Shown here: positions 1 through 64,000 of the stretch, piece after piece | How positions within the stretch are numbered: the first letter of the stretch is position 1 | Layout: every line of letters begins with the position of its first letter | Assembly: GCA_002104905.1 (NCBI GenBank) | Contig: MCFE01000102.1 | Location: 107,614 to 171,613 of the forward strand | DNA length: 64,000 bases | From: Basidiobolus meristosporus CBS 931.73 | Lineage: Eukaryota > Basidiobolomycota > Basidiobolomycetes > Basidiobolales > Basidiobolaceae | Direction of reading: 5' to 3' | Translations under genes and position numbers: made by a program | The notes under the pieces: model-generated | The model's database searches: none | What the model was told of the DNA's origin: nothing | The model's input: the letters and a program-made list of their open reading frames with translations, nothing else

Positions 1-420
1 ATCTCATATTCAGTGGGAGTTGTCATCCAGCATAGTCAGAATTAAAGATCTGCTCATTTTGCAGCAGTTATGTGCAATAGTAGATACTTCAGAGGAGCTG
101 TCAATATCTGCTTAAAATATGCCCCAATGAATCCACAACAGGATCTTCTGGAGTACTCTGATGTGGACTATGCAAAAAATCTGGAAGACAGTAGATCCAC
201 AATATTTTACTCCTTCCTTGACTGTAAAGGAGCAATCTCAAGAAATTCAGGAAAGCAACAAAATGTAGCACTTTCCACCACAAAGGCAAAGTATAAGGCA
301 GCCTGTGATGCTACAACAGTGGTGCTGTGGCTAAGAAAGTAAGCCATCAGCTGGAGACAAGATTGAATATCTTAAATCACAATTGGGACTAGTTATTATA
401 AGTATTCAATTAAGTGAGAG
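1..420 (+). pseudogene. decayed copia RT/RNase H remnant
   Basis: The first 420 bases align by eye with the 3' part of the copia pol gene at 58247-58860 (same opening words, then the RNase H region). The open stretch 70-342 still reads as RNase H, with SDVDYAKNLEDSRST and STTKAKYKAACDAT in place of SDADWGQNLEDRRST and STTEAEYMAACEAT. The middle of the RNase H end is deleted and several residues have changed, so it is a relic. It continues leftwards out of the window. Confidence 0.85.
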
Positions 421-973
421 TGTTGTAGAATTTGTAATTTGGCCTAAACACTCACCTAACTTAGTTACTCAGATCAATACCTACAAATCTTTACTTAGAA
501 TATTATCACCAGAATATCAGGTACACTAAATATGTGATTTTGATAAGTTGTCCAAGCACTACAAGTGCTTTATATGGGTCTTACTTTAGGGCCAATATTT
601 AAATATAGTGCCAAATAGTATCAGTGGACCAAGATAGTCCCATGCATCTTTGTGACATGTTACAGACCTCTGCAGCTAGATTCAGAGTGCCACAGGTGTA
701 GAGTACCAAATGCATGTCTTCAGTCCTTCTGTGCTCTTATACATTATGCACATCATAGACCCCCAAAAAAAGATCAAAAAATGGATTTTCTCTGGCACAG
801 TAGGTGAAACACAGGGGCTGCTTGGCATGAAGATGTAGAACTATCTCTCACAATCTGTGGCCAGGTATAGTTCTACTTTGCCTCTCCAGCACATTATGGC
901 ATTATTTGGCACTCATGGCTCAATGTGGCACTATCCAACATAATAAGTCTAATATCTCCAAAACTCTTACAAT
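421..973 (+). repeat. decayed copia 3' LTR, interrupted
   Basis: It begins TGTTGTA directly after a purine-rich GTGAGAG, as in the intact element. Bases 421-556 follow the LTR with an internal deletion of about 34 bp. The LTR end (AATATCTCCAAAACTCTTACAATA) is found at about 950-973. The stretch of roughly 370 bp between these ends does not match the LTR; it is either inserted DNA or too diverged for me to align. Confidence 0.65.
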
Positions 974-1516
974 AGAAAAGCCATGATTTCTAAATGCAAG
1001 TTCAAACCTGTAGTTCCCATATGTGTAGGCTTGTAAGCCTTTTTTGTTGTCACTGATCTTCATTATTGCTGACCAAGTAACACAGTTGGTCAAACAAAGC
1101 TTCCATCAGCTCTTGAGACTGAAGTAAATATGGTGGGCTCTGAGTATTATTTTATGACTAGGAAATCAGTCAATAAGGAGCCATTAACACTGAAGAATTA
1201 AAATGAAGTTGTGAACCATCATGGCTGACATGGTTACTCAGCCAGTTGGCTCAAGTAGGGAAAAACTCACACCTCCGATGTTCTCAACGGTTGTCCATAG
1301 GTCTGTCAAAAAGTTTGATTAGACAATAGAAACTGAGACATCACAAGACAAGGAATTCAATGAAGGGGGACGGGATGCCATGGTTTTAGTGAGCAGGATG
1401 GATGATGAGGTTGGAAAATTTCCATCGATTTCCGGCCACCAATAAATCCGGCTGAATTCAACAGTGGCCGAATAAATTCCCTGGGCAGTACTCCTTTCCA
1501 CCTGACCACCTAGAGC
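974..1516. other. intergenic, no gene seen
   Basis: I see no convincing coding region or repeat here. The right end is the upstream region of the SWD2-like gene. Confidence 0.5.
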
Positions 1517-3291
1517 ATGCCTGATGAAACGATCACCTTAACACCTTCGGTAATCTCCTCTTTCAAGGTAGCCAGAACGTTTCGGGATGTGACGAGGCCC
1601 ACCACCTCGTTGAGCTTCGATGATCGGGGCGAATTCTGCGTGGTTGCCTCGGCTGATGACAGTATACGCTTATATGATTGCTTGGGAGGAAAGTAAGTGG
1701 CGTTACAGCGTTTCACGAAAGTCCCTCCATCGAAACTTATCCCGCCTCTCTCCCACCATAAGACTTAGCAAGAGCGTTTTCAGTAAACGATACGGGGTTC
1801 ATCTAACTCGATTCACCCACCACCAAAACAACGTGCTTCACTCGTCGACGCGGGAGGAAGGTAAAGATCTTTTTGAGGAAGACTCACTGCACGGTAACTT
1901 ACCAAGAACCCTTACCCTCACCCTAACCCTAGACGCCATCAGGTACCTCTCGTTACACGACAACAAGTACATTAGGTTTTTTCGCGGACACAAGCGTCGG
2001 TAAGGAGCTTTAATTGGAAGAGCGTTCTGGAGTGACCGACCCCGCTTACGCACTTTTTTTCATATCAGAGTGGTAGCGTTAGACATGTGCCCGCTGGACG
2101 ATCAGTTTCTCTCCGGTAGCTTGGATGGCACCGCACGTTTGTGGGACTTACGCACGCAGAATTGCTCGGTCAGTGTCCCCGCCAATAGCTGTTCTTGATC
2201 AACAAGGGGGCTGACTTCTTTCGTCTCTCTAGGGCGTAGTGAAAACAACCGGCCGCCCTTGTGTCGCGTTCGACCCCTCTGGAGTGATCTTTGCCACGGG
2301 CTTGGAATCCTCCACCATCCGACTGTACGATTTAAAGAATTATGACAAGGTAAGTTGGGGTTACCACCCTTTCCACCTCCTTCACACTGTTCGACCATGT
2401 CGTCGACTCACATGAATTCTTTTCTGCAGGGCCCCTTTGCCACATTCCTAACCCAAGAGGTATTGAGCAAAATGAACGGATATACTCCAGCGGAATGGAC
2501 CTCAATCAAGTTTAGCCAGGACGGGGCATTCCTCCTGGTGACCACCACCGGAGATGTTCATTATGTGCTGGATGCCTTCAACGGGGATATCAAACACCAA
2601 TTAACTGGCCATCATCGACTAGGCATTGATGGTGGTGAGGAAGCAGGGTTCAGCCCCGATGGCAAATCCGTCTATTCAGGTATTGTGAATCGTCCACCTC
2701 CCCCCTTCACCACCGCACCTCAATTCCAACTCTTTCTACTTTCAATAGGATCTCACAACGGGGCCATATGCTTCTGGGATCTACAGAACCCTGCGCCGAA
2801 CGGCCGCCCGGCGAAAACCCTGCCCGGCCACGTGGCGCCGGCCAAAGTGGTCGGATTCAACCACCAGTACGCGATGATGGTTTCCGCGGGAATGAACTGT
2901 GAAATGGTAAGTGACGAGACGAAGAGAAGTGAATTGATGTGAAGCGAATCGACCCAAGTTCCCCATCGCTTCCAAGCTATGAAGATTGGATGGTTTTATG
3001 AAGAGTCGTAGAGCAAGCCAGAGGCCAGTCGATTCGTGAATCGACTGGACTTGACCAGGGCAACCGACATTTCATTGAACTCGTATCATACGTCGATTTC
3101 GTCACGGTTACCCCGCGTAATGGTGGCGATCTCTTCAGAAGTGACCTTGATATGATGCTGAAATGAGACAAGCCATCGCTCGTTCCCCTCCCACGTTTTC
3201 CTGAATCCCACTAACTTTCCCCTACTATTCACAGGCTTTCTGGGAACCTGAGATTAGGCCCCTGGGCTTTGGTGATCGTGACCGTAGGTAG
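1517..3291 (+). CDS. SWD2: SWD2-like WD40 protein (Set1/COMPASS and CPF subunit)
   Basis: Eight exons can be joined in frame: 1517-1692, 1769-1860, 1933-1999, 2069-2168, 2233-2349, 2430-2679, 2749-2906 and 3235-3291, giving 338 residues against about 330 in yeast Swd2. Family signatures appear in order: [76 protein letters not shown] and GPFATF, ending CEMAFWEPE. Swd2 is a seven-bladed propeller shared by the Set1 H3K4 methyltransferase complex and the mRNA 3'-end cleavage/polyadenylation factor, so a nuclear role in chromatin and mRNA 3'-end formation is expected. All introns are GT-AG and 64-80 bp except the last, which is 328 bp. The start is the first ATG in frame with the first blade. 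The identity is family knowledge; the exon joins are my reading. Confidence 0.88.
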
Positions 3292-3817
3292 ATGACTTCG
3301 CCACGCCCTCTCCCTCCCCCCTCCAGCCTCCGCACCCAACTAATCGCAATTCTCTCGGAGAATCTGAGCACACCATCTCACATTGGGCATATACCTGATA
3401 CATCTCATAGAAACCTCCTGTATTCATATCTAATAAATCACCCTCGAGGTCACTTGTCGATTAAAGTTAAGCCGGAATGGGACGATGCATTATGGACCAG
3501 GTGAAACCCACGGGTAGCATTGAATCAGCTTGACTCATCCGTAAATGAACACACCATTGGCACGTTGATCCGATATCGATCTGTCAACCCATCCACCATT
3601 TTCACATGGGCCATCATCCGGTGGATTCAGAGAGGGTGGGTGGGTAGATGGGAGGTCGGTTGACCACGATTCCCTTCGGAAGCTTCTTATAGTCCTTAGC
3701 GACCTTCGATTCACCGCAAACCACTACCACTCTGGTCGTTTCCATCCCTTGGCTCAGAGTTCGTTAGGCCAACCAAACTGCGACAGCATTGCTGAACTTC
3801 CTCTTACTGGACACCCC
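3292..3817. other. intergenic between SWD2-like gene and NAGS gene
   Basis: About 525 bp holding the 3' region of one gene and the 5' region of the next. No further gene or repeat was recognised. Confidence 0.5.
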
Positions 3818-5687
3818 ATGCTCCGAAACCCTTTTCCCCTTTCTCTCAAGCCTCTCGCCCGGTCCGCTTTGCGGGCGTCAGGGTCGGGCCGACTAAACGC
3901 CTACCGAAGACAACAGCGAGTCTGCCTCTCCGCGTGTGCCGTCAACAACGTAGGCGGTTCAATTTTGCATCCAACTCACCTTCCCGTCACAGAATCTCAC
4001 CTTGCCAACGTTGAGCTAGAGGCTGAAAGCCCAACCGTCACCGGAGCCGAAACCGAAGCCGGCCTTCTCCAAACACGACGAACGGGTAAGTGCCACGTCG
4101 CGCTCCAAGGCCCCGTTCCTAACCACTGATCACTTGAAACAGGACCTCATCTACGAGGTATTGAGCACTGTACCTAGCCAGCGTGAGGCAAGACACTTCT
4201 TACGTCGGTTCGTGAACAGTCAGGAGGGAGAGGTGAAGAAGAACCAACGGCCGAAGGAGTACGTGGAGTCGCTGCTCTCCCGTGAGAAGGCCAATTTCCT
4301 TGGCCTGATCAAGATACAGCCCCCTTTTACCGAAGGATTGTTTGACACGGTGGCGCCCACCCTGGTCCACCTGAAACGTTTAGGCTTGATGCCGATCGTG
4401 CTGCTAGACCATGACCTCGAGGAGGTCGAACCCTCCGTTCAGCAAGGGGAGCTCGAGAAGCTCGACCACAGAAAGAGACGGGCTCTACAGGAGGCTTTGA
4501 AGCTGGTGGACGCCATCGAACACGCTGGGGGCAGAAGCCGGGTTCTGGACGACCAGGTTTTCTTCCTCAGCCAACGCGGTCAAACACGGTCCAGCGCAGA
4601 CGCCCCTTCCGACATCATGCTCAATCCAAACGACCAGGAGGATTACGTTACGGCCCAGCTGAAGGGGGTGTTCAAATCCTTGGAGATTGGTCAGATCCCA
4701 GTGATCGTCCCCATCGGCACCACCGACACCTCCATCTCCAAACCGGTCAAATCGGACCCTGCCATGATCGCATTGTCCCAGGCGCTGGGGCGGATGCAGA
4801 GCGTGGAGATGGACTCCCATACATCCGTCAAGCTGATGATAATCAATCAAGATGGCGGGATCCCCTCACCACAGCACCACGGTGCCATCGGATTCATCAA
4901 TCTTAAGGACGAATACTCGGAGATCATGGCCAACTTGCAAACAGACTCCACCAATCCATCCAGACGCCATGTCACCACACTAACCATGATCAAACAGAGC
5001 CTGGAGAACCTCCCGGTGGACAGCTCGGCCATCATTGTCCCCGCCAAATCCTCCCGCCTGTTGATCTCGAACTGGATCCGAGACAAGCCGCTCTACTCCG
5101 CCGGTCAGCCCAAGTCCCAGCAGGCGCAGGTGAACTCGAGTGTGATCCGACGCGGGTTCGAGGTGAAGATCTATCGGGGCCTGGAGGGGCTGGACATCGA
5201 GAAATTAAACAACTTGCTGGAGCTGGCCTTTGCGAAGCCGTTGGACAAGAGTGGCTTCTGGAAACGGGTGGAAACATGCCTGTCCTCGGTGATCGTCGCG
5301 GGAGATTACCAGGGAGCGGCCATTGTGACCAACGAGCACCAGACCCATCCGTATTTGGACAAGTTCGCGGTGGATCCGAAGAAGCAGGGTGGCGGGATTG
5401 CCGATATATTGTGGAAGAAGCTGACCTCGGCTTATCCGGAGCTAACCTGGCGGAGCAGAAAGGACAACGGGGTCAACAAATGGTAATCGGCACTTGCATC
5501 CCTGAATGAATACGTGCTCACCATTGAATGATCTAGGTACTTCGAACGCAGCGATGGAAATGTACGAATTCCGGATACCAACTGGGTGCTGTTCTGGTAC
5601 GGAAGAAATGGAATTGACAATTTAGACGAGTATTACAAGATAGCTAAGGAGATTCCACCCTCATTCCACAGTATGAAACACAAATAG
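3818..5687 (+). CDS. ARG2: N-acetylglutamate synthase, mitochondrial (arginine pathway)
   Basis: The main exon 4143-5482 reads DLIYEVLSTVPSQREARHF and then an amino-acid-kinase-like region. A GT-AG intron at 5483-5536 leads to a last exon with YFERSDG and NWVLFWYG. That ending is characteristic of the GNAT/DUF619 acetyltransferase domain of N-acetylglutamate synthase, which makes N-acetylglutamate from glutamate and acetyl-CoA as the first step of arginine synthesis in mitochondria. The first exon (ATG at 3818) is Arg/Ser/Leu-rich, as expected for a mitochondrial presequence. No separate kinase-reductase follows, so this resembles Arg2 rather than Arg5,6. The join of exon 1 is unsettled: the strong donor at 4086 gives the wrong frame into the acceptor at 4142, whereas a donor at 3950 (GTAGGC) keeps frame. 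Confidence 0.88.
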
Positions 5688-5920
5688 CATGCAGTACGCG
5701 ATGATGTATTCGTGATACCCAATGTAATGTAATATATATTAGTAAAACCGCCGTCACATGGAATCCCATTGGCCCGTTAGTCATTGCGGAGAAATCCCAG
5801 AATCATCTGTTCGGAACGGCTTGGCAGGTCAATAGGGTGTCGGTAATTGGTGTAGCATGTAGCGATGAGGAGAGAGCTGCTGGATATGAACTGCCTCAAC
5901 ATCCCGATCTAATGAACCGT

Positions 5921-5950
5921 AATCTACCGTAATCTACCGTAATCTACCGT
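5921..5950 (+). repeat. 10-bp tandem repeat AATCTACCGT x3
   Basis: Three perfect units, preceded by a near unit AATGAACCGT, lie about 220 bp upstream of the ATG at 6172. They could be a cluster of binding sites for the gene downstream, but nothing shows this directly. Confidence 0.7.
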
Positions 5951-6094
5951 AGCATATTTCCTGCATCGATTTTCCGCTGGCCATCCGATTTTGGAAACGC
6001 CGGGTGTCCGGCTTTAGAATTCCCTCCAGAGAAAGGGATTTTTTAAGCGGGACTCGGGTTTCACACCGTGTGATTGGTAAGCGACGACCGGACC

Positions 6095-6107
6095 GACAAT
6101 ATATATA
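6095..6107 (+). promoter_or_regulatory. probable TATA element of the 6172 gene
   Basis: An AT-only run (AATATATATACA) lies about 70 bp upstream of the ATG at 6172, a plausible core promoter position. Confidence 0.45.
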
Positions 6108-6171
6108 CATGTGAAGAGCGCACCAGAGCGACCACTTCAATTGTACAGTTCATATTTTAATTCCCTCCCCA

Positions 6172-6714
6172 ATGGATTTTCGCAAAGTTCGTAGATGGGT
6201 GTCCAACCCCTTCGGTAGCAACCCGGAGAAAAGTCGGTTTTACAAGGCGAGAAGAGCAAATACCGACGAGCGAAGAAGAAACACAATCTGTTTAGATTCC
6301 CGCCCGATCGCTGATCGTGGCTCAGTCGACCTTCCCCGGCCCGCGCCCATCATCATCCCTAATCCCACCCTTATTCCCTTCAACGAGGCAATCAGTCGGT
6401 CCTCGACCTCCTCCAGCCACCAAAGCCCACTGGCTACGCCCACCCCGACCGCCCCACCCAACTCCCCCGTCGACAACCTCGAACACATCTTTCAGCTTCC
6501 CATCTCCAGCCAAAGCCACCTGGAGAACCCCAGCCGTACCCACGGCTACAAAACCAAGTTCTCTGGGAAACTCAAACGCATGAAGGGCATGTTGACGGGT
6601 GATTGGGAGATGCAGCTACGCGGTGAGATGCAGCTTCTGGATGGTGAAGCAGAGATCACCGCATACCGCCTGTTGAAGCATGGATATCAACCTAATGAGA
6701 TCGTCTGCGGATAG
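6172..6714 (+). CDS. unknown protein, disordered N-terminus and CsbD-like C-terminus
   Basis: An uninterrupted 180-codon frame with a TATA-like element upstream. The first 40 residues are basic (MDFRKVRRWVSNPFGS). Residues about 50-115 are Ser/Pro/Thr-rich and probably disordered. The last 50 residues are well ordered, with GKLKRMKGMLTGDWEMQL followed by RGEMQLLDGEAEI. This pattern of two short charged helices with GKLK and GD-E-M resembles CsbD-like stress proteins, but the match is weak and made by eye. Function is unknown. Base composition is like that of its neighbours and I see no intron. Confidence 0.6.
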   Translation: MDFRKVRRWVSNPFGSNPEKSRFYKARRANTDERRRNTICLDSRPIADRGSVDLPRPAPIIIPNPTLIPFNEAISRSSTSSSHQSPLATPTPTAPPNSPVDNLEHIFQLPISSQSHLENPSRTHGYKTKFSGKLKRMKGMLTGDWEMQLRGEMQLLDGEAEITAYRLLKHGYQPNEIVCG

Positions 6715-6770
6715 ACAATGAATGGATGGGATCATCGTTGCCGCCTACATCTTCCGTATCATATTCCGTT

Positions 6771-6797
6771 ACTATTACCATTACCATTACCATTACT
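6771..6797 (+). repeat. ATTACC microsatellite in 3' region
   Basis: Short tandem copies of ATTACC just after the stop of the 6172 gene. Confidence 0.6.
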
Positions 6798-7108
6798 TTT
6801 ACTACTTCCACTTTAATATAATGTAATCTTCCTCCCACCGCCGACTAATTAGAGCCATTTATTGGAACTTTCTGTGCTGTAATATACGTTGTCATGTATT
6901 GTTTAATTGCTTTCGTCATAGTAGGTAGGCATCACTGAGCCCACTGGAATGTATCTAAATAAAGCACCGATCTATACATACGTCGCGTGGGGAATGGTTT
7001 GGAGGGATCGTTCGTTGCATAGAGAAATAAGGTGGCAAAGTCTATGAGTGGCTGTACAGGAATATTATTAACAGATTGAGTGATGGGTAGGGTTCAGCGG
7101 AAGCGCGG

Positions 7109-9779
7109 TCAACGTCTGGCATTGTAGAGTTGCCACGGCTGGGGTTGGACTTGGGCTTGGGACGGTAAGCCATACTTTGTTGCTTGGATGGTGGTTGGTG
7201 GCATTGGCTGATACTGTACTGGGGCGAAATCTGCGATCTCTTGGGGAGCGAAGAGCGGCAGGTTGCCAGGCACAAACCCTCGTGGCTGTTGCGAGAGATC
7301 GGTTTCTTTTTTGGGCGATAGCGGCAAGGTCAGTGCGGAAGGAACATGGGAACCTTGATTGTTGAGAGCGACTGGGGAGCAAATGTTTCTAGAGTATTCG
7401 CCGACATACTCGTTCCACTCGTCGAAATTAAACGACAGTGGGACGTTCCATATAGGGGCGCCGCTAGTGTGGTCAAGCTGATTCATAAGGTGCTGATTGT
7501 TGACGGTCATCTCGCTTAATGTATTGGAGGGGGCGCTCGGGTCGAAGCCGACATTGGTGATTGTCTCGAAGGCGGCCTGCAATCCGGATAACCTTGTTCC
7601 TTCGATCTGGTTGTAGGCATTCTCCTGAACGAGAGTAGGCTCTAGATGGAGAAGAATTGAGTTGCAAAGTCATATCAGCCAATTCGGATCAATCTCAGTA
7701 CCTTTAACCGTTGGAATATTGGTTTCCTCTTGCTTCAAGCGATCAGCCGTTGGGATGGGGCCTGGGATGTTTGCCGAGCCATGGGGAATGGAATTGGGAA
7801 TAGGGCAAGTCACGTAGCCCAAAGAGGGAGTCTGGTTTGCTGGAAGAGGCCCTTCGCCGGGGTATTTTGGTTGGCTTGCTTTGGCACCTTGCAAATCTGC
7901 ACTTGAATCAAGATCAGAATAAGCGGGATCTTGCTCAATCACTCCTTCCAAGGTGATGTTCCTCGCTATCAAGAGCTCCCTTATAACGATGTAATACTTC
8001 CCAGCGCTGCCCCATCGTTTGCGGATCTTGCTCAGAAGAGACATGTTCTTGGAGAGGTTTTTCTTGGCCAAGCTCTTCAGCTGCTCATCCTTCGTCGTCA
8101 TGTTTGCCAGATGAACGGTGGCAGCAGTAAAGATCGGAAACAACACAAATACCAGGACCTCTTCAAGGCCGGATTCCCCTGAACACATATGGGTGATGGC
8201 GGTTATACTGTTGGCTGACGTGGTACAGATTTGAAGCGATGGATATGGTGTAGCGCACACCTTGGAGTTCGGGTTGGGGATATAGGGCCGATGGAGCAGA
8301 ACAAGAGCGCTGTGGTAGAGAACATGGAGATAAACAATAACATTCGAGGCAGGCTTCTTCCCGTTGAAGTATTGCTGTGGGTTGTACTGGAGGTCGGGCG
8401 GTAGCTCAACAAGCCATTTATGTAAAGCAGAGTCGAGCTCAAGCAGAATCGCCTCACTCTTGAATGGGTTCTGCGTAGGGTGGGTTCGAATGGCATAGAC
8501 ATTGTTCATGATCCGACCGAAGATTTCGTGCAGCTTGATCACCTCCACAAACACATCCATACGGGTGCCGGATTCACACAGCTCCTCAGTGGGTATTTGA
8601 GGGAAGGAGGTGTCGCAATGTCGATCATCGATACACAATGGCCGGCCCATAGAGGCGCTAGCGCTGCGGTCCATCACGTAGCATGACCACCAGGTCCTCT
8701 TTCGCGCTTCCTTTACCGAATCCGACAACGTTTTGATCTGCCACCGATCGGGGTTGCGGTGCAGGCCCAGATCTTCCGCAAGTCGTATGGCCATCCCGCT
8801 ATACACCCAGGATTTCATGCTTCCGTGTGTGATATGGAAGTAGTGCGACAACAAAACCAGGGCCTGAACGTTTTGAAGGGAGGTCACATCATACGACTGA
8901 TCCAGCAATCTCTTGGCTCGTTTGTAGAAGATCTCCGAGCGAGCGTTCTCCTTCTCCAGCCACCGCGCTTCGGACGAGAGGTTCGCAGCCAAGGCAAACA
9001 TGGCGTTAAGCAGCAGTAGGGGAAGCTCCTGTGCGTCGTTTCGGAGCTTCGCCGCGAACTCCTCTTTGTGCAATAACGGGATGATCGGATTAATATGCCT
9101 GAAGTAGATTTCTATCAAATGATCGAACACCGAGGACGATGGCTAAGACGAAAGGATTCAGCTCAGTATCCTTACTGTCGGGTGGGGATTGGGTTAGAGG
9201 CTTCATACGGAACAGGCCATCTTGATATTTGGCACTGTTTTGCAAAAGGTAAAACCCGGAGCTAAAACCCATGTACCGCACCCTTCCTTGGTCTTCTAGA
9301 GTTAGCTGATTCGCCTCGTCGCTCAGTGCCTCCATGACAAGGTCCCAAACGCCTCTGCCTTCGGTGCTGCTGGCACTGGACTTCTCCGACTGGGTGATGG
9401 TTTTCAACCTCTCTTCGTCCCTCTTGCGAAGTTCGTGAAACTCCGAAGGCCTGGCACGACTTGCCAGACGCAAACGAACATCGTCTAAGCCTTCGACCTT
9501 CTGAAGCTCATTCAGAACACATTCAGCAGCGCGTGGGTCGCTCTGGACCAAGCCACTCAGCAGATGTTCTAATCGATGAAGTTTGTTTTCGATGGCTTCT
9601 ATGTATCCTTTTGGAGGGCCTCTCTTCCTGGTTGTTTCCAGATATGTACAGTCGAGGGATAAGGCACCGCAGTTCGAACAGGTGGGCTGTAGGCCATCGC
9701 AGCGGACCTTTTTCCGTCGGCAATTATCACAGGCTTTGCTGACTCGCTGTCGCTTTTGAGCGTCTTCTGGAAAAGACAT
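7109..9779 (-). CDS. Zn2Cys6 transcription factor with fungal_trans domain
   Basis: Three exons join in frame on the minus strand: 9779-9176, 9111-7702 and 7641-7109, giving 848 residues. Residues about 15-45 hold the binuclear zinc cluster (KACDNCRRKKVRCDG, then CSNC and LDCTY). A linker/coiled-coil helix follows (EAIENKLHRLEHLL). The middle region (YFRHINPIIPLLHKEEF, LAEDLGLHRNP, RKRTWWSCYVMDRSAS) is the fungal-specific transcription factor domain. The C-terminus is Gln/Pro-rich. The first intron (64 bp, GTAAGG to TAG) is chosen because it restores the frame into YFRHINP. Such proteins bind CGG-type sites and activate metabolic genes; the target here is unknown. The YMGFSSGFYLL segment before the first intron is shared with XlnR-like regulators. 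Confidence 0.9.
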
Positions 9780-10510
9780 TTCAAAGCTGCTAAACGGACA
9801 ATTTTAGGGATGAGGGGTAGTGTGCTAAGTTCTGGGGAAACCGGTGAAATAGTGGTGGTCTATGAGGAGAGAAAGGGAGCCCACCCATGACCCAATTCGC
9901 TTAAATAAAGCGGATATCAGGATGTGCATGTGGGGATATCCAGTAATACGAAACCGAATCATTTTGGTGCCCATATATACACCCATACATACACCCATAT
10001 ATACACTCATACATACTCACGAGGTCCGACTTACAAATACACTTGATATAGATGGCTCGATTATCGGGGTCTTTCGAATCCTTCTCAGCACATCATGCTT
10101 TGAATGGAGATCTGATTTCACTAATCCCAAGGAAGCTATGTCTGGGATATTTCATGGCCCAACAAGGCAGTTTGGCTTCATCCATCTGCCCTCTATGATG
10201 GAATGCACGTAACACAAGGATGATGAAACCACCTCAGCTTTCCAATAGGATTTGATCATTTGATCTTGCCCACGGGCTAGTGATATTTGCAATTGTGCTG
10301 AGCATGCGAATATTCCCGATGATCCATGCAAGGTCCTATTTGGGCAGTGGACTGTTGAAATGGTTTATTGAGTTGCTAGGTCTATTGAGGGTCTAGGATT
10401 TCCTGGTAACAAGTGGCTAGCGGTTGATGTCCATCCAGGAAACGTAGCGGGAATTGGCATAGCCTGGTTGTGGCCATTAAATATTACAGCAGATATAGAC
10501 ACGCCTCCTC
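9780..10510. other. intergenic; TF promoter and LIM gene 3' side
   Basis: No gene seen. It contains a short (CATA)-rich microsatellite at about 9968-10018 upstream of the Zn2Cys6 gene. Confidence 0.5.
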
Positions 10511-13212
10511 TTAATTGTAAAGCGGAGTTGCTGTTCGATGGCTTTGGGCTCTAGAGCCGAGGTTAGATAAGAGACAGTTTTCACAGCAGATTAGGTGGTT
10601 GGTTTCGCTAAACGGCATCTCGGCGCCGATCACCTTTTTACATATTCCACAGAGAAAGCACTGAATGGTGAGTTAGGGTCAAGTGGTTAGAGGGCAAGCA
10701 TGTATCCATCAGTAGTTATCTCACATGTACGAACCCCACAATGATATGTCAAAGGGCCTCGGGTTACATATGGCCCATTGATCTGCTCCTGGCATGCTTC
10801 ACAGAGGGGTCTTTGTACGCACTAGGAACAGTCTTGGTTAGCTTATTCGCGACGTCGCCCGCTGGTGCATCTTACGAACCTGTAAATGATAGGGCGCGCC
10901 ATCCTTGGTTACGAACGCCCCATCCTCGAACTCCTCATAGCACAAAGCGCAAGTAAAGCAAGAAAGGTGATATCTCGAACCGTCGGCCAGTTTCAACCAG
11001 GATTCTCCAATAGCCTTGGCGCACTTGCTGCACCTGTAGGCATTGGATGGATTGGATATAGAGGCGGAGCTTTTCACCTCGGGAGTGCACTATAGATCGG
11101 ATGTTAGCCAGAAAGGGTGGTGGGATCATGGTCGATGGCGTTCGTGCTCTACCTTACGATGATAGAACTTCCCACTGAAATTGATGTACAACCCATCTTC
11201 GAATTCCAAGTTGCACCCTTCACAAACAAAACACTCTGGATGAACAGCCTCTCCTCCAGGCAAGCTGTACCACGAGTTCCGAATTGGATCGCTACATTTC
11301 TGGCAGACTGTTGATTTGGAGATATGACTGCCAACATCCTTCAGCTTAGAGTCGCTTAGGGGTGCTTTGTGTTGGGGTTTGCAAGATGAACCGATGTCAT
11401 GTTCAAGTTTAGAGTCACCTGGAGGGGTTTCGAGCCTGGGTTTTGTACATAAATCGGTATTCCGGTCAAACTTGGTGTCACCTTGGGGTGCTTCATATTT
11501 GGGTTTAGAGGATGAATCAATGCTACGGTCAAACCTAGAGTCGCTTGAGAGTGCTCCGTGCTTGGATTTAGAATGCGAATCGGCATTGTGGTCAACTTTC
11601 AAGTCACTTCGGGGTGCTTGATGTTTGAGTTTCGAGGATGAATCGAAGCTGCGATCAAGCGTAGATTTGCATGTCTGGTTGGCCCGATGCCTTTTGAAGA
11701 AGTCGGATTGCGCAAAGGTACGAGCGATATTGATACTGGTGGAAGCAGCCGGGTATGCCTCCGGCCTTTTGTGGTCGAACAGCGAAGTAACTTTGGAGGC
11801 AACCTGCTGTTCTTGTGTGGGGCCCTGAGAGGGCAGGAATATGGAATGAGGTGAGGATGCAGAATGAAGTGCTTTGAAGGCAGGCGAGGAGCTGTACTCA
11901 TTGGCTGGCGTTTTGTGAGGAATACTGTGCCTCGTGGATGTACTGGAGGTATACTGGTTACGGTAGAAGCGGCCGATCTAATTGTACTGGTTGATTTGCT
12001 AGGAGAAACGCTTGAAGATCGTAAGCCACTCTGTGTTACCTGAGTTGAGGAAAGAGCGGCCTCTCTATGGGGGAAGTTCTGATGTGCGGGCGAGGGACTG
12101 AGGGATTTTGATGGGCTATTTGACATGAGGCTGGAAGGGGTTGTTTTGATAAATCGATACAGTGCCTCTGGCTTTGGTCTTTGTTTGGACTCGGCGGGTT
12201 TGCTGGTTCGCTTTGGGTTGAACCGCATTGTCGATGGAGGGGCAGTTCGAAGTCGTGCGTTTGGTTCTGAATGATTCTCCGAGAATTGACTCAATCGCGA
12301 GGGAGCCGGCGACAAGGAATACAGGGAGCTGGAGGTGGAGCATGTGCTCTCGTGAAAGCCTGATTTCACAAAGCATCCATCACAGCATGGCAGTCCTACC
12401 ATATCTACCAAGGGGTCCTCGATCAACATCCCACAATGACGACATTTCAGGCAGTCCTGATACGAATTTGAGTATTCTGTGGTGGCACGGCTGAAGAGTG
12501 TACCAATGATTGAAACATACTTTGTGCCAAACCTTCCGCTTGTACTGGAACAAAGGGGCCCCCCGTCGACCACACCATGCAGTTGCATTCTTCGCTAATG
12601 ATGATTAAATATGAGAGCCGGCACCTAATCTATTTGGTGGAGGCTGCACCCACCATTGACCCTTTCCATACTCCTGTATGTAGCACTCGTTACACTGTTG
12701 TGGGCCGTATTTTCGACTGTTTAGCAACGGCTCCTGGTACTGCATAATGGTAAGAGTCAATGACAAACGTTCCAAGCTCATGGCAACAGAAATAGTGAAA
12801 TGACTCGGCCCACTTTTTTCAGGTCCACTCCGCAGGCATAACAATCGGTCGTGGGGGCCAGATCGGTGGTGACCATCCGACGGATATTGGACTTCTCCAC
12901 TGGCTTTTTAAACGCGATATCTACATATCTGGGCGGAAGAGTTAACTACCCCTTGTGGGGAAAGCAGGTTCACCATCCGAAGCAAACAAACCTAGAAACC
13001 CAGGGATCTCGACGAGAAGAGGCTTCAGAATGGCCACTGGTCGCTGACTCTATTGGACTTGGTGTGAGTTTCTCTTATTATGTGGGGCCTACTGAAACTA
13101 CTCAAAGTCGAAGGTTACTCTAAACAGAACACGGCATACCAACAATCCTTCCACAACACCGGGGACATTTGTTGAGTTGGGATATTTCACCGCATCTCTG
13201 ACAGAAACCCAT
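10511..13212 (-). CDS. LIM-domain protein, fungal paxillin-like family
   Basis: A spliced minus-strand gene of about ten exons. It starts MGFCQRCGEISQLNKCPRC at 13212, the opening zinc ribbon of a fungal LIM family. Next come a Cys pair (CYACGVDL), a LIM-like unit with VWHKDCLKCRHCGMLI and CCDGC, and a long Ser/Pro-rich linker. Five ~21-residue repeats (11345-11665) follow, then three canonical LIM fingers: CQKCSDPIRNSW with HPECFVCEGC; CSKCAKAIGESW with HLSCFTCALC; and CEACQEQINGPY with HCGCFLCGIC and CENC. The stop is at 10511. Clear introns include GTAACA at about 12037 (62 bp). LIM fingers are protein-interaction modules; paxillin-like fungal members act at the cortex with Rho and actin regulators, so a cytoskeletal role is inferred. 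Exons between 12500 and 13100 are the least certain. Confidence 0.8.
11345..11665 (-). repeat. coding minisatellite, ~63-bp unit (21 aa) x5
   Basis: Within the LIM gene the translated sequence repeats a unit of the form KP-x-x-E/K-A-P-x-x-D-S/T-K/R-F/L-D-R. Examples are KPKYEAPQGDTKFDRNTD and KPQHKAPLSDSKLKD. Unit length is close to 63 bp, so it can change copy number without shifting frame. Confidence 0.75.
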
Positions 13213-13975
13213 TATTCGCCAGTGTACTCTAACGACAGGCGTTAGCAAGGAGCACAAGTTTCTGCGGCTTCAAGCCAAACATACCAGGTTAAGTTTATTT
13301 GGTGGTTACTCAAAGAAGGTTAATATGAAGCTAAGGCCTTTGTAAACAGGTTAAGGGGTTAAGGGCAGGATATTACGATGTGGGAAAAAGGAGCCACTCA
13401 AACTGTTTAATATCAAGGATTGCCGGTCTCAACCACCCCATTGACCATGGCGGACAATTTCCTACATGAAACCACAATCCCACTCATGCCACGGAGATTG
13501 TGCGCACAATGAAGAATTTTCGTGGAGTGGAGCAATTGTTGACCATGAAACGGGACTGGCCACGGTCACAAACGATGCACCCTGGACAATCAAATTGCCC
13601 ATTGTCCCTCCAGATCACCAACATATTCAAACAGCCCAACGATCGTTGGATTAATCGAGTAATGAAGAGCGATGATTAATATTTGTAACGAAAAGTAATG
13701 AATTTATAAAAGCATATTGTCATAAACAGTAGTGTCCATAATGTAGAATTAACGAAATATGTAAATGAAACGAATGTTCAAAACCCGAAAACTGATAAAC
13801 CACGGATGCCCATGATGAATCTAAATAAGACTGATTGAAATTTACACTTGATTGTTTGCTTGATTTTAACTATTGATAGCTTAGTTCAATTAGGAGAGTG
13901 AGATATAGAGTGGATTCGTATAAACAGGTTGTTTTGTCAAGAGCAACCACATGTTAGGAGCGTTGTGTTGCGGGT
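13213..13975. other. intergenic, AT-rich
   Basis: No gene or repeat recognised; holds the LIM gene promoter and the bZIP 3' region. Confidence 0.5.
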
Positions 13976-14803
13976 TTACCGTCTGGTCAAAGCGCGATGT
14001 GCCTCTGCAAGTTGGTTCTCAAGATTCTTTATCCGCAATGAATATTCGACTTCCTTAGATTGTGCGTTGGTCTTTTCACTCTCCAGCACCGCCAGCTTCA
14101 TCTGGAGTTTAGAATTGTCTGCTTCTAAATCCGAGACCCGTTTCTCCAATGTTTCCATTTTCTGAACCTTGCGCATGCGCGAACGACGAGCAGCATCGGT
14201 ATTCTTCTTGCGCTTCAACGCCACCGGGTCGAGGCTGTTCTCATCTCCCGAAGTATCCCCGCTATCTCTTCTCTTCGTGGAAGGCGGCGATGATGACGGG
14301 GAATTCGATAGTTTGTTGGACTCTGCTTTGACTCGTATGGGATACAGATGTGGATTCGATGTTGGGTGATTTGAAACAAACGACATGATGTCCTGTGAAT
14401 TGGAATGCTGGCGATTAAGCATCGAGTCTGAATTCCCGGCTACATTGGAGTTGAGATCGGGAAAGAAGTTGAGAGCGCCCATTCCCATTGGACTGTGTAG
14501 ACTATTCAGAACCTGCTGGTCAAAAAGAGGCGCATCCATTACGTTCATACCGTTGCTAGGTAGGTTGCCGGGTATCGGAGATTGCAAACTGAAGTCACCT
14601 ATTGGAGAGGGAGCGGCGGAATTCGAGTGGAACTCGTTAACCCATGAATCGAAAAGTGGGCTGGAGTTCGGTGGGATCAATGGGACGCCGGAGAAATCCT
14701 GATTCAAAGGGCTAAAATCAGGATTGTTTGGCAGGGTTTTTGGCTTTTTTTCGATTACAGAAGGTTTGCGGAAGACTACTTCGGAAGTTGTCGCCGGAGG
14801 CAT
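13976..14803 (-). CDS. Gcn4/CPC-1-type bZIP transcription factor
   Basis: A single 275-codon frame. The C-terminal third holds the basic region (ALKRKKNTDAARRSRMRK, with the N-x7-R core NTDAARRSR) followed by a leucine zipper (METLEKRVSDLEADNSKL and onward). The N-terminal 190 residues are Ser/Asn/Pro-rich with acidic and aromatic patches (SPLNQDFSG, DAPLFDQQVL) typical of activation regions. The NTDAARRSR core and its position at the very C-terminus are typical of Gcn4/CPC-1, the general amino-acid control activator. A 13-codon upstream ORF lies in the leader (14856-14894), which fits translational control of this family. A different bZIP of the same class cannot be excluded. Confidence 0.85.
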   Translation of the reverse strand: MPPATTSEVVFRKPSVIEKKPKTLPNNPDFSPLNQDFSGVPLIPPNSSPLFDSWVNEFHSNSAAPSPIGDFSLQSPIPGNLPSNGMNVMDAPLFDQQVLNSLHSPMGMGALNFFPDLNSNVAGNSDSMLNRQHSNSQDIMSFVSNHPTSNPHLYPIRVKAESNKLSNSPSSSPPSTKRRDSGDTSGDENSLDPVALKRKKNTDAARRSRMRKVQKMETLEKRVSDLEADNSKLQMKLAVLESEKTNAQSKEVEYSLRIKNLENQLAEAHRALTRR

Positions 14804-14855
14804 GTTGAACGATTACGCGAAAAATACAGAAATTAGAGTGGGCTGTGGAGGCTTA

Positions 14856-14894
14856 CTAGATAGAGTGCGTTGGGAAGTGTGGATAGAATGGCAT
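14856..14894 (-). promoter_or_regulatory. upstream ORF in bZIP leader
   Basis: ATG at 14894 and stop at 14856 give a 12-residue peptide (MPFYPHFPTHSI) ending 52 bases before the bZIP ATG. Short uORFs in Gcn4/CPC-1 leaders delay reinitiation and couple translation to amino-acid supply; that role is inferred here. Confidence 0.5.
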
Positions 14895-16570
14895 ATAATA
14901 AGGAGGAATAGTCAGCCTCGAGTAGTAAGGTATATTCGCTACAATGGTCTCGTTGCGTTCTCGGAGTATGAAAAGCTTTCTAGGAATTGAGACAGCCAGC
15001 CTGCTAGAGCTTATAACACAAAAATAGTCACCCAAGTTGACGATAGGCAAAAGGACCACAAGCACAAAAAGTAACACTTTACCGAAGTATCCCTTAATAT
15101 ATTTGTCTGGTCAAATTTTGGGGGAAGAAATGCTGATAGGGACCATCGCAGTGTCCAATCTCCTTCGAATGCTTATCCTTATGACCCAATAAGCATCTCG
15201 TAAGAATTAATAGGGGTTAAAATAGTGACTTTCGAGTAGGCTTTCGTGCGTGCCACAGTCCTAGGAATGGTGAAGGTTGAATGAGTATCTGGGCTGTTCC
15301 CAATACCAATCAGCAAGAGATCAGAGCATGATAACAACTCATCTATCAATCGTGCAAATGATTCGTGTGCATGGAGGGGGCTATGAAACTAAGAAGGAAA
15401 TCCCGATGACAAACACAATTGATGGGATGGTCTGTTGCTGGGAAGGAATATTGCCTTGATCCCCACTCGGCTTAACCCGACCCAATAGGTTCATGGGTTC
15501 CCGAGCCTTGTCTTTCTTTGAATTCCGTTCACTATTGGATCAGTCATGATGACCCCGTATGACTCATAATGAGTCACACTGGGATTGGAGCGATGGTGTG
15601 TTGGAAACGGATTTTGAAAAACACGTGGAGTGTCGCGGCTACTCTCCAAGGTGCGTTTCACAGAAACCCGGATGAATATTTAGCAGCGAATGCTACTTTG
15701 AGTTTTGGCAATGAACACCCGAAATACCTGAGGCAATTTACCCAATTTGAGAAGGTGCCATCTCATGTCGCACGACGAGTAGCAGAGCCAGCGCTATCTT
15801 CCATAAATGAAGGATTTGGCTCTTTTCAAATGCTTGTGACCTTGGTAGAAGATCTCTCTCAGCTTTTTGAGTCGACATGAGGTGCTATATATGGATGAGA
15901 ATGGGAAGAATAGGAAATTGCTCTTTGCTTTTCGTTGTTACCTCCGCATGTGACCATGGTTACGAGATCCCCCTCTCTAAACGCTATTGATGTGGCATTC
16001 ATTTGGGTTTAACTTGGGATCGATAAAGAAGGAAGAGGCTACGTATCGAATGATATTCCTGTATTACTTTAAAGGGACCAATTGCAGCCGAGTTTCTTCG
16101 AGATTCTGGCCAATGGTGGGCCTGGATTATATCATCCTTATCAATCGTTCGATATCCATTAGGCCCGCCAAGAGAAGGCAACCCAAGCGCTTTCGACATG
16201 GCACAAAAGATGCATCACTGGCGCCAGTTTGCTCATTCAAGGGTGGATTATATATTTCTCCGAGGTAGCTCTAGCCTATCCAAGAATGCATCGGGATTTC
16301 TTCGTTCCTGAGAGATTGATCGCTCGCTTTGCTCTATCTATCTTCACAACCATGAAGATTGATTTGCAGTGGAGAAACAATTGGGTTTGGGGAGTAGACC
16401 GTTTCACATTCATAGCACATTTACAGCACATTCACAGCACATTCACAAGCCATGCATAGTGATTTGATTATCTTGCTGACAAAGGGAGAACATATCATAC
16501 AACCCAGATGGGTACTTGATTGGTTTATTGCGGAGATGGCCAGTTGATAAAAGTATCCGGAAGCCAAATA
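14895..16570. other. intergenic, no supported gene
   Basis: About 1.7 kb between the bZIP promoter and the zuotin 3' end. An open frame at 15569-15880 (103 codons) has no recognisable domain and no splice partners. A short repeat of CACATTCACAG type lies at 16405-16447. Confidence 0.45.
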
Positions 16571-19378
16571 TCAGGCTTGTTTTTTCGCACGCACTTTCTC
16601 GATCAAATATTTCACTCGTTGTTTGCACTCCTTCTTGGTCCGACCAACCACTGCTTCGGCAATCTTATCCCATCTTTCGCCTTCACCTTTCCAACTGGGT
16701 GGATAGGCCTGGAGAGCACCCTCAAGTTGCGCCTGCTCTTCAGGTGTCCACAATGCTGGATCGGACTTCGTTGTGGGCTTGGGCTCGACTTCAGGTTTAT
16801 CCTTTGCTTCGATAGGAGGCAAATCACTCTCGTATCTTTGCGAAGGCTCTTCGACAAGTCGCGAATCTTTCTGCTTCTTTTGATACTGTAGCTTCTTTAC
16901 AGCTGTAGAATCCATAGCACTGGTGCCTGGAAAATCACAAAAAGGTCAGAGAGCTGGTGGGTTGTTTTACGGTCGCGGGAGTGTTAACCTTGGCGAACTT
17001 CTTTTGATTTCTTGATAATTTCTTCATTTCTCCTGCGTGGGTGACCAGTATGCACAGAAATGTAGTCACTGATTGTTTCCCACCTAGCAACGGGTGTTAC
17101 ATCTCGCCTGTGAAAGGGGTTCAAAACGCCTAATGAAATACTACCGATTGATGGTTCCACCTGGGAATTTGTTGACTGCTTTAATCAGCAGCGAGATTTC
17201 ATCAACTTCCCAAGGCCGTTCTTTACTATTTCTTGGCTTTGGAGCCGGGTGGGCATCTTGAGGGGTGGAGCTTGAGATCGACTTGATTGTCTCGGGATCT
17301 GTCAAACTTCATTTAGAATCCATCAAAACCGAGAGCAAATCACTTGGGGATGCTTAAGACATACCGGATACTAAATGCACGAACGATGTTCCAGATATGG
17401 CCCCTTGCTCCAGAACAGCTTTGGCCTAAGTGCCAATGCACATTAATCAGCTGCAGGAACACTTGGGTTTCGCTAAATGTACCTGGTTTTGTATGACTTT
17501 TGACATGTCTTCCGGAGTCTGTGATTTTTCCATGGCTCCTCTAAGTGTTTCAAGTTCCTCCAGGCTCAAGTTCTCGAAAAGTGTATCAAGTTCTGAGAGC
17601 ATTATGTCAATTTTATCCACAGGAGGAGTCTGGCTTGAGGGGAACAAATAGTTGTGATCCTATGGCGTGACATAGTTAGCGGATGTTTGCAGCGACTAAC
17701 TAAGATCGGTATAGCACCTTGATGATGTTCTTGATGACCTTTCGCTCGCGTCTGTTAGCTTTCTTTTTAGCTTCGCGTTCTCTTTTCTCCTCTTGTTGCT
17801 AGAAGGCTGGTTAAATCTTTTGCTAAGCTACATCCAAAACATTCTAGCCACAAACTCTGATTTTCTCTTCTTCTGCTTGTTGAAGTTGTTTTTGCTTCTC
17901 GGCCTCCTCTTTCTATGGTGCATTAAGCACACGCGTAAGCAGTCATGCCGATGTTCATTCAACGTGTTGGTCGTACCTTTTTAGCTTCTTCTTCAGCTTG
18001 TTTAGCCGCTTGCTCCCTTGCTATCCTTTTACTCTCCTTAGCTATCCTTTCTTCTTCCTTAAATTTGGTAATTCGTGGATCCAGTTTGAGTGCCTGATCT
18101 ATGATGGGATACATTTTAACTCTTCTGCAAGAGAGTCGCACATTGGATGTTAATCACAAACCAACGAGCTTGCGAAGACGAGCAGTGTCTTCCTTCTTTC
18201 TTCTGGCCCTTTCGGCTTTGTTCTTTTTCTCGATGAATCGCTTGTCGTCACGACTGTCGAGTTTTCGATGTGTTATGGTTGGTGGTGGGGGGGGAGAAGA
18301 TGAGCAACACTTACTTTTCAGCCGTTTCCGAATCTTCTTTATCGAGATACTCGAAAGTTCTCCAGGAGTCGAATTTATACCAAAAGTCGTAAAAGCCTTC
18401 AACGTCTTGACGAGATGAGTCGGTATCTCCCAACAACGGCACAGGCTGGATCTTGGAAAACCTAACAAATACCAGTTGCCCATTAATAAACAAGGATAGA
18501 GAAGCGGCTCGCTTGCTGAATTAGTTGTGATACAAACCTGGACTCTCTCTCGAAAACAGGTCTATAAATCTCATAGAAGTCGCCTTCTTCTTTGTTGCCT
18601 GGAATTGTATCCTCTATCGTAGGATCGACTGAATCATATTGAGCTCTTCGAACTGGATCGCTAAGTACCTCCCATGCTATCAGGGTTGTATTATTAATGT
18701 GGTCATTGGGCAGAGTTGCTGTGTCCTAGGAAGTTACCTTTCTGAATACATTTGAAGAAAGAGTCATCGTTGGCATCGCCACCTGAGGCTTTCTTATCTG
18801 GGTGATGTCTGAGGACTCTTCTGCGGTCTGCAAATAGGGTGTTAACTTTCGATTGAAAGGCTGGGAGATGCTCCTTCAACACCTACGGGCTTTCTTTAAT
18901 TGTTCATAACTCGCCTTGTATCTCAGCTTGCTAATACCCAACACTGCGTAATGATCTTGTTCCTACGTTGTGTAAACAACGTTTAGCAATCCCCCTTCCT
19001 ACGCAAATATTCTCAGCTGATTTTACATACTTTCCAATGTTTAGGATCAAGCTGCAACAGCTCCTCCGTTTCTTGATCCTCCTCTAACGTCAAGTCATCC
19101 TCACTAGTGACTGCCTGTATTTTGGCAGCCTGGATGCGTTCATCTTCAGAAAAAGTTCTACAATGTACTTGTCGACGCGCATAGGCAAGATAGAAACGAC
19201 CCACAGGTTCAATATGTCCTGGAGCAAGTTCTATGCACAATTATCATCAATATCTGCTGAACACACTCTACACAACCAACACCTCGTAGTTACCGGAAAT
19301 GCCTCTATGGATCACGGCGGTGTTCTCTTTATTCCACGAAGTTGGTGGTAATGGGAGTGAAAAATGGGCAATCTTCAT
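16571..19378 (-). CDS. ZUO1: zuotin/MPP11 J-protein with two SANT domains (ribosome-associated complex)
   Basis: A heavily spliced minus-strand gene, ATG at 19378 ([18 protein letters not shown]), first intron 19293-19231. After [14 protein letters not shown] and [13 protein letters not shown] comes the J domain with the HPDKK motif at 18791-18804. Then follow the zuotin homology region ([20 protein letters not shown]), a charged helix ([34 protein letters not shown]), and two SANT domains: one near 17160-17230 ([20 protein letters not shown]) and one at 16571-16840 ([14 protein letters not shown]). Zuotin pairs with an Hsp70 at the ribosome exit to help nascent chains fold; the HPD motif stimulates the Hsp70 ATPase. 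SANT domains are present in animal MPP11/DNAJC2 but absent from S. cerevisiae Zuo1, so this is the ancestral form. Individual internal exon ends were not all fixed. Confidence 0.9.
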
Positions 19379-19630
19379 CTTTGCAATTAGCGATGCTTAC
19401 CAACTGAGCACGTCTCTTGAGCAATGGAACAATTTATTGGTTGGTAATGGCCAAAATATTCACATCCAGTGTCGTTCTGGATGATTCTGTTGAGCATAAA
19501 TCCACAATGCGAAAGAAGAATGAAGATCATCGCATGCATATTGTCAGTTAAAATATGCCAAACGATTAAATTTTAAACGCCAGCAATCATTATTTTACAC
19601 TCTATTTCTGAGGATCGCGATGTACATGTA

Positions 19631-21023
19631 CTAGTTGATCAAATTGACACTCACTATTTCATAGATCATTTGTTCTCGGAATTGATGCATATGCCGTTGA
19701 CTGAATGTCAATGGTGATTTTCGGCTTCTGTATTCTGCGTATTGACATGAAAACACGCCACAGTCATAACTGTTTTCTTGCTCAGGGACATCCTATCGAC
19801 GGAGTTAGCCGGTCAAATCAAAGCTAGTCAGTATGCAGGGCATATATATATGAGGGCATACCTTCGGAGTGTTGAGCGTCCATTCAGATAAATCAAGTTC
19901 GATGCCCTTCTTGGCCTTCGCTTCGTTGCCAAGATATTCTTGCAAGATCTGGGGGATTTTCGGTATCAGCAACGACCGAGAAGGGTGATTGGTAAGTATG
20001 GACGTTACTTGGTGGCATTGGGGGTTGTTTGAGAGCAAGGGGTCGTAATAATCAATTCGTTTTTGCTTGATGTCGATGACTGCACAACACCAATGTGCGC
20101 CCAAATGGATAGGAACAAACACCAGTTCTTTCGCAAACAAATCGATCTGGTGACACGATTAGTTCTTTACACACACTCAAACTATCGGGGGTTGAGTACC
20201 TTGCGAGTCCAGCGCTCTACCTTGGTGTATCCGTACTCTGCCAAGAGCGGATAAAAAAACGTATTGAAAAAGTGAATTGCCGGATATTTCTCGGGCTGGT
20301 TGTTTGCGCGCTCCATAATTAGAGCACCATAGAAATTCACAAGCTAAATGTTGAGAGGGGGGGGGTCAAGTCTGATTACTCTGCCGAATACTCGCAAGCC
20401 GACAGTACCTCATCATTCAGCCAACGGTTATCTCGTAATCGTAATATGTCCTCTCTATGGATGGTCATGTTGAAGGCCTCCACAATGATGTTCTCTTGGG
20501 AACGCAATACTTCCGCAACCTCGAGTGAACTTAGTAGAGATTCCATGTAAACTACTATCAATAATATCATACTTTTTCTATTGCAGATTGCTCAAGTGGC
20601 TTCGGCTCTTTTGCTTTATACTCTGACTTTGCTAAAGCCTTTGTAGTCTTAAAGATTAGTGATTCTGCGCTAGTGGAGAGAAAGAGAATTCAGATAGCGG
20701 AACCTTGGTCTCAGGCGACTCGTTTCTTTCTCAACAATAGAATAGCAATTAGGCCGAATGAGCTTTAAAACAGACTTGTATTTATCTTACAATGATAATT
20801 CCTGAACGAAAGTAGTTAAACTATCCAAATGAGTTTCGAACTCATCCTTTGTGTCTTGCTTGTGGCTCACAGTGCTTCCTTCAGAGTCTTTCTACAGAAA
20901 ATTGATCTGGCCGTTAGAGATATAAAAATACACCGGGTGATGCTGGTATTTCCATCAGTTCCAAGCAATGTTCTACTCGACCTCTACCTCTCTAAATTCT
21001 TTGTCAGTTTCTTGATTCTTCAT
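19631..21023 (-). CDS. ULP1: Ulp1-type SUMO protease (C48 cysteine peptidase)
   Basis: A spliced minus-strand gene. I place the ATG at 21023 (MKNQETDKEFRE). The next exons are joined by phase-consistent GT-AG introns to VAEVLRSQENIIVEAFN. The peptidase core is complete: DNRWLNDEV (substrate-binding loop), GAHWCCAVID (catalytic His), IDYYDPLL (catalytic Asp), and QENSYDCGVFSCQYAEY (oxyanion Gln and catalytic Cys). Ulp1 matures SUMO and removes it from conjugates. The N-terminus is short compared with budding-yeast Ulp1, so upstream exons could be missing. The last intron (GTGAGT at about 19654) may be used, moving the stop from 19631 to 19602; both endings add only a few residues. Confidence 0.85.
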
Positions 21024-21891
21024 ACTTCCTATTGGAATCCGTCAAGAGGGTGAATACAACCCCATGCCTCAACAAGCGCCACTAAAGCCTTATTACCTAT
21101 TTTTCTATTCTTGGATTTGGCTTAACAGATCTATGTTATTGTATTGCTTTCTGCTCCAGTGTCTTATATATATATATATTGAATTTGAATGAGGCTATGT
21201 TGTCGTTGTCTACTAAAGGCCTCGAGCTAATCATAAAACTAGGCAGTTATTTGATATCCCTACTAGAAAGACCTCACGACACCAAAAAACGCACAAGTCG
21301 CTTTGATCATGTAAGTTAGCTATATACACCTGCAAAGCTTTCTGTCAAGTGATTAATACCTTGCTATGGCAATAAACACGAAGATCCAAGGATAGAGTAT
21401 GATCAGTATCAAGTTTCAGGGAATGTCGATTCCTAACCCTCAAGTTGATCAAGGTGATAAATCTCCCTCACATGCATCGATCCAGCCCAGTTTGTATTGG
21501 CAACTATAGCTGCTGAGAATCGCTGCGCTGCTCATATGATTGGTGGTTTTGAGCCGCAATCTATCATTTGATAGTGAAGATTTGTCTCAGCCTGAATGAA
21601 ATGCTGCGCTAATTTGAGGATTCGACTTAACTTCCACGTTAACTTTAGCTGTCCACCACCCATCGTTTTTTGAGATCTCAGCCAAGGGCATTTCCCACAC
21701 GCAGTATTCGCTTTTGACTTTTAGAAATACTCTAGTTTTAGCCATCTTCTCTTCGTAGAAAAGAACAGAATCTTCCGAAATTTGATTGATCGTCGGTAAA
21801 CATACTCAGTTATAGCAAAGTTTGTTCTGAATTTACTAACATCGGTCCTATTGTTCATGCAGCAAAGTTTAAAATTTTGACAAGTGATAAA

Positions 21892-24367
21892 ATGCAGACA
21901 CCCGATACTACTGGGCAACCCGCCAATTATGACCAATATTATTCTACTGCTAACGCGCAATACTACTCATACTATTACCCTCAACAGTACCCTGGTGCTT
22001 CAGGTACTGAGTACACTGATGCTTCCGGACAATACACTTATCAGAACACTCCCACTACATCCGCCACCACAACAGACCCCTCAACCACTACTAACGCATC
22101 GAACTGCTTGGGTCCAAGGTTCGCATCAAACCTACGAAGGGCAACAATATCTATACCCTACAGATTACTCTCAGTATTATCCTGCCCACACCTATGCACA
22201 GTATCAGGGGGGAGCCACTACCACTTCAGTATACCAGGGCCAAGCCTCTGTTTCATCAACTAAGTCTTCTATTGCATCGGCTTATTCAGGTTCAGCAGCT
22301 AAAACAGCTTCGAGTCCTCCCCCTCCCCCGCCAATGCCACAATCCCCACCGCCACCACCGCCACCAACTTCTCATTCATATGATACCTCCAACCCACCAC
22401 CACCACCACCCAGCTCAGAGCTAAAGCCGTCCTTTTCTGGCAACACAAATAGTACATACTTCAGAGGGAGCACCCAACCAGCGAAAGAGGCATATAAGCC
22501 GGCATACACATCGGTGAAGCCAAAGAAAGCGGCCGTCAACAAAACCAACGTTTTTGAAAGCAAGAAGGCTGATACGAAAAGGTCAGTATTTTGACTACAG
22601 CCACTATCAGATAGAGACTTGTGATATTAATCTATTTCTTCAGTCAAGCTAAAGCAAATCCCTCATCTAGTGAATGGCCTGAAAGTTTAAAGTCAGTCGA
22701 CAAGCCATTTTTCAATAGTTATGTTCATTCTACTAACACCGCTCTTTAATAGGGATTACGTCTCTAGAGTCTTTAGTTCGTGCCCTGCCGGAAAAATCGA
22801 CGCTGTTGAGAAAGACCTGAAGGCCCTCATATCAGATCACTTTCGCCGCGGCGTACTTTGGACCACAGACTGGAGTTCCAAAGCACTTCCCAAGTACACA
22901 ATATTTCGGCTATATAGGATGCAAACTGGGTAGTAACCTTCTCTATTTTCTTGCTAGGGCGTGTCAGACCCCCGAGACATCCAAGAAAAGACCACTGTGA
23001 GTTGATCATTTATACATAGCATCCGGCACCATGCTAACCTTAACCCAGCCACAGTCAGCCATCTTCAACTCCCAACAACAAATCAGACGAACTCAGCAAA
23101 AGAGAAAAGAGACTCAAGAGGTTTCAAACTTCCGAGCCGGCCAAGTTGACAGCTACCCCACCTCCGGTTCCTGTTTATAATAGCGTAAGATTCACTGCTG
23201 CATACCACTAGATGGCGTGTACTGACTCTTGGGATTAGGATGTAATCGACTGGGATGAGTACACAATTGTCGGAACCTGCACCAGTCTAGAGAAGCAATA
23301 TCTGCGTCTCACCTCGGTTCGTGGTAGTCATTGCCGCACTGTGACAGCGTATCTTGCTAACTATTCTCTGCTTTCCTTCAGGCTCCGGATCCTGCCACAG
23401 TACGACCACTTCCTGTCCTCAAAAAAACCCTGGAGCTTTTGAAAAAGAAGTGGAGAGCCGAATCGAACTACACATACATCTGTGATCAGTTCAAGTCACT
23501 TCGCCAAGATCTTACAGTGCGTATTGCTCAAAACCAGACCAACCCTTTGCCTGTATTCACCAGCCCGTTATTAGGTCCAACGCATCAAGAATGATTTCAC
23601 TGTAAAAGTATATGAGCAGCATGCCCGTATTGCTCTAGAAAAGGTGAGCACATTACTTCGCACGGTCGGGCCCGAACCGAAGCTTATCTTTTGGTTGATG
23701 TAGGGCGATCTCGGTGAGTACAATCAGTGCCAAACTCAGTTGAAACAACTTTATGCCTACAACATCCCTGGCCATGTAATGGAGTTTACCGCGTATCGTA
23801 TTTTGTATTTCCTGCACACCCGAAACCAGTCAGGTACTTTCAAATCAATCAGCGACCTCGAGGCTACCCCGTTCTAACTTACAGTCTCTGAGGATAGACA
23901 TTAACTCTATGATGGCTGAATTAACTCCACAGCAAAAGGAGGATTCAGCCGTCAAGCATGCTTTGGAGGTGAAGTCCGCCATTTCCATGACCAACTATCA
24001 TTCATTTTTTAGGCTATATCTCACTGCACCAAACATGGGCGGCTACCTGATGGACCACTTTGCCGAAAGAGAGCGAGTCAATGCACTCAAGATCATGTGT
24101 AAATCGTGAGTTCGGCTTCTTCTTTGCTCTCTGGTCGACCCCAAGCTAATGAAGCGTTCCTTTAGGTACCGGCCAGGTCTTGGGACACAATTCATCACCG
24201 AGGAATTAGGTTTTCTGGAATTGCAGGAGTGCATCACATTCTTGGACTCCTACAAAGTTCCCTACTCCGATGCTGGTAAAACAACGTTAAACACGAAAGC
24301 CGCATATCCCATTTTTGTAGAGGCCTCGAAGAAATTCGGCAAGATCGATATCAAGGGACAGATATAA
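21892..24367 (+). CDS. THP3: Sac3/GANP-domain protein of the THP3/LENG8 type
   Basis: The ATG at 21892 opens a Tyr/Gln/Thr-rich N-terminus ([12 protein letters not shown]), followed by two runs of 6-7 prolines at about 22318-22370. From 22645 the exons read [16 protein letters not shown] and [10 protein letters not shown], then [14 protein letters not shown]. The Sac3/GANP core follows: [56 protein letters not shown] and [15 protein letters not shown], with the stop at 24365-24367. THP3 with its PCI-type partner acts in transcription elongation, mRNA processing and R-loop avoidance; LENG8 is the animal counterpart. At least eight GT-AG introns are present. Near 22020-22110 the reading frame must change, and I could not find a convincing intron, so the N-terminal model is provisional. 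Confidence 0.88.
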
Positions 24368-25179
24368 GAAGCCGGATAGCAAACAAGTATGTCGTTTTTC
24401 CACACCAACGAGAATATCCTCAGTTGCATTCGCACCCAGCACTGAGCCTGGGTCGTTTCGCTCCGTTTTCTTTGTCGTTCCATTTCCCCATTTCTCGTTT
24501 CCCCGCAATTTGCCCGTAATTCTCCAACCTTTTTTTTAAATATCTTCGAGTATTCGTTTCCCATCGAGAGTTGTGCCCATGTTCAAGTCCACTAACAGCA
24601 TCTCAATCTTCGTCGGATCGCGTACTTCTCAGCAGACCCTGCTGGCCACACTCTCGATGATTCACGTGTTTTATGATTGTGATTAGATTTTTCCGGTTCT
24701 CGTAACTTTCATCCCCTTTTCACACCGATTGTCAGTACGATGCCCTCAGCCCCTGGTACCTCGAACCATTCTTTAAGCTACCGCATTCAAAAGATCCCCG
24801 GCTAGCTTGAAGTAGTACGCAGGATACAATCGAGTCTGAGAGGAAGATGCCGAAACATGCACAATACATAGCTACGAACTAATGGACAATCAAAAACATA
24901 GATCGAACTAATAAATATATTTTGAATAGACACCGTGAGTATTGCTCCAGCGGATAGAATCTCCGCAACAAGTACTGTTTATTTAAACTGGGGGGGGGGA
25001 GTCACTGATTAGCCAACACATAGCTGACTAATAGACCAAGCAGTGTAGGGACTTGTATGGGAGGCAGTAGCTCCCTGTACGATTGGTAATAACTTAGGGA
25101 AAACCTGAGCTTTGACAGTTTTCCACTCGTCTATGGATGGTATTTCAATATACAAAATTGCAGTATGTGAAGTGGAAAT
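24368..25179. other. intergenic, AT-rich
   Basis: 3' regions of two convergent genes. No gene seen; one run of ten G at about 24992. Confidence 0.5.
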
Positions 25180-25440
25180 TCATTCGGCCTTCCGTTTGAC
25201 ACTAAGTATGGCAGCTCTGTTCTTTTTCGCCGTCTTCTTGTAACGCTCGTAGGAGATCTGGACCACGGAGCCTAAGAAAACCAACGATAGTATGCTAAAG
25301 GCTAGAAGTTTCAACTACATGTTAAGGGTAATTAGGTACAACAATAAGACCTAACGTCTTTCTTTCATGGAGATTTCAACGAAGGGTCCTACCTGGAAGT
25401 TGTAATCAAAATTCACTAGTTCCTCATGGACGTCTACCAT
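25180..25440 (-). CDS. small single-span membrane protein, 60 aa, one intron
   Basis: Two exons, 25440-25393 and 25314-25180, separated by a 78-bp GT-AG intron, give 60 residues. The protein begins MVDVHEELVNFDYNFQLK. It has one hydrophobic segment of about 17 residues (LLAFSILSLVFLGSVVQ) and ends in a strongly basic tail (YERYKKTAKKNRAAIL, SVKRKAE). An acidic N-terminus and basic C-terminus fit a tail-anchored or single-pass protein of ER or mitochondria. It is too short for usual ORF cut-offs. I do not recognise the family. The clean phase-0 splice, helix and basic tail argue that it is real. Confidence 0.6.
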
Positions 25441-25673
25441 GGCGTTTAGTAGTTGTATCACTAAAGATATCAACTAATTGCACTGAACTATTCATACTAG
25501 TTTTCACTCGATCTATCATATATGATATTTGGAATGGATTTTATCCCCAATTCTTGAACGAATCATTGTCGCGTATATCCTTAGCATACAAAATAAACCG
25601 ATTCTAGGTAGAGCTAGTGTAAATGCTCGTATTGTTTACATTTTGGATTATATTTAAATATTAGAATATTGGC

Positions 25674-25960
25674 CGCATGGTTATTCTCAACCGTCAAGAC
25701 GACATAGTCATCTAGAGTACGGAAAGACATAGAATATACGGCCCTCTCCGTCAACAGCCGAACTCCACCCGAAGGGCTTCGCTCAAGGCTGGCAGACGGC
25801 GAATCGCTCGATGATGTGCCGGATAGAAATCTACACCACTGATGGGCGAACTCTCGTGGAAGAGAGCTCTGTGTGCTTCGTAGTACCGATTGAAGGTAGG
25901 CAGATGCCTACAATCCACATCAACTGAAGACATAGGAGAACTCTGTGGCTCCTTTTATAC
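25674..25960 (-). repeat. module A1: TATA-headed short transcription unit
   Basis: A ~250-bp conserved block with a textbook TATA box (TATAAAAGGAGCC on the minus strand, rc of 25947-25959). About 25 bp later an ATG at 25933 opens a 60-residue frame to 25751 (MSSVDVDCRHLPTFNRYYEA onwards, ending FGC). A second, longer minus-strand frame overlaps it. No known domain. Confidence 0.6.
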
Positions 25961-26413
25961 AATCAGCTCCGAACTTTTTTTCAACCTTCAATGAACTCAA
26001 CAACAACAACAAACAATAACAGTCCAATAGCCATCCTAAATTTGGTCAGTGATCGATGTTGGTTAATTACTTACACTTTACGACTTGGAAAGCGCTTTCG
26101 GTTACCCAACGATGCTTATATATGAGCTAATTAAGCTTTGAGACCATAGTCTTTCACTCAGTTACCTAGATTCACCTGTCAATCTCTGATATTTGTCATC
26201 AATATTATATTGAAACATAGAGAGAATTCCACTCCCCAGGGATAAATCAAAGAGGTGTCGCTGAAAGGCAGGTTGTCTCAAAGAGGCTGTCATTCATGTT
26301 TATATATGAATAGATGAAGCTTTGATGCCACGAGCTTTCACGCGAATATTTCCATTCACTTGTCAATTCCCGTTATTTGTTTACAATATCATAATCTAGA
26401 TAGTAGAATATTG

Positions 26414-26703
26414 GCCGCATGGTTATTCTCAACCGTCAAGACGACATAGTCGTCTAGAATACGGAAAGACATAGAATATACGGCCCTCTCCATCAGCAGC
26501 CGAACTTCACCCGAAGGGCTTCGCTCAAGGCTGGCAGACGGTGAATCGCTCGATGATGTGCCGGATAGAAATCTACACCACTGATGGGCGAACTCTCGTG
26601 GAAGAGAGCTCTGTGTGCTTCGTAGTACCGATTGAAGGTAGGCAGATGCCTGCAATCCACATCAACTGGTTGCAAAGAATCACACTGGCTCGCTTTTTAT
26701 ACC
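26414..26703 (-). repeat. module B1
   Basis: Same 250-bp block as A1 with about eight differences, but a different head: TATAAAAAGCGAGCCAG, and no ATG in the 60-residue frame. An 88-codon overlapping frame (26655-26389, QSVLRSTQSSLPREFAHQW) is open through the whole block. Confidence 0.55.
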
Positions 26704-27170
26704 AAAGATTTTTATGTACGCAACTTTGTCATTACCTTCCCCCCGTAAAAGGTTCATTGAGAAAAAAAGAAAAAAAGAGACTAAAATTGTTCAATGTATC
26801 ATTTTTACGTGATTCCACATTCTACAGTCGCTCATGTTAGATCATGTACTGATAAACACTATAAAAAGTTGTAGTTAAGTAAGAGTTCATGTTGGGACTT
26901 ATTGGCTGCATGGTTGTTCTCAACATAGTCATCTAGAATACGGAAATATACAGTCATCTCTATCAACAGCCGCAATTACCCCCTCCACAAATCTGAAAAT
27001 GTAACACTGGAACACTATGAATGGTGGTAACTGTTGAAAAACCAGGTACAAGAATAGTACCAATCGCTGATAGATAATTTACGCCTGATCGAGTACTGTT
27101 TATTTCAACTAAACCATGTTCAACCACCATTAATGCTTCGTGGACACACGGGCCAGATAACAAGCAACAA

Positions 27171-27569
27171 TCAGCGCTTACATGTAGCTTTCATTCCCTT
27201 ACCAGGCCAACTCTTGCGTTTGGAGTATTTGGGGTCGATCCGGTAAGGAAAGCGGCTCCTAGATGCATGGGGCCATACTTCGTTTCCATTCCTCTTGAGT
27301 TCAGCAAGCACTTTCTCGATCCTCTCTGAATCTCTATCAATCACATAACAGCCAGCATCGGCTGGGCAACCATGTGCAGTCTCAACCAAAAAGATAATGC
27401 TCCCATGAGAGCAGATAGCATTACGACTACCACGTTTAATGATCAAGCCCGGATAATTCTCAGGAGTAAAATCTTCGTTTTCTTGTGGGGCGAAATCACT
27501 CGAGGCAGTCACTGTATCTTTCAACAGAAAGGTGAACAAAGCCACGAGGAAAACGGAAAAGTGATGCAT
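27171..27569 (-). CDS. small secreted four-cysteine protein SSP1
   Basis: A 132-codon intronless frame. Residues 1-22 are a signal peptide (MHHFSVFLVALFTFLLKD...). The mature part has the family words FTPENYPGLIIK, AICSHGS, GCYVIDRD, GNEVWP, FPYRIDPK and SWPGKGMKATC, with four conserved cysteines that probably form two disulfides. I do not recognise the family and assign no function; five intact or broken relatives lie in this window. It is the protein gene of the first tandem unit, downstream of module B1 as read on the plus strand. Confidence 0.75.
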   Translation of the reverse strand: MHHFSVFLVALFTFLLKDTVTASSDFAPQENEDFTPENYPGLIIKRGSRNAICSHGSIIFLVETAHGCPADAGCYVIDRDSERIEKVLAELKRNGNEVWPHASRSRFPYRIDPKYSKRKSWPGKGMKATCKR

Positions 27570-28194
27570 GACACCTGGCTGCCTGATGGTGATCTAGAGC
27601 TTGGGGTGGTTTTATCCTGAACTGGTCCCAGCGTTTCATCGTGCTCACACATGGGGTATCAGCTAGATATCAACTAATCTGAAATGCCAGTGACGTTCCG
27701 CAGGTTTCAAGCGACAATATGACGCATAATCTAGATGATTCAATTCTCTACTCGCCGACTGCAGCGCCTCTTTGTTAGAATGATCACCAGCTTACGTCCT
27801 GTGTAGTTGGGTACTGGTGATATGGTAGTGCTCAACTGTCAAGATACTGTGGTCATCCACCCTGATTTCGCAATGAGAAGGGAATTCAGTACTTTGCTAT
27901 GCTGACTAATCGATGCAGGTATGGTTGGGTTACCCACTACTAAGCAGTCCTAAACCCACTCAGTAGTCAAGTTGAAATTGTGCTTGGAATTGCCACATTG
28001 TTCACTACTAAGATGAGGGTTCCCCAACAACCAAGCTTGCCTATGTAGGAGTGTCCCTCGGCTGATGATGCACTTACCCGAGAAATTGACCCAAGACCCA
28101 TACATTAGAAACGAGTTGGATGGTTTTCGTGGATGTGCTTGCATTTTTGTAGCGTTGTCGAATGATACATTTGTGAGTGTAGGGTGTTGTAGAC

Positions 28195-28481
28195 CGCATG
28201 GTTATTCTCAACCGTCAAGACAACATAGTCATCTAGAATACGGAAAGACATAGAATATACGGCCCTCTCCGTCAGCAGCCGAACTCCACCCGAAGGGCTT
28301 CGCTCAAGGCTGGCAGATGGCGAATCGCTCGATGATGTGCCGGATAGAAATCTACACCACTGATGGGCGAACTCTCGTGGAAGAGAGCTCTGTGTGCTTC
28401 GTAGTACCGATTGAAAGTAGGCAGATGCCTACGATCCACATCAACTGAAGACATAGGAGAACTCTGTGACTCCTTTTATAC
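28195..28481 (-). repeat. module A2
   Basis: Same head and 60-residue frame as A1 (ATG 28454, stop 28272). It is preceded on the minus strand by a (TTG)n-type run at 28515-28552. Confidence 0.6.
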
Positions 28482-28942
28482 AATCAGCTCCGAACTTTTT
28501 TTCAACCTTCAATGAACTCAATAACAACAACAATAACAATAACAATAACAGTCCAATAGCCATCCTAAATTTGGTCAGTGATCTATGTTGGTTAATTACT
28601 TACACTCCACGACTTGGAAAGCACTTTCGGTTACCCAACGATGCTTATATATGAGCTAATTAAGCTTTGAGACCATAGTCTTTCACTCAGTTACCTAGAT
28701 TCACCTGTCAATCTCTGATATTTGTCATCAATATTATATTGAAACATAGAGAGAATTCCACTCCCCAGGGATAAATCAAAGAGGTGTTGCTGAAAGGCAG
28801 GTTGTCTCAAAGAGGCTGTCATTCATGTTTATATATGAATAGATGAAGCTTTGATGCCACGAGCTTTCACGCGAATATTTCCATTCACTTGCCAATTCCT
28901 GTTATTTGTTTCCAATATCATAATCTAGATAGTAGAATATTG

Positions 28943-29232
28943 GCCGCATGGTTATTCTCAACCGTCAAGACGACATAGTCGTCTAGAATACGGAAAGACA
29001 TAGAATATACGGCCCTCTCCATCAGCAGCCGAACTCCACCCGAAGGGCTTCGCTCAAGGCTGGCAGACGGTGAATCGCTCGATGATGTGCCGGATAGAAA
29101 TCTACACCACTGATGGGCGAACTCTCGTGGAAGAGAGCTCTGTGTGCTTCGTAGTACCGATTGAAAGTAGGCAGATGCCTGCAATCCACATCAACTGGTT
29201 GCAAAGAATCACACTGGCTCACTTTTTATACC
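28943..29232 (-). repeat. module B2
   Basis: B-type head (TATAAAAAGTGAGCCAG), 88-codon frame 29184-28918 open. Nearly identical to B1 and B3. Confidence 0.55.
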
Positions 29233-29500
29233 AAAGATTTTGGCCCCCACCCCTGTATTATGTACCGTGATTAAACCTGGAAAATCAGCGTTTCGTTCAC
29301 AACGAGACTGTGCAACCATTAAAACTACATATCCGATAAAAAGGATTAGAAGTGCTATGGTGCACTGGTTGGCACAGGCCAGCATGAAAAATACGCTTGA
29401 TTGAGAACTGTTTATTTCAACACCACTATAAGCCAACAAGTGTGACATTTGAACCACCATTCAGGTTTGATGGATGCACGGGCCAGATAACAAGCAACAA

Positions 29501-29900
29501 TCAGTGCTTACATGTAGCTCTCTTTCCTTTACCAGGCCAGCTCTTGCGTTTGGAGTACTTAGGATCGATCCGGTAAGGAAATTCACTTCCAGATGCAAGG
29601 GGCCACACTTTGTTTCCATTCCTCTTGAGCTCAGCAAGCGCTTTTTTCGATCCTCTCAGAATCTTTATCAATCGCATAGCAACCAACATCAGCTGGGCAA
29701 TTAATTACTGTATCTACCAAAAAGACGATGTCCCCATGAGAGCAGATAGCATTGCGACCATCTACTTGGATGATCAAGCCCGGATAATTCTCAGGAGTGA
29801 AAATCATCGTTTTCTTGTGGGGCGAAATCGCTCGAGGCAGTCACTGTATCTTTCAACAGAAAGGTGAACAAAGTCACGATGAAAATGGAAAAGTGATGCA
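29501..29900 (-). pseudogene. secreted four-cysteine protein SSP2, frameshifted
   Basis: Aligned with SSP1 by eye, the signal peptide and the C-terminal part (NKVWPLASGSEFPYRIDPK, SWPGKGKRATC) are present. One extra base near 29803 (GATTTTCACTCC) shifts the frame before PENYPG. A second extra base lies near 29648 (run of six T). It is therefore a pseudogene unless these are sequencing errors. Confidence 0.75.
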
Positions 29901-30505
29901 TGACACCTGGCTGCCTGATGGTGATCTAGAGCTTGCGGTGGTTTTATCCTGAACTGGTCCTAGCGTTTCATCATGCTTACACATAGAGTATCAGCTCGAC
30001 ATTTGCATAATCTGGATGATTTAATTCTCTATTCAATATGACCAACTTGCTGACTACAGCGCCTCTTTGTTAGAGTGATCACCAACTCACACCTTGTTCA
30101 ATTGGATACTGGTGATCTAATAGTGCTCAACTGTCCAGATACTGGGATCATCTATCTTACTTTTACAATAAGGAGGGAATCCAATGCCTAGCTATGTTGC
30201 TGATTGATGGTGGTATAGGTAATACTAGCTACATGAACATGCACACTACTAAACGGTCTTGAACCCACTCAATACTCGAGCTGAAACGGTGCTAGGAAAT
30301 GTCACACTGCTTAATACTGAGTTGAGGATTCCCCCAACAACCAAACTTGTCTATGTAGGAGTACCCCTCGGCTGATGATGCGCTTACTCGAGAAATTGAC
30401 CCAAGACCCATACATTAGAAACGAGTTGGATGGTTTTCGTGGATGTACTTGCATTTTTGTAGCGTTATCAAATGATATACTAGTGAGTGTACGGGGTTGT
30501 AGACC

Positions 30506-30791
30506 GCATGGTTATTCTCAACCGTCAAGACAACATAGTCGTCTACAGTACGGAAAGACATAGAATATACGGCCCTCTCCATCAACAGCCGAACTCCGCC
30601 TGAAGGGCTTCGCTCAAGGCTGGCAGATGGCGAATCGCTCGATGATGTGCCGGATAGAAATCTACACCACTGATGGGCGAACTCTCGTGGAAGAGAGCTC
30701 TGTGTGCTTCGTAGTACCGATTGAAGGTAGGCAGATGCCTACAATCCACATCAACTGAGGACAAAGGAGAACTCTGTGGCTCCTTTTATAC
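30506..30791 (-). repeat. module A3
   Basis: A-type head and 60-residue frame (30764-30582) intact. Its surroundings (30430-31100) are nearly identical to 44845-45510. Confidence 0.6.
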
Positions 30792-31099
30792 AATCAGCTC
30801 CAAACTTTTTTTCAACCTTGAATGAACTCAACAACAACAACAATAACAGTCTAATAGCCACCCTGGATTTGGTTAGTGATCCCACACTATAACTAGTGCT
30901 ATCTATGAAGAGAGTCTCACACTCCCCAGCGATAAATCAAAGAGGTATTGCTGAAAGGTTGTCTCAAAGAGACTTTCTTTCATATTTATATATGAATAAA
31001 CGAAGCTCTGAAACTATAAGCTTACACCAATTTTGTCTATTCACTTGTCAATTCCCGTTATTTGTTTTCAATAAAATATTTAAGTATTAGAATATTGGC

Positions 31100-31388
31100 C
31101 GCATGGTTATTCTCAACCGTCAAGACGACATAGTCGTCTAGAGTACGGAAAGACATAGAATATACGGCCCTCTCCATCAGCAGCCGAACTCCACCCGAAG
31201 GGCTTCGCTCAAGGCTGGCAGACGGTGAATCGCTCGATGATGTGCCGGATAGAAATCTACACCACTGATGGGCGAACTCTCGTGGAAGAGAGCTCTGTGT
31301 GCTTCGTAGTACCGATTGAAAGTAGGCGGATGCCTGCAATCCACATCAACTGGTTGCAAAGAATCACACTGGCTCACTTTTTATACCA
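31100..31388 (-). repeat. module B3
   Basis: B-type head; the long frame runs 31339-31058 and continues past the block to end in the AT-rich 3' flank. Confidence 0.55.
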
Positions 31389-31685
31389 AAGATTTTTGTC
31401 CCTACCCCTGTATTATGTGCCGTGTTTAAGCATGAAAAATTAGCAATTCGTTTTGAGTAATACCACATGCAAAACATCATGGTAACTAGCAACCGTTGAA
31501 AATACAGAGTCACGTATCCCGTGAATTGATTTCAAAGTACTATCGTGCAATGATTAGCATAGATCGACATGGAAGATATGCTTTATTGAGCACTATTTAT
31601 TTCAACACTACCATACTCTAACATGTACAACATTGGAACTACCATTATGGTTTCAAGGACGCATGGATCCGATAATGAGCAACAA

Positions 31686-32081
31686 TCAGTGCTTACATGT
31701 AGCTCTCTTTCCTTTACCAGGCCAACTTTTGCGTTTGGAGTACTTGGGGTTGATTCGGTAAGGAAAGCCTTTCCCAGGTGCGTAGGGCCACACTTTGTTC
31801 CCATTCCTCTTGAGCTCAGCAAGTACTTTTTGGATCTTTTTCGAATCTTTATCAATCGCATAACAGCCAATATCCGTTGGACAATCGTGTACCGTCTCAA
31901 CCAAAAAGATGATATCCCCATGGAAACAGATGGCATTATGACCACTAGTTTCAATGATCAAGCCCGGATAATTTTCAGGAGTGAAAGCATGCTCTTGCTG
32001 ATGGATAACGCTATGGCTACCAAGAGCGATTCCAACGCACGAGGTGTACAGAGTTGCAAGGAAAATAGAGAACTCACGCAT
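31686..32081 (-). CDS. small secreted four-cysteine protein SSP3
   Basis: 131 codons, intact. Signal peptide MREFSIFLATLYTSCVGIA, then FTPENYPGLIIE, AICFHGDIIFLVET, GCYAIDKD, NKVWPYAPGKGFPYRINPK and SWPGKGKRATCKH. The mature part keeps all four cysteines; an extra one sits in the signal peptide. Relative to SSP1 the N-terminus after cleavage is the most changed part (SHSVIHQQEHA), which is often where fast-evolving secreted proteins differ. Function unknown. Confidence 0.75.
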   Translation of the reverse strand: MREFSIFLATLYTSCVGIALGSHSVIHQQEHAFTPENYPGLIIETSGHNAICFHGDIIFLVETVHDCPTDIGCYAIDKDSKKIQKVLAELKRNGNKVWPYAPGKGFPYRINPKYSKRKSWPGKGKRATCKH

Positions 32082-32735
32082 GACACTTGCTCATTGACAA
32101 AGTCTTCCTGGCACTCAACCTACATTTATTAGGAAGTGACCGCATAGTTTCACATTACTCAAACATAAGGTCTCAGTTGAGCATCAATCAATCTACAATG
32201 CCGGTGATCTCCCTCAGGTTTCGAGCTTTCATATGAGATGACAGCTTTGCAAATCCAAATGATTTTAGATTCTCTAATCAGTGTGACCAACTCGCAGACT
32301 ACAGCGCCTCTTTGTTAGAATGATCACCTACTCGCATCTTATGTAGTTAAATACGGATGACATAGTAGTTCTTAACTGTCAAGGTACTGTGGTCATCCAC
32401 CTTGATTTCGCAACGAGAAGGGAATTCAGTACTTTGCTATGCTGCTAATCGATGCAGGTATGGTTGGGTTACCCACTACTAAGCAGTCCTAAACCCACTC
32501 AGTAGTCAAGTTGAAATTGTGCTTGGAATTGCCACATTGTTTACTACTAAGATGAGGGTTCCCCAACAACCAAGCTTGCCTATGTAGGAGTGTCCCTCGG
32601 CTGATGATGCACTTACCCGAGAAATTGACCCAAGACCCATACATTAGAAACGAGTTGGATGGTTTTCGTGGATGTGCTTGCATTTTTGTAGCGTTGTCGA
32701 ATGATACATTAGTGAGTGTAGGGTGTTGTAGACCG

Positions 32736-33015
32736 CATGGTTATTCTCAACCGTCAAGACGACATAGTCATCTAGAATACGGAAAGACATAGAATATACG
32801 GCCCTCTCCATCAACAGCCGAACTCCACCCGAAGGGCTTCGCTCAAGGCTGGCAGATGGCGAATCGCTCGATGATGTGCCGGATAGAAATCTACACCACT
32901 GATGGGCGAACTCTCGTGGAAGAGAGCTCTGTGTGCTTCGTAGTACCGATTGAAAGTAGGCAGATGCCTACGATCCACATCAAATGATTCAGAAACTCTC
33001 TCTACCACCTGCTTT
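32736..33015 (-). repeat. module A4, with a different head
   Basis: The conserved block is intact, but its promoter side is unrelated to A1-A3: a TATATAAAGC box at about 33012-33021 and a new N-terminus (MVERVSESFDVDRRHLPTF, ATG 33008, stop 32811). The block is thus joined to a third kind of 5' sequence. Confidence 0.6.
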
Positions 33016-33145
33016 ATATATGGGATTCATTGTACAAATTCGGAAAAAAACAACAATATCAGCAATGACAATAATATTGATCACCAATTAGATTCTCCTA
33101 CCCACATAATGTACGCTGAAAAAAAGCCGCAAGCATCGTTGCTAT

Positions 33146-33391
33146 TCACCCGCTCAAGTCACATTTGAAATAGGCACCGTACCTCATTAATTCCATCACC
33201 ATCACATTGGTATCCATTACGTTTCCCTTTACCAGAACAATTCTTAGGTGGGGAAAATCATTCCAGCATGTGGCCATACGGCCAATATCCGTCAAATTGA
33301 TGGTATCTCGGTAGCAAAAAGTAGCATGGTTTTCTTCACTTTCGGAATTCAGGTCTGGGCGGTCTTCAGCAGCGAACGGATTCACACACAA
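33146..33391 (-). pseudogene. relic of a secreted four-cysteine protein gene
   Basis: The minus strand keeps scattered family words in different frames: ATFCYRDTI like AICYHGDI, VWPHAG followed by IFPT like VWPHASRSRFPY, and GKGKRNGYQC like GKGKRATC. Frameshifts and stops separate them. It occupies the position of the protein gene of the fourth unit. Confidence 0.5.
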
Positions 33392-34059
33392 CGAATGTTA
33401 CACTGCTCCCAGCAAGTGAGATGAAGAGCAGTCGGAGTGGCTTAGAATTTCTATAACTTGAGATACCGGCAGTCTATCCGACTCTGGTCTGATCTTTTGA
33501 TTGCACCAGCAGTGTGATATGGATCGAGTATCCTAGAATTCATCTCAGGACAATGTTGAGATATCAGACGCCATTGATAACTCGATACAATCTACCCCAC
33601 ATCTCCCTTGTTGTCGGCGAACTAGAAAAAGAACGATCGACGGGACTAGAAGTCACAAGAGTAATCACAATCAACTTCAAAAACTCGTAGGTGGTTGGAT
33701 CGCTAGTAATTATTGAAGATTGCTGTAGTATGTAGGTTTGGGAGTATTCGGGTATTTACGGAATTATGGCAGAGTCAACAAGCGTGAAGCGGATCTCTTC
33801 TAGTTCTGGAGTGGGAGTGGGGTTCGCCAAGAGAACAATAGATTTATTCGGGCTTTTTGTGGCAGCTTTGTCTCCATAACCAGAATCTTTGGATGTATTG
33901 TAAACCCAAAGTCATCTATGGCCAAATAGGGCATTGATCGGTTAGCGTACCGCATGAAGGTTAACGAGAGCTAGTCAAGTTACGATATGAAGCAGTAACG
34001 ATAGGGATCCTTTATTTCTTATCCAGACTGATATAGGCACTACCCCCTCAACTGACCCT
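33392..34059. other. intergenic, no gene seen
   Basis: Boundary between the tandem array and the single-copy phosphatase gene. No repeat or gene recognised. Confidence 0.5.
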
Positions 34060-36040
34060 TTATTGGATCTTCATCAGATTTGGTACATTCACCACGTATC
34101 CTATCGTTCCGCTGTGATCCTCCTTTTCGATGTTCAAGGTGAATTGCCAGCCGTTTGCGTCGGTAGGATCGATGGAGCACCAATTACGTCGGTTCAAGAT
34201 TTTCTTGAGCATTCTTGATTTCCCGTTGACGTCTTGAGAGAAAAGCTCGATCATCTGTTCTTCCGTGTTCTCGTCAAATTTGTAGGTGGATGAGGAGACA
34301 TGCAGAACGCGCACAACCATATCCGGAGGAGGCCCGTTGACGATCGCCGATGAGATGATTTGCACCATGTAGCGATGATCACGCCCTGGGTCAATGGTCT
34401 GACCTCTAGTGGCAAAGTAGCCGGCTCCGCCTGCATGGACATCCCCGGCCAAAAACGTTACACGAACGTTCTTACTTTGGGCAACCTGCTGCAGGCGTTG
34501 AACGAATATTTGCCGTTCTAGCATGTGAGGCTCGGCGGTCCAATGGTCGGTCAAGTCATCCAGAAGCTCAGGCTCACCAAAGGCGTTCATGACCTGCGGG
34601 AAGGCGCCGGTTTTTTGGAAAAGTGACGAGGCAGAGATTCCTTGTAAGGTGCTTTCGGCGATACTCAGGCGGGGGTAAACAATAGGAACTCCAAAGCCAA
34701 CAATGAGATGTTGGCAGCTAGAGGGGATCTGCGTATTCAAAACATCAAAGATCATATCCCAGGTTTCACGAGAGATGATCTGATGTTTCAATCTCTCAGA
34801 GCGGGTATCAAGTGCAAGCAGACACGTGGTTGGGCCAAGATGCTTGAACATCTGGTAACTGCGATTTCCGAAGTATCCGTGCTTGAATGCAAGTTCTCGG
34901 GTGGTGTGTTGCTGGAACAAGAGGAAATAGTCTATAGCGGTCTTTCCAATGCCTGAAGTAAACCGATTTAGCCGAAGCAGCTTCATCGTAGAGCTACATC
35001 GAAAACGTACCTTGGATAACGGGAGAATTCTGCAAGGAATCGGGATAAGAACCATATCCGTCAAAGATATCATGATCGTCCACAATATAGATGGTAGGAA
35101 TGCAGGCTTGGGCTTCTTTGAAGACGCCGGTATCGAAATTGAGGCAATAATTGTTGAAGTAGAAGCGCTCTACTTCACTAGCCATTGAGCTAGTCCACGG
35201 TGCCTTGTCTCTAGCCGAGCGGTTGGAAATACTTAGCCATCCCACGATCTCGCTGATGGAAGGAAAGACTGCATCACAATAAAGTTGGTCACCGCCACCA
35301 ATCATAGCGTGGTAGGGCTTGCTATTGTGTTGGGCCATCAAATCTCTCCACAGCGGGTCCTTGCCTCCAAACTGCGCCTGGGGATCCTTGATGTCTGCAG
35401 AGAACCCATTACAACTCCAGAATGACATGCGCCATTGCTGGTGGAAGGCGGGGACTGCGAATTTGTAGCTTACTTTGTTCTCAATAGAATAGTTCACCAT
35501 CTTCTCCTGTTGGCCCATCCTCACACGGATATCAAAACGCCAAAAGATATGCGAACCATAGGTATAGAGTCTCTCGCCAGGAATTTGGAAATTGTTTGGG
35601 CCATCTCGAAGATTAAGTGTTGGTGTGCGAAGCCCATTATCGTTCAGAGTGATATACAAGACACTGCCGTACCATACCTGAGAATTCAGATCTACTTCGT
35701 AGAAACGGAGGAATGGCCCAACGTGATCGCCAGGTGGAGCAGGCGGAAAGCCTTCCTTATCACTCTGAGAATCGCCTTCACCTTGACCGGGAATATGGGG
35801 AGTTATTGGTGGTTGAACGGGTATATTGGAGTATCCTTGTCCAAGCTCAGTGTAGCCTCCATAGTTGGGGTTGCCGTTTGAGAATGAGTCCGGAAGAGGG
35901 AACGAATTCCCGGGATGATTGTTGTAGTGACTACCAGAATTCTGAACAGGGTATGGTGGGTGGTTGTTGCCGGTTCCATAATCAGGATACTCATTGGGAT
36001 CTGGCATCCCAAAGCCGGAATGGGAGTTGTAGTGGGACAT
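34060..36040 (-). CDS. PhoD-like phosphatase domain protein
   Basis: Two exons, 36040-35011 and 34952-34060, join in frame over a 58-bp intron to give 640 residues. The N-terminal 100 residues are Gly/Pro/Asn/Tyr-rich and disordered. The metallophosphatase region carries AMIGGGDQLYCDAVF, YIVDDHDIFDGYGSYP, LLALDTRSER and VTFLAGDVHAGGAG, the metal-binding blocks of the PhoD/alkaline phosphodiesterase fold. There is no signal peptide or membrane span, so unlike bacterial PhoD it should be cytoplasmic. Fungal relatives are large and mostly uncharacterised. The substrate is unknown. Confidence 0.87.
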
Positions 36041-36405
36041 GTGGGGCTACCGGAAGCTGGCGTGAGCAAGGCTGACCGAGAATTTCGCCAAAATAGTTTT
36101 TCACGTCTAGCATAATACCCGGTCATTGTCCCCAAGCATCATTGGCTAATGCGGAATTTGTTTCCCACTAACACAGACCACAAATGCCAAGATCGATGTT
36201 CTCTCCAAAATTCAGGTAACCAACCTGAATCATTGATTTGGAGGAATATCTTAAATTGTGTGACGCCATTCAATCGGCCAGATATCCGATTACTCCATAC
36301 TAAGTTAAGCATCGGATTCAAAGTTAATGAATGTTGATTACAATTGAGGCTTTTCTAACCTAAATTTCTGACGACACATATTGCCTACTAACAACGTCTG
36401 CCAAG

Positions 36406-39400
36406 ATGACCGAAACGAGCACACGGTTTCCGGAACATCCCGCCAAATTGGACTTGTTGGAATTGCAGAGCCTAACAAATCTAGATGACATTCAAGAGGC
36501 CTTAAGACTATTGGATTCCGAAGAAAGTCTAGTAGATTCGGAATTGGACCAGATTCTGGCGTCGAAATCGGAGGTGTACGAGGCGTTGGAAGGCTTGGAT
36601 GTGATCAGGTAATTCGAGCCAGGATAATGCTACAATCACTCTATCCCTAACTCCTCTGGGAATACGCCAATCCTCTAGACCAAAATTAGTGAAGCTCACA
36701 AAACAAACTGAAGACATGGTTGACAATGTCATTAAGACATCATACACTGCAGAGAACATCAGCTACAAAGTTCGCCAACTCGACTTCGAACAGGTCAAGA
36801 GCGGTGGAATTTGCCTCTTCTACTTCCTTACTAAATGCAATATATAGTACGCAGTGAAGGAAGCCATCAAGAAAATAGGCGATACTCAAGAGCTGAAAGT
36901 AACCGTAGGGAGATTTCAAATCCTCTCGGGAGGTTGCTAAATGGTTTTCTCAATTTTCTAGGAATGTATAAGTGGGCTCCACGCAGCCATTGAAACAAAA
37001 GACTACGAGAGCGGAGCTGCATTGATCCGTCGTTATCTCTCGCTAGATCCTCTGATATTCGATGAAGGTTTTGCATACTTTGCCGTAGTGAGTAGCCTTC
37101 CGAATTGCGTATACCCCATTTATCGTTCTCACTAAACTTCAGTCTATCCAAGTCGTCCGAGGAATACGCAGAGAATCCAAGAGAGCTGCTTGAGAACGCC
37201 CGAAATAAGCTCGTCTCCATGGTTGTTGAAGAATTTGAAGCCGCCGTACGCGCAGACAACCAGAAAGATATCGGGCGTTATTTCAAATTGTTCCCAGTGA
37301 TGGGCAAGGAGGAGCAAGGCTTGGATGAATATTCACAATACGTGTGTGGAATCATTTCTAAGCAAGCGCAAGAAAATCTAGCGAAGCCAGGTAACCCGCA
37401 TGAATATCTTTGTCTGGCATTCACATGGTAACCATGGCGATTTCAGTCACCACCGCCACTTTCTTCCCCGATATTCTCATGAACCTTTTTGAGACCATTG
37501 CCATCATTATCGATCAACACACGCCAGTCATTGAGGCACACTACGGCCCAGGTCAAAGTGCTGAGAGTAATCCAAAGATTAGAGCAGGAAGGAATCACTC
37601 GAGGAAGAAGAATCATCGACTCCTTCCGTGAGGAGCGCCAGATATCGCGCAGGGTACGTTCTAAACAACACTGAGAAACCACGGTGTTCAACTTGTAAAC
37701 GGTACAATTTAGATAGCAGAGATCAACTCGTATATCAGCGCCAGTAAAAAGCCACCGAACCCCAACAAAGCCACCGATGTGATACCGGAGCCCAAAACTT
37801 TGGACGTGTTGCTTAACGAGCTCGTGATGATTTGCCAGAGAGTGCATCTTTATCATCGCTTCATGCATTCCAGAGCACAGGTAGGAAGAGGCAGGATCAT
37901 CGAATCTCTTTGTCAACACTAACAAGCTGTGCAGAGTGAAATCAGCATTTTGAGAGCGAAGCATCAAGCGGAGGAGATATTGATTTCGGAGAATATTGAA
38001 GCCTATGATGAGGATGGTCTCTTACTCAACAGTGAACTGAACAAGCTGGTACAAGAGTTGACCGATGATTGCATCACAATGGAGAGCTTCTACTTGAGAC
38101 GGTCCGTTGAAAGAGTAGGTTTTTCGCAGCGCCCACTTTCCATGAATCACCGAAACTTAGAGACGTCATTTAGGCCATCAAGATGGATGAATACGAGAAC
38201 GGCAACCTTACTTCAAGCTCGGTTGATGATGTGTTTTATTTGTTGAAGAAATGCTGCAACCGCACAATTTCCATTTATAATGTCGAGTGCCTCAAGGCTA
38301 TGATCGGGGTGATCAACGACGTGTTGGAAAACAACTATATTGGAGTGTTCCAGAAGAGACTCTCGGGTGGCATCAGCACTGAGGCTCGTGATGAGAATAT
38401 CATTTACATGGTAATTGACGAATGCCGCCTTCCTCACAACAATATGACTAATGGCCTTCCCTAGGTATTGCTGAATGACGTGGACGTTAGTTGCGACTAT
38501 TTGCAGAAGCTTCTGGAGGAAGTCCAAAACGAAGCACTCAAGATAATGTCCGCATTAAAGGATGGCGAGAAGATTACTGTTCAAACTTGTTTAGCTTCGT
38601 TGAACGATCCTGGGGCTCAACTAAAGCAGATTTTACAGGTGCATCTTTTCTTTTGCCTGGTGCATTGGTATCTCCGATTAACCTATGGCAACGTTTATTG
38701 CTCCTAGACAAGCCTAACACAGCTAGCCAACCAACGTGCCAAGCCTAGAGTTCGACCGATATTGCAAGAATCGTACAAGGACGTCAAATATTTGTTAGGT
38801 GAGGAAGAATATGTTGCCTCGGAGAGTGATCAGACCTTTACCAAGAGATTTACTGGCAACTTCGACCGATTCATTGGGATGTTCAAGGTATTTGCCATAT
38901 GCACTAGTACTGCGCTTCCCCTCTCGCTAACGCATTCTTAGCAATACCTCACGGAGAACAACTATAGGCAGCTAATGGCTCATCTGGTCGAGGCATTTGC
39001 ATCTGATTGGGAGCGGATGATAGTTCAATTTAAGTTTACCCAGGTAATAGCTTTAATAGTTGGCCTTATTAGGACATGCACTTATCAAGTCCTCAATGAC
39101 TAGCTGGGCGCACTTCGCTTAGACAAAGACATTCGCACCTTGACCACGTACTTCTCTACAATCTCGGGGCTGACGGTTCGGGACAAATTTACCAGAATCA
39201 ATCAGATCGCTGTGCTACTCAACTTGGACCAGGTCTACGACATCTATGATTATTGGGGAGACAGAGCCTGCCCAGCAACATGGCGGCTCACACAGTCAGA
39301 AGTTCGGAAGATCCTTGGGTTAAGGTTTGTTGATAACTTGCATAATCATGCATGACTTCAGTGACTGACGTTGAGATTCAATAGAACGGATTTCCGCCAC

Positions 39401-39427
39401 GATGACATTGCCAAACTTAAATTCTAG
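36406..39427 (+). CDS. COG4: COG complex subunit 4 (Golgi tethering)
   Basis: A spliced gene of about ten exons starting MTETSTRFPEHPAKLDLLEL and ending RTDFRHDDIAKLKF at 39427. Recognisable COG4 segments are LTKQTEDMVDNVIKTSYTAE, FFPDILMNLFETIAIIID, ITRGRRIIDSFREERQISR, DDVFYLLKKCCNRTISIYN, SGLTVRDKFTRINQIAVLLN, and the C-terminal WRLTQSEVRKILGLR. COG4 is an essential lobe-A subunit of the conserved oligomeric Golgi complex; it interacts with SNAREs and Sly1 and supports retrograde traffic within the Golgi. The start ATG follows a short leader. All intron ends I checked are GT-AG. A copy of its last exons lies at 40425-40700. Confidence 0.92.
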
Positions 39428-39659
39428 AAAGTCCAACTGCGCTCCAGTAGGGTACCTCCGAATCCATCGATCCTCCAGTAGGGTAATTTCAAATTCCTTA
39501 AATAAAGAATATTGGCATTGGAGTCGCTCTGGATAGCCAATGAGTGTTGTGATTCAATGGGGTTCGCTCTAAGCACAACGCCCTGTTTCATCCGTCAGTC
39601 ACGTTAATTCAAGAATAAATGGAGCCGAAGCGACGAGGTCAGCTTCAAACCACTTTCCA

Positions 39660-40058
39660 ATGCATTTCTTGATCCCAACTCTCGTGTGTGTGGCTGTCTT
39701 GTCATCAGTAAGCGGCCTTCCGAGCTCCCCGAAGGAAAATCCCTTCACACCGGAGAACTACCCGGGGCTCATCATCAAGGAATACGGAACAACTGCCATC
39801 TGCTATCACGGAGATATTGTCGTCCTGGCGAAAACATCCAGTGAATGCCTGGCCGATGTTGGATGTTACACGCTTGACAGGGACAGAAAACAGATCAAAT
39901 CGGTTCTAGACGATCTCCAAAAGAACGGCAATGAGGTCTGGCCAATGTCACCATGGGGTTCTGACTTTCCCCATCGGGTAGATCCAAAGGGTACTGACCT
40001 CAAGGACTGGCCAGGCAAGGGTGAGCAAGCGACATGTACACATGATCCGAGTGTGTGA
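39660..40058 (+). CDS. small secreted four-cysteine protein SSP4
   Basis: 132 codons, intact. Signal peptide MHFLIPTLVCVAVLSSVSG, mature part with FTPENYPGLIIK, AICYHGDIVVLAKT, ECLADVGCYTLDRDRK, GNEVWP, FPHRVDPK and DWPGKGEQATC. It belongs to the same family as SSP1-3 but lies on the opposite strand 6 kb away, and its loop residues are more acidic. No module accompanies it. It is half of a tandem pair with SSP5. Function unknown. Confidence 0.78.
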   Translation: MHFLIPTLVCVAVLSSVSGLPSSPKENPFTPENYPGLIIKEYGTTAICYHGDIVVLAKTSSECLADVGCYTLDRDRKQIKSVLDDLQKNGNEVWPMSPWGSDFPHRVDPKGTDLKDWPGKGEQATCTHDPSV

Positions 40059-40129
40059 CTCGAGAATAAAAAGTTGTTGATTTTGTTGCATGATCTAGTG
40101 TATGTGGTAGTTGGATGGTGTGGGCCAGT

Positions 40130-40375
40130 GCGCATTGACCAGGCATTCTTAGATCTCTTCATCCAGTTTAGAATAACTATCCTAGCTTGTCCATTCAACC
40201 GCCTTGACTAGCATGGGCATGAAGATCATATGTTCTCTGTAGAGCAAGCGCATACACTTAAAACGGCCAGGCCTACAGTACGTAAGAAAGGGCATTCTTC
40301 GTCCCAAGTATTTGGTTCATCGAGTTGGTCAACGGATATATCCCGAACCCCAGTATTGAGTAACCCTTTTGCTCA
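40130..40375 (-). pseudogene. truncated 3' end of the multi-span membrane protein gene
   Basis: Sequence from 'CTTCATCCAGTTTAGAATA' to the region of the CAGTATTG motif matches 41370-41640, the last exon of the intact membrane protein gene, with a gap and substitutions. The copy has no upstream exons. Confidence 0.7.
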
Positions 40376-40424
40376 TCCTAGGCCATGTCACAGTGATGGT
40401 CACACATACTTACCACAACCACAA

Positions 40425-40700
40425 TATCTAGTTGGGTGCGCTTCACTCAGACAGACATCCGCACCTTGACCACATGCTTCTCTACAATCTCGGGGCTGAC
40501 GGCTCGAGACAATTTTACCAGAATCAATCAGATCGCTGTTCTACTCAACCTGGGCTAGGTTGACAACATCCATGGTTACTGGGGAGACAGAACCTACCCA
40601 GTAACATGGCGACTGACTCAGAAGTCCGAAAGATCCTTGGATATATGTACAATCATGCGTGATTTCGGTGACTGACGTCGGGAAACAATAGAACGGATTT
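40425..40700 (+). pseudogene. COG4 3'-end fragment
   Basis: Matches the last COG4 exons at 39101-39410 by eye (CTAGTTGGGTGCGCTTCACT versus CTAGCTGGGCGCACTTCGCT; then the SGLT-R and INQIAVLLN coding words). It carries internal deletions and an early stop, so it cannot encode COG4. Confidence 0.8.
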
Positions 40701-40878
40701 CCGCCACGATGACATGCTCTCCAGTAAGGGAATTCCAAATCAAAATTAAACGCTGCCAATGGGTGATGTGGTTCAATGCGGCTCACTTCACAAACAGCGC
40801 CTTGTTTCATCCGTCAGCCGTGTTAATTCAAGAATAAATTGAGGCGAAGCGACGAGGTCAGCTTCAAACCACTTTCCA

Positions 40879-41280
40879 ATGCATTTCTTGATCCCAACCC
40901 TCGTGTATGCGGCTGTCTTGTCATCAGTAAGCGGCCTTCCGAGCTCCCCGAAGGAAAATCCCTTCACACCGGAGAACTACCCGGAGCTCATCATCAAAGT
41001 TACTGATGGTATAACTGCCATCTGCTATCACGGAGATATTGTCGTCCTGGCGAAAACATCCGGTGAATGCCTGGCCGATGTTGGATGTTACACGCTTGAC
41101 AGGGACAGAAAACAAATTAAATCGGTTCTAGACGATCTCCAAAAGAACGGCAATGAGGTCTGGCCAATGTCACCATGGAGTCCCGGCTTCTCCTATCGGG
41201 TGGACCCAAAGAATACTGACCTCAAGGACTGGCCAGGCAAGGGTGAGCAAGCGACATGTACACATGATCCGAGTGTATGA
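40879..41280 (+). CDS. small secreted four-cysteine protein SSP5
   Basis: 133 codons, intact. Very close to SSP4: same signal peptide except single changes (MHFLIPTLVYAAVLSSVSG), one extra residue in KVTDGITAIC, and changes at PGFSYRVDPKNTD. All four cysteines of the mature part are kept. It arose with the COG4 fragment by a local tandem duplication of about 1.3 kb. Confidence 0.78.
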   Translation: MHFLIPTLVYAAVLSSVSGLPSSPKENPFTPENYPELIIKVTDGITAICYHGDIVVLAKTSGECLADVGCYTLDRDRKQIKSVLDDLQKNGNEVWPMSPWSPGFSYRVDPKNTDLKDWPGKGEQATCTHDPSV

Positions 41281-41370
41281 CTCGAGAATAAAAAGCTGTT
41301 GATTTTATTGAATGATCTGGTATATGTGGTAGTTGGATGGTGTGGGCCAGTGTGCATTGGCCAGGCAGTT

Positions 41371-43180
41371 TTAAATCTCTTCATCCAGTTTAGAATAGTT
41401 TTCCTGACTCAGCCCTTCAATTGCTTTGGCTTGCATTGGCACAGGGTTTGCTAGAGCATCTTTATGTGTAGATAGCATGTTTTCTTTGTAGAGCAAGTGA
41501 AACATGATGATGGCGCTTACGCTTAAGACGGCCGGGTCTACAGTAGTGAGGATCACATACGAAAGGGGGTTCTTCGTCCCGAGTATTCGGTTCATCGAGT
41601 TAGTCAATAGATATATCCCGAAGCCCAGTATTGCGTAACTCCCCTCCAAAACCACCTACAAATGCCCACCTTAGCTTCATCCTCAGCCTGCGGCTGTGCT
41701 AGAAAACACATACCTCACGCACTCTATCATCGAATGACCCGCATCCTCCTAATCGTGCAAGGAAGTTCCTCGCTTAACAGATTTAATAAGGCCTCCCATT
41801 CGTCATACTGCATCCCATCACCTACCTTGATAGAAACTTAACAACCGGGATATCAGCAGTGTGGTGGATATACCGTGTAAGATAAACAACTGAATATATC
41901 CAACAAGCATTTCATTCTCAAGCAACTCTGCCCCTGTAAGTAGGATACAACTTACGGCCAGACATGAAAGCTCAAATCTCAACGTAAACCCCAAGACCTT
42001 GAAATCCTCATTGGCTAGGTGGCTGGTGATGATTCGCTTCCTGTGTAGTACAGAAGTTAGTCCGGAAAGTCGCTAACTTAAGTTGCGTTATGCCTCCTCA
42101 CCAAGATAGTAACATTAGGGAATTCCCGGCATACCCAAGGATTAATGATATCATTACAATCGACTGATATACGCCTGGATAGCTACGAATAGGTGGAAGC
42201 ACAGCAGATACTGCATCTTGACGTTAGTGTCGACTAGCAATGGTACAGGATGCAAGAGGTCAAACCTAAGAGAAAGGTGCACATGAAAAGACATGCTATC
42301 ACTTTAGTATCGGCACGAGCCCCTTCCCGACGAAATAGTGTGCCCAGTTGTATGAACCCGTAAAAGCCAGACGCTATTTTCTGATGGCACAGTCACGCGT
42401 TATTCAAACTTCAATACCATAAAGGCGTCTTCATGCTTACCATGCCAGCAGAAAACCAAAATTGCGCGATATACAATAGTGATTTGTGTAATTGATTCCA
42501 AACCCCGGGTTCTGAATGAAGAGGTGTTTAGCCTTATGAAAGGGAGGGCCCTGAGAAGATATGCTATGCGAACCTTCCACCACTTGCACGAGGAATGGCT
42601 CGGGTGTGGTTGCTCTGCTTCGCAACTCCACACCCTGCTCCTTGGTAGTTAGAGCCAATTTGATCTCGGTCGGCAAGAGTTTTAATTTACCAAACTCTGT
42701 GAACGGAGTGCTGATTTGTGTTTCGTCGTTCTCTTTGCTCGTGAAAACGACTAGACGAAGAGGGGGTAATTTTGACATAGTAACAAGCTCATCTAAAACA
42801 TCCAGTTGCCTGATCACCTAGGCAATACAGTCAGGTAAGCTCAGTGAACTGACAATTTCTGGTATACCTCATACCTGGCTGAAATATTGGCAGCCAAACT
42901 CCTCTACTTGGGGAAATAGTAGTATGGTACTAAATGTGTTGATTGATAATGTTGTAGGGATCCTGTATGCATCAATGGTAGACTGAGCAAAATTACAGTC
43001 CGTTGCAGTTGGCTTGGGAGCATTTAGTAGCACTCCGGTGATGTTGTAGAAAGGTGTAAGATAGCCATAGAAGCTCTGGGTTGTATAGGATTTTGTAGGG
43101 ACGTCCAAAGGAAGCAGATGCCCCCAAGTCAACGTTATGTAAGCAAGAAATACCACCGTTAGCAATACCCTGGCGAACAT
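41371..43180 (-). CDS. predicted receptor-like protein: signal peptide, luminal domain, several membrane spans
   Basis: A spliced minus-strand gene. It starts MFARVLLTVVFLAYITLTWG at 43180, a clear signal peptide, followed by an outside/luminal region of about 200 residues (FPQVEEFGCQYFSQ, LPPLRLVVFTSKENDE). Further exons carry hydrophobic segments: ITIVYRAILVFCW, IASGFYGFIQLGTLF, VIACLFMCTFLLG, GYIQLFILHGISTTLLI, SYAILGFGIYLLT and PAVLSVSAIIMFHLLY. The gene ends GLSQENYSKLDEEI at 41371. The layout (cleaved leader, ectodomain, at least five or six spans, short tail) resembles a receptor or GOST-type protein, but I do not recognise the family and the middle exon joins (41660-42440) are uncertain. 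Confidence 0.6.
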
Positions 43181-43695
43181 AATAGATTCGATTCTTTAAA
43201 AAGCAGAGAGTAGAAGCCAAGAACCAAACAAATAAGGCCTGGATTTGTCTTTACTTTGGATCGATTCAGTCGTCCAAAAGGGAAAAATCACCAAACCAAG
43301 ATGAAAAGGTGATTCTGTTCTTCCAAAATATAAACTTTCAAGTACTGCATGATGCAGGTGACTCTCGAAGAGTATAGCCTGCTCCCCGCACACTGATTAT
43401 TATTTTTCTCCACAACTGGTGTACACCATAAACAATTCGCACGAGCTCAGCATGGTATTTAGACAATAGATTATGCTTGGTCGCATTTGAATAACAATCC
43501 AAGAAAATTGAAACGCAACCAGGGGCAAGTCACAAACTCCCCACTGCACCAATTTTTTCGCATGATTTGTATCCACATTCTAACCAATTTTCTCGATAAT
43601 TCTCATTCGAGCCTCTCGATAATTCTTACTCGATGCAAACTTTGCTGAAATTCCTTGTATCAACCGCCTCTGGTGGATGGGAATAATCGCCAACA
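43181..43695. other. divergent promoter region
   Basis: About 515 bp between two divergent genes. AT-rich, no gene seen. A 14-bp near-repeat (TCTCGATAATTCT) occurs near 43591 and 43616. Confidence 0.45.
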
Positions 43696-44587
43696 ATGTC
43701 GAAAGTTAAGGCATACAGAGTTTCCAACTTTCATCGGGCCCCTCCGACGCCCAAAGGGAAATCCCGGCTACCCTTGGTGGTAGGCGGTCTAGCCGTCTAC
43801 CTGGGTGTTACCTATTTATCCTTCAGCTACTTCAAACTATCCAAGCCTGAAGAAGAGAAAGATGGAATACCAACCCAGAAGGATACTTGCACTTCATTCA
43901 ACTCCACCTACGACCACATAGCGGAAAATTACGACAAGAAAATTGGTATGGACGAAACTCTTATGGGCTTGGGCTTATTAAGACGCTGGCTCATAAAGAA
44001 TGCTAAAGTATTGTACCTTGTTGCTCGAAGCATTTTGGCTCCTGGTACTAATCAAGTTTCCTCTATAGGGGGATGTTTTAGAGGTGTCAGCGGGTACAGG
44101 GCGTAATCTTCCATACTATCGTGAGCAACGGTACGACAACTTGACTCTTACCGATCAGAGTGGACCAATGCTGGACCAGGCAAAAAAGAAAATGAAGGAA
44201 TACTCGGAAAGAGTTGGTGGCACTGAAAAGGTTCACTTTGAGGTCATGAACGTAGAGCAAGCCAAATATCCGGATAACTCCTTTGATACGGTGATCTCTA
44301 CCTTCAGTGTATGCAGTTACGATAATCCTGTTAAAGCACTTAGTGAGATGCAGCGAGTATGTAAACCTGATGGTTACGTCTTACTACTGGAACACGGTCA
44401 GAGCAAGTACAAGTGGCTGAATAACATCTTGGACACTCAAGCCGAAAAGCATGCTTTACAATGGGGATGCTGGTGGAATCGGGATATTATGGGTTTGGTT
44501 TACAAAGCTGGGTTGCAGGTGGTTTATCAATCTAGATGGCATCTCGGCACCACATACTATATTATTGCTAGACCTGCTCCCAACTAG
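43696..44587 (+). CDS. OMS1: Oms1-like mitochondrial methyltransferase
   Basis: Two exons, 43696-44007 and 44069-44587, give 276 residues. The basic N-terminus (MSKVKAYRVSNFHRAPPTPK) leads into one membrane span (PLVVGGLAVYLGVTYLSFSY), as in yeast Oms1, an inner-membrane protein. The class I methyltransferase fold follows: FNSTYDHIAENYDKKIG, VLEVSAGTGRNLPYY (SAM-binding motif I), NLTLTDQSGPML, NSFDTVISTFSVCSY and LLEHGQSKYKW. The WGCWWNRDI motif near the C-terminus is typical of this subfamily. Oms1 suppresses respiratory-assembly defects; its substrate is unresolved. Confidence 0.85.
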
Positions 44588-44911
44588 CTTGCGTATTCCA
44601 TTCAGCAGCATTACACTAACACAAAGAGTCGAATAAATCAAAAGTAATTAGATAATCGACTTATAGCTTCCTTTCTACACGCCCTTTCTATCAATTAAAC
44701 TGCTTTCAAGGCTTGGCGGGCCAATAGCTTGACCATTGATACAGTTATATTACACATAAGAAGTTCATTCTTTACTACCAAAGTGAAAATTATCTTGCCA
44801 AACTTTTCCGTATTACAATATATCCCAGGCTTTTTACGGTCTTCGTGGATGTGCTTGCATTTTTGTAGCGTTATCAAATGATATACTAGTGAGTGTACGG
44901 GTTTGTAGACC

Positions 44912-45198
44912 GCATGGTTATTCTCAACCGTCAAGACAACATAGTCGTCTACAGTACGGAAAGACATAGAATATACGGCCCTCTCCGTCAACAGCCGAAC
45001 TCCACCCGAAGGGCTTCGCTCAAGGCTGCCAGATGGCGAATCGCTCGATGATGTGCCGGATAGAAATCTACACCACTGATGGGCGAACTCTCGTGGAAGA
45101 GAGCTCTGTGTGCTTCGTAGTACCGATTGAAAGTAGGCAGATGCCTACAATCCACATCAACTGAGGACAAAGGAGAACTCTGTGACTCCTTTTATACA
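44912..45198 (-). repeat. module A5
   Basis: A-type head with TATAAAAGGAG and the 60-residue frame (45170-44988). Minor change CTGCC for CTGGC inside the block. Confidence 0.6.
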
Positions 45199-45509
45199 AT
45201 CAGCTCCAAACTTTTTTTCAACCTTGAATGAACTCAACAACAACAACAACAATAACAGTCTAATAGCCACCCTGGATTTGGTTAGTGATCCCACACTATA
45301 ACTAGTGCTATCGATGAAGAGAGTCTCACACTCCCCAGCGATAAATCAAAGAGGTATTGCTGAAAGGTTGTCTCAAAGAGACTTTCTTTCATATTTATAT
45401 ATGAATAAACGAAGCTCTGAAACTATAAGCTTACACCAATTTTGTCTATTCACTTGTCAATTCCCGTTATTTGATTTCAATAAAATATTCAAGTATTAGA
45501 ATATTGGCC

Positions 45510-45797
45510 GCATGGTTATTCTCAACCGTCAAGACGACATAGTCGTCTAGAGTACGGAAAGACATAGAATATACGGCCCTCTCCATCAACAGCCGAACTC
45601 CACCTGAAGGGCTTCGCTCAAGGCTGGCAGACGGTGAATCGCTCGATGATGTGCCGGATAGAAATCTACACCACTGATGGGCGAACTCTCGTGGAAGAGA
45701 GCTCTGTGTGCTTCGTAGTACCGATTGAAAGTAGGCAGATGCCTACAATCCACATCAACTGAGGACAAAGGAGAACTCTGTGGCTCCTTTTATACAA
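45510..45797 (-). repeat. module A6
   Basis: It has a B-type downstream flank (AGAATATTGGCC) but an A-type head (TATAAAAGGAGCC, ATG 45768, stop 45586), so it looks like an A/B hybrid. Confidence 0.6.
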
Positions 45798-46395
45798 TCA
45801 GCTCTAAACTTTTTTTCAACCTTGAATGAACTCAACAACAACAATAGCAGTCTAGTAGCCACCCAAAATTTGGATAATGTGCTAGACTGAGTTACACCAA
45901 CTATCAAAGCAGGCATTGATATTATGGAAATGTGTCTAAAGAAATGATAAATTGATTACCTACCAATTGAGCGCCAATCTTCCTTTATCATGGGTAGGAA
46001 GAAAAGTACCCTAGCATCAAATGATGACTCGGTATGACCACGTGATTCACTCAACTCTTAAAGTCACCATCAAGCTGAACAATATCATAGTTGCTCTCTT
46101 TTACATCGTTTTTTTCAATTGGAAATGATTGCGCTCGCTGGCGGATTGCGATTTGAGTGATTCGCATGAGAACATAGTGATGTCGTGCAGATACATATAA
46201 AATACGATAAATGGCTTAATTTAGTGGAAATATAATTTCGATATCGATTATATTATTAATTGGTGATCCTAGTGAAAAAAAAGCATTCCACTATGGGTGA
46301 CTACCTCTGTATACGCAATTTCTTTCCTTTCTTTTTTTCCCTTTAGTATCGCTTACTGAGATATTCACCAACACAGTACTCTCCCTCCTTCGGTT

Positions 46396-47163
46396 ATGTC
46401 TACCCCTTACAGTTGTCAGTGGTACTTCAAGAAGGAAGAGCTTGAAAAAACCCCCTCGATTCAGGATGGTATTCCTTTTGAGAAAGAGCTGATCGATAGA
46501 GCCAAAGGCTGCAATTTCATTGTCAGTGTTGGCAGATCTCTGCAGCTCCCTCAATTGACCTTGGCTACTGCAACAACCTTTTTACACAGATTTTACATGC
46601 GCCAATCCTTAAAAGACTATCATTATTACGATATAGGAGCTACCTGTCTCTTCGTCGCTACTAAGGTGGAAGAAACGTTACGGAAGTTAAAAGATCTGAT
46701 CGTCTTCTGCGTCCAAAAAGCTCAAAAAAATGACAAACTTCTGGTGGAAGAGGACTCCAAGGAGTTCAAAAGATGGAGGGAGATGATTCTTTGTAATGAG
46801 GAGATAGTCTTAGAAACTATCAGCTTCGATCTAGCTATTGAGCACCCCTATGTCAGTCTACTACGCTTTGTGAAAGAATTAAAAGGTTCTAAACCTTTAG
46901 CACAGACCGCTTGGGCCTTTCTGAACGACAGCCTTCGGACCACTTTGTGTGTCATCTATCGGCCGCATATAATAGCAGCAGCAGCACTTTACATAGCCTC
47001 AAAATACCTGGATGAGAAGCTGGGAGACCCAGTTGCGGGAAAGCCTTGGTGGGAGGTGGTTGATGCTAGTATTCAAGACATCCAGGATGCCTCTAGTCAA
47101 ATCTTGGATCAGTACCAGCAACTACCAGTTTTGCCGCAATTCAGGTTAGTTTTTGAGGCTTAA
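46396..47163 (+). CDS. cyclin of the K/T (Pch1, P-TEFb-type) class
   Basis: The frame opens MSTPYSCQWYFKKEELEKTP. Both cyclin boxes are clear: GRSLQLPQLTLATATTFLHR and GATCLFVATKVEETLRKLKD in the first, AWAFLNDSLRTTLCVIYRP followed by IIAAAALYIASKYLD in the second. This wording is that of transcription cyclins (cyclin K/T, S. pombe Pch1, Ctk2), partners of Cdk9/Cdk12-like kinases that phosphorylate the RNA polymerase II tail. As read the frame stops at 47163 (FRLVFEA). A GT-AG intron from about 47144 to 47211 would instead end the protein FRLPT at 47222. The protein is short, without the long C-terminal tail of animal cyclin T. Confidence 0.87.
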   Translation: MSTPYSCQWYFKKEELEKTPSIQDGIPFEKELIDRAKGCNFIVSVGRSLQLPQLTLATATTFLHRFYMRQSLKDYHYYDIGATCLFVATKVEETLRKLKDLIVFCVQKAQKNDKLLVEEDSKEFKRWREMILCNEEIVLETISFDLAIEHPYVSLLRFVKELKGSKPLAQTAWAFLNDSLRTTLCVIYRPHIIAAAALYIASKYLDEKLGDPVAGKPWWEVVDASIQDIQDASSQILDQYQQLPVLPQFRLVFEA

Positions 47164-47222
47164 TGCACTGTTACTTGTAATATGAGTGCTCACTCTTGCT
47201 TATTCGACTTAGATTACCGACA

Positions 47223-47764
47223 TAAGACCAAGCACCTCTAGGGACACTTGGCCGCTCCGTCTAGGTCGTACTGCTTCCATTTTCATTATCTTCAAACTCA
47301 AAAATACCTACACCTATGGCAACCATCAACCCTATGCCTTTTGAACGCGCTGTTTGCTGTTCTTCTTCCCGCACCACAAAACATCACCCCTCTTGTTGTA
47401 AATCCCTTTCTATAAGCACGACTTCACACTACTCTACTTTGACTAAGCTCTGCCTCTCCCTCCCCCTGTCCTTTCACTTACCAGTTCACTCTTGACCAAT
47501 TGCGGTTTGTACTTTGAGCCTTTATTCATTAGAAACATAGTACTGTAGTACTTTCCCCTCACTTCAGTGAATCAGTAGATTCATATTAAATGTATATACG
47601 AAAGAAGGAATCCCAGAATTTTGCGATGGACCATGTGATTATATGCTCTCCAAGGTATAGAATGATTTATATGGACACAACTTTATAAGATTATATATAA
47701 ACAATGCGTATGGGGAGATTCTTTAACAATCAATGTTATCATACTTCCGTGGTGTCGAAAGGGT
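47223..47764. other. intergenic between convergent genes
   Basis: AT-rich 3' regions. No gene seen. Confidence 0.5.
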
Positions 47765-49348
47765 CTAACAGTCAATAGCGTCATACTTACGGAAGAGCCA
47801 GTAGAAAATGATTGTCATGACTCCCATAAGCCCGGTCTGAATACCAAACACATAGACAAAGTTGGGATCGTTACTCCAGATGGCTAGGATCAATCCGATC
47901 AGACTACCACCACAGTTGGTGAACAGGAATAGGGCGGTGACGACCGACTTGAGTTCGGGTGCGGCTTGTCTGAATGCAAATTCCAGTCCAGTTACCGAGG
48001 CGAAAATCTCCGAGATAGCGATGCCGATGAAGGGGATTATTTGCCACCAGATGGTGATGTCATTGACTGGCTGCTCTCCCGCGGGCAAACCACTCAAGTC
48101 GGTGAAGTTGTAGTAAGGGCCGGTCTTGTAGACTTGGTCTTGCAGAATTGTGACGTAAACAAAGGCCAGAGTAGCGATGGTGAAGCCAATGGTAATACGT
48201 GTGATAGGGCCAAGACGACAGCCCATTTTTCTCAAAAGTGGGAAGATAATGGTGTCGAAGATTGGAATGGCCACAACCAAGACAAGACTGTTGATGAGAT
48301 TGAGCTGCTCAGGGCCACTAATGAAGGAGGGGCGTTGCATAGTAAGGCCCATGTTGATGAAGTTATCCGACATGTTGTAGTACAATGCCCAGTAGAATGG
48401 ATAGAACAGGAATACCAAAGATGCGCGAAGGGTCTTCTTCAAATCCTCAACAAAGCTGTCGTCCCATTCAAACCCATCAACCTTGGCGTAGTCCAACCAA
48501 TGCTCAATGGGTCCATTGGTTTTGGCGTTATCAAGAGGAGCCTTGCGGTGAGAGAGAGCATATTTGATGCAGGAGTAGGTTTTTGAGAGGACAGTTCCAG
48601 AGGGAGGCTTGACGTAGTACAGTCTCTTGGCTGAAACAAAGATGACCAAACCCAACACAAACATAATGGCTGGGAGGGAGTAGGCAAGAGGGTAGGATCC
48701 ATAATCATTGGCGACAATGGGGCAGATGAATTGGCCTAGCAAGGCACCACAGTTGATTGCCCAGTAGAAGAAACGGAAGATTCTCTCCACTGTCAGCTGA
48801 GAGTCGATATATACGCCAGGAGTCTTGGTTGGGAAGATTCCCTCTTTGATTTGTTCAGCAGCAAAGGATGAAACATTGGATTTGATACCACCAGTACCAA
48901 AGGAGATGAAGGCATACAAAGCAATAATGAATCCGATGATTCCGAAGCTTCCTTCAAGGGACGAAGGAAGTGCACTGAGTGCTAAGATGATCAGACCGAT
49001 CATGTAAAAGAGAGAAAAGATGACGATTGTCTTGAACTTGCCGACATATCTGTCAGCAACAACAGCGCCGAGGATAGTAGTGAAGTAAGCTAGGAACTGA
49101 AAGCCTCTGTTTACAGCAGTGGCAGTTCCCTTGCTGAAACCAAGCATTTTCAGCATATAGGGCTGGAACATTAGGGAAGCACCGTAGAAGGCAAATCGCT
49201 CACATAGTTCAGTGATGATAATAAACCAGGCAGCAAGCGGAACTTTCCCGGCCACACGTTTCTCTATGTCGTCAGGGTTTGGCTGCTCTTCAATTTTATC
49301 GTCAACATAGTTGACCTCTTTGTCATGATCAGGCTTTTCGTTACTCAT
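47765..49348 (-). CDS. PTR2: POT-family proton-coupled peptide transporter
   Basis: A single 527-codon exon. About twelve hydrophobic segments are visible. Family words include CERFAFYGASLMFQPYML, the PTR2 signature region around GTGGIKSNVSSFAAEQ, FRFFYWAINCGALLG, FYWALYYNMSDNFINMG and GLEFAFRQAAPELKS. These match fungal Ptr2, which imports di- and tripeptides with protons at the plasma membrane. The acidic, Asp/Glu-rich N-terminus (HDKEVNYVDDKIEEQPNPDD) is as in fungal members. The lack of introns contrasts with most neighbours. Confidence 0.92.
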   Translation of the reverse strand: MSNEKPDHDKEVNYVDDKIEEQPNPDDIEKRVAGKVPLAAWFIIITELCERFAFYGASLMFQPYMLKMLGFSKGTATAVNRGFQFLAYFTTILGAVVADRYVGKFKTIVIFSLFYMIGLIILALSALPSSLEGSFGIIGFIIALYAFISFGTGGIKSNVSSFAAEQIKEGIFPTKTPGVYIDSQLTVERIFRFFYWAINCGALLGQFICPIVANDYGSYPLAYSLPAIMFVLGLVIFVSAKRLYYVKPPSGTVLSKTYSCIKYALSHRKAPLDNAKTNGPIEHWLDYAKVDGFEWDDSFVEDLKKTLRASLVFLFYPFYWALYYNMSDNFINMGLTMQRPSFISGPEQLNLINSLVLVVAIPIFDTIIFPLLRKMGCRLGPITRITIGFTIATLAFVYVTILQDQVYKTGPYYNFTDLSGLPAGEQPVNDITIWWQIIPFIGIAISEIFASVTGLEFAFRQAAPELKSVVTALFLFTNCGGSLIGLILAIWSNDPNFVYVFGIQTGLMGVMTIIFYWLFRKYDAIDC

Positions 49349-51232
49349 AGTTGAGTGAGTAGAGTGTATTGTATGAAGCTGAGTACCCAGGGTTCCTTTT
49401 ATAAGCTATTGTGCCAGATTTGGGATTATTTTGTACAACGCGAGATATGTCAGCTCATTAAGCTTGATTTCCCTGAATCAATATAACTAGATCGAGTTAG
49501 ATTAATTCCAAGATAACAGCCTTGATATCCTTCGATCTGTTCGCTCTATGAAAGCCCTAGTGCCAACTGAGCCCAAATGTAGTGCGTCGATCGAGATCAA
49601 GGGGTTGATAAGGGTCACATGGGCGCCTTCAGGATTAAAGGTGGTCAGACACAAGGTTTACTTAGCGCGTGGCAACGTTGCAAATCCAATTTCAAATGAT
49701 ACTTCTTTAGCTTATTTGTCAGTGTGATTCTTAAATGGTAGATCTGGCGTTCAGAACATCACGCTCCGGGCCTAGGTGACGGAAACTAGTTCCGTTGCCA
49801 TTTGGCAGGCTCGAGCTTTGTAAGTATACATGCAATCTGAATGGTGTCTAATCGCAATATGCTACCTTGATCAATTTTGCCGATCCATCTACACGCACAT
49901 TGATTAGTGTATTGCTGTACTGATACTTGTTCACGCGTTTAAGGTTGAGCATATACAGGTAGAAGTGCTCTCATTGGAGGTTGAATATATACAGGTAGAA
50001 TTGCCCTCGTCGAAGGTTGAATGTATACAAGTAGAGAGGGGAACCGAGATGTGTTTTGGAACTTTAAAATGTGTGGCTTCCACTGGTTGGATTTGAATTT
50101 TTTGCAGAACTTGGTAAAAGTAACAAATACGAATGTTTTGAGAAAGGCCCCAGAAAGCTGTGAGCAAAGTTTGGGGTTATTAGTACAACCTTGATTGTTT
50201 CCAGGACTTCTATTAATTTACAGAATTAGGAAATATTCTTTCATCTAAATCCAAATTCACGGGCTAATCCACTATTCCATATATCAACAATTAGTCGATA
50301 TACTAATTAATTGGAACAAAACCGTATTGGAATTCTGCTGATTTTCCTACCATGTTACAATTCAATGGCTTCACATTACAGGCGAAACAACAAAATATTT
50401 TGAAGCTTAATGACAGATTCTGAATATACGGAGCAGAAAAAGCCAACCGCCCGATCCTAATAGATGTCCACTCCCCATGCAAAAACCCTCCTCAGATGGC
50501 GAAACGCAAATACCAAAATACTCACCCCAACCTTGGCACAGCTTCCGGATTTGTTAAACATTCTCATCATTACTTCTACAAAGTTGTACTGAAAGTATAG
50601 ACACATTATTTGAACTCTACAAGTGAAAACCTTGCCTATTGGTATCCAGGCCAACTTGCAACAATCTAGTGGTATACATCCATGATTTTGGCGGGGAACT
50701 CATCGGCTATAAATCTTGCTTCAAACCCCATAATAGCTGCATTGACCATGAGTGCGACTTGTTACTGCAGAATATGGATTCCCCTTTGTAGCTTGATGAG
50801 TGATGATAGAACAAAATTTTTCAGATATATTCTAAAGAGTTTGTCATGGTACTGAGATTGTATGATTGCCCTAAGTATACAAACCATTCTAGTCTTTAAG
50901 GTATTTGTAAGTACCAATCAATTAAATTAGATGCTAGACTCCAAGTACAAAAAAACCCAAGCAAATTGTTTTGAGCAAATAGCATGTGAACAACTAGGTA
51001 CTTATCTGCCACTTCTTGTCGATTTTTTAACATAACTTGTCTCTAATAGCCCGCAATCAGGTGAAGTAAGACTCCGGGACTAATCCAATGCTTAAATCTA
51101 TTATGATAGCACAGAAAATTTGAGCAATGATGGGATGACCCAGTATGTGGAGGCGATAAGTTTACTATTCAATATATGCTCAAGGCTTTTTTTGACATTT
51201 TGTAGTTCACCAGGCCATCTCAACACTGGCAA
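49349..51232. other. long intergenic region with decayed repeats
   Basis: No gene seen over 1.9 kb. It contains a 36-bp tandem repeat (49942-50035). A patch at 50140-50200 (GCAAAGTTTGGGGTTATTAG) resembles part of the copia LTR and may be an old solo-LTR remnant. Confidence 0.5.
49942..50035 (+). repeat. 36-bp tandem repeat, about 2.6 units
   Basis: Unit AGGTTGARYATATACAGGTAG plus 15 variable bases, three occurrences, the last partial. Confidence 0.65.
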
Positions 51233-52813
51233 TCATTTATTGAGAGTGTGCTCATAACGAATAATCGAGCCATAGATCACATCGCCTGTTGCTGGTGAGG
51301 TCCACATATATTCCCTTTGGCTATATGTTTTCTTCCAGCCCAGCGGGGTTTCGATGGTGTCGATAATGCACTGGTTATTATAGCTATATATAGATGGATA
51401 CCCCAGCTCGATGAGGTGCTGGTTGTATACACCCGGAATATCCTCGATTCCGATCGTTATCGATTTTGTAGCAACGTCAAACATCTTGAGAAGTGTATGC
51501 TTGAATACAACGTTGTTCAGGAAGTGAAGAGCACCAATACTGACTATATGATCAAACGAATCGTCTGAAAACGTTTGGATGATATGCTGCATAGCACCAA
51601 CATATTTCTTGTGATAGTTGGCCCTTGAAATCATGTTTGGAGACAAATCAACGCCAACCATCTCCGTACGATGGCCAAATTCACCTAGTATCTGCCCAAC
51701 AAGACCAGTACCACAGCCAAGGTCCAATACTCTGCCACCATAGTTATATGTAAGCGCTATGGAGCGGAGGAACTTGGGGATATTGCTGGCATTCACTATG
51801 GCATCGTATTTGTGGGCGATAAGATCGTACTCGCGCGCAACGTCAAAATCTTTCATCTTATTGAGGACCATCTGATCAAAAAGAGCAGCATGTCCACCTT
51901 CGAAATACTCACTAATGATGTGATCGTCTCCAAAGGTATTGCCTACTTGCGAGAAGAAGGCTGGGGTTGGGTTCACCTCCAACACATATATGTTGCCTTC
52001 TCTGTCAACTCGCGTATCTACGCGCGCATATGCGCAGCCATGGACCCCCAGGGAGCTATACGAACCGCATGCCACCTGCCTGATCCTATCTACAAGCTTG
52101 GAAGGCTTACAAGGCTCATATTGGACCTCGCCCTTTTCGATTCCTGAGAATTTTAAATCGAAATGCAGGAATTTTTGCATGTCAGACAGGCTATCCTTGA
52201 ATGTATACTTAATGGGAGTGAGTGCTTCAACTCCGCATCCAGTTTCCACCACAATAGCAGAGTATTCGTCACCAGAAACATATTCTTCTACCAGAACTTC
52301 ACTTTTCGCCAAACCAAGAAGTCTTTCAACTTCAACGCACAACTCGTCAGAGCTTACACACAATGACTTCTCCGTCATGTGTAGGCTTCCGCATGCGTTG
52401 GCAAGCTTCACAATAACGGGGAACTGAAGCTTAGTGGTTGCAGTTGACTCGGATAGAACCTCGTATTTGGGTACTAATATCCCATAGCGCTTAGCTGCCT
52501 TCTTGAAGTCTACTTTGGTCATCGATAAGAATTTGCTGTCGGTTCCAAGAATAGGAACCTTTTTGCCTTCAATATATCGGAGTGCCTCGATCCCAGCTAC
52601 GCTGTCGTACTCTTGTCCCCACAAAAAGCTAAGGAATATATCAAACCCCTCGTTACACGCCTCGTCAAGCTCGGCCTGTGCGTTCTGTTTCGTGATAAAG
52701 CGGAGATAAAACTTGTGGTTATCAATGTATCGCGATGGATCCTGGTACTCGTCATATTCTTGGAATGGTGAATCCGTACCGTCGTATGAGGAAATAAGGA
52801 CGCACACTTTCAT
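51233..52813 (-). CDS. ATP-grasp ligase fused to a SAM methyltransferase
   Basis: One exon, 526 residues from the ATG at 52813 (MKVCVLISSYDGTDSPFQEY). Residues 1-310 form a D-Ala-D-Ala-ligase-like ATP-grasp enzyme: SFLWGQEYDSVAGIEALRY, FPVIVKLANACGSLHM, VLVEEYVSGDEYSAIVV, and the metal-binding end YVLEVNPTPAFF. Residues 330-526 are a class I methyltransferase: FDVAREYDLIAHKYDAIV, GGRVLDLGCGTGLVGQIL (motif I), MVGVDLSPNMISRA and SDDSFDHIVSIGALHFL. ATP-grasp enzymes join a carboxylate to an amine through an acylphosphate, so this protein may make a peptide-like bond and methylate the product or substrate; that is inference. It lacks introns and stands alone beside the subtelomere, which fits horizontal transfer but does not prove it. 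A TATA-like TATAAAAAAG lies about 35 bp upstream of the ATG. Confidence 0.85.
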   Translation of the reverse strand: MKVCVLISSYDGTDSPFQEYDEYQDPSRYIDNHKFYLRFITKQNAQAELDEACNEGFDIFLSFLWGQEYDSVAGIEALRYIEGKKVPILGTDSKFLSMTKVDFKKAAKRYGILVPKYEVLSESTATTKLQFPVIVKLANACGSLHMTEKSLCVSSDELCVEVERLLGLAKSEVLVEEYVSGDEYSAIVVETGCGVEALTPIKYTFKDSLSDMQKFLHFDLKFSGIEKGEVQYEPCKPSKLVDRIRQVACGSYSSLGVHGCAYARVDTRVDREGNIYVLEVNPTPAFFSQVGNTFGDDHIISEYFEGGHAALFDQMVLNKMKDFDVAREYDLIAHKYDAIVNASNIPKFLRSIALTYNYGGRVLDLGCGTGLVGQILGEFGHRTEMVGVDLSPNMISRANYHKKYVGAMQHIIQTFSDDSFDHIVSIGALHFLNNVVFKHTLLKMFDVATKSITIGIEDIPGVYNQHLIELGYPSIYSYNNQCIIDTIETPLGWKKTYSQREYMWTSPATGDVIYGSIIRYEHTLNK

Positions 52814-52842
52814 GGTTTTTTGTGGACTCAATTGCACAACTT

Positions 52843-52853
52843 TACTTTTTTAT
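52843..52853 (-). promoter_or_regulatory. TATA-like element of the ATP-grasp/methyltransferase gene
   Basis: GATATAAAAAA on the minus strand, 30-40 bases upstream of the start codon. Confidence 0.5.
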
Positions 52854-53725
52854 ATCAGCCGAAATATCTTCCAATACAGAAGCCATGTAACTGTGAAGCT
52901 TGTTTTAGCGATTTAGCCGCTATCTCCTAAGCTTATGGGTTGCTGAGCTAAATATGTTGCGTTTCTAATGTCATCCTCGCTCTTTTCCACGAATCAAATT
53001 TAGTTTTGTCCAGCTTGCATCAGAACCCACACGGCCTGATGGGCATGATATGGACGTGAACTGTGCTAATTAAAGGCCCAGCCTTCACCGAGCACATGTG
53101 CTTCTTTTCCAAACTAATAGCAGTGGTGATCTCTTAGTCTACTCACTACACCAGATCAGTGACTTAATAAAGGGAGTGCCAAAAAGTTTGGTGCCCGGCA
53201 TTGCTTTATGCACTAGCCCAACGCAAAGTAATACAGCAATGGCTGTTCTAGTATAATCATTTCCCAGTATACTGTTCTTTTTGGTTTGCTGGATGTAGAC
53301 TTGTCAGCAACCAATGTATCTGTACCCAAGATATGATCTAATCGGCGTTTTCACCCAACTTGAATGAGTTGTTGTGTAAGGTTGAGTACTGCCGTTGATA
53401 CTTATAAGCTGGAGGTACCCTGGGTAATGCCGTCACTGCAAGGTTTCTTCATTAAATTAGTATTGCATGTTGTGAGTTAATAAGCTAAGATTCTATTTGC
53501 TACCATGAATATAACTCATTAAACAAACCTGACATAATCACAATTGAAGGACCAGTAAACCTAGTTAACTTTTCCTCCTTAGGTTTAACATTTCTAATGC
53601 AATGGGTAATAATACTCAGCTACTGGGGGCTAAGAAAACTACCCTATCTGGAGCAAACCTAGACACTAAGCAGTATTCAAACTCTGCCATGAGATCCTAC
53701 TCAATGGATGCATTTACCCTTAGCC
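52854..53725. other. intergenic, start of subtelomere
   Basis: No gene recognised. From here to the right end all recognisable sequence is retroelement-derived or telomeric. Confidence 0.5.
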
Positions 53726-54000
53726 TTGGGAGGGGAGGAGGCAGAGTCACCATTATGGTGAAATATTTACTTATGCCAAGTAGTTACAAAAATCACTAAA
53801 GCTAAAAATAAAGAAGCCAGCAAAGGGCTTTATATCTCTTGAATGATTGGTCAAATTCAGGTTTTTGTTGTAGTTAAGAGAAAGTGTAATAAAACTCTTG
53901 AATGGTTTAACTGAACCTAAGGGACAACTAAGTGCAGAGTCTTAGAACTGTCATCAGAGTGGCAGAAGTACTAGCAGAGACTCCGGTCTAATAAGTAGTC
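53726..54000 (-). mobile_element. retroposon 3' tail T1 (oldest, degraded)
   Basis: Top strand starts TTGGGAGGGGAGGAGGC and then the shared tail hairpin TCACC-ATTAT-GGTGA, an AT-rich stretch and AAATAAAGAAGCCAG. This is the reverse complement of the family 3' end. The junction G-run is altered (CCTTGGG instead of TTAGGG), so this is probably an old copy. The body to about 54000 is not recognisable. Confidence 0.65.
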
Positions 54001-54210
54001 AGAGTCTTGGAGATATTGGAGTGATTGGGAGAACAAGTAGATTATGCAGTTTCACTTCATGATTTATTGAATGTCAAAAGGAGTACATTATACTTTTACA
54101 TGATCTTGGCATAAGCGAATACATAAAATAGATTCAGGAAGGTCCCAAGAATATGTGTGCAAAGTTTGGGGCTGGTTGAACAACTTTGAGAATTTTCATA
54201 TTCTGGGTAC
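54001..54210 (-). repeat. truncated copia LTR ending at telomere repeats
   Basis: Minus-strand LTR from AGAGTCTTGGAGATATTGG to TTCTGGGTAC, matching the LTR at 61541-61750. It stops abruptly at 54210, where TTAGGGTTAGGG begins. Confidence 0.8.
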
Positions 54211-54539
54211 TTAGGGTTAGGGGGAGGATAATCACCAAAGGGTGAAATCTTTATTTAAGCCATAAATAAAGAAGCCAGGTTGGAATATGAATACCTGCAA
54301 AGCAGAAAGCCTACAAGATACGCTTGGACTTTGCTGTTTCCCAAATATTCTCAATATCAAAGTCTAGAGGAGAATGTAGCAAGACTGCTTGTTCACTGTA
54401 GTATTTCTTGAGGAAGTTTGTCACTAGGAGGGAAGGAGAGTCTTTCAATAAGCTGATAAATCTTTTCAGGAGTTCTTTTTCCAGAGAGAATGGTACAAAG
54501 AGTGGAATGTCCAAATGCTGTCTGAATATATGCTCTGAG
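54211..54539 (-). mobile_element. LINE-like element T2, 3' part
   Basis: Begins with TTAGGGTTAGGG and GGAGG, then the tail hairpin TCACC-AAAG-GGTGA and AAATAAAGAAGCCAGG. Further in, a minus-strand frame (54514-54311) reads HLDIPLFVPFSLEKELLKR and ends TAKSKRIL. At 54539 it is split by copia-1 and resumes at 59223. Confidence 0.7.
54535..54539 (+). repeat. target-site duplication CTGAG (left)
   Basis: CTGAG precedes the 5' LTR and is repeated at 59223-59227 just after the 3' LTR. Confidence 0.9.
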
Positions 54540-54888
54540 TGTTGTAAAAATTAGTATTTCCACCTAAATATTCACCTAACTTAGTCACTTAGATCATCAC
54601 CTTCAAATCCTAGAGAATACTGACCAAATTCCTTGTTGGGATTTACTTAGAATATTTTCACCAAAATACCAGGTACACAGAACATGAAAATTCTCAAAGT
54701 TGTCCAAACAGCCCCAAACTTTGCACACATGTTCTTGGGACCTTCCTTAACCTATTCTACGTGTTTGTAATGCCAAGACCAGGTAAAAGTATAAATACCA
54801 CTTTTACATTCAATAAATCATTAAGTTAAAACCACATAATCTACTTGTTCTCCCAATCACTTCCAATATCTCCAAGACTCTTACAACA
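54540..54888 (+). repeat. copia-1 5' LTR
   Basis: Contains a TATA-like AAGTATAAATACC at about 54787 and an AATAAATC signal at about 54811, so it should hold promoter and polyadenylation functions. Confidence 0.92.
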
Positions 54889-54901
54889 GGTTATGAGCCC
54901 C
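54889..54901 (+). other. primer-binding site, half-tRNA(iMet) type
   Basis: GGTTATGAGCCCC starts directly after the LTR and is complementary to the anticodon arm of initiator tRNA-Met (GGGCUCAUAACC), not to a tRNA 3' end. Copia of Drosophila and yeast Ty5 are known to prime from such a tRNA fragment. The ATG inside it (54893) is also the first in-frame start of gag. Confidence 0.75.
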
Positions 54902-57900
54902 AAGCTGTCACTCTCTGCAATGTCTACTACTGCTATTACTGGAATTTTTCCCTCTGCTGAAAAGTTGGATGGCTCTAACTACCAAGTGTGGAAGGTGAAG
55001 ATGAAGATGCTGCTACAAGAAAGAGGCCTTTGGGATATTGTCATGGGAGAAGAATGCCCTCCTAAAAACGTGGGAGAGGAAGCCTTAAAGTACCAGAAGA
55101 AAGAACAAAGTGCCTTTAACTGCATTTGCCTTAATGTCAAGGACAAATTGCTAATTCAATGCTCAAGAGCAAAAACAGCAAAGAATGCCTGGAAGGCATT
55201 AGAAGACACCTACCAGTCATGTTCAGCTGCCAAGAAAATGTATCTGAGAAGAAAATTCTTTACTACAAAGATGCTGCCAGGAGAAGAAATGAAAAATCTA
55301 ATTAACAGAATTACCCTGCTGGTAGATGAGATGGAATCTGTGGGCATACCAACTACTGATGAGGATGTGATAGTTACCATCCTGAATAGCCTGACAGACA
55401 AGTTTCAGGGCCTTGTATCAGCCCTAGAGTCCAGAACTGAAGATTTGACCTTAAATTACGTATATGGAAGGCTCCTGGATGAAGAATTAAGAAAATCAAG
55501 CACCAATAAGAAGGAAGAAGAAAATGCTTTAATAAGCAATGATAACCAACAAAGGAGGTACCCAAGACCCTACAAAGGCAACAGCAACCTATTTTGCAAC
55601 TACTGCAAAAGGAAAGGACACACATCAGACCGGTGTTTCAAAAAGAGAGATTATCAGCAAAAGAAGCCTGAATATGGAAATGCTGCAACAACTGAAGATA
55701 GACTATTCATATCTGCACTAAATATGACCACAAACAAGGATTCTCAGACGTGGTATATTGACTCTGGAGCTTCTCAACACTTTACACACCAAAAAGAACT
55801 TTTTACCCAATATCAAGAAATTCCAATTAAGAAGGTTTTCATGGGTGACGATAGAACACTTGATGCAGTGGGAGAAGGAACTATCCAAGTAAACCTTAGA
55901 AGCAGTGAAGGAAGCCATACACTGACCTTTAAAAAAGTACTCTATGTACCAGAAATAGCCAAGAACCTACTCTCTGTAAGCAAGGCCACAGCAGAAGGAC
56001 TCAGTTTTAGTTTTGACAATTCTGGATGCAGGATCACTGATCAAAATGGTGCCCATATTGCTTTGGGCATCAGAGATCAGAATCTATACAAGTTGACTTA
56101 TATTCCATCATATCTGGAAGCTGATATAAGTAACTTAAATGAAGAAACACCAATGCTTTGGCACAGGAGATTTGGACACATCAATTTTGATTATTTGCGT
56201 AAAATGATCAAAGATCAGCTAATTTCTGGAGTGAAAATTGATCCCCCAGCTAATTTGGAGCACTGTGAAGCCTGCATATATGGGAAACAAGCCAGACAAC
56301 CGTTCAAGAGCTCTGGGTTAATCAAAACTAAGAAAAAATTAGATCTAATTCACTCAGATCTGTGTGGACCTATGCAAAATTTATCCTTAGGCGGGATGAA
56401 GTATTTAATCACTTTTATTGATGATTATACAAGATACACATGGGTCTACTTCATGGAGAGAAAGGAAGAAGCTCTGTCTAAGCTCAGGGAGTTTAAAGCC
56501 ATGGTGGAGAGAGAAACTGTTGAAAAAATCAAGAAAATACGCTCTGACAATGGTGGAGAATATACCTCAAAACTCTTCATCCACTTCTGCAAAATTCATG
56601 GGATAAAGCAAGAGACTACTGTACCATACTCCCCACTGCAAAATGGAGTAGCAGAACAAGCTAACAGATCAATAATTGATATGGCAAGATCTATGATCCA
56701 TGATCAAAAATTATCCTATGATTTTTGGGTGGAATCAGTTGCCACTGCTGTATATCTTAAAAATAGGAGTTATAACAGAATACTTCATGATTCTACTCCA
56801 TTTGAAGCATGGTATGGATATAGACCAAGTGCAGAACATCTAAGAATATTTGGGTGTACAGCATATGCCAAAAGACTGGCCGGAAATCAGTCATAATTTG
56901 AGCCAAAAAGTTTAAAATGCATATTTTTGGGCTACTGCAATGAGAGTAAGGCATACAGACTCTACAATACCGAAGCAAAGAAGCTGATCAAGTCCAGGGA
57001 TGTGTTGTTTGATGAAAATTCAAAATTTTCACAAAAAATGACATCAGATGATGACAAAAATTTGATTTCAAGTCCACCAATTGTCAGGATTGAATCAGAG
57101 CAAAACAATGAAAATTTTTTCACTCCAGAGGACTCTACAACCGTGGTTCAGCCAGAATCAGTGCCCAGGAATATCCCAGAAGTGATCATTCCAGTATCAA
57201 ATGCCTGGAGATCAAATCGGACAAGAAATAGCCCAAATTACTATATTAATGAGGGTACAAACTTAGCCTATGCCTATTCAGTCCATATTGATGAACCCCA
57301 GACTGTAAAAGAGGCCCTAAATAGCCCTCAGACAAAGTTTTGGAGATCTGCAATGACTGAGGAATATCAGGCCCTGATGGAAAATCAAACTTGGGACTTT
57401 GTCAAATTACCAACCAACCAAAAATCAATTGAATGCAGATGGGTCTTCAAGACAAAATACAAGGCTGATGGTACAATTGAAAGATACAAAGCAAGACTTG
57501 TAGCCAAAGGATACTCTCAAACAAAAGGACTTGACTATACTGAGACCTTTGCACCGGTAGCCAAGTTTAATTCCATCAGATTAATATTGGCTATTGCAGC
57601 CAAATATAAGTTTTTTATTCATCAAATGGATGTAAAAACTGCATTTTTGAATGGAGAACTTGATGAGGACATGTATATGGACCAGCCTGATGGGTTTGTT
57701 GACCAAGATAACCCCCATTTGGTCTGCAAGCTTAAAAAGTGACTATATGGTCTCAAACAATCACCGAGAGCCTGGAATTGCAAGATAGATTCTTATTTGG
57801 AATCTTTGAGTTTCAAAAGGAGTAATGCTGACTATAGTATATACTATAAGCCAGATAGAGCAAATCCAGTTCTATTAGCTCTATATGTGGATGATCTTAT

Positions 57901-58862
57901 TATAGCCGCCAATAACCTAGAAACATTGGAAGAAACTAAATCTAGCCTATCTAAGGAGTTCAAGATGTCTGATTTAGGAGAACTTAGTTACTACTTAGGG
58001 ATTAAGTTCTCCATAGACAGAAGTACCCAGACTATCACCCTAAGCCAATCCAAGTATATTCAAGATATACTAAAGAAGTACCAAATGGAAGACTGTAAAC
58101 CAGCAGCTATCCCAATGGAGACAAACCTTAACTTGGTCAAAACTCAACAAATCAAGAGAGCTTGGTGCCATCTGAAAGCCCTGACTTTCCTTATCAATCT
58201 ATGGTCGGCAGTCTGATGTATATCATGCTTGGAACACGTCCAGATATCTCATATTCAGTGGGAGTTGTCAGCCAACATAATCAGAATTATGGATCTGATC
58301 ATATTGCAGCAGTTAAGCGGATTTTTAGATACCTAAAAGGAACTGCTGATATCTGCTTAAGATACACTTATAAGGATTCAGAACAGGATCTTGTGGGATA
58401 CTCTGATGCTGATTGGGGACAAAATTTGGAAGACAGAAGATCCACCACAGGATACACCTTTCTTTACTGTAAAGGAGCAATTTCATGGAATTCAAGAAAG
58501 CAACCAACCGTAGCACTTTCTACTACAGAGGCAGAGTATATGGCAGCCTGTGAAGCTACAAAAGAAGCAATGTGTTTAAGAAAGCTCTTTGCAGATTTAG
58601 GCCTATGTCAAAAACGCCTATTACTTTATTTCAAGATAATCAAGGATGTATACAATTAGGTAGAAATCCAACTTTTCATGCTAGAGCCAAGCACATAGAT
58701 ATTAGACATCATTTCATACATGAAGCTATAGAGAATAACTTAGTTAGCTTAGTTTACTGTTGTACAGATGAAATGATTGCAGACATATTTACCAAACCAT
58801 TAGCTAGAGACAAGTTTGAATATCTTAGGTCAAAATTAGGACTAGTCAGTATGAACATTTAG
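54893..58862 (+). pseudogene. copia-1 gag-pol, two stops and frameshifts
   Basis: Gag (LDGSNYQVWKVKMKMLLQ), zinc knuckle CNYCKRKGHTSDRC, protease WYIDSGASQHFTH, integrase entry LWHRRFGHINFDYL and HSDLCGPM, RT FKTKYKADG and LYVDDLIIAANN, RNase H YSDADWGQNLEDRRSTTGY, ending IADIFTKPLARDKFEY. Breaks: TAA at 56894-56896, TGA at 57740-57742 (the second copy has TCA), a one-base deletion near 58147 (CAACAAATC against CAACCAAATC), and a frame change near 58608 shared with copia-2. The element is therefore non-autonomous. Confidence 0.9.
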
Positions 58863-58873
58863 CTGAGTGGGAG

Positions 58874-59222
58874 TGTTGTAAAAATTTGTATTTCCACCTA
58901 AATATTCACCTAACTTAGTCACTTAGATCATCACCTTCAAATCCTAGAGAATACTGACCAAATTCCTTGTCGGGATTTACTTAGAATATTTTCACCAAAA
59001 TACCAGGTACCCAGAACATGAAAATTCTCAAAGTTGTCCAAACAGCCCCAAACTTTGCACACATGTTCTTGGGACCTTCCTTAACCTATTCTACGTGTTT
59101 GTAATGCCAAGACCAGGTAAAAGTATAAATACCACTTTTACATTCAATAAATCATTAAGTGAAAACCACATAATCTACTTGTTCTCCCAATCACTTCCAA
59201 TATCTCCAAGACTCTTACAACA
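58874..59222 (+). repeat. copia-1 3' LTR
   Basis: Preceded by the purine tract GAGTGGGAG; ends CTTACAACA and is followed by the CTGAG duplication. Confidence 0.92.
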
Positions 59223-59592
59223 CTGAGAGCTCCCAATCAAGCATATATTTGACTTCTTCTGTAAAATCTTTTAAAATGTCCATGTTAAGAATAACTTCCA
59301 GGAGATCCCTGGCAATGTACTAAATGCTAATAATCTTAGATATATGAATACCTAGGTCCTTAAAATAGTTTCTTTGCTCTGAAACTGGGAGATAACCAGC
59401 ATTTCTAAATTAGCAAACAGCCCAGTTAGCAGCAGGAGGAGTATCAGGGCTGACAGGGAATCTTCTTCTGGCTTTAGACTGCACTGACTTAGGAGACTGT
59501 CTTGATGGAAGTACAGCTGACTTTGGATGAGGTTGAAGTGCTTGGGAGTAGGTTTAAGTTGGAGTAGCAGGAGCTGCTGGTGGCTGACAGTT
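59223..59592 (-). mobile_element. LINE-like element T2, interrupted 5' part
   Basis: Removing copia-1 and one CTGAG joins this segment to 54539 with an open minus-strand frame of at least 100 codons. The words EEVKYMLDWELSEHIF lead into RQHLDIPLFVPF. The domain is not recognised. It is truncated on the telomere side at 59592, where the next element's TTAGGGGG begins. Confidence 0.6.
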
Positions 59593-60120
59593 TTAGGGGG
59601 GAGGAAAGTCACCAAGTGGTGAAATCTTTGTTTACTTATGACAAGTATCTAAAGAAGCCAAGTTAATCTGAAGTAATTCCTAGAAAGCTAGGTCTGAGAG
59701 ATATCTTCCTGGTAAGCCAGGTCTGAGAGTTGAGAAGCTGAGTGGCACTATATTTCCTAGTTAGCTAGGTCTGAGAGAGGTTTCCTGGAAAGCCAGGCAT
59801 GAGAAGTGAGAATCTGAATATATCTGAGCTAAGTTATACTGGCTTGCGGTAGCTGAATTGTGGCCAGAATGGCCAGTAGACTGGGGGAGCTGAGATGAGT
59901 TTCTGGGCAAACACTGGCCAAATTTACTAGGCAAATCAGGCCAATTAGCATTTTAAGGATTTCAGCCAATCAGAGCCTTTACTTTGCCCAATGGTTGATC
60001 AAGCCATCTCCCAATGAGCACACATCAATTTATTGATCAAATTTTGTTGGATCCAGGATTTGAACCCACAACCATGAGTATGGAAGGGTTAGGGATAACC
60101 ACAAGGCTAAGCGTTCTTGG
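59593..60120 (-). mobile_element. SINE copy A: tRNA-like head, LINE-type tail
   Basis: Read on the minus strand it starts at about 60120. It shows an A-box-like TAGCCTTGTGGTTA and, 43 bases later, a B-box-like GGTTCAAATCC, as in tRNA-derived pol III promoters. The body of about 400 bp carries four short hairpins. The end is CTTCTTTAGATACTTG, AAATAAAGATTTCACC, ACTTGGTGAC and TCCTCCCCCCTAA, the same tail as the LINE. No protein is encoded. Confidence 0.7.
59676..59796 (-). repeat. four hairpin motifs in the SINE body
   Basis: TTCCTAGAAAGCTAGG, TTCCTGGTAAGCCAGG, TTCCTAGTTAGCTAGG and TTCCTGGAAAGCCAGG. Each is an inverted repeat followed by a T/GAGAG word. The alternation TAG/CTA and TGG/CCA keeps pairing, i.e. 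compensatory change. The same four occur in copy B at 60200-60330. Confidence 0.75.
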
Positions 60121-60567
60121 TTAGGGGGGAGGAAAGTCACCAAGTGGTGAAATCTTTATTTACTTATGACAAGTATCTAAAGAAGCCAAGTTAATCTGAA
60201 GTAATTCCTAGAAAGCTAGGTCTGAGAGATATCTTCCTGGTAAGCCAGGTCTAAGAGTTGAGAAGCTGAGTGGCACTATATTTCCTAGTTAGCTAGGTCT
60301 GAGAGAGGTTTCCTGGAAAGCCAGGCCTGAGAAGTGAGAATCTTAATATATCTGAGCTAAGTTATACTGGTTTGCGGTAGCTGGATTGTGGCCGAAAAGG
60401 CCAGTAGACTGGGGGAACTGCGATGAATTTCTGGGCGATCACTGGCCAAATTTACTAGGCAAATCTGGTCATTAGCATTTCAAGGATTTCAGCCAATGAG
60501 AGCCTTTACTTTGCCCAATGGTTGATCAAGCCATCTCCCAATGAGCACACATCAATTTATTAATCAC
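60121..60567 (-). mobile_element. SINE copy B, head missing
   Basis: About 95% alike copy A over its length, starting with TTAGGGGGGAGG and the same hairpin tail. It ends at ATTAATCAC before the tRNA-like head would begin, so it is 5'-truncated, as expected for incomplete reverse transcription. Confidence 0.75.
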
Positions 60568-61540
60568 TTAGGGGGGGGGGAGACAGTCACCAACAGGTGA
60601 AATCTTTATTTCAGTAGAAACAAAGAAGCCAGCGCTACTGTTGTAGCTTTGATACAAGAGTGTGTAGCTGAGGGGAATTTGTAGGTAAGTTAATAAGAAG
60701 TGATGATAGTTCTTCAGTGCTCAAGACACTGTTCAGTGGGAAGGGGGGTAGCAAGAGAGGTAAGAATGACTTGTGAACAACATTAATGAGGGGAATGTGA
60801 TAAGGATTGATATTCATCATAAAGGGAGTGTGCTGCTGCAGATATTGCTGCCAAAGGTCTGTCAAGTACTTCAGGTAGGCCAGCTTGGGTTTTTCTGACT
60901 GCAGAATAAATTGAGCAAACTTCTTGACTTCAGGATCTCCAAGTATAGTTCTCCAGCAGGAGTCAGGTGTTGTGTGATGTGTTCTGTTCCAGGCCTTAAT
61001 CAGTGGGTTGTTGCAGTTGTGAAGTCTGAGGTATAATCTGGTTCTAAGGTAGAGAAGTCTGATCTTATAGGGCATAAACCCAAAAGCACCAAGAATAGCA
61101 TGTCAGTAGGGGCATTCAGGCAAATGAGGCACCAAGGAGGTAATGCACCATACTGCAAACTTGTCAAGCTTAGTGCAGTCTCTAGAAGTAAGAGAGAGAA
61201 GTGGTAAGCCAAATTCCAGGACAGGGAAGACAAACTGCTTGAGTAGAAGGAGGCAGCTGGGAGCTGAAGTTGTAGGAGGAGTAACAGCCAGTAGCTTGTG
61301 GAATGCCTGTCTTGCAAGGATAATTCTCTTCTTCAGGTGTGCTCCGGAGTCTAGTCCAGTAGGAAGGAAAGGAAAGCCAAGATATGTAGCAGAAACCTGA
61401 CCAGGTAGAGTGGAGTTCTCCAAGCTGATGGGAGAGCCCAAAGGTACTGTCTTTGCAATGGAAAGCTGGATATTATTCTTCTGCAGATACTGGTGGATGG
61501 TCTGGGAGTCTTGTTGCTAATTGGAGGAGGATATTCTGAT
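60568..61540 (-). mobile_element. LINE T5: 5'-truncated non-LTR retrotransposon with RT C-terminus
   Basis: Top strand begins TTAGGGGGGGGGG and the tail hairpin TCACC-AACA-GGTGA. The minus-strand frame 61441-60635 reads VSATYLGFPFLPTGLD (thumb region after the RT active site), VFPVLEFGLPLLSL and TSRDCTKLDKFAVWC, then LRLHNCNNPLIKAWNR, ending SKLQQ just upstream of the tail. A TGA at 61103-61105 interrupts it. The catalytic RT motifs and 5' part are absent: copia-2 is inserted at 61541. Confidence 0.8.
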
Positions 61541-61890
61541 TGTTGTAAGAGTCTTGGAGATATTGGAAGTGATTTGGGAGAACAAGTAGATTATGTGGTT
61601 TTCACTTAATGATTTATTGAATGTAAAAGTGGTATTTATACTTTTACCTGGTCTTGGCATTACAAACACGTAGAATAGGTTAAGGAAGGTCCCAAGAACA
61701 TGTGTACAAGTTTGGGGCTGTTTGGACAACTTTGAGAATTTTCATGTTCTAGGTACCTGGTATTTTGGTGAAAATATTCTAAGTAAATCCCAACAAGGAA
61801 TTTGGTCAGTATTCTCTAGGATTTGAAGGTGATGATCTAAGTGACTAAGTTAGGTGAATATTTAGGTGGAAAATACAAATTTTTACAACA
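61541..61890 (-). repeat. copia-2 3' LTR
   Basis: Same family as the copia-1 LTRs, with a few changes; bounded by TGTTG...CAACA and preceded (in element sense) by the purine tract GAGTGGGAG. Confidence 0.9.
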
Positions 61891-61901
61891 CTCCCACTCA
61901 G

Positions 61902-63575
61902 CTAAATGTTCATACTGACTAGTCCTAATTTTGACCTAAGATATTCAAACTTGTCTCTAGCTAATGGTTTGGTAAATATGTCTGCAATCATATCATCTGT
62001 AGGACAGTATACTAAGCTAACTAAGTTATTCTCTATAGCTTCACGTATGAAATGATGTCTAATATCTATGTGCTTGGTTCTAGCATGAAAAGTTGGATTT
62101 CTACCTAATTGTATACATCCTTGATTATCTTGAAATAAAGTAATAGGCGTTTTTGACATAGGCCTAAATCTGCAAAGAGCTTTCTTAAACACATTGCTTC
62201 TTTTGTAGCTTCACAGGCTGCCATATACTCTGCCTCTGTAGTAGAAAATGCTACGGTTGGTTGCTTTCTTGAATTCCATGAAATTGCTCCTTTACAGTAA
62301 ACAAAGGTGTATCCTGTGGTGGATCTTCTGTCTTCCAAATTTTGTCCCCAATCAGCATCAGAGTATCCCACAAGATCCTGTTCTGAATCCTTATAAGTGT
62401 ATCTTAAGCAGATATCAGCAGTTCCTTTTAGGTATCTAAAAATCCGCTTAACTGCTGCAATATGATCAGATCCATAATTCTGATTATGTTGGCTGACAAC
62501 TCCCACTGAATATGAGATATCTGGACGTGTTCCAAGCATGATATACATCAGACTGCCGACCATAGATTGATAAGGAAAGTCAGGGCTTTCAGATGGCACC
62601 AAGCTCTCTTGATTTGGTTGAGTTTTGACCAAGTTAAGGTTAGTCTCCATTGGGGTAGCTGCCGGTTTACAGTCTTCCATTTTGTACTTCTTTAGTATAT
62701 CTTGAATATACTTGGATTGGCTCAGGGTAATAGTCTGGGTACTTCTGTCTATGGAGAACTTAATCCCTAAGTAGTAACTGAGTTCTCCTAGATCGGACAT
62801 CTTGAACTCCTCAGATAGGCTGGATTTAGTCTCTTCCAATGTTTCTAGGTTATTGGCGGCTATAATAAGATCATCCACATATAGAGCTAATAGAACTGGA
62901 TTTGCTCTATCTGGCTTATAGTATATACTATAGTCAGCATTACTCCTTTTGAAACTCAAAGATTCCAAATAAGAGTCTATCTTGCAATTCCAGGCTCTTG
63001 GTGATTGTTTGAGACCATATAGTGACTTTTTAAGCTTGCAGACCAAATGGGGGTTATCTTGGTCAACAAACCCATCAGGCTGGTCCATATACATGTCCTC
63101 ATCAAGTTCTCCATTCAAAAATGCAGTTTTTACATCCATTTGATGAATAAAAAACTTATATTTGGCTGCAATAGCCAATATTAATCTGATGGAATTAAAC
63201 TTGGCTACCGGTGCAAAGGTCTCAGTATAGTCAAGTCCTTTTGTTTGAGAGTATCCTTTGGCTACAAGTCTTGCTTTGTATCTTTCAATTGTACCATCAG
63301 CCTTGTATTTTGTCTTGAAGACCCATCTGCATCCAATTGATTTTTGGATGATTGGTAAATTGACTAAGTCCCATGTTTGATTTTCCATCAGGGCCTGATA
63401 TTCCTCAGTCATTGCAGATCTCCAAAACTTTGTCTGAGGGCTATTTAGGGCCTCTTTTACAGTCTGGGGTTCATCAATATGGACTGAATAGGCATAGGCT
63501 AAGTTTGTACCCTCATTAATATAGTAATTTGGGCTATTTCTTGTCCGATTTGATCTCCGGGCATTTGATACTGGA
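61902..63575 (-). pseudogene. copia-2 pol fragment (RT and RNase H)
   Basis: From 63575 to 62105 one frame is open through RT (FKTKYKADG, MDVKTAFLNGELDED, LYVDDLIIAANN) and RNase H. The C-terminus (62192-61902) continues in another frame after the run TCAAAAAC. Copia-1 has the same frame change. The sites of the other three copia-1 lesions are intact here. Confidence 0.88.
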
Positions 63576-63578
63576 GGG

Positions 63579-63779
63579 TTAGGGGAGGGAAAGTCACCAA
63601 GGTAGGTGAAATCTTTATTTGATTTCAGACAAGTCTAACTACAAATAAAGAAGCCAGGTAGGAATAGAAGATTCCCCAAGTAAATACTAAGTTGAATATG
63701 AATAAATCTAAGCTAAAGTTAAGGCAGTATCCCAGAGTACACTGGAGTTCAGGTTCATGGTGGAGTGAAGTAGATAAGC
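63579..63779 (-). mobile_element. youngest retroposon tail T6 inside the telomere
   Basis: TTAGGGGAGGG, hairpin TCACC-AAGGTA-GGTGA, AAATCTTTATTT and AAATAAAGAAGCCAGG, then about 110 bp of unrecognised body ending directly at the terminal TTAGGG array. It is a heavily 5'-truncated copy flanked on both sides by telomere-type repeats. Confidence 0.75.
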
Positions 63780-64000
63780 TTAGGGTTAGGGTAGGGTTAG
63801 GGTTAGGGTTAGGGTTAGGGTTAGGGTTAGGGTTAGGGTTAGGGTAGGGTTAGGGTTAGGGTTAGGGTTAGGGTTAGGGTTAGGGTTAGGGTTAGGGTTA
63901 GGGTTAGGGTTAGGGTTAGGGTTAGGGTTAGGGTTAGGGTTAGGGTTAGGGTTAGGGTTAGGGTTAGGGTTAGGGTTAGGGTTAGGGTTAGGGTTAGGGT
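63780..64000 (+). repeat. telomere, TTAGGG array
   Basis: About 36 TTAGGG units to the last base of the window. Two units are TAGGG (63792-63796 and 63845-63849), both near the inner side. Orientation is that of a right chromosome end. Confidence 0.98.

Follow-up and report, generated by a model that had tools for sequence, protein, structure and literature searches.

The stretch of DNA that we analyzed, called the window throughout, is 64 kb long and forms the end of contig C25 (171,613 bases) in the Basidiobolus meristosporus assembly (89 Mb, 1311 contigs). A transporter encoded in the window has its best database match in Basidiobolus meristosporus CBS 931.73, with 89% along its entire length. 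A pattern search of the 64-kb window found hairpins of the form TCACC..GGTGAAAT at 53747, 54232, 59609, 60137, 60587 and 63594. All six matches are on the + strand, with none on the opposite strand and none elsewhere in the window, in agreement with the original prediction of six tails on one strand. Five of the six tails come after TTAGG with extra G, and the exception, T1, has CCTTGGGAGGGG instead. The six had been taken for a single LINE/SINE family. Compared by body and hairpin loop with four chromosome ends elsewhere in the genome, they sort instead into four kinds: T2 belongs to family D, T3 and T4 to SINE B, T5 to LINE A and T6 to family C, to which T1 is distantly related. The features of the window end are as follows.

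53727..53993, - strand: T1, old tail and body, distant relative of family C (hairpin at 53747)
54001..54210, - strand: Copia LTR fragment adjoining T1, cut off at the start of T2 (88.7% to Copia LTR, 212 columns)
54211..54539, - strand: T2 inner part, family D, with two TTAGGG units, tail and the 3' portion of the ORF1 relative (91.3% identity with D of L042, 322 bases)
54540..59222, + strand: Copia element inside T2 (349-bp LTR matches at both ends)
59223..59592, - strand: T2 outer part, family D, stopping at the start of T3 (87.9% to D of L042, 372 bases)
59593..60122, - strand: T3, full-length SINE B, unit of about 528 bp, RNA 5' end AACCAAGAAC at 60122
60121..60566, - strand: T4, SINE B, 5'-truncated (95.5% to T3, 447 columns)
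60568..61540, - strand: T5, LINE A, 3' end of ORF2 and tail, broken by the second Copia (98.3% identity with A of L040, 966 bases)
61541..63575, - strand: second Copia element, truncated at T6 (98.2% identity with the first one, 2036 columns)
63579..63781, - strand: T6, family C, 5'-truncated, immediately adjoining the telomere (94.3% identity with C of L042, 212 columns)
63780..64000, + strand: terminal TTAGGG array, end of contig C25 (37.2 copies)

The likeness of T1 to C of L040 amounts to 86% identity and covers 53866-53993 only, about 130 bases. T2 is split by the first Copia element, with the duplicated site CTGAG at 54535-54539, the last five bases of the inner part, and at 59223-59227; stop codons interrupt the reading frame of this Copia (ORF ends at 56896 and 57742). 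Copia copies end exactly at the T2 and T6 junctions, and their remainder was not found further outward: the missing part of the second Copia is absent between its cut edge and the telomere. At the T6 boundary, AAGCTT is followed by AGGG. Copia is frequent within the arrays, and the telomere of L084 even sits on a Copia LTR. Just inside another chromosome-end array, L041:1-993 and 1387-2535 hold two related long ORFs without assigned function.

Four families with a shared 3' tail

Family A is a two-ORF LINE and family B a 528-bp SINE. Families C and D carry a relative of the A ORF1 directly before the tail; they are ORF1-only in the sense that no ORF2 lies between ORF1 and the tail, and longer D copies exist (C380). 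Identity across the ORF1 domain is 36% between A and C, 29% between A and D and 49% between C and D. Each family has its own hairpin loop: AACA in A, AAGT in B, AAGGTA or AAAGTA in C and AAAG in D. When a 941-base D query was searched, 38 of the 44 rows, one of which is the query itself, spanned its whole length at 92-100% identity.

LINE A encodes a reverse transcriptase of LINE type, with best matches to LINE-1 and R2, and an APE-type endonuclease whose full domain is kept. A model of an ORF2 homologue has a complete APE-type endonuclease fold, for which TRAS1 is the best endonuclease match, tied with R1 and APE1. The three sequences that extend to the putative metal-binding Glu of the endonuclease, a residue assigned by eye, have Asp there. 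ORF1 terminates in UGA-CUA, which is known as a leaky stop context; ORF2 follows in frame, with no Met close by, an arrangement kept at 13 of 13 loci (L043:1990 and 12 others). In a DNA search of the genome, the 40 scored copies of LINE A were 99-100% identical over 399 bases, which points to recent activity.

SINE B is short, lacks LINE genes and matches A, C and D at its 3' end over about 40-65 bases. It gives 86 matching rows genome-wide, where full-length copies are mostly 95-97% identical to the 528-bp copy of the window (lowest 93%), and a genome pattern search placed its exact 5' end at 208 places. An A-box-like motif at position 14 and a B-box-like motif at 57, 43 bases apart, have one mismatch each, a loose test that 32 of 2000 shuffles also pass, and ARAGORN at default settings found no tRNA in the element. 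The SINE head also contains CCCTAACCC, the telomere C-strand, at window positions 60083-60096, near the A box.

The RNA 3' end common to at least these four families consists of two hairpins followed by a C-run; an A-run is absent from the window tails. Folding is better than in shuffled sequences for five of six tail representatives (z -2.3 to -4.3) but not for the old T1 tail (z -0.9). In six hand-set variants, 93% of cells are paired in the first stem, whose closing pair is seen as A-U, C-G, G-C and U-A, and the second stem is invariant. The covariation score was reached by 2 of 500 shuffles, but 264 of 500 reached the count of pairs with both bases changed.

Terminal placement and telomeric junctions

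Genome-wide, the hairpin pattern has 1552 forward and 145 reverse matches, against 0 and 0 for the reversed control, and the AGTCACC tail pattern has 1654 matches, against 0 and 2. We counted orientation and distance at chromosome ends, as the original prediction had proposed, with contig ends as a stand-in. The listed places number 261 on 132 contigs of 60 kb or more, and in 260 of them the 5' side faces a contig end no more than 25 kb away, compared with about 18% expected at random. Interior copies in both orientations would have spoken against end targeting; the sole listed exception on these long contigs is a LINE A copy, C726:56546, which faces inward and lies some 13 kb from the right end of its contig. 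The count pooled 100 of 1697 hairpin matches, 40 of 40 LINE A copies, 63 of 63 tails with three or more units, 59 of 86 SINE B rows, 42 of 44 D rows and 100 of 208 SINE 5' ends, after 27 partial or tail-only SINE B rows and two short D rows had been dropped. Merging by 30-base bins gave 396 places, 135 of which are on contigs below 60 kb and were left out of the distance count. Some contig sizes were interpolated from 58 known ones, which decrease monotonically as the scaffold number, inferred from the order of contigs, rises; the widest bracket reaches 45 kb, for one contig. The first contig in this inferred order measures only 345 kb.

C424, C979 and C125 each carry the elements in opposite orientations at their two ends. 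On C424 (312,558 bases), which may be a complete small chromosome, the left end has a TTAGGG array and then a full-length SINE, and the right end has SINEs and then TTAGGG, about 200 bases from the end. A TTAGGG array was present at 12 of the 18 right contig ends checked and absent from six. TTAGGG 24-mers number 7428 forward versus 81 reverse, telomeres thus being almost confined to right contig ends, perhaps through an assembler habit, and the forward/reverse skew of the hairpin matches resembles this one. The genome also encodes a Telomerase_RBD domain, matched on C880 in two pieces (40.5 and 34.7 bits, cut-off 25) with one TAG inside the second stretch. Since this domain is present, the elements do not replace telomerase.

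TTAGGG lies within 9 bases of 1207 of the 1654 tail matches genome-wide. At least two units are found in 277 and at least three in 63, each extra unit being about 0.23 times as frequent. The retrieved DNA has 108 tails, with no unit in 11, one in 80, two in 15 and three in two; one of the 0-unit tails is a palindrome picked up from the opposite strand, which leaves 107 true tails on 30 contigs, 10 of them without any TTAGG. These 107 tails have 89 distinct flanks and 96 distinct flank-and-loop combinations. So many distinct flanks point to many separate events, although they fall short of proof.

At the other end of the SINE, 204 of the 208 5'-end matches have TTAGGG within 8 bases, with at least one site counted twice. 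Among the matches listed, all 12 without direct TTAGGG contact still begin GGTT; two other SINE 5' junctions in the retrieved DNA are GGGTT and GGTGGG. These counts indicate that most SINE copies finish in the telomere register GGTT, and full-length SINEs have TTAGGG on both sides. We also read 24 terminal boundaries on contigs picked for having tails, one of which (L084) lies in a Copia LTR, outside these families: six are whole SINE 5' ends, eight share 1-4 bases with the interrupted sequence, four share none, four have 1-2 added bases and two are unassigned. Internal junctions show a similar mix.

Relation to known telomeric retroposons

The Basidiobolus elements work like a telomere-directed LINE system and depart from TRAS/SART, MoTeR and HeT-A in tested features. 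MoTeR1 and MoTeR2 of Magnaporthe (Pyricularia) oryzae are described in a section of PMC7367193 as fungal telomeric non-LTR elements arranged head-to-tail with 5' ends outward, an autonomous element and a shorter partner with a common 3' end, on whose truncated copies telomeres are re-formed. The Basidiobolus arrays are likewise head-to-tail, with 5' ends toward the telomere and shorter partners that share the 3' end, and their terminal boundaries resemble the telomere healing described at truncated MoTeRs (PMC7367193). The same section (PMC7367193) describes the MoTeR1 endonuclease as restriction-like, places telomere-like repeats at one terminus of the element and reports tracts of half a unit to more than 20 in its arrays. 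The endonuclease here is APE-type and not restriction-like. Also unlike MoTeR as described there, nearly all tracts have 0-2 units, and the families include a SINE and short elements with ORF1.

TRAS and SART elements end in poly(A), which the window tails lack. A part of PMC4700185 describes those of Bombyx mori as two-ORF APE-type LINEs with a TTAGG-type target and an important 3' UTR. LINE A resembles them, as so described, in its two ORFs, its APE-type endonuclease and the tied TRAS1 fold match. SART and TRAS are described as inserting in opposite orientations, whereas one orientation is common to all families here. The long telomeric arrays on both sides are also missing: retrieved tails have at most three units inward.

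HeT-A, TART and TAHRE form one-orientation arrays at chromosome ends, where elements without reverse transcriptase stand beside a partner that bears one, and Drosophila is without telomerase. The Basidiobolus arrays likewise run one way at chromosome ends, and C and D, with an ORF1 relative directly before the tail, may be comparable partners of the reverse transcriptase-bearing A. The arrays differ from HeT-A and TART in their TTAGGG repeats and the Telomerase_RBD match in the genome. Endonuclease-deficient Penelope-like elements (Athena, Coprina) are telomere-associated and joined to telomeric repeats, also in fungi, and have a reverse transcriptase related to that of telomerase; in the present elements, the best matches of the reverse transcriptase are LINE-1 and R2, and an APE-type endonuclease is present.

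Proposed end priming and its alternatives

The elements had been predicted to be end-targeted retroposons that extend or cap the chromosome. End targeting is strongly supported; capping by the elements themselves is not. From these sequence patterns, we consider it probable that the elements form a chromosome-end retroposon system, in which new copies are primed at eroded or broken ends that telomerase afterwards caps again. LINE A would make the ORF1 protein and an APE-endonuclease/reverse transcriptase recognizing the two-hairpin tail of A, B, C and D, so that, we infer, the other families would use the enzyme of A. Where a chromosome is eroded or broken, its G-rich 3' end would pair with the terminal C-run of the RNA and serve as the starting point of reverse transcription. 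Because copying would begin from the RNA 3' end on a free G-rich 3' end, the RNA 3' end would lie inward and the 5' end outward, which would explain the single orientation. In the order of events that we infer, copying would often stop early, telomerase would then extend the new end with TTAGGG, and about one such unit would be left after subsequent erosion or breakage; repeated cycles would build head-to-tail arrays.

The short tracts, together with the missing outer halves of the cut Copia elements, favor attachment to ends that were already eroded or broken. Several observations count against end priming: the full endonuclease domain is kept, which such priming would not need; 10 of the 107 tails have no TTAGG; C726:56546 faces inward; and six of the 18 right ends have no telomere.

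It is possible, if rather doubtful, that insertion is instead TRAS/SART- or MoTeR-like, the endonuclease nicking a TTAGGG array for target-primed insertion and long tracts later being lost by breakage to leave 0-3 units. The intact endonuclease fold, with its tied TRAS1 match, and the break-prone behavior reported in part of PMC7367193 for MoTeR interstitial tracts above three units make this a live rival, and the short tracts observed here could be survivors of longer, break-prone ones. TTAGGG on both sides of full-length SINEs would also fit. However, no retrieved tail stands beside more than three TTAGG units, while terminal arrays reach 30 or more, and uniform insertion in a 30-unit array would produce three or fewer inward units only about 13% of the time. 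Some junctions, moreover, lie directly on cut Copia or other sequence, and Asp replaces the putative metal-binding Glu.

Recombination between ends could spread copies, as in the loop-out copying described for MoTeR arrays in a portion of PMC7367193, and T6 and the C22 end share the breakpoint AAGCTT in C. That the arrays owe their spread mostly to recombination or break-induced copying from one end to another, with retrotransposition old and not end-directed, is nevertheless improbable in view of the 89 distinct flanks, the 96 flank-and-loop combinations, the many truncation points, the four families in one orientation and the fixed SINE 5' end at 208 places, and it leaves the G-rich junctions unexplained. 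An assembly effect, by which repeats break contigs and copies only seem terminal, would suit the six right ends without TTAGGG but is exceedingly unlikely, as TTAGGG terminates the other 12, C424 runs from telomere to SINE on its left and from SINEs to TTAGGG near its right end, and a break artefact would leave orientation unfixed.

Priming on eroded ends leads to a broader proposal, which we make only tentatively: a mixed telomerase/retroposon end in an early-diverging fungus, where a LINE may drive its own copies, its ORF1-bearing partners and a SINE onto eroded ends through pairing of the C-run with the G-strand. The GGTT end of the SINE would be extendable by telomerase, and the element would be the first telomere-specialized SINE, part of a telomerase-compatible backup for lengthening. 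A limited search of the open-access literature found no precedent for a telomere-directed SINE or a Basidiobolus telomeric retroposon. What appears to be new, for an early-diverging fungus that has telomerase, is a telomere-directed SINE together with short partners carrying ORF1, next to an APE-type LINE.

Known telomere-directed LINEs either replace a lost telomerase, as in Drosophila, or are thought to cut telomeric arrays, as with TRAS/SART and MoTeR. Here, tail matches exceed 1600 in a fungus with telomerase, and the places listed on long contigs are, with one exception, terminal and outward-facing. The system would make it possible to test how a single DNA end accommodates both retroposons and telomerase, whether the attrition of telomeres is in itself the insertion signal, and how a HeT-A-like division of labor arises while telomerase persists.
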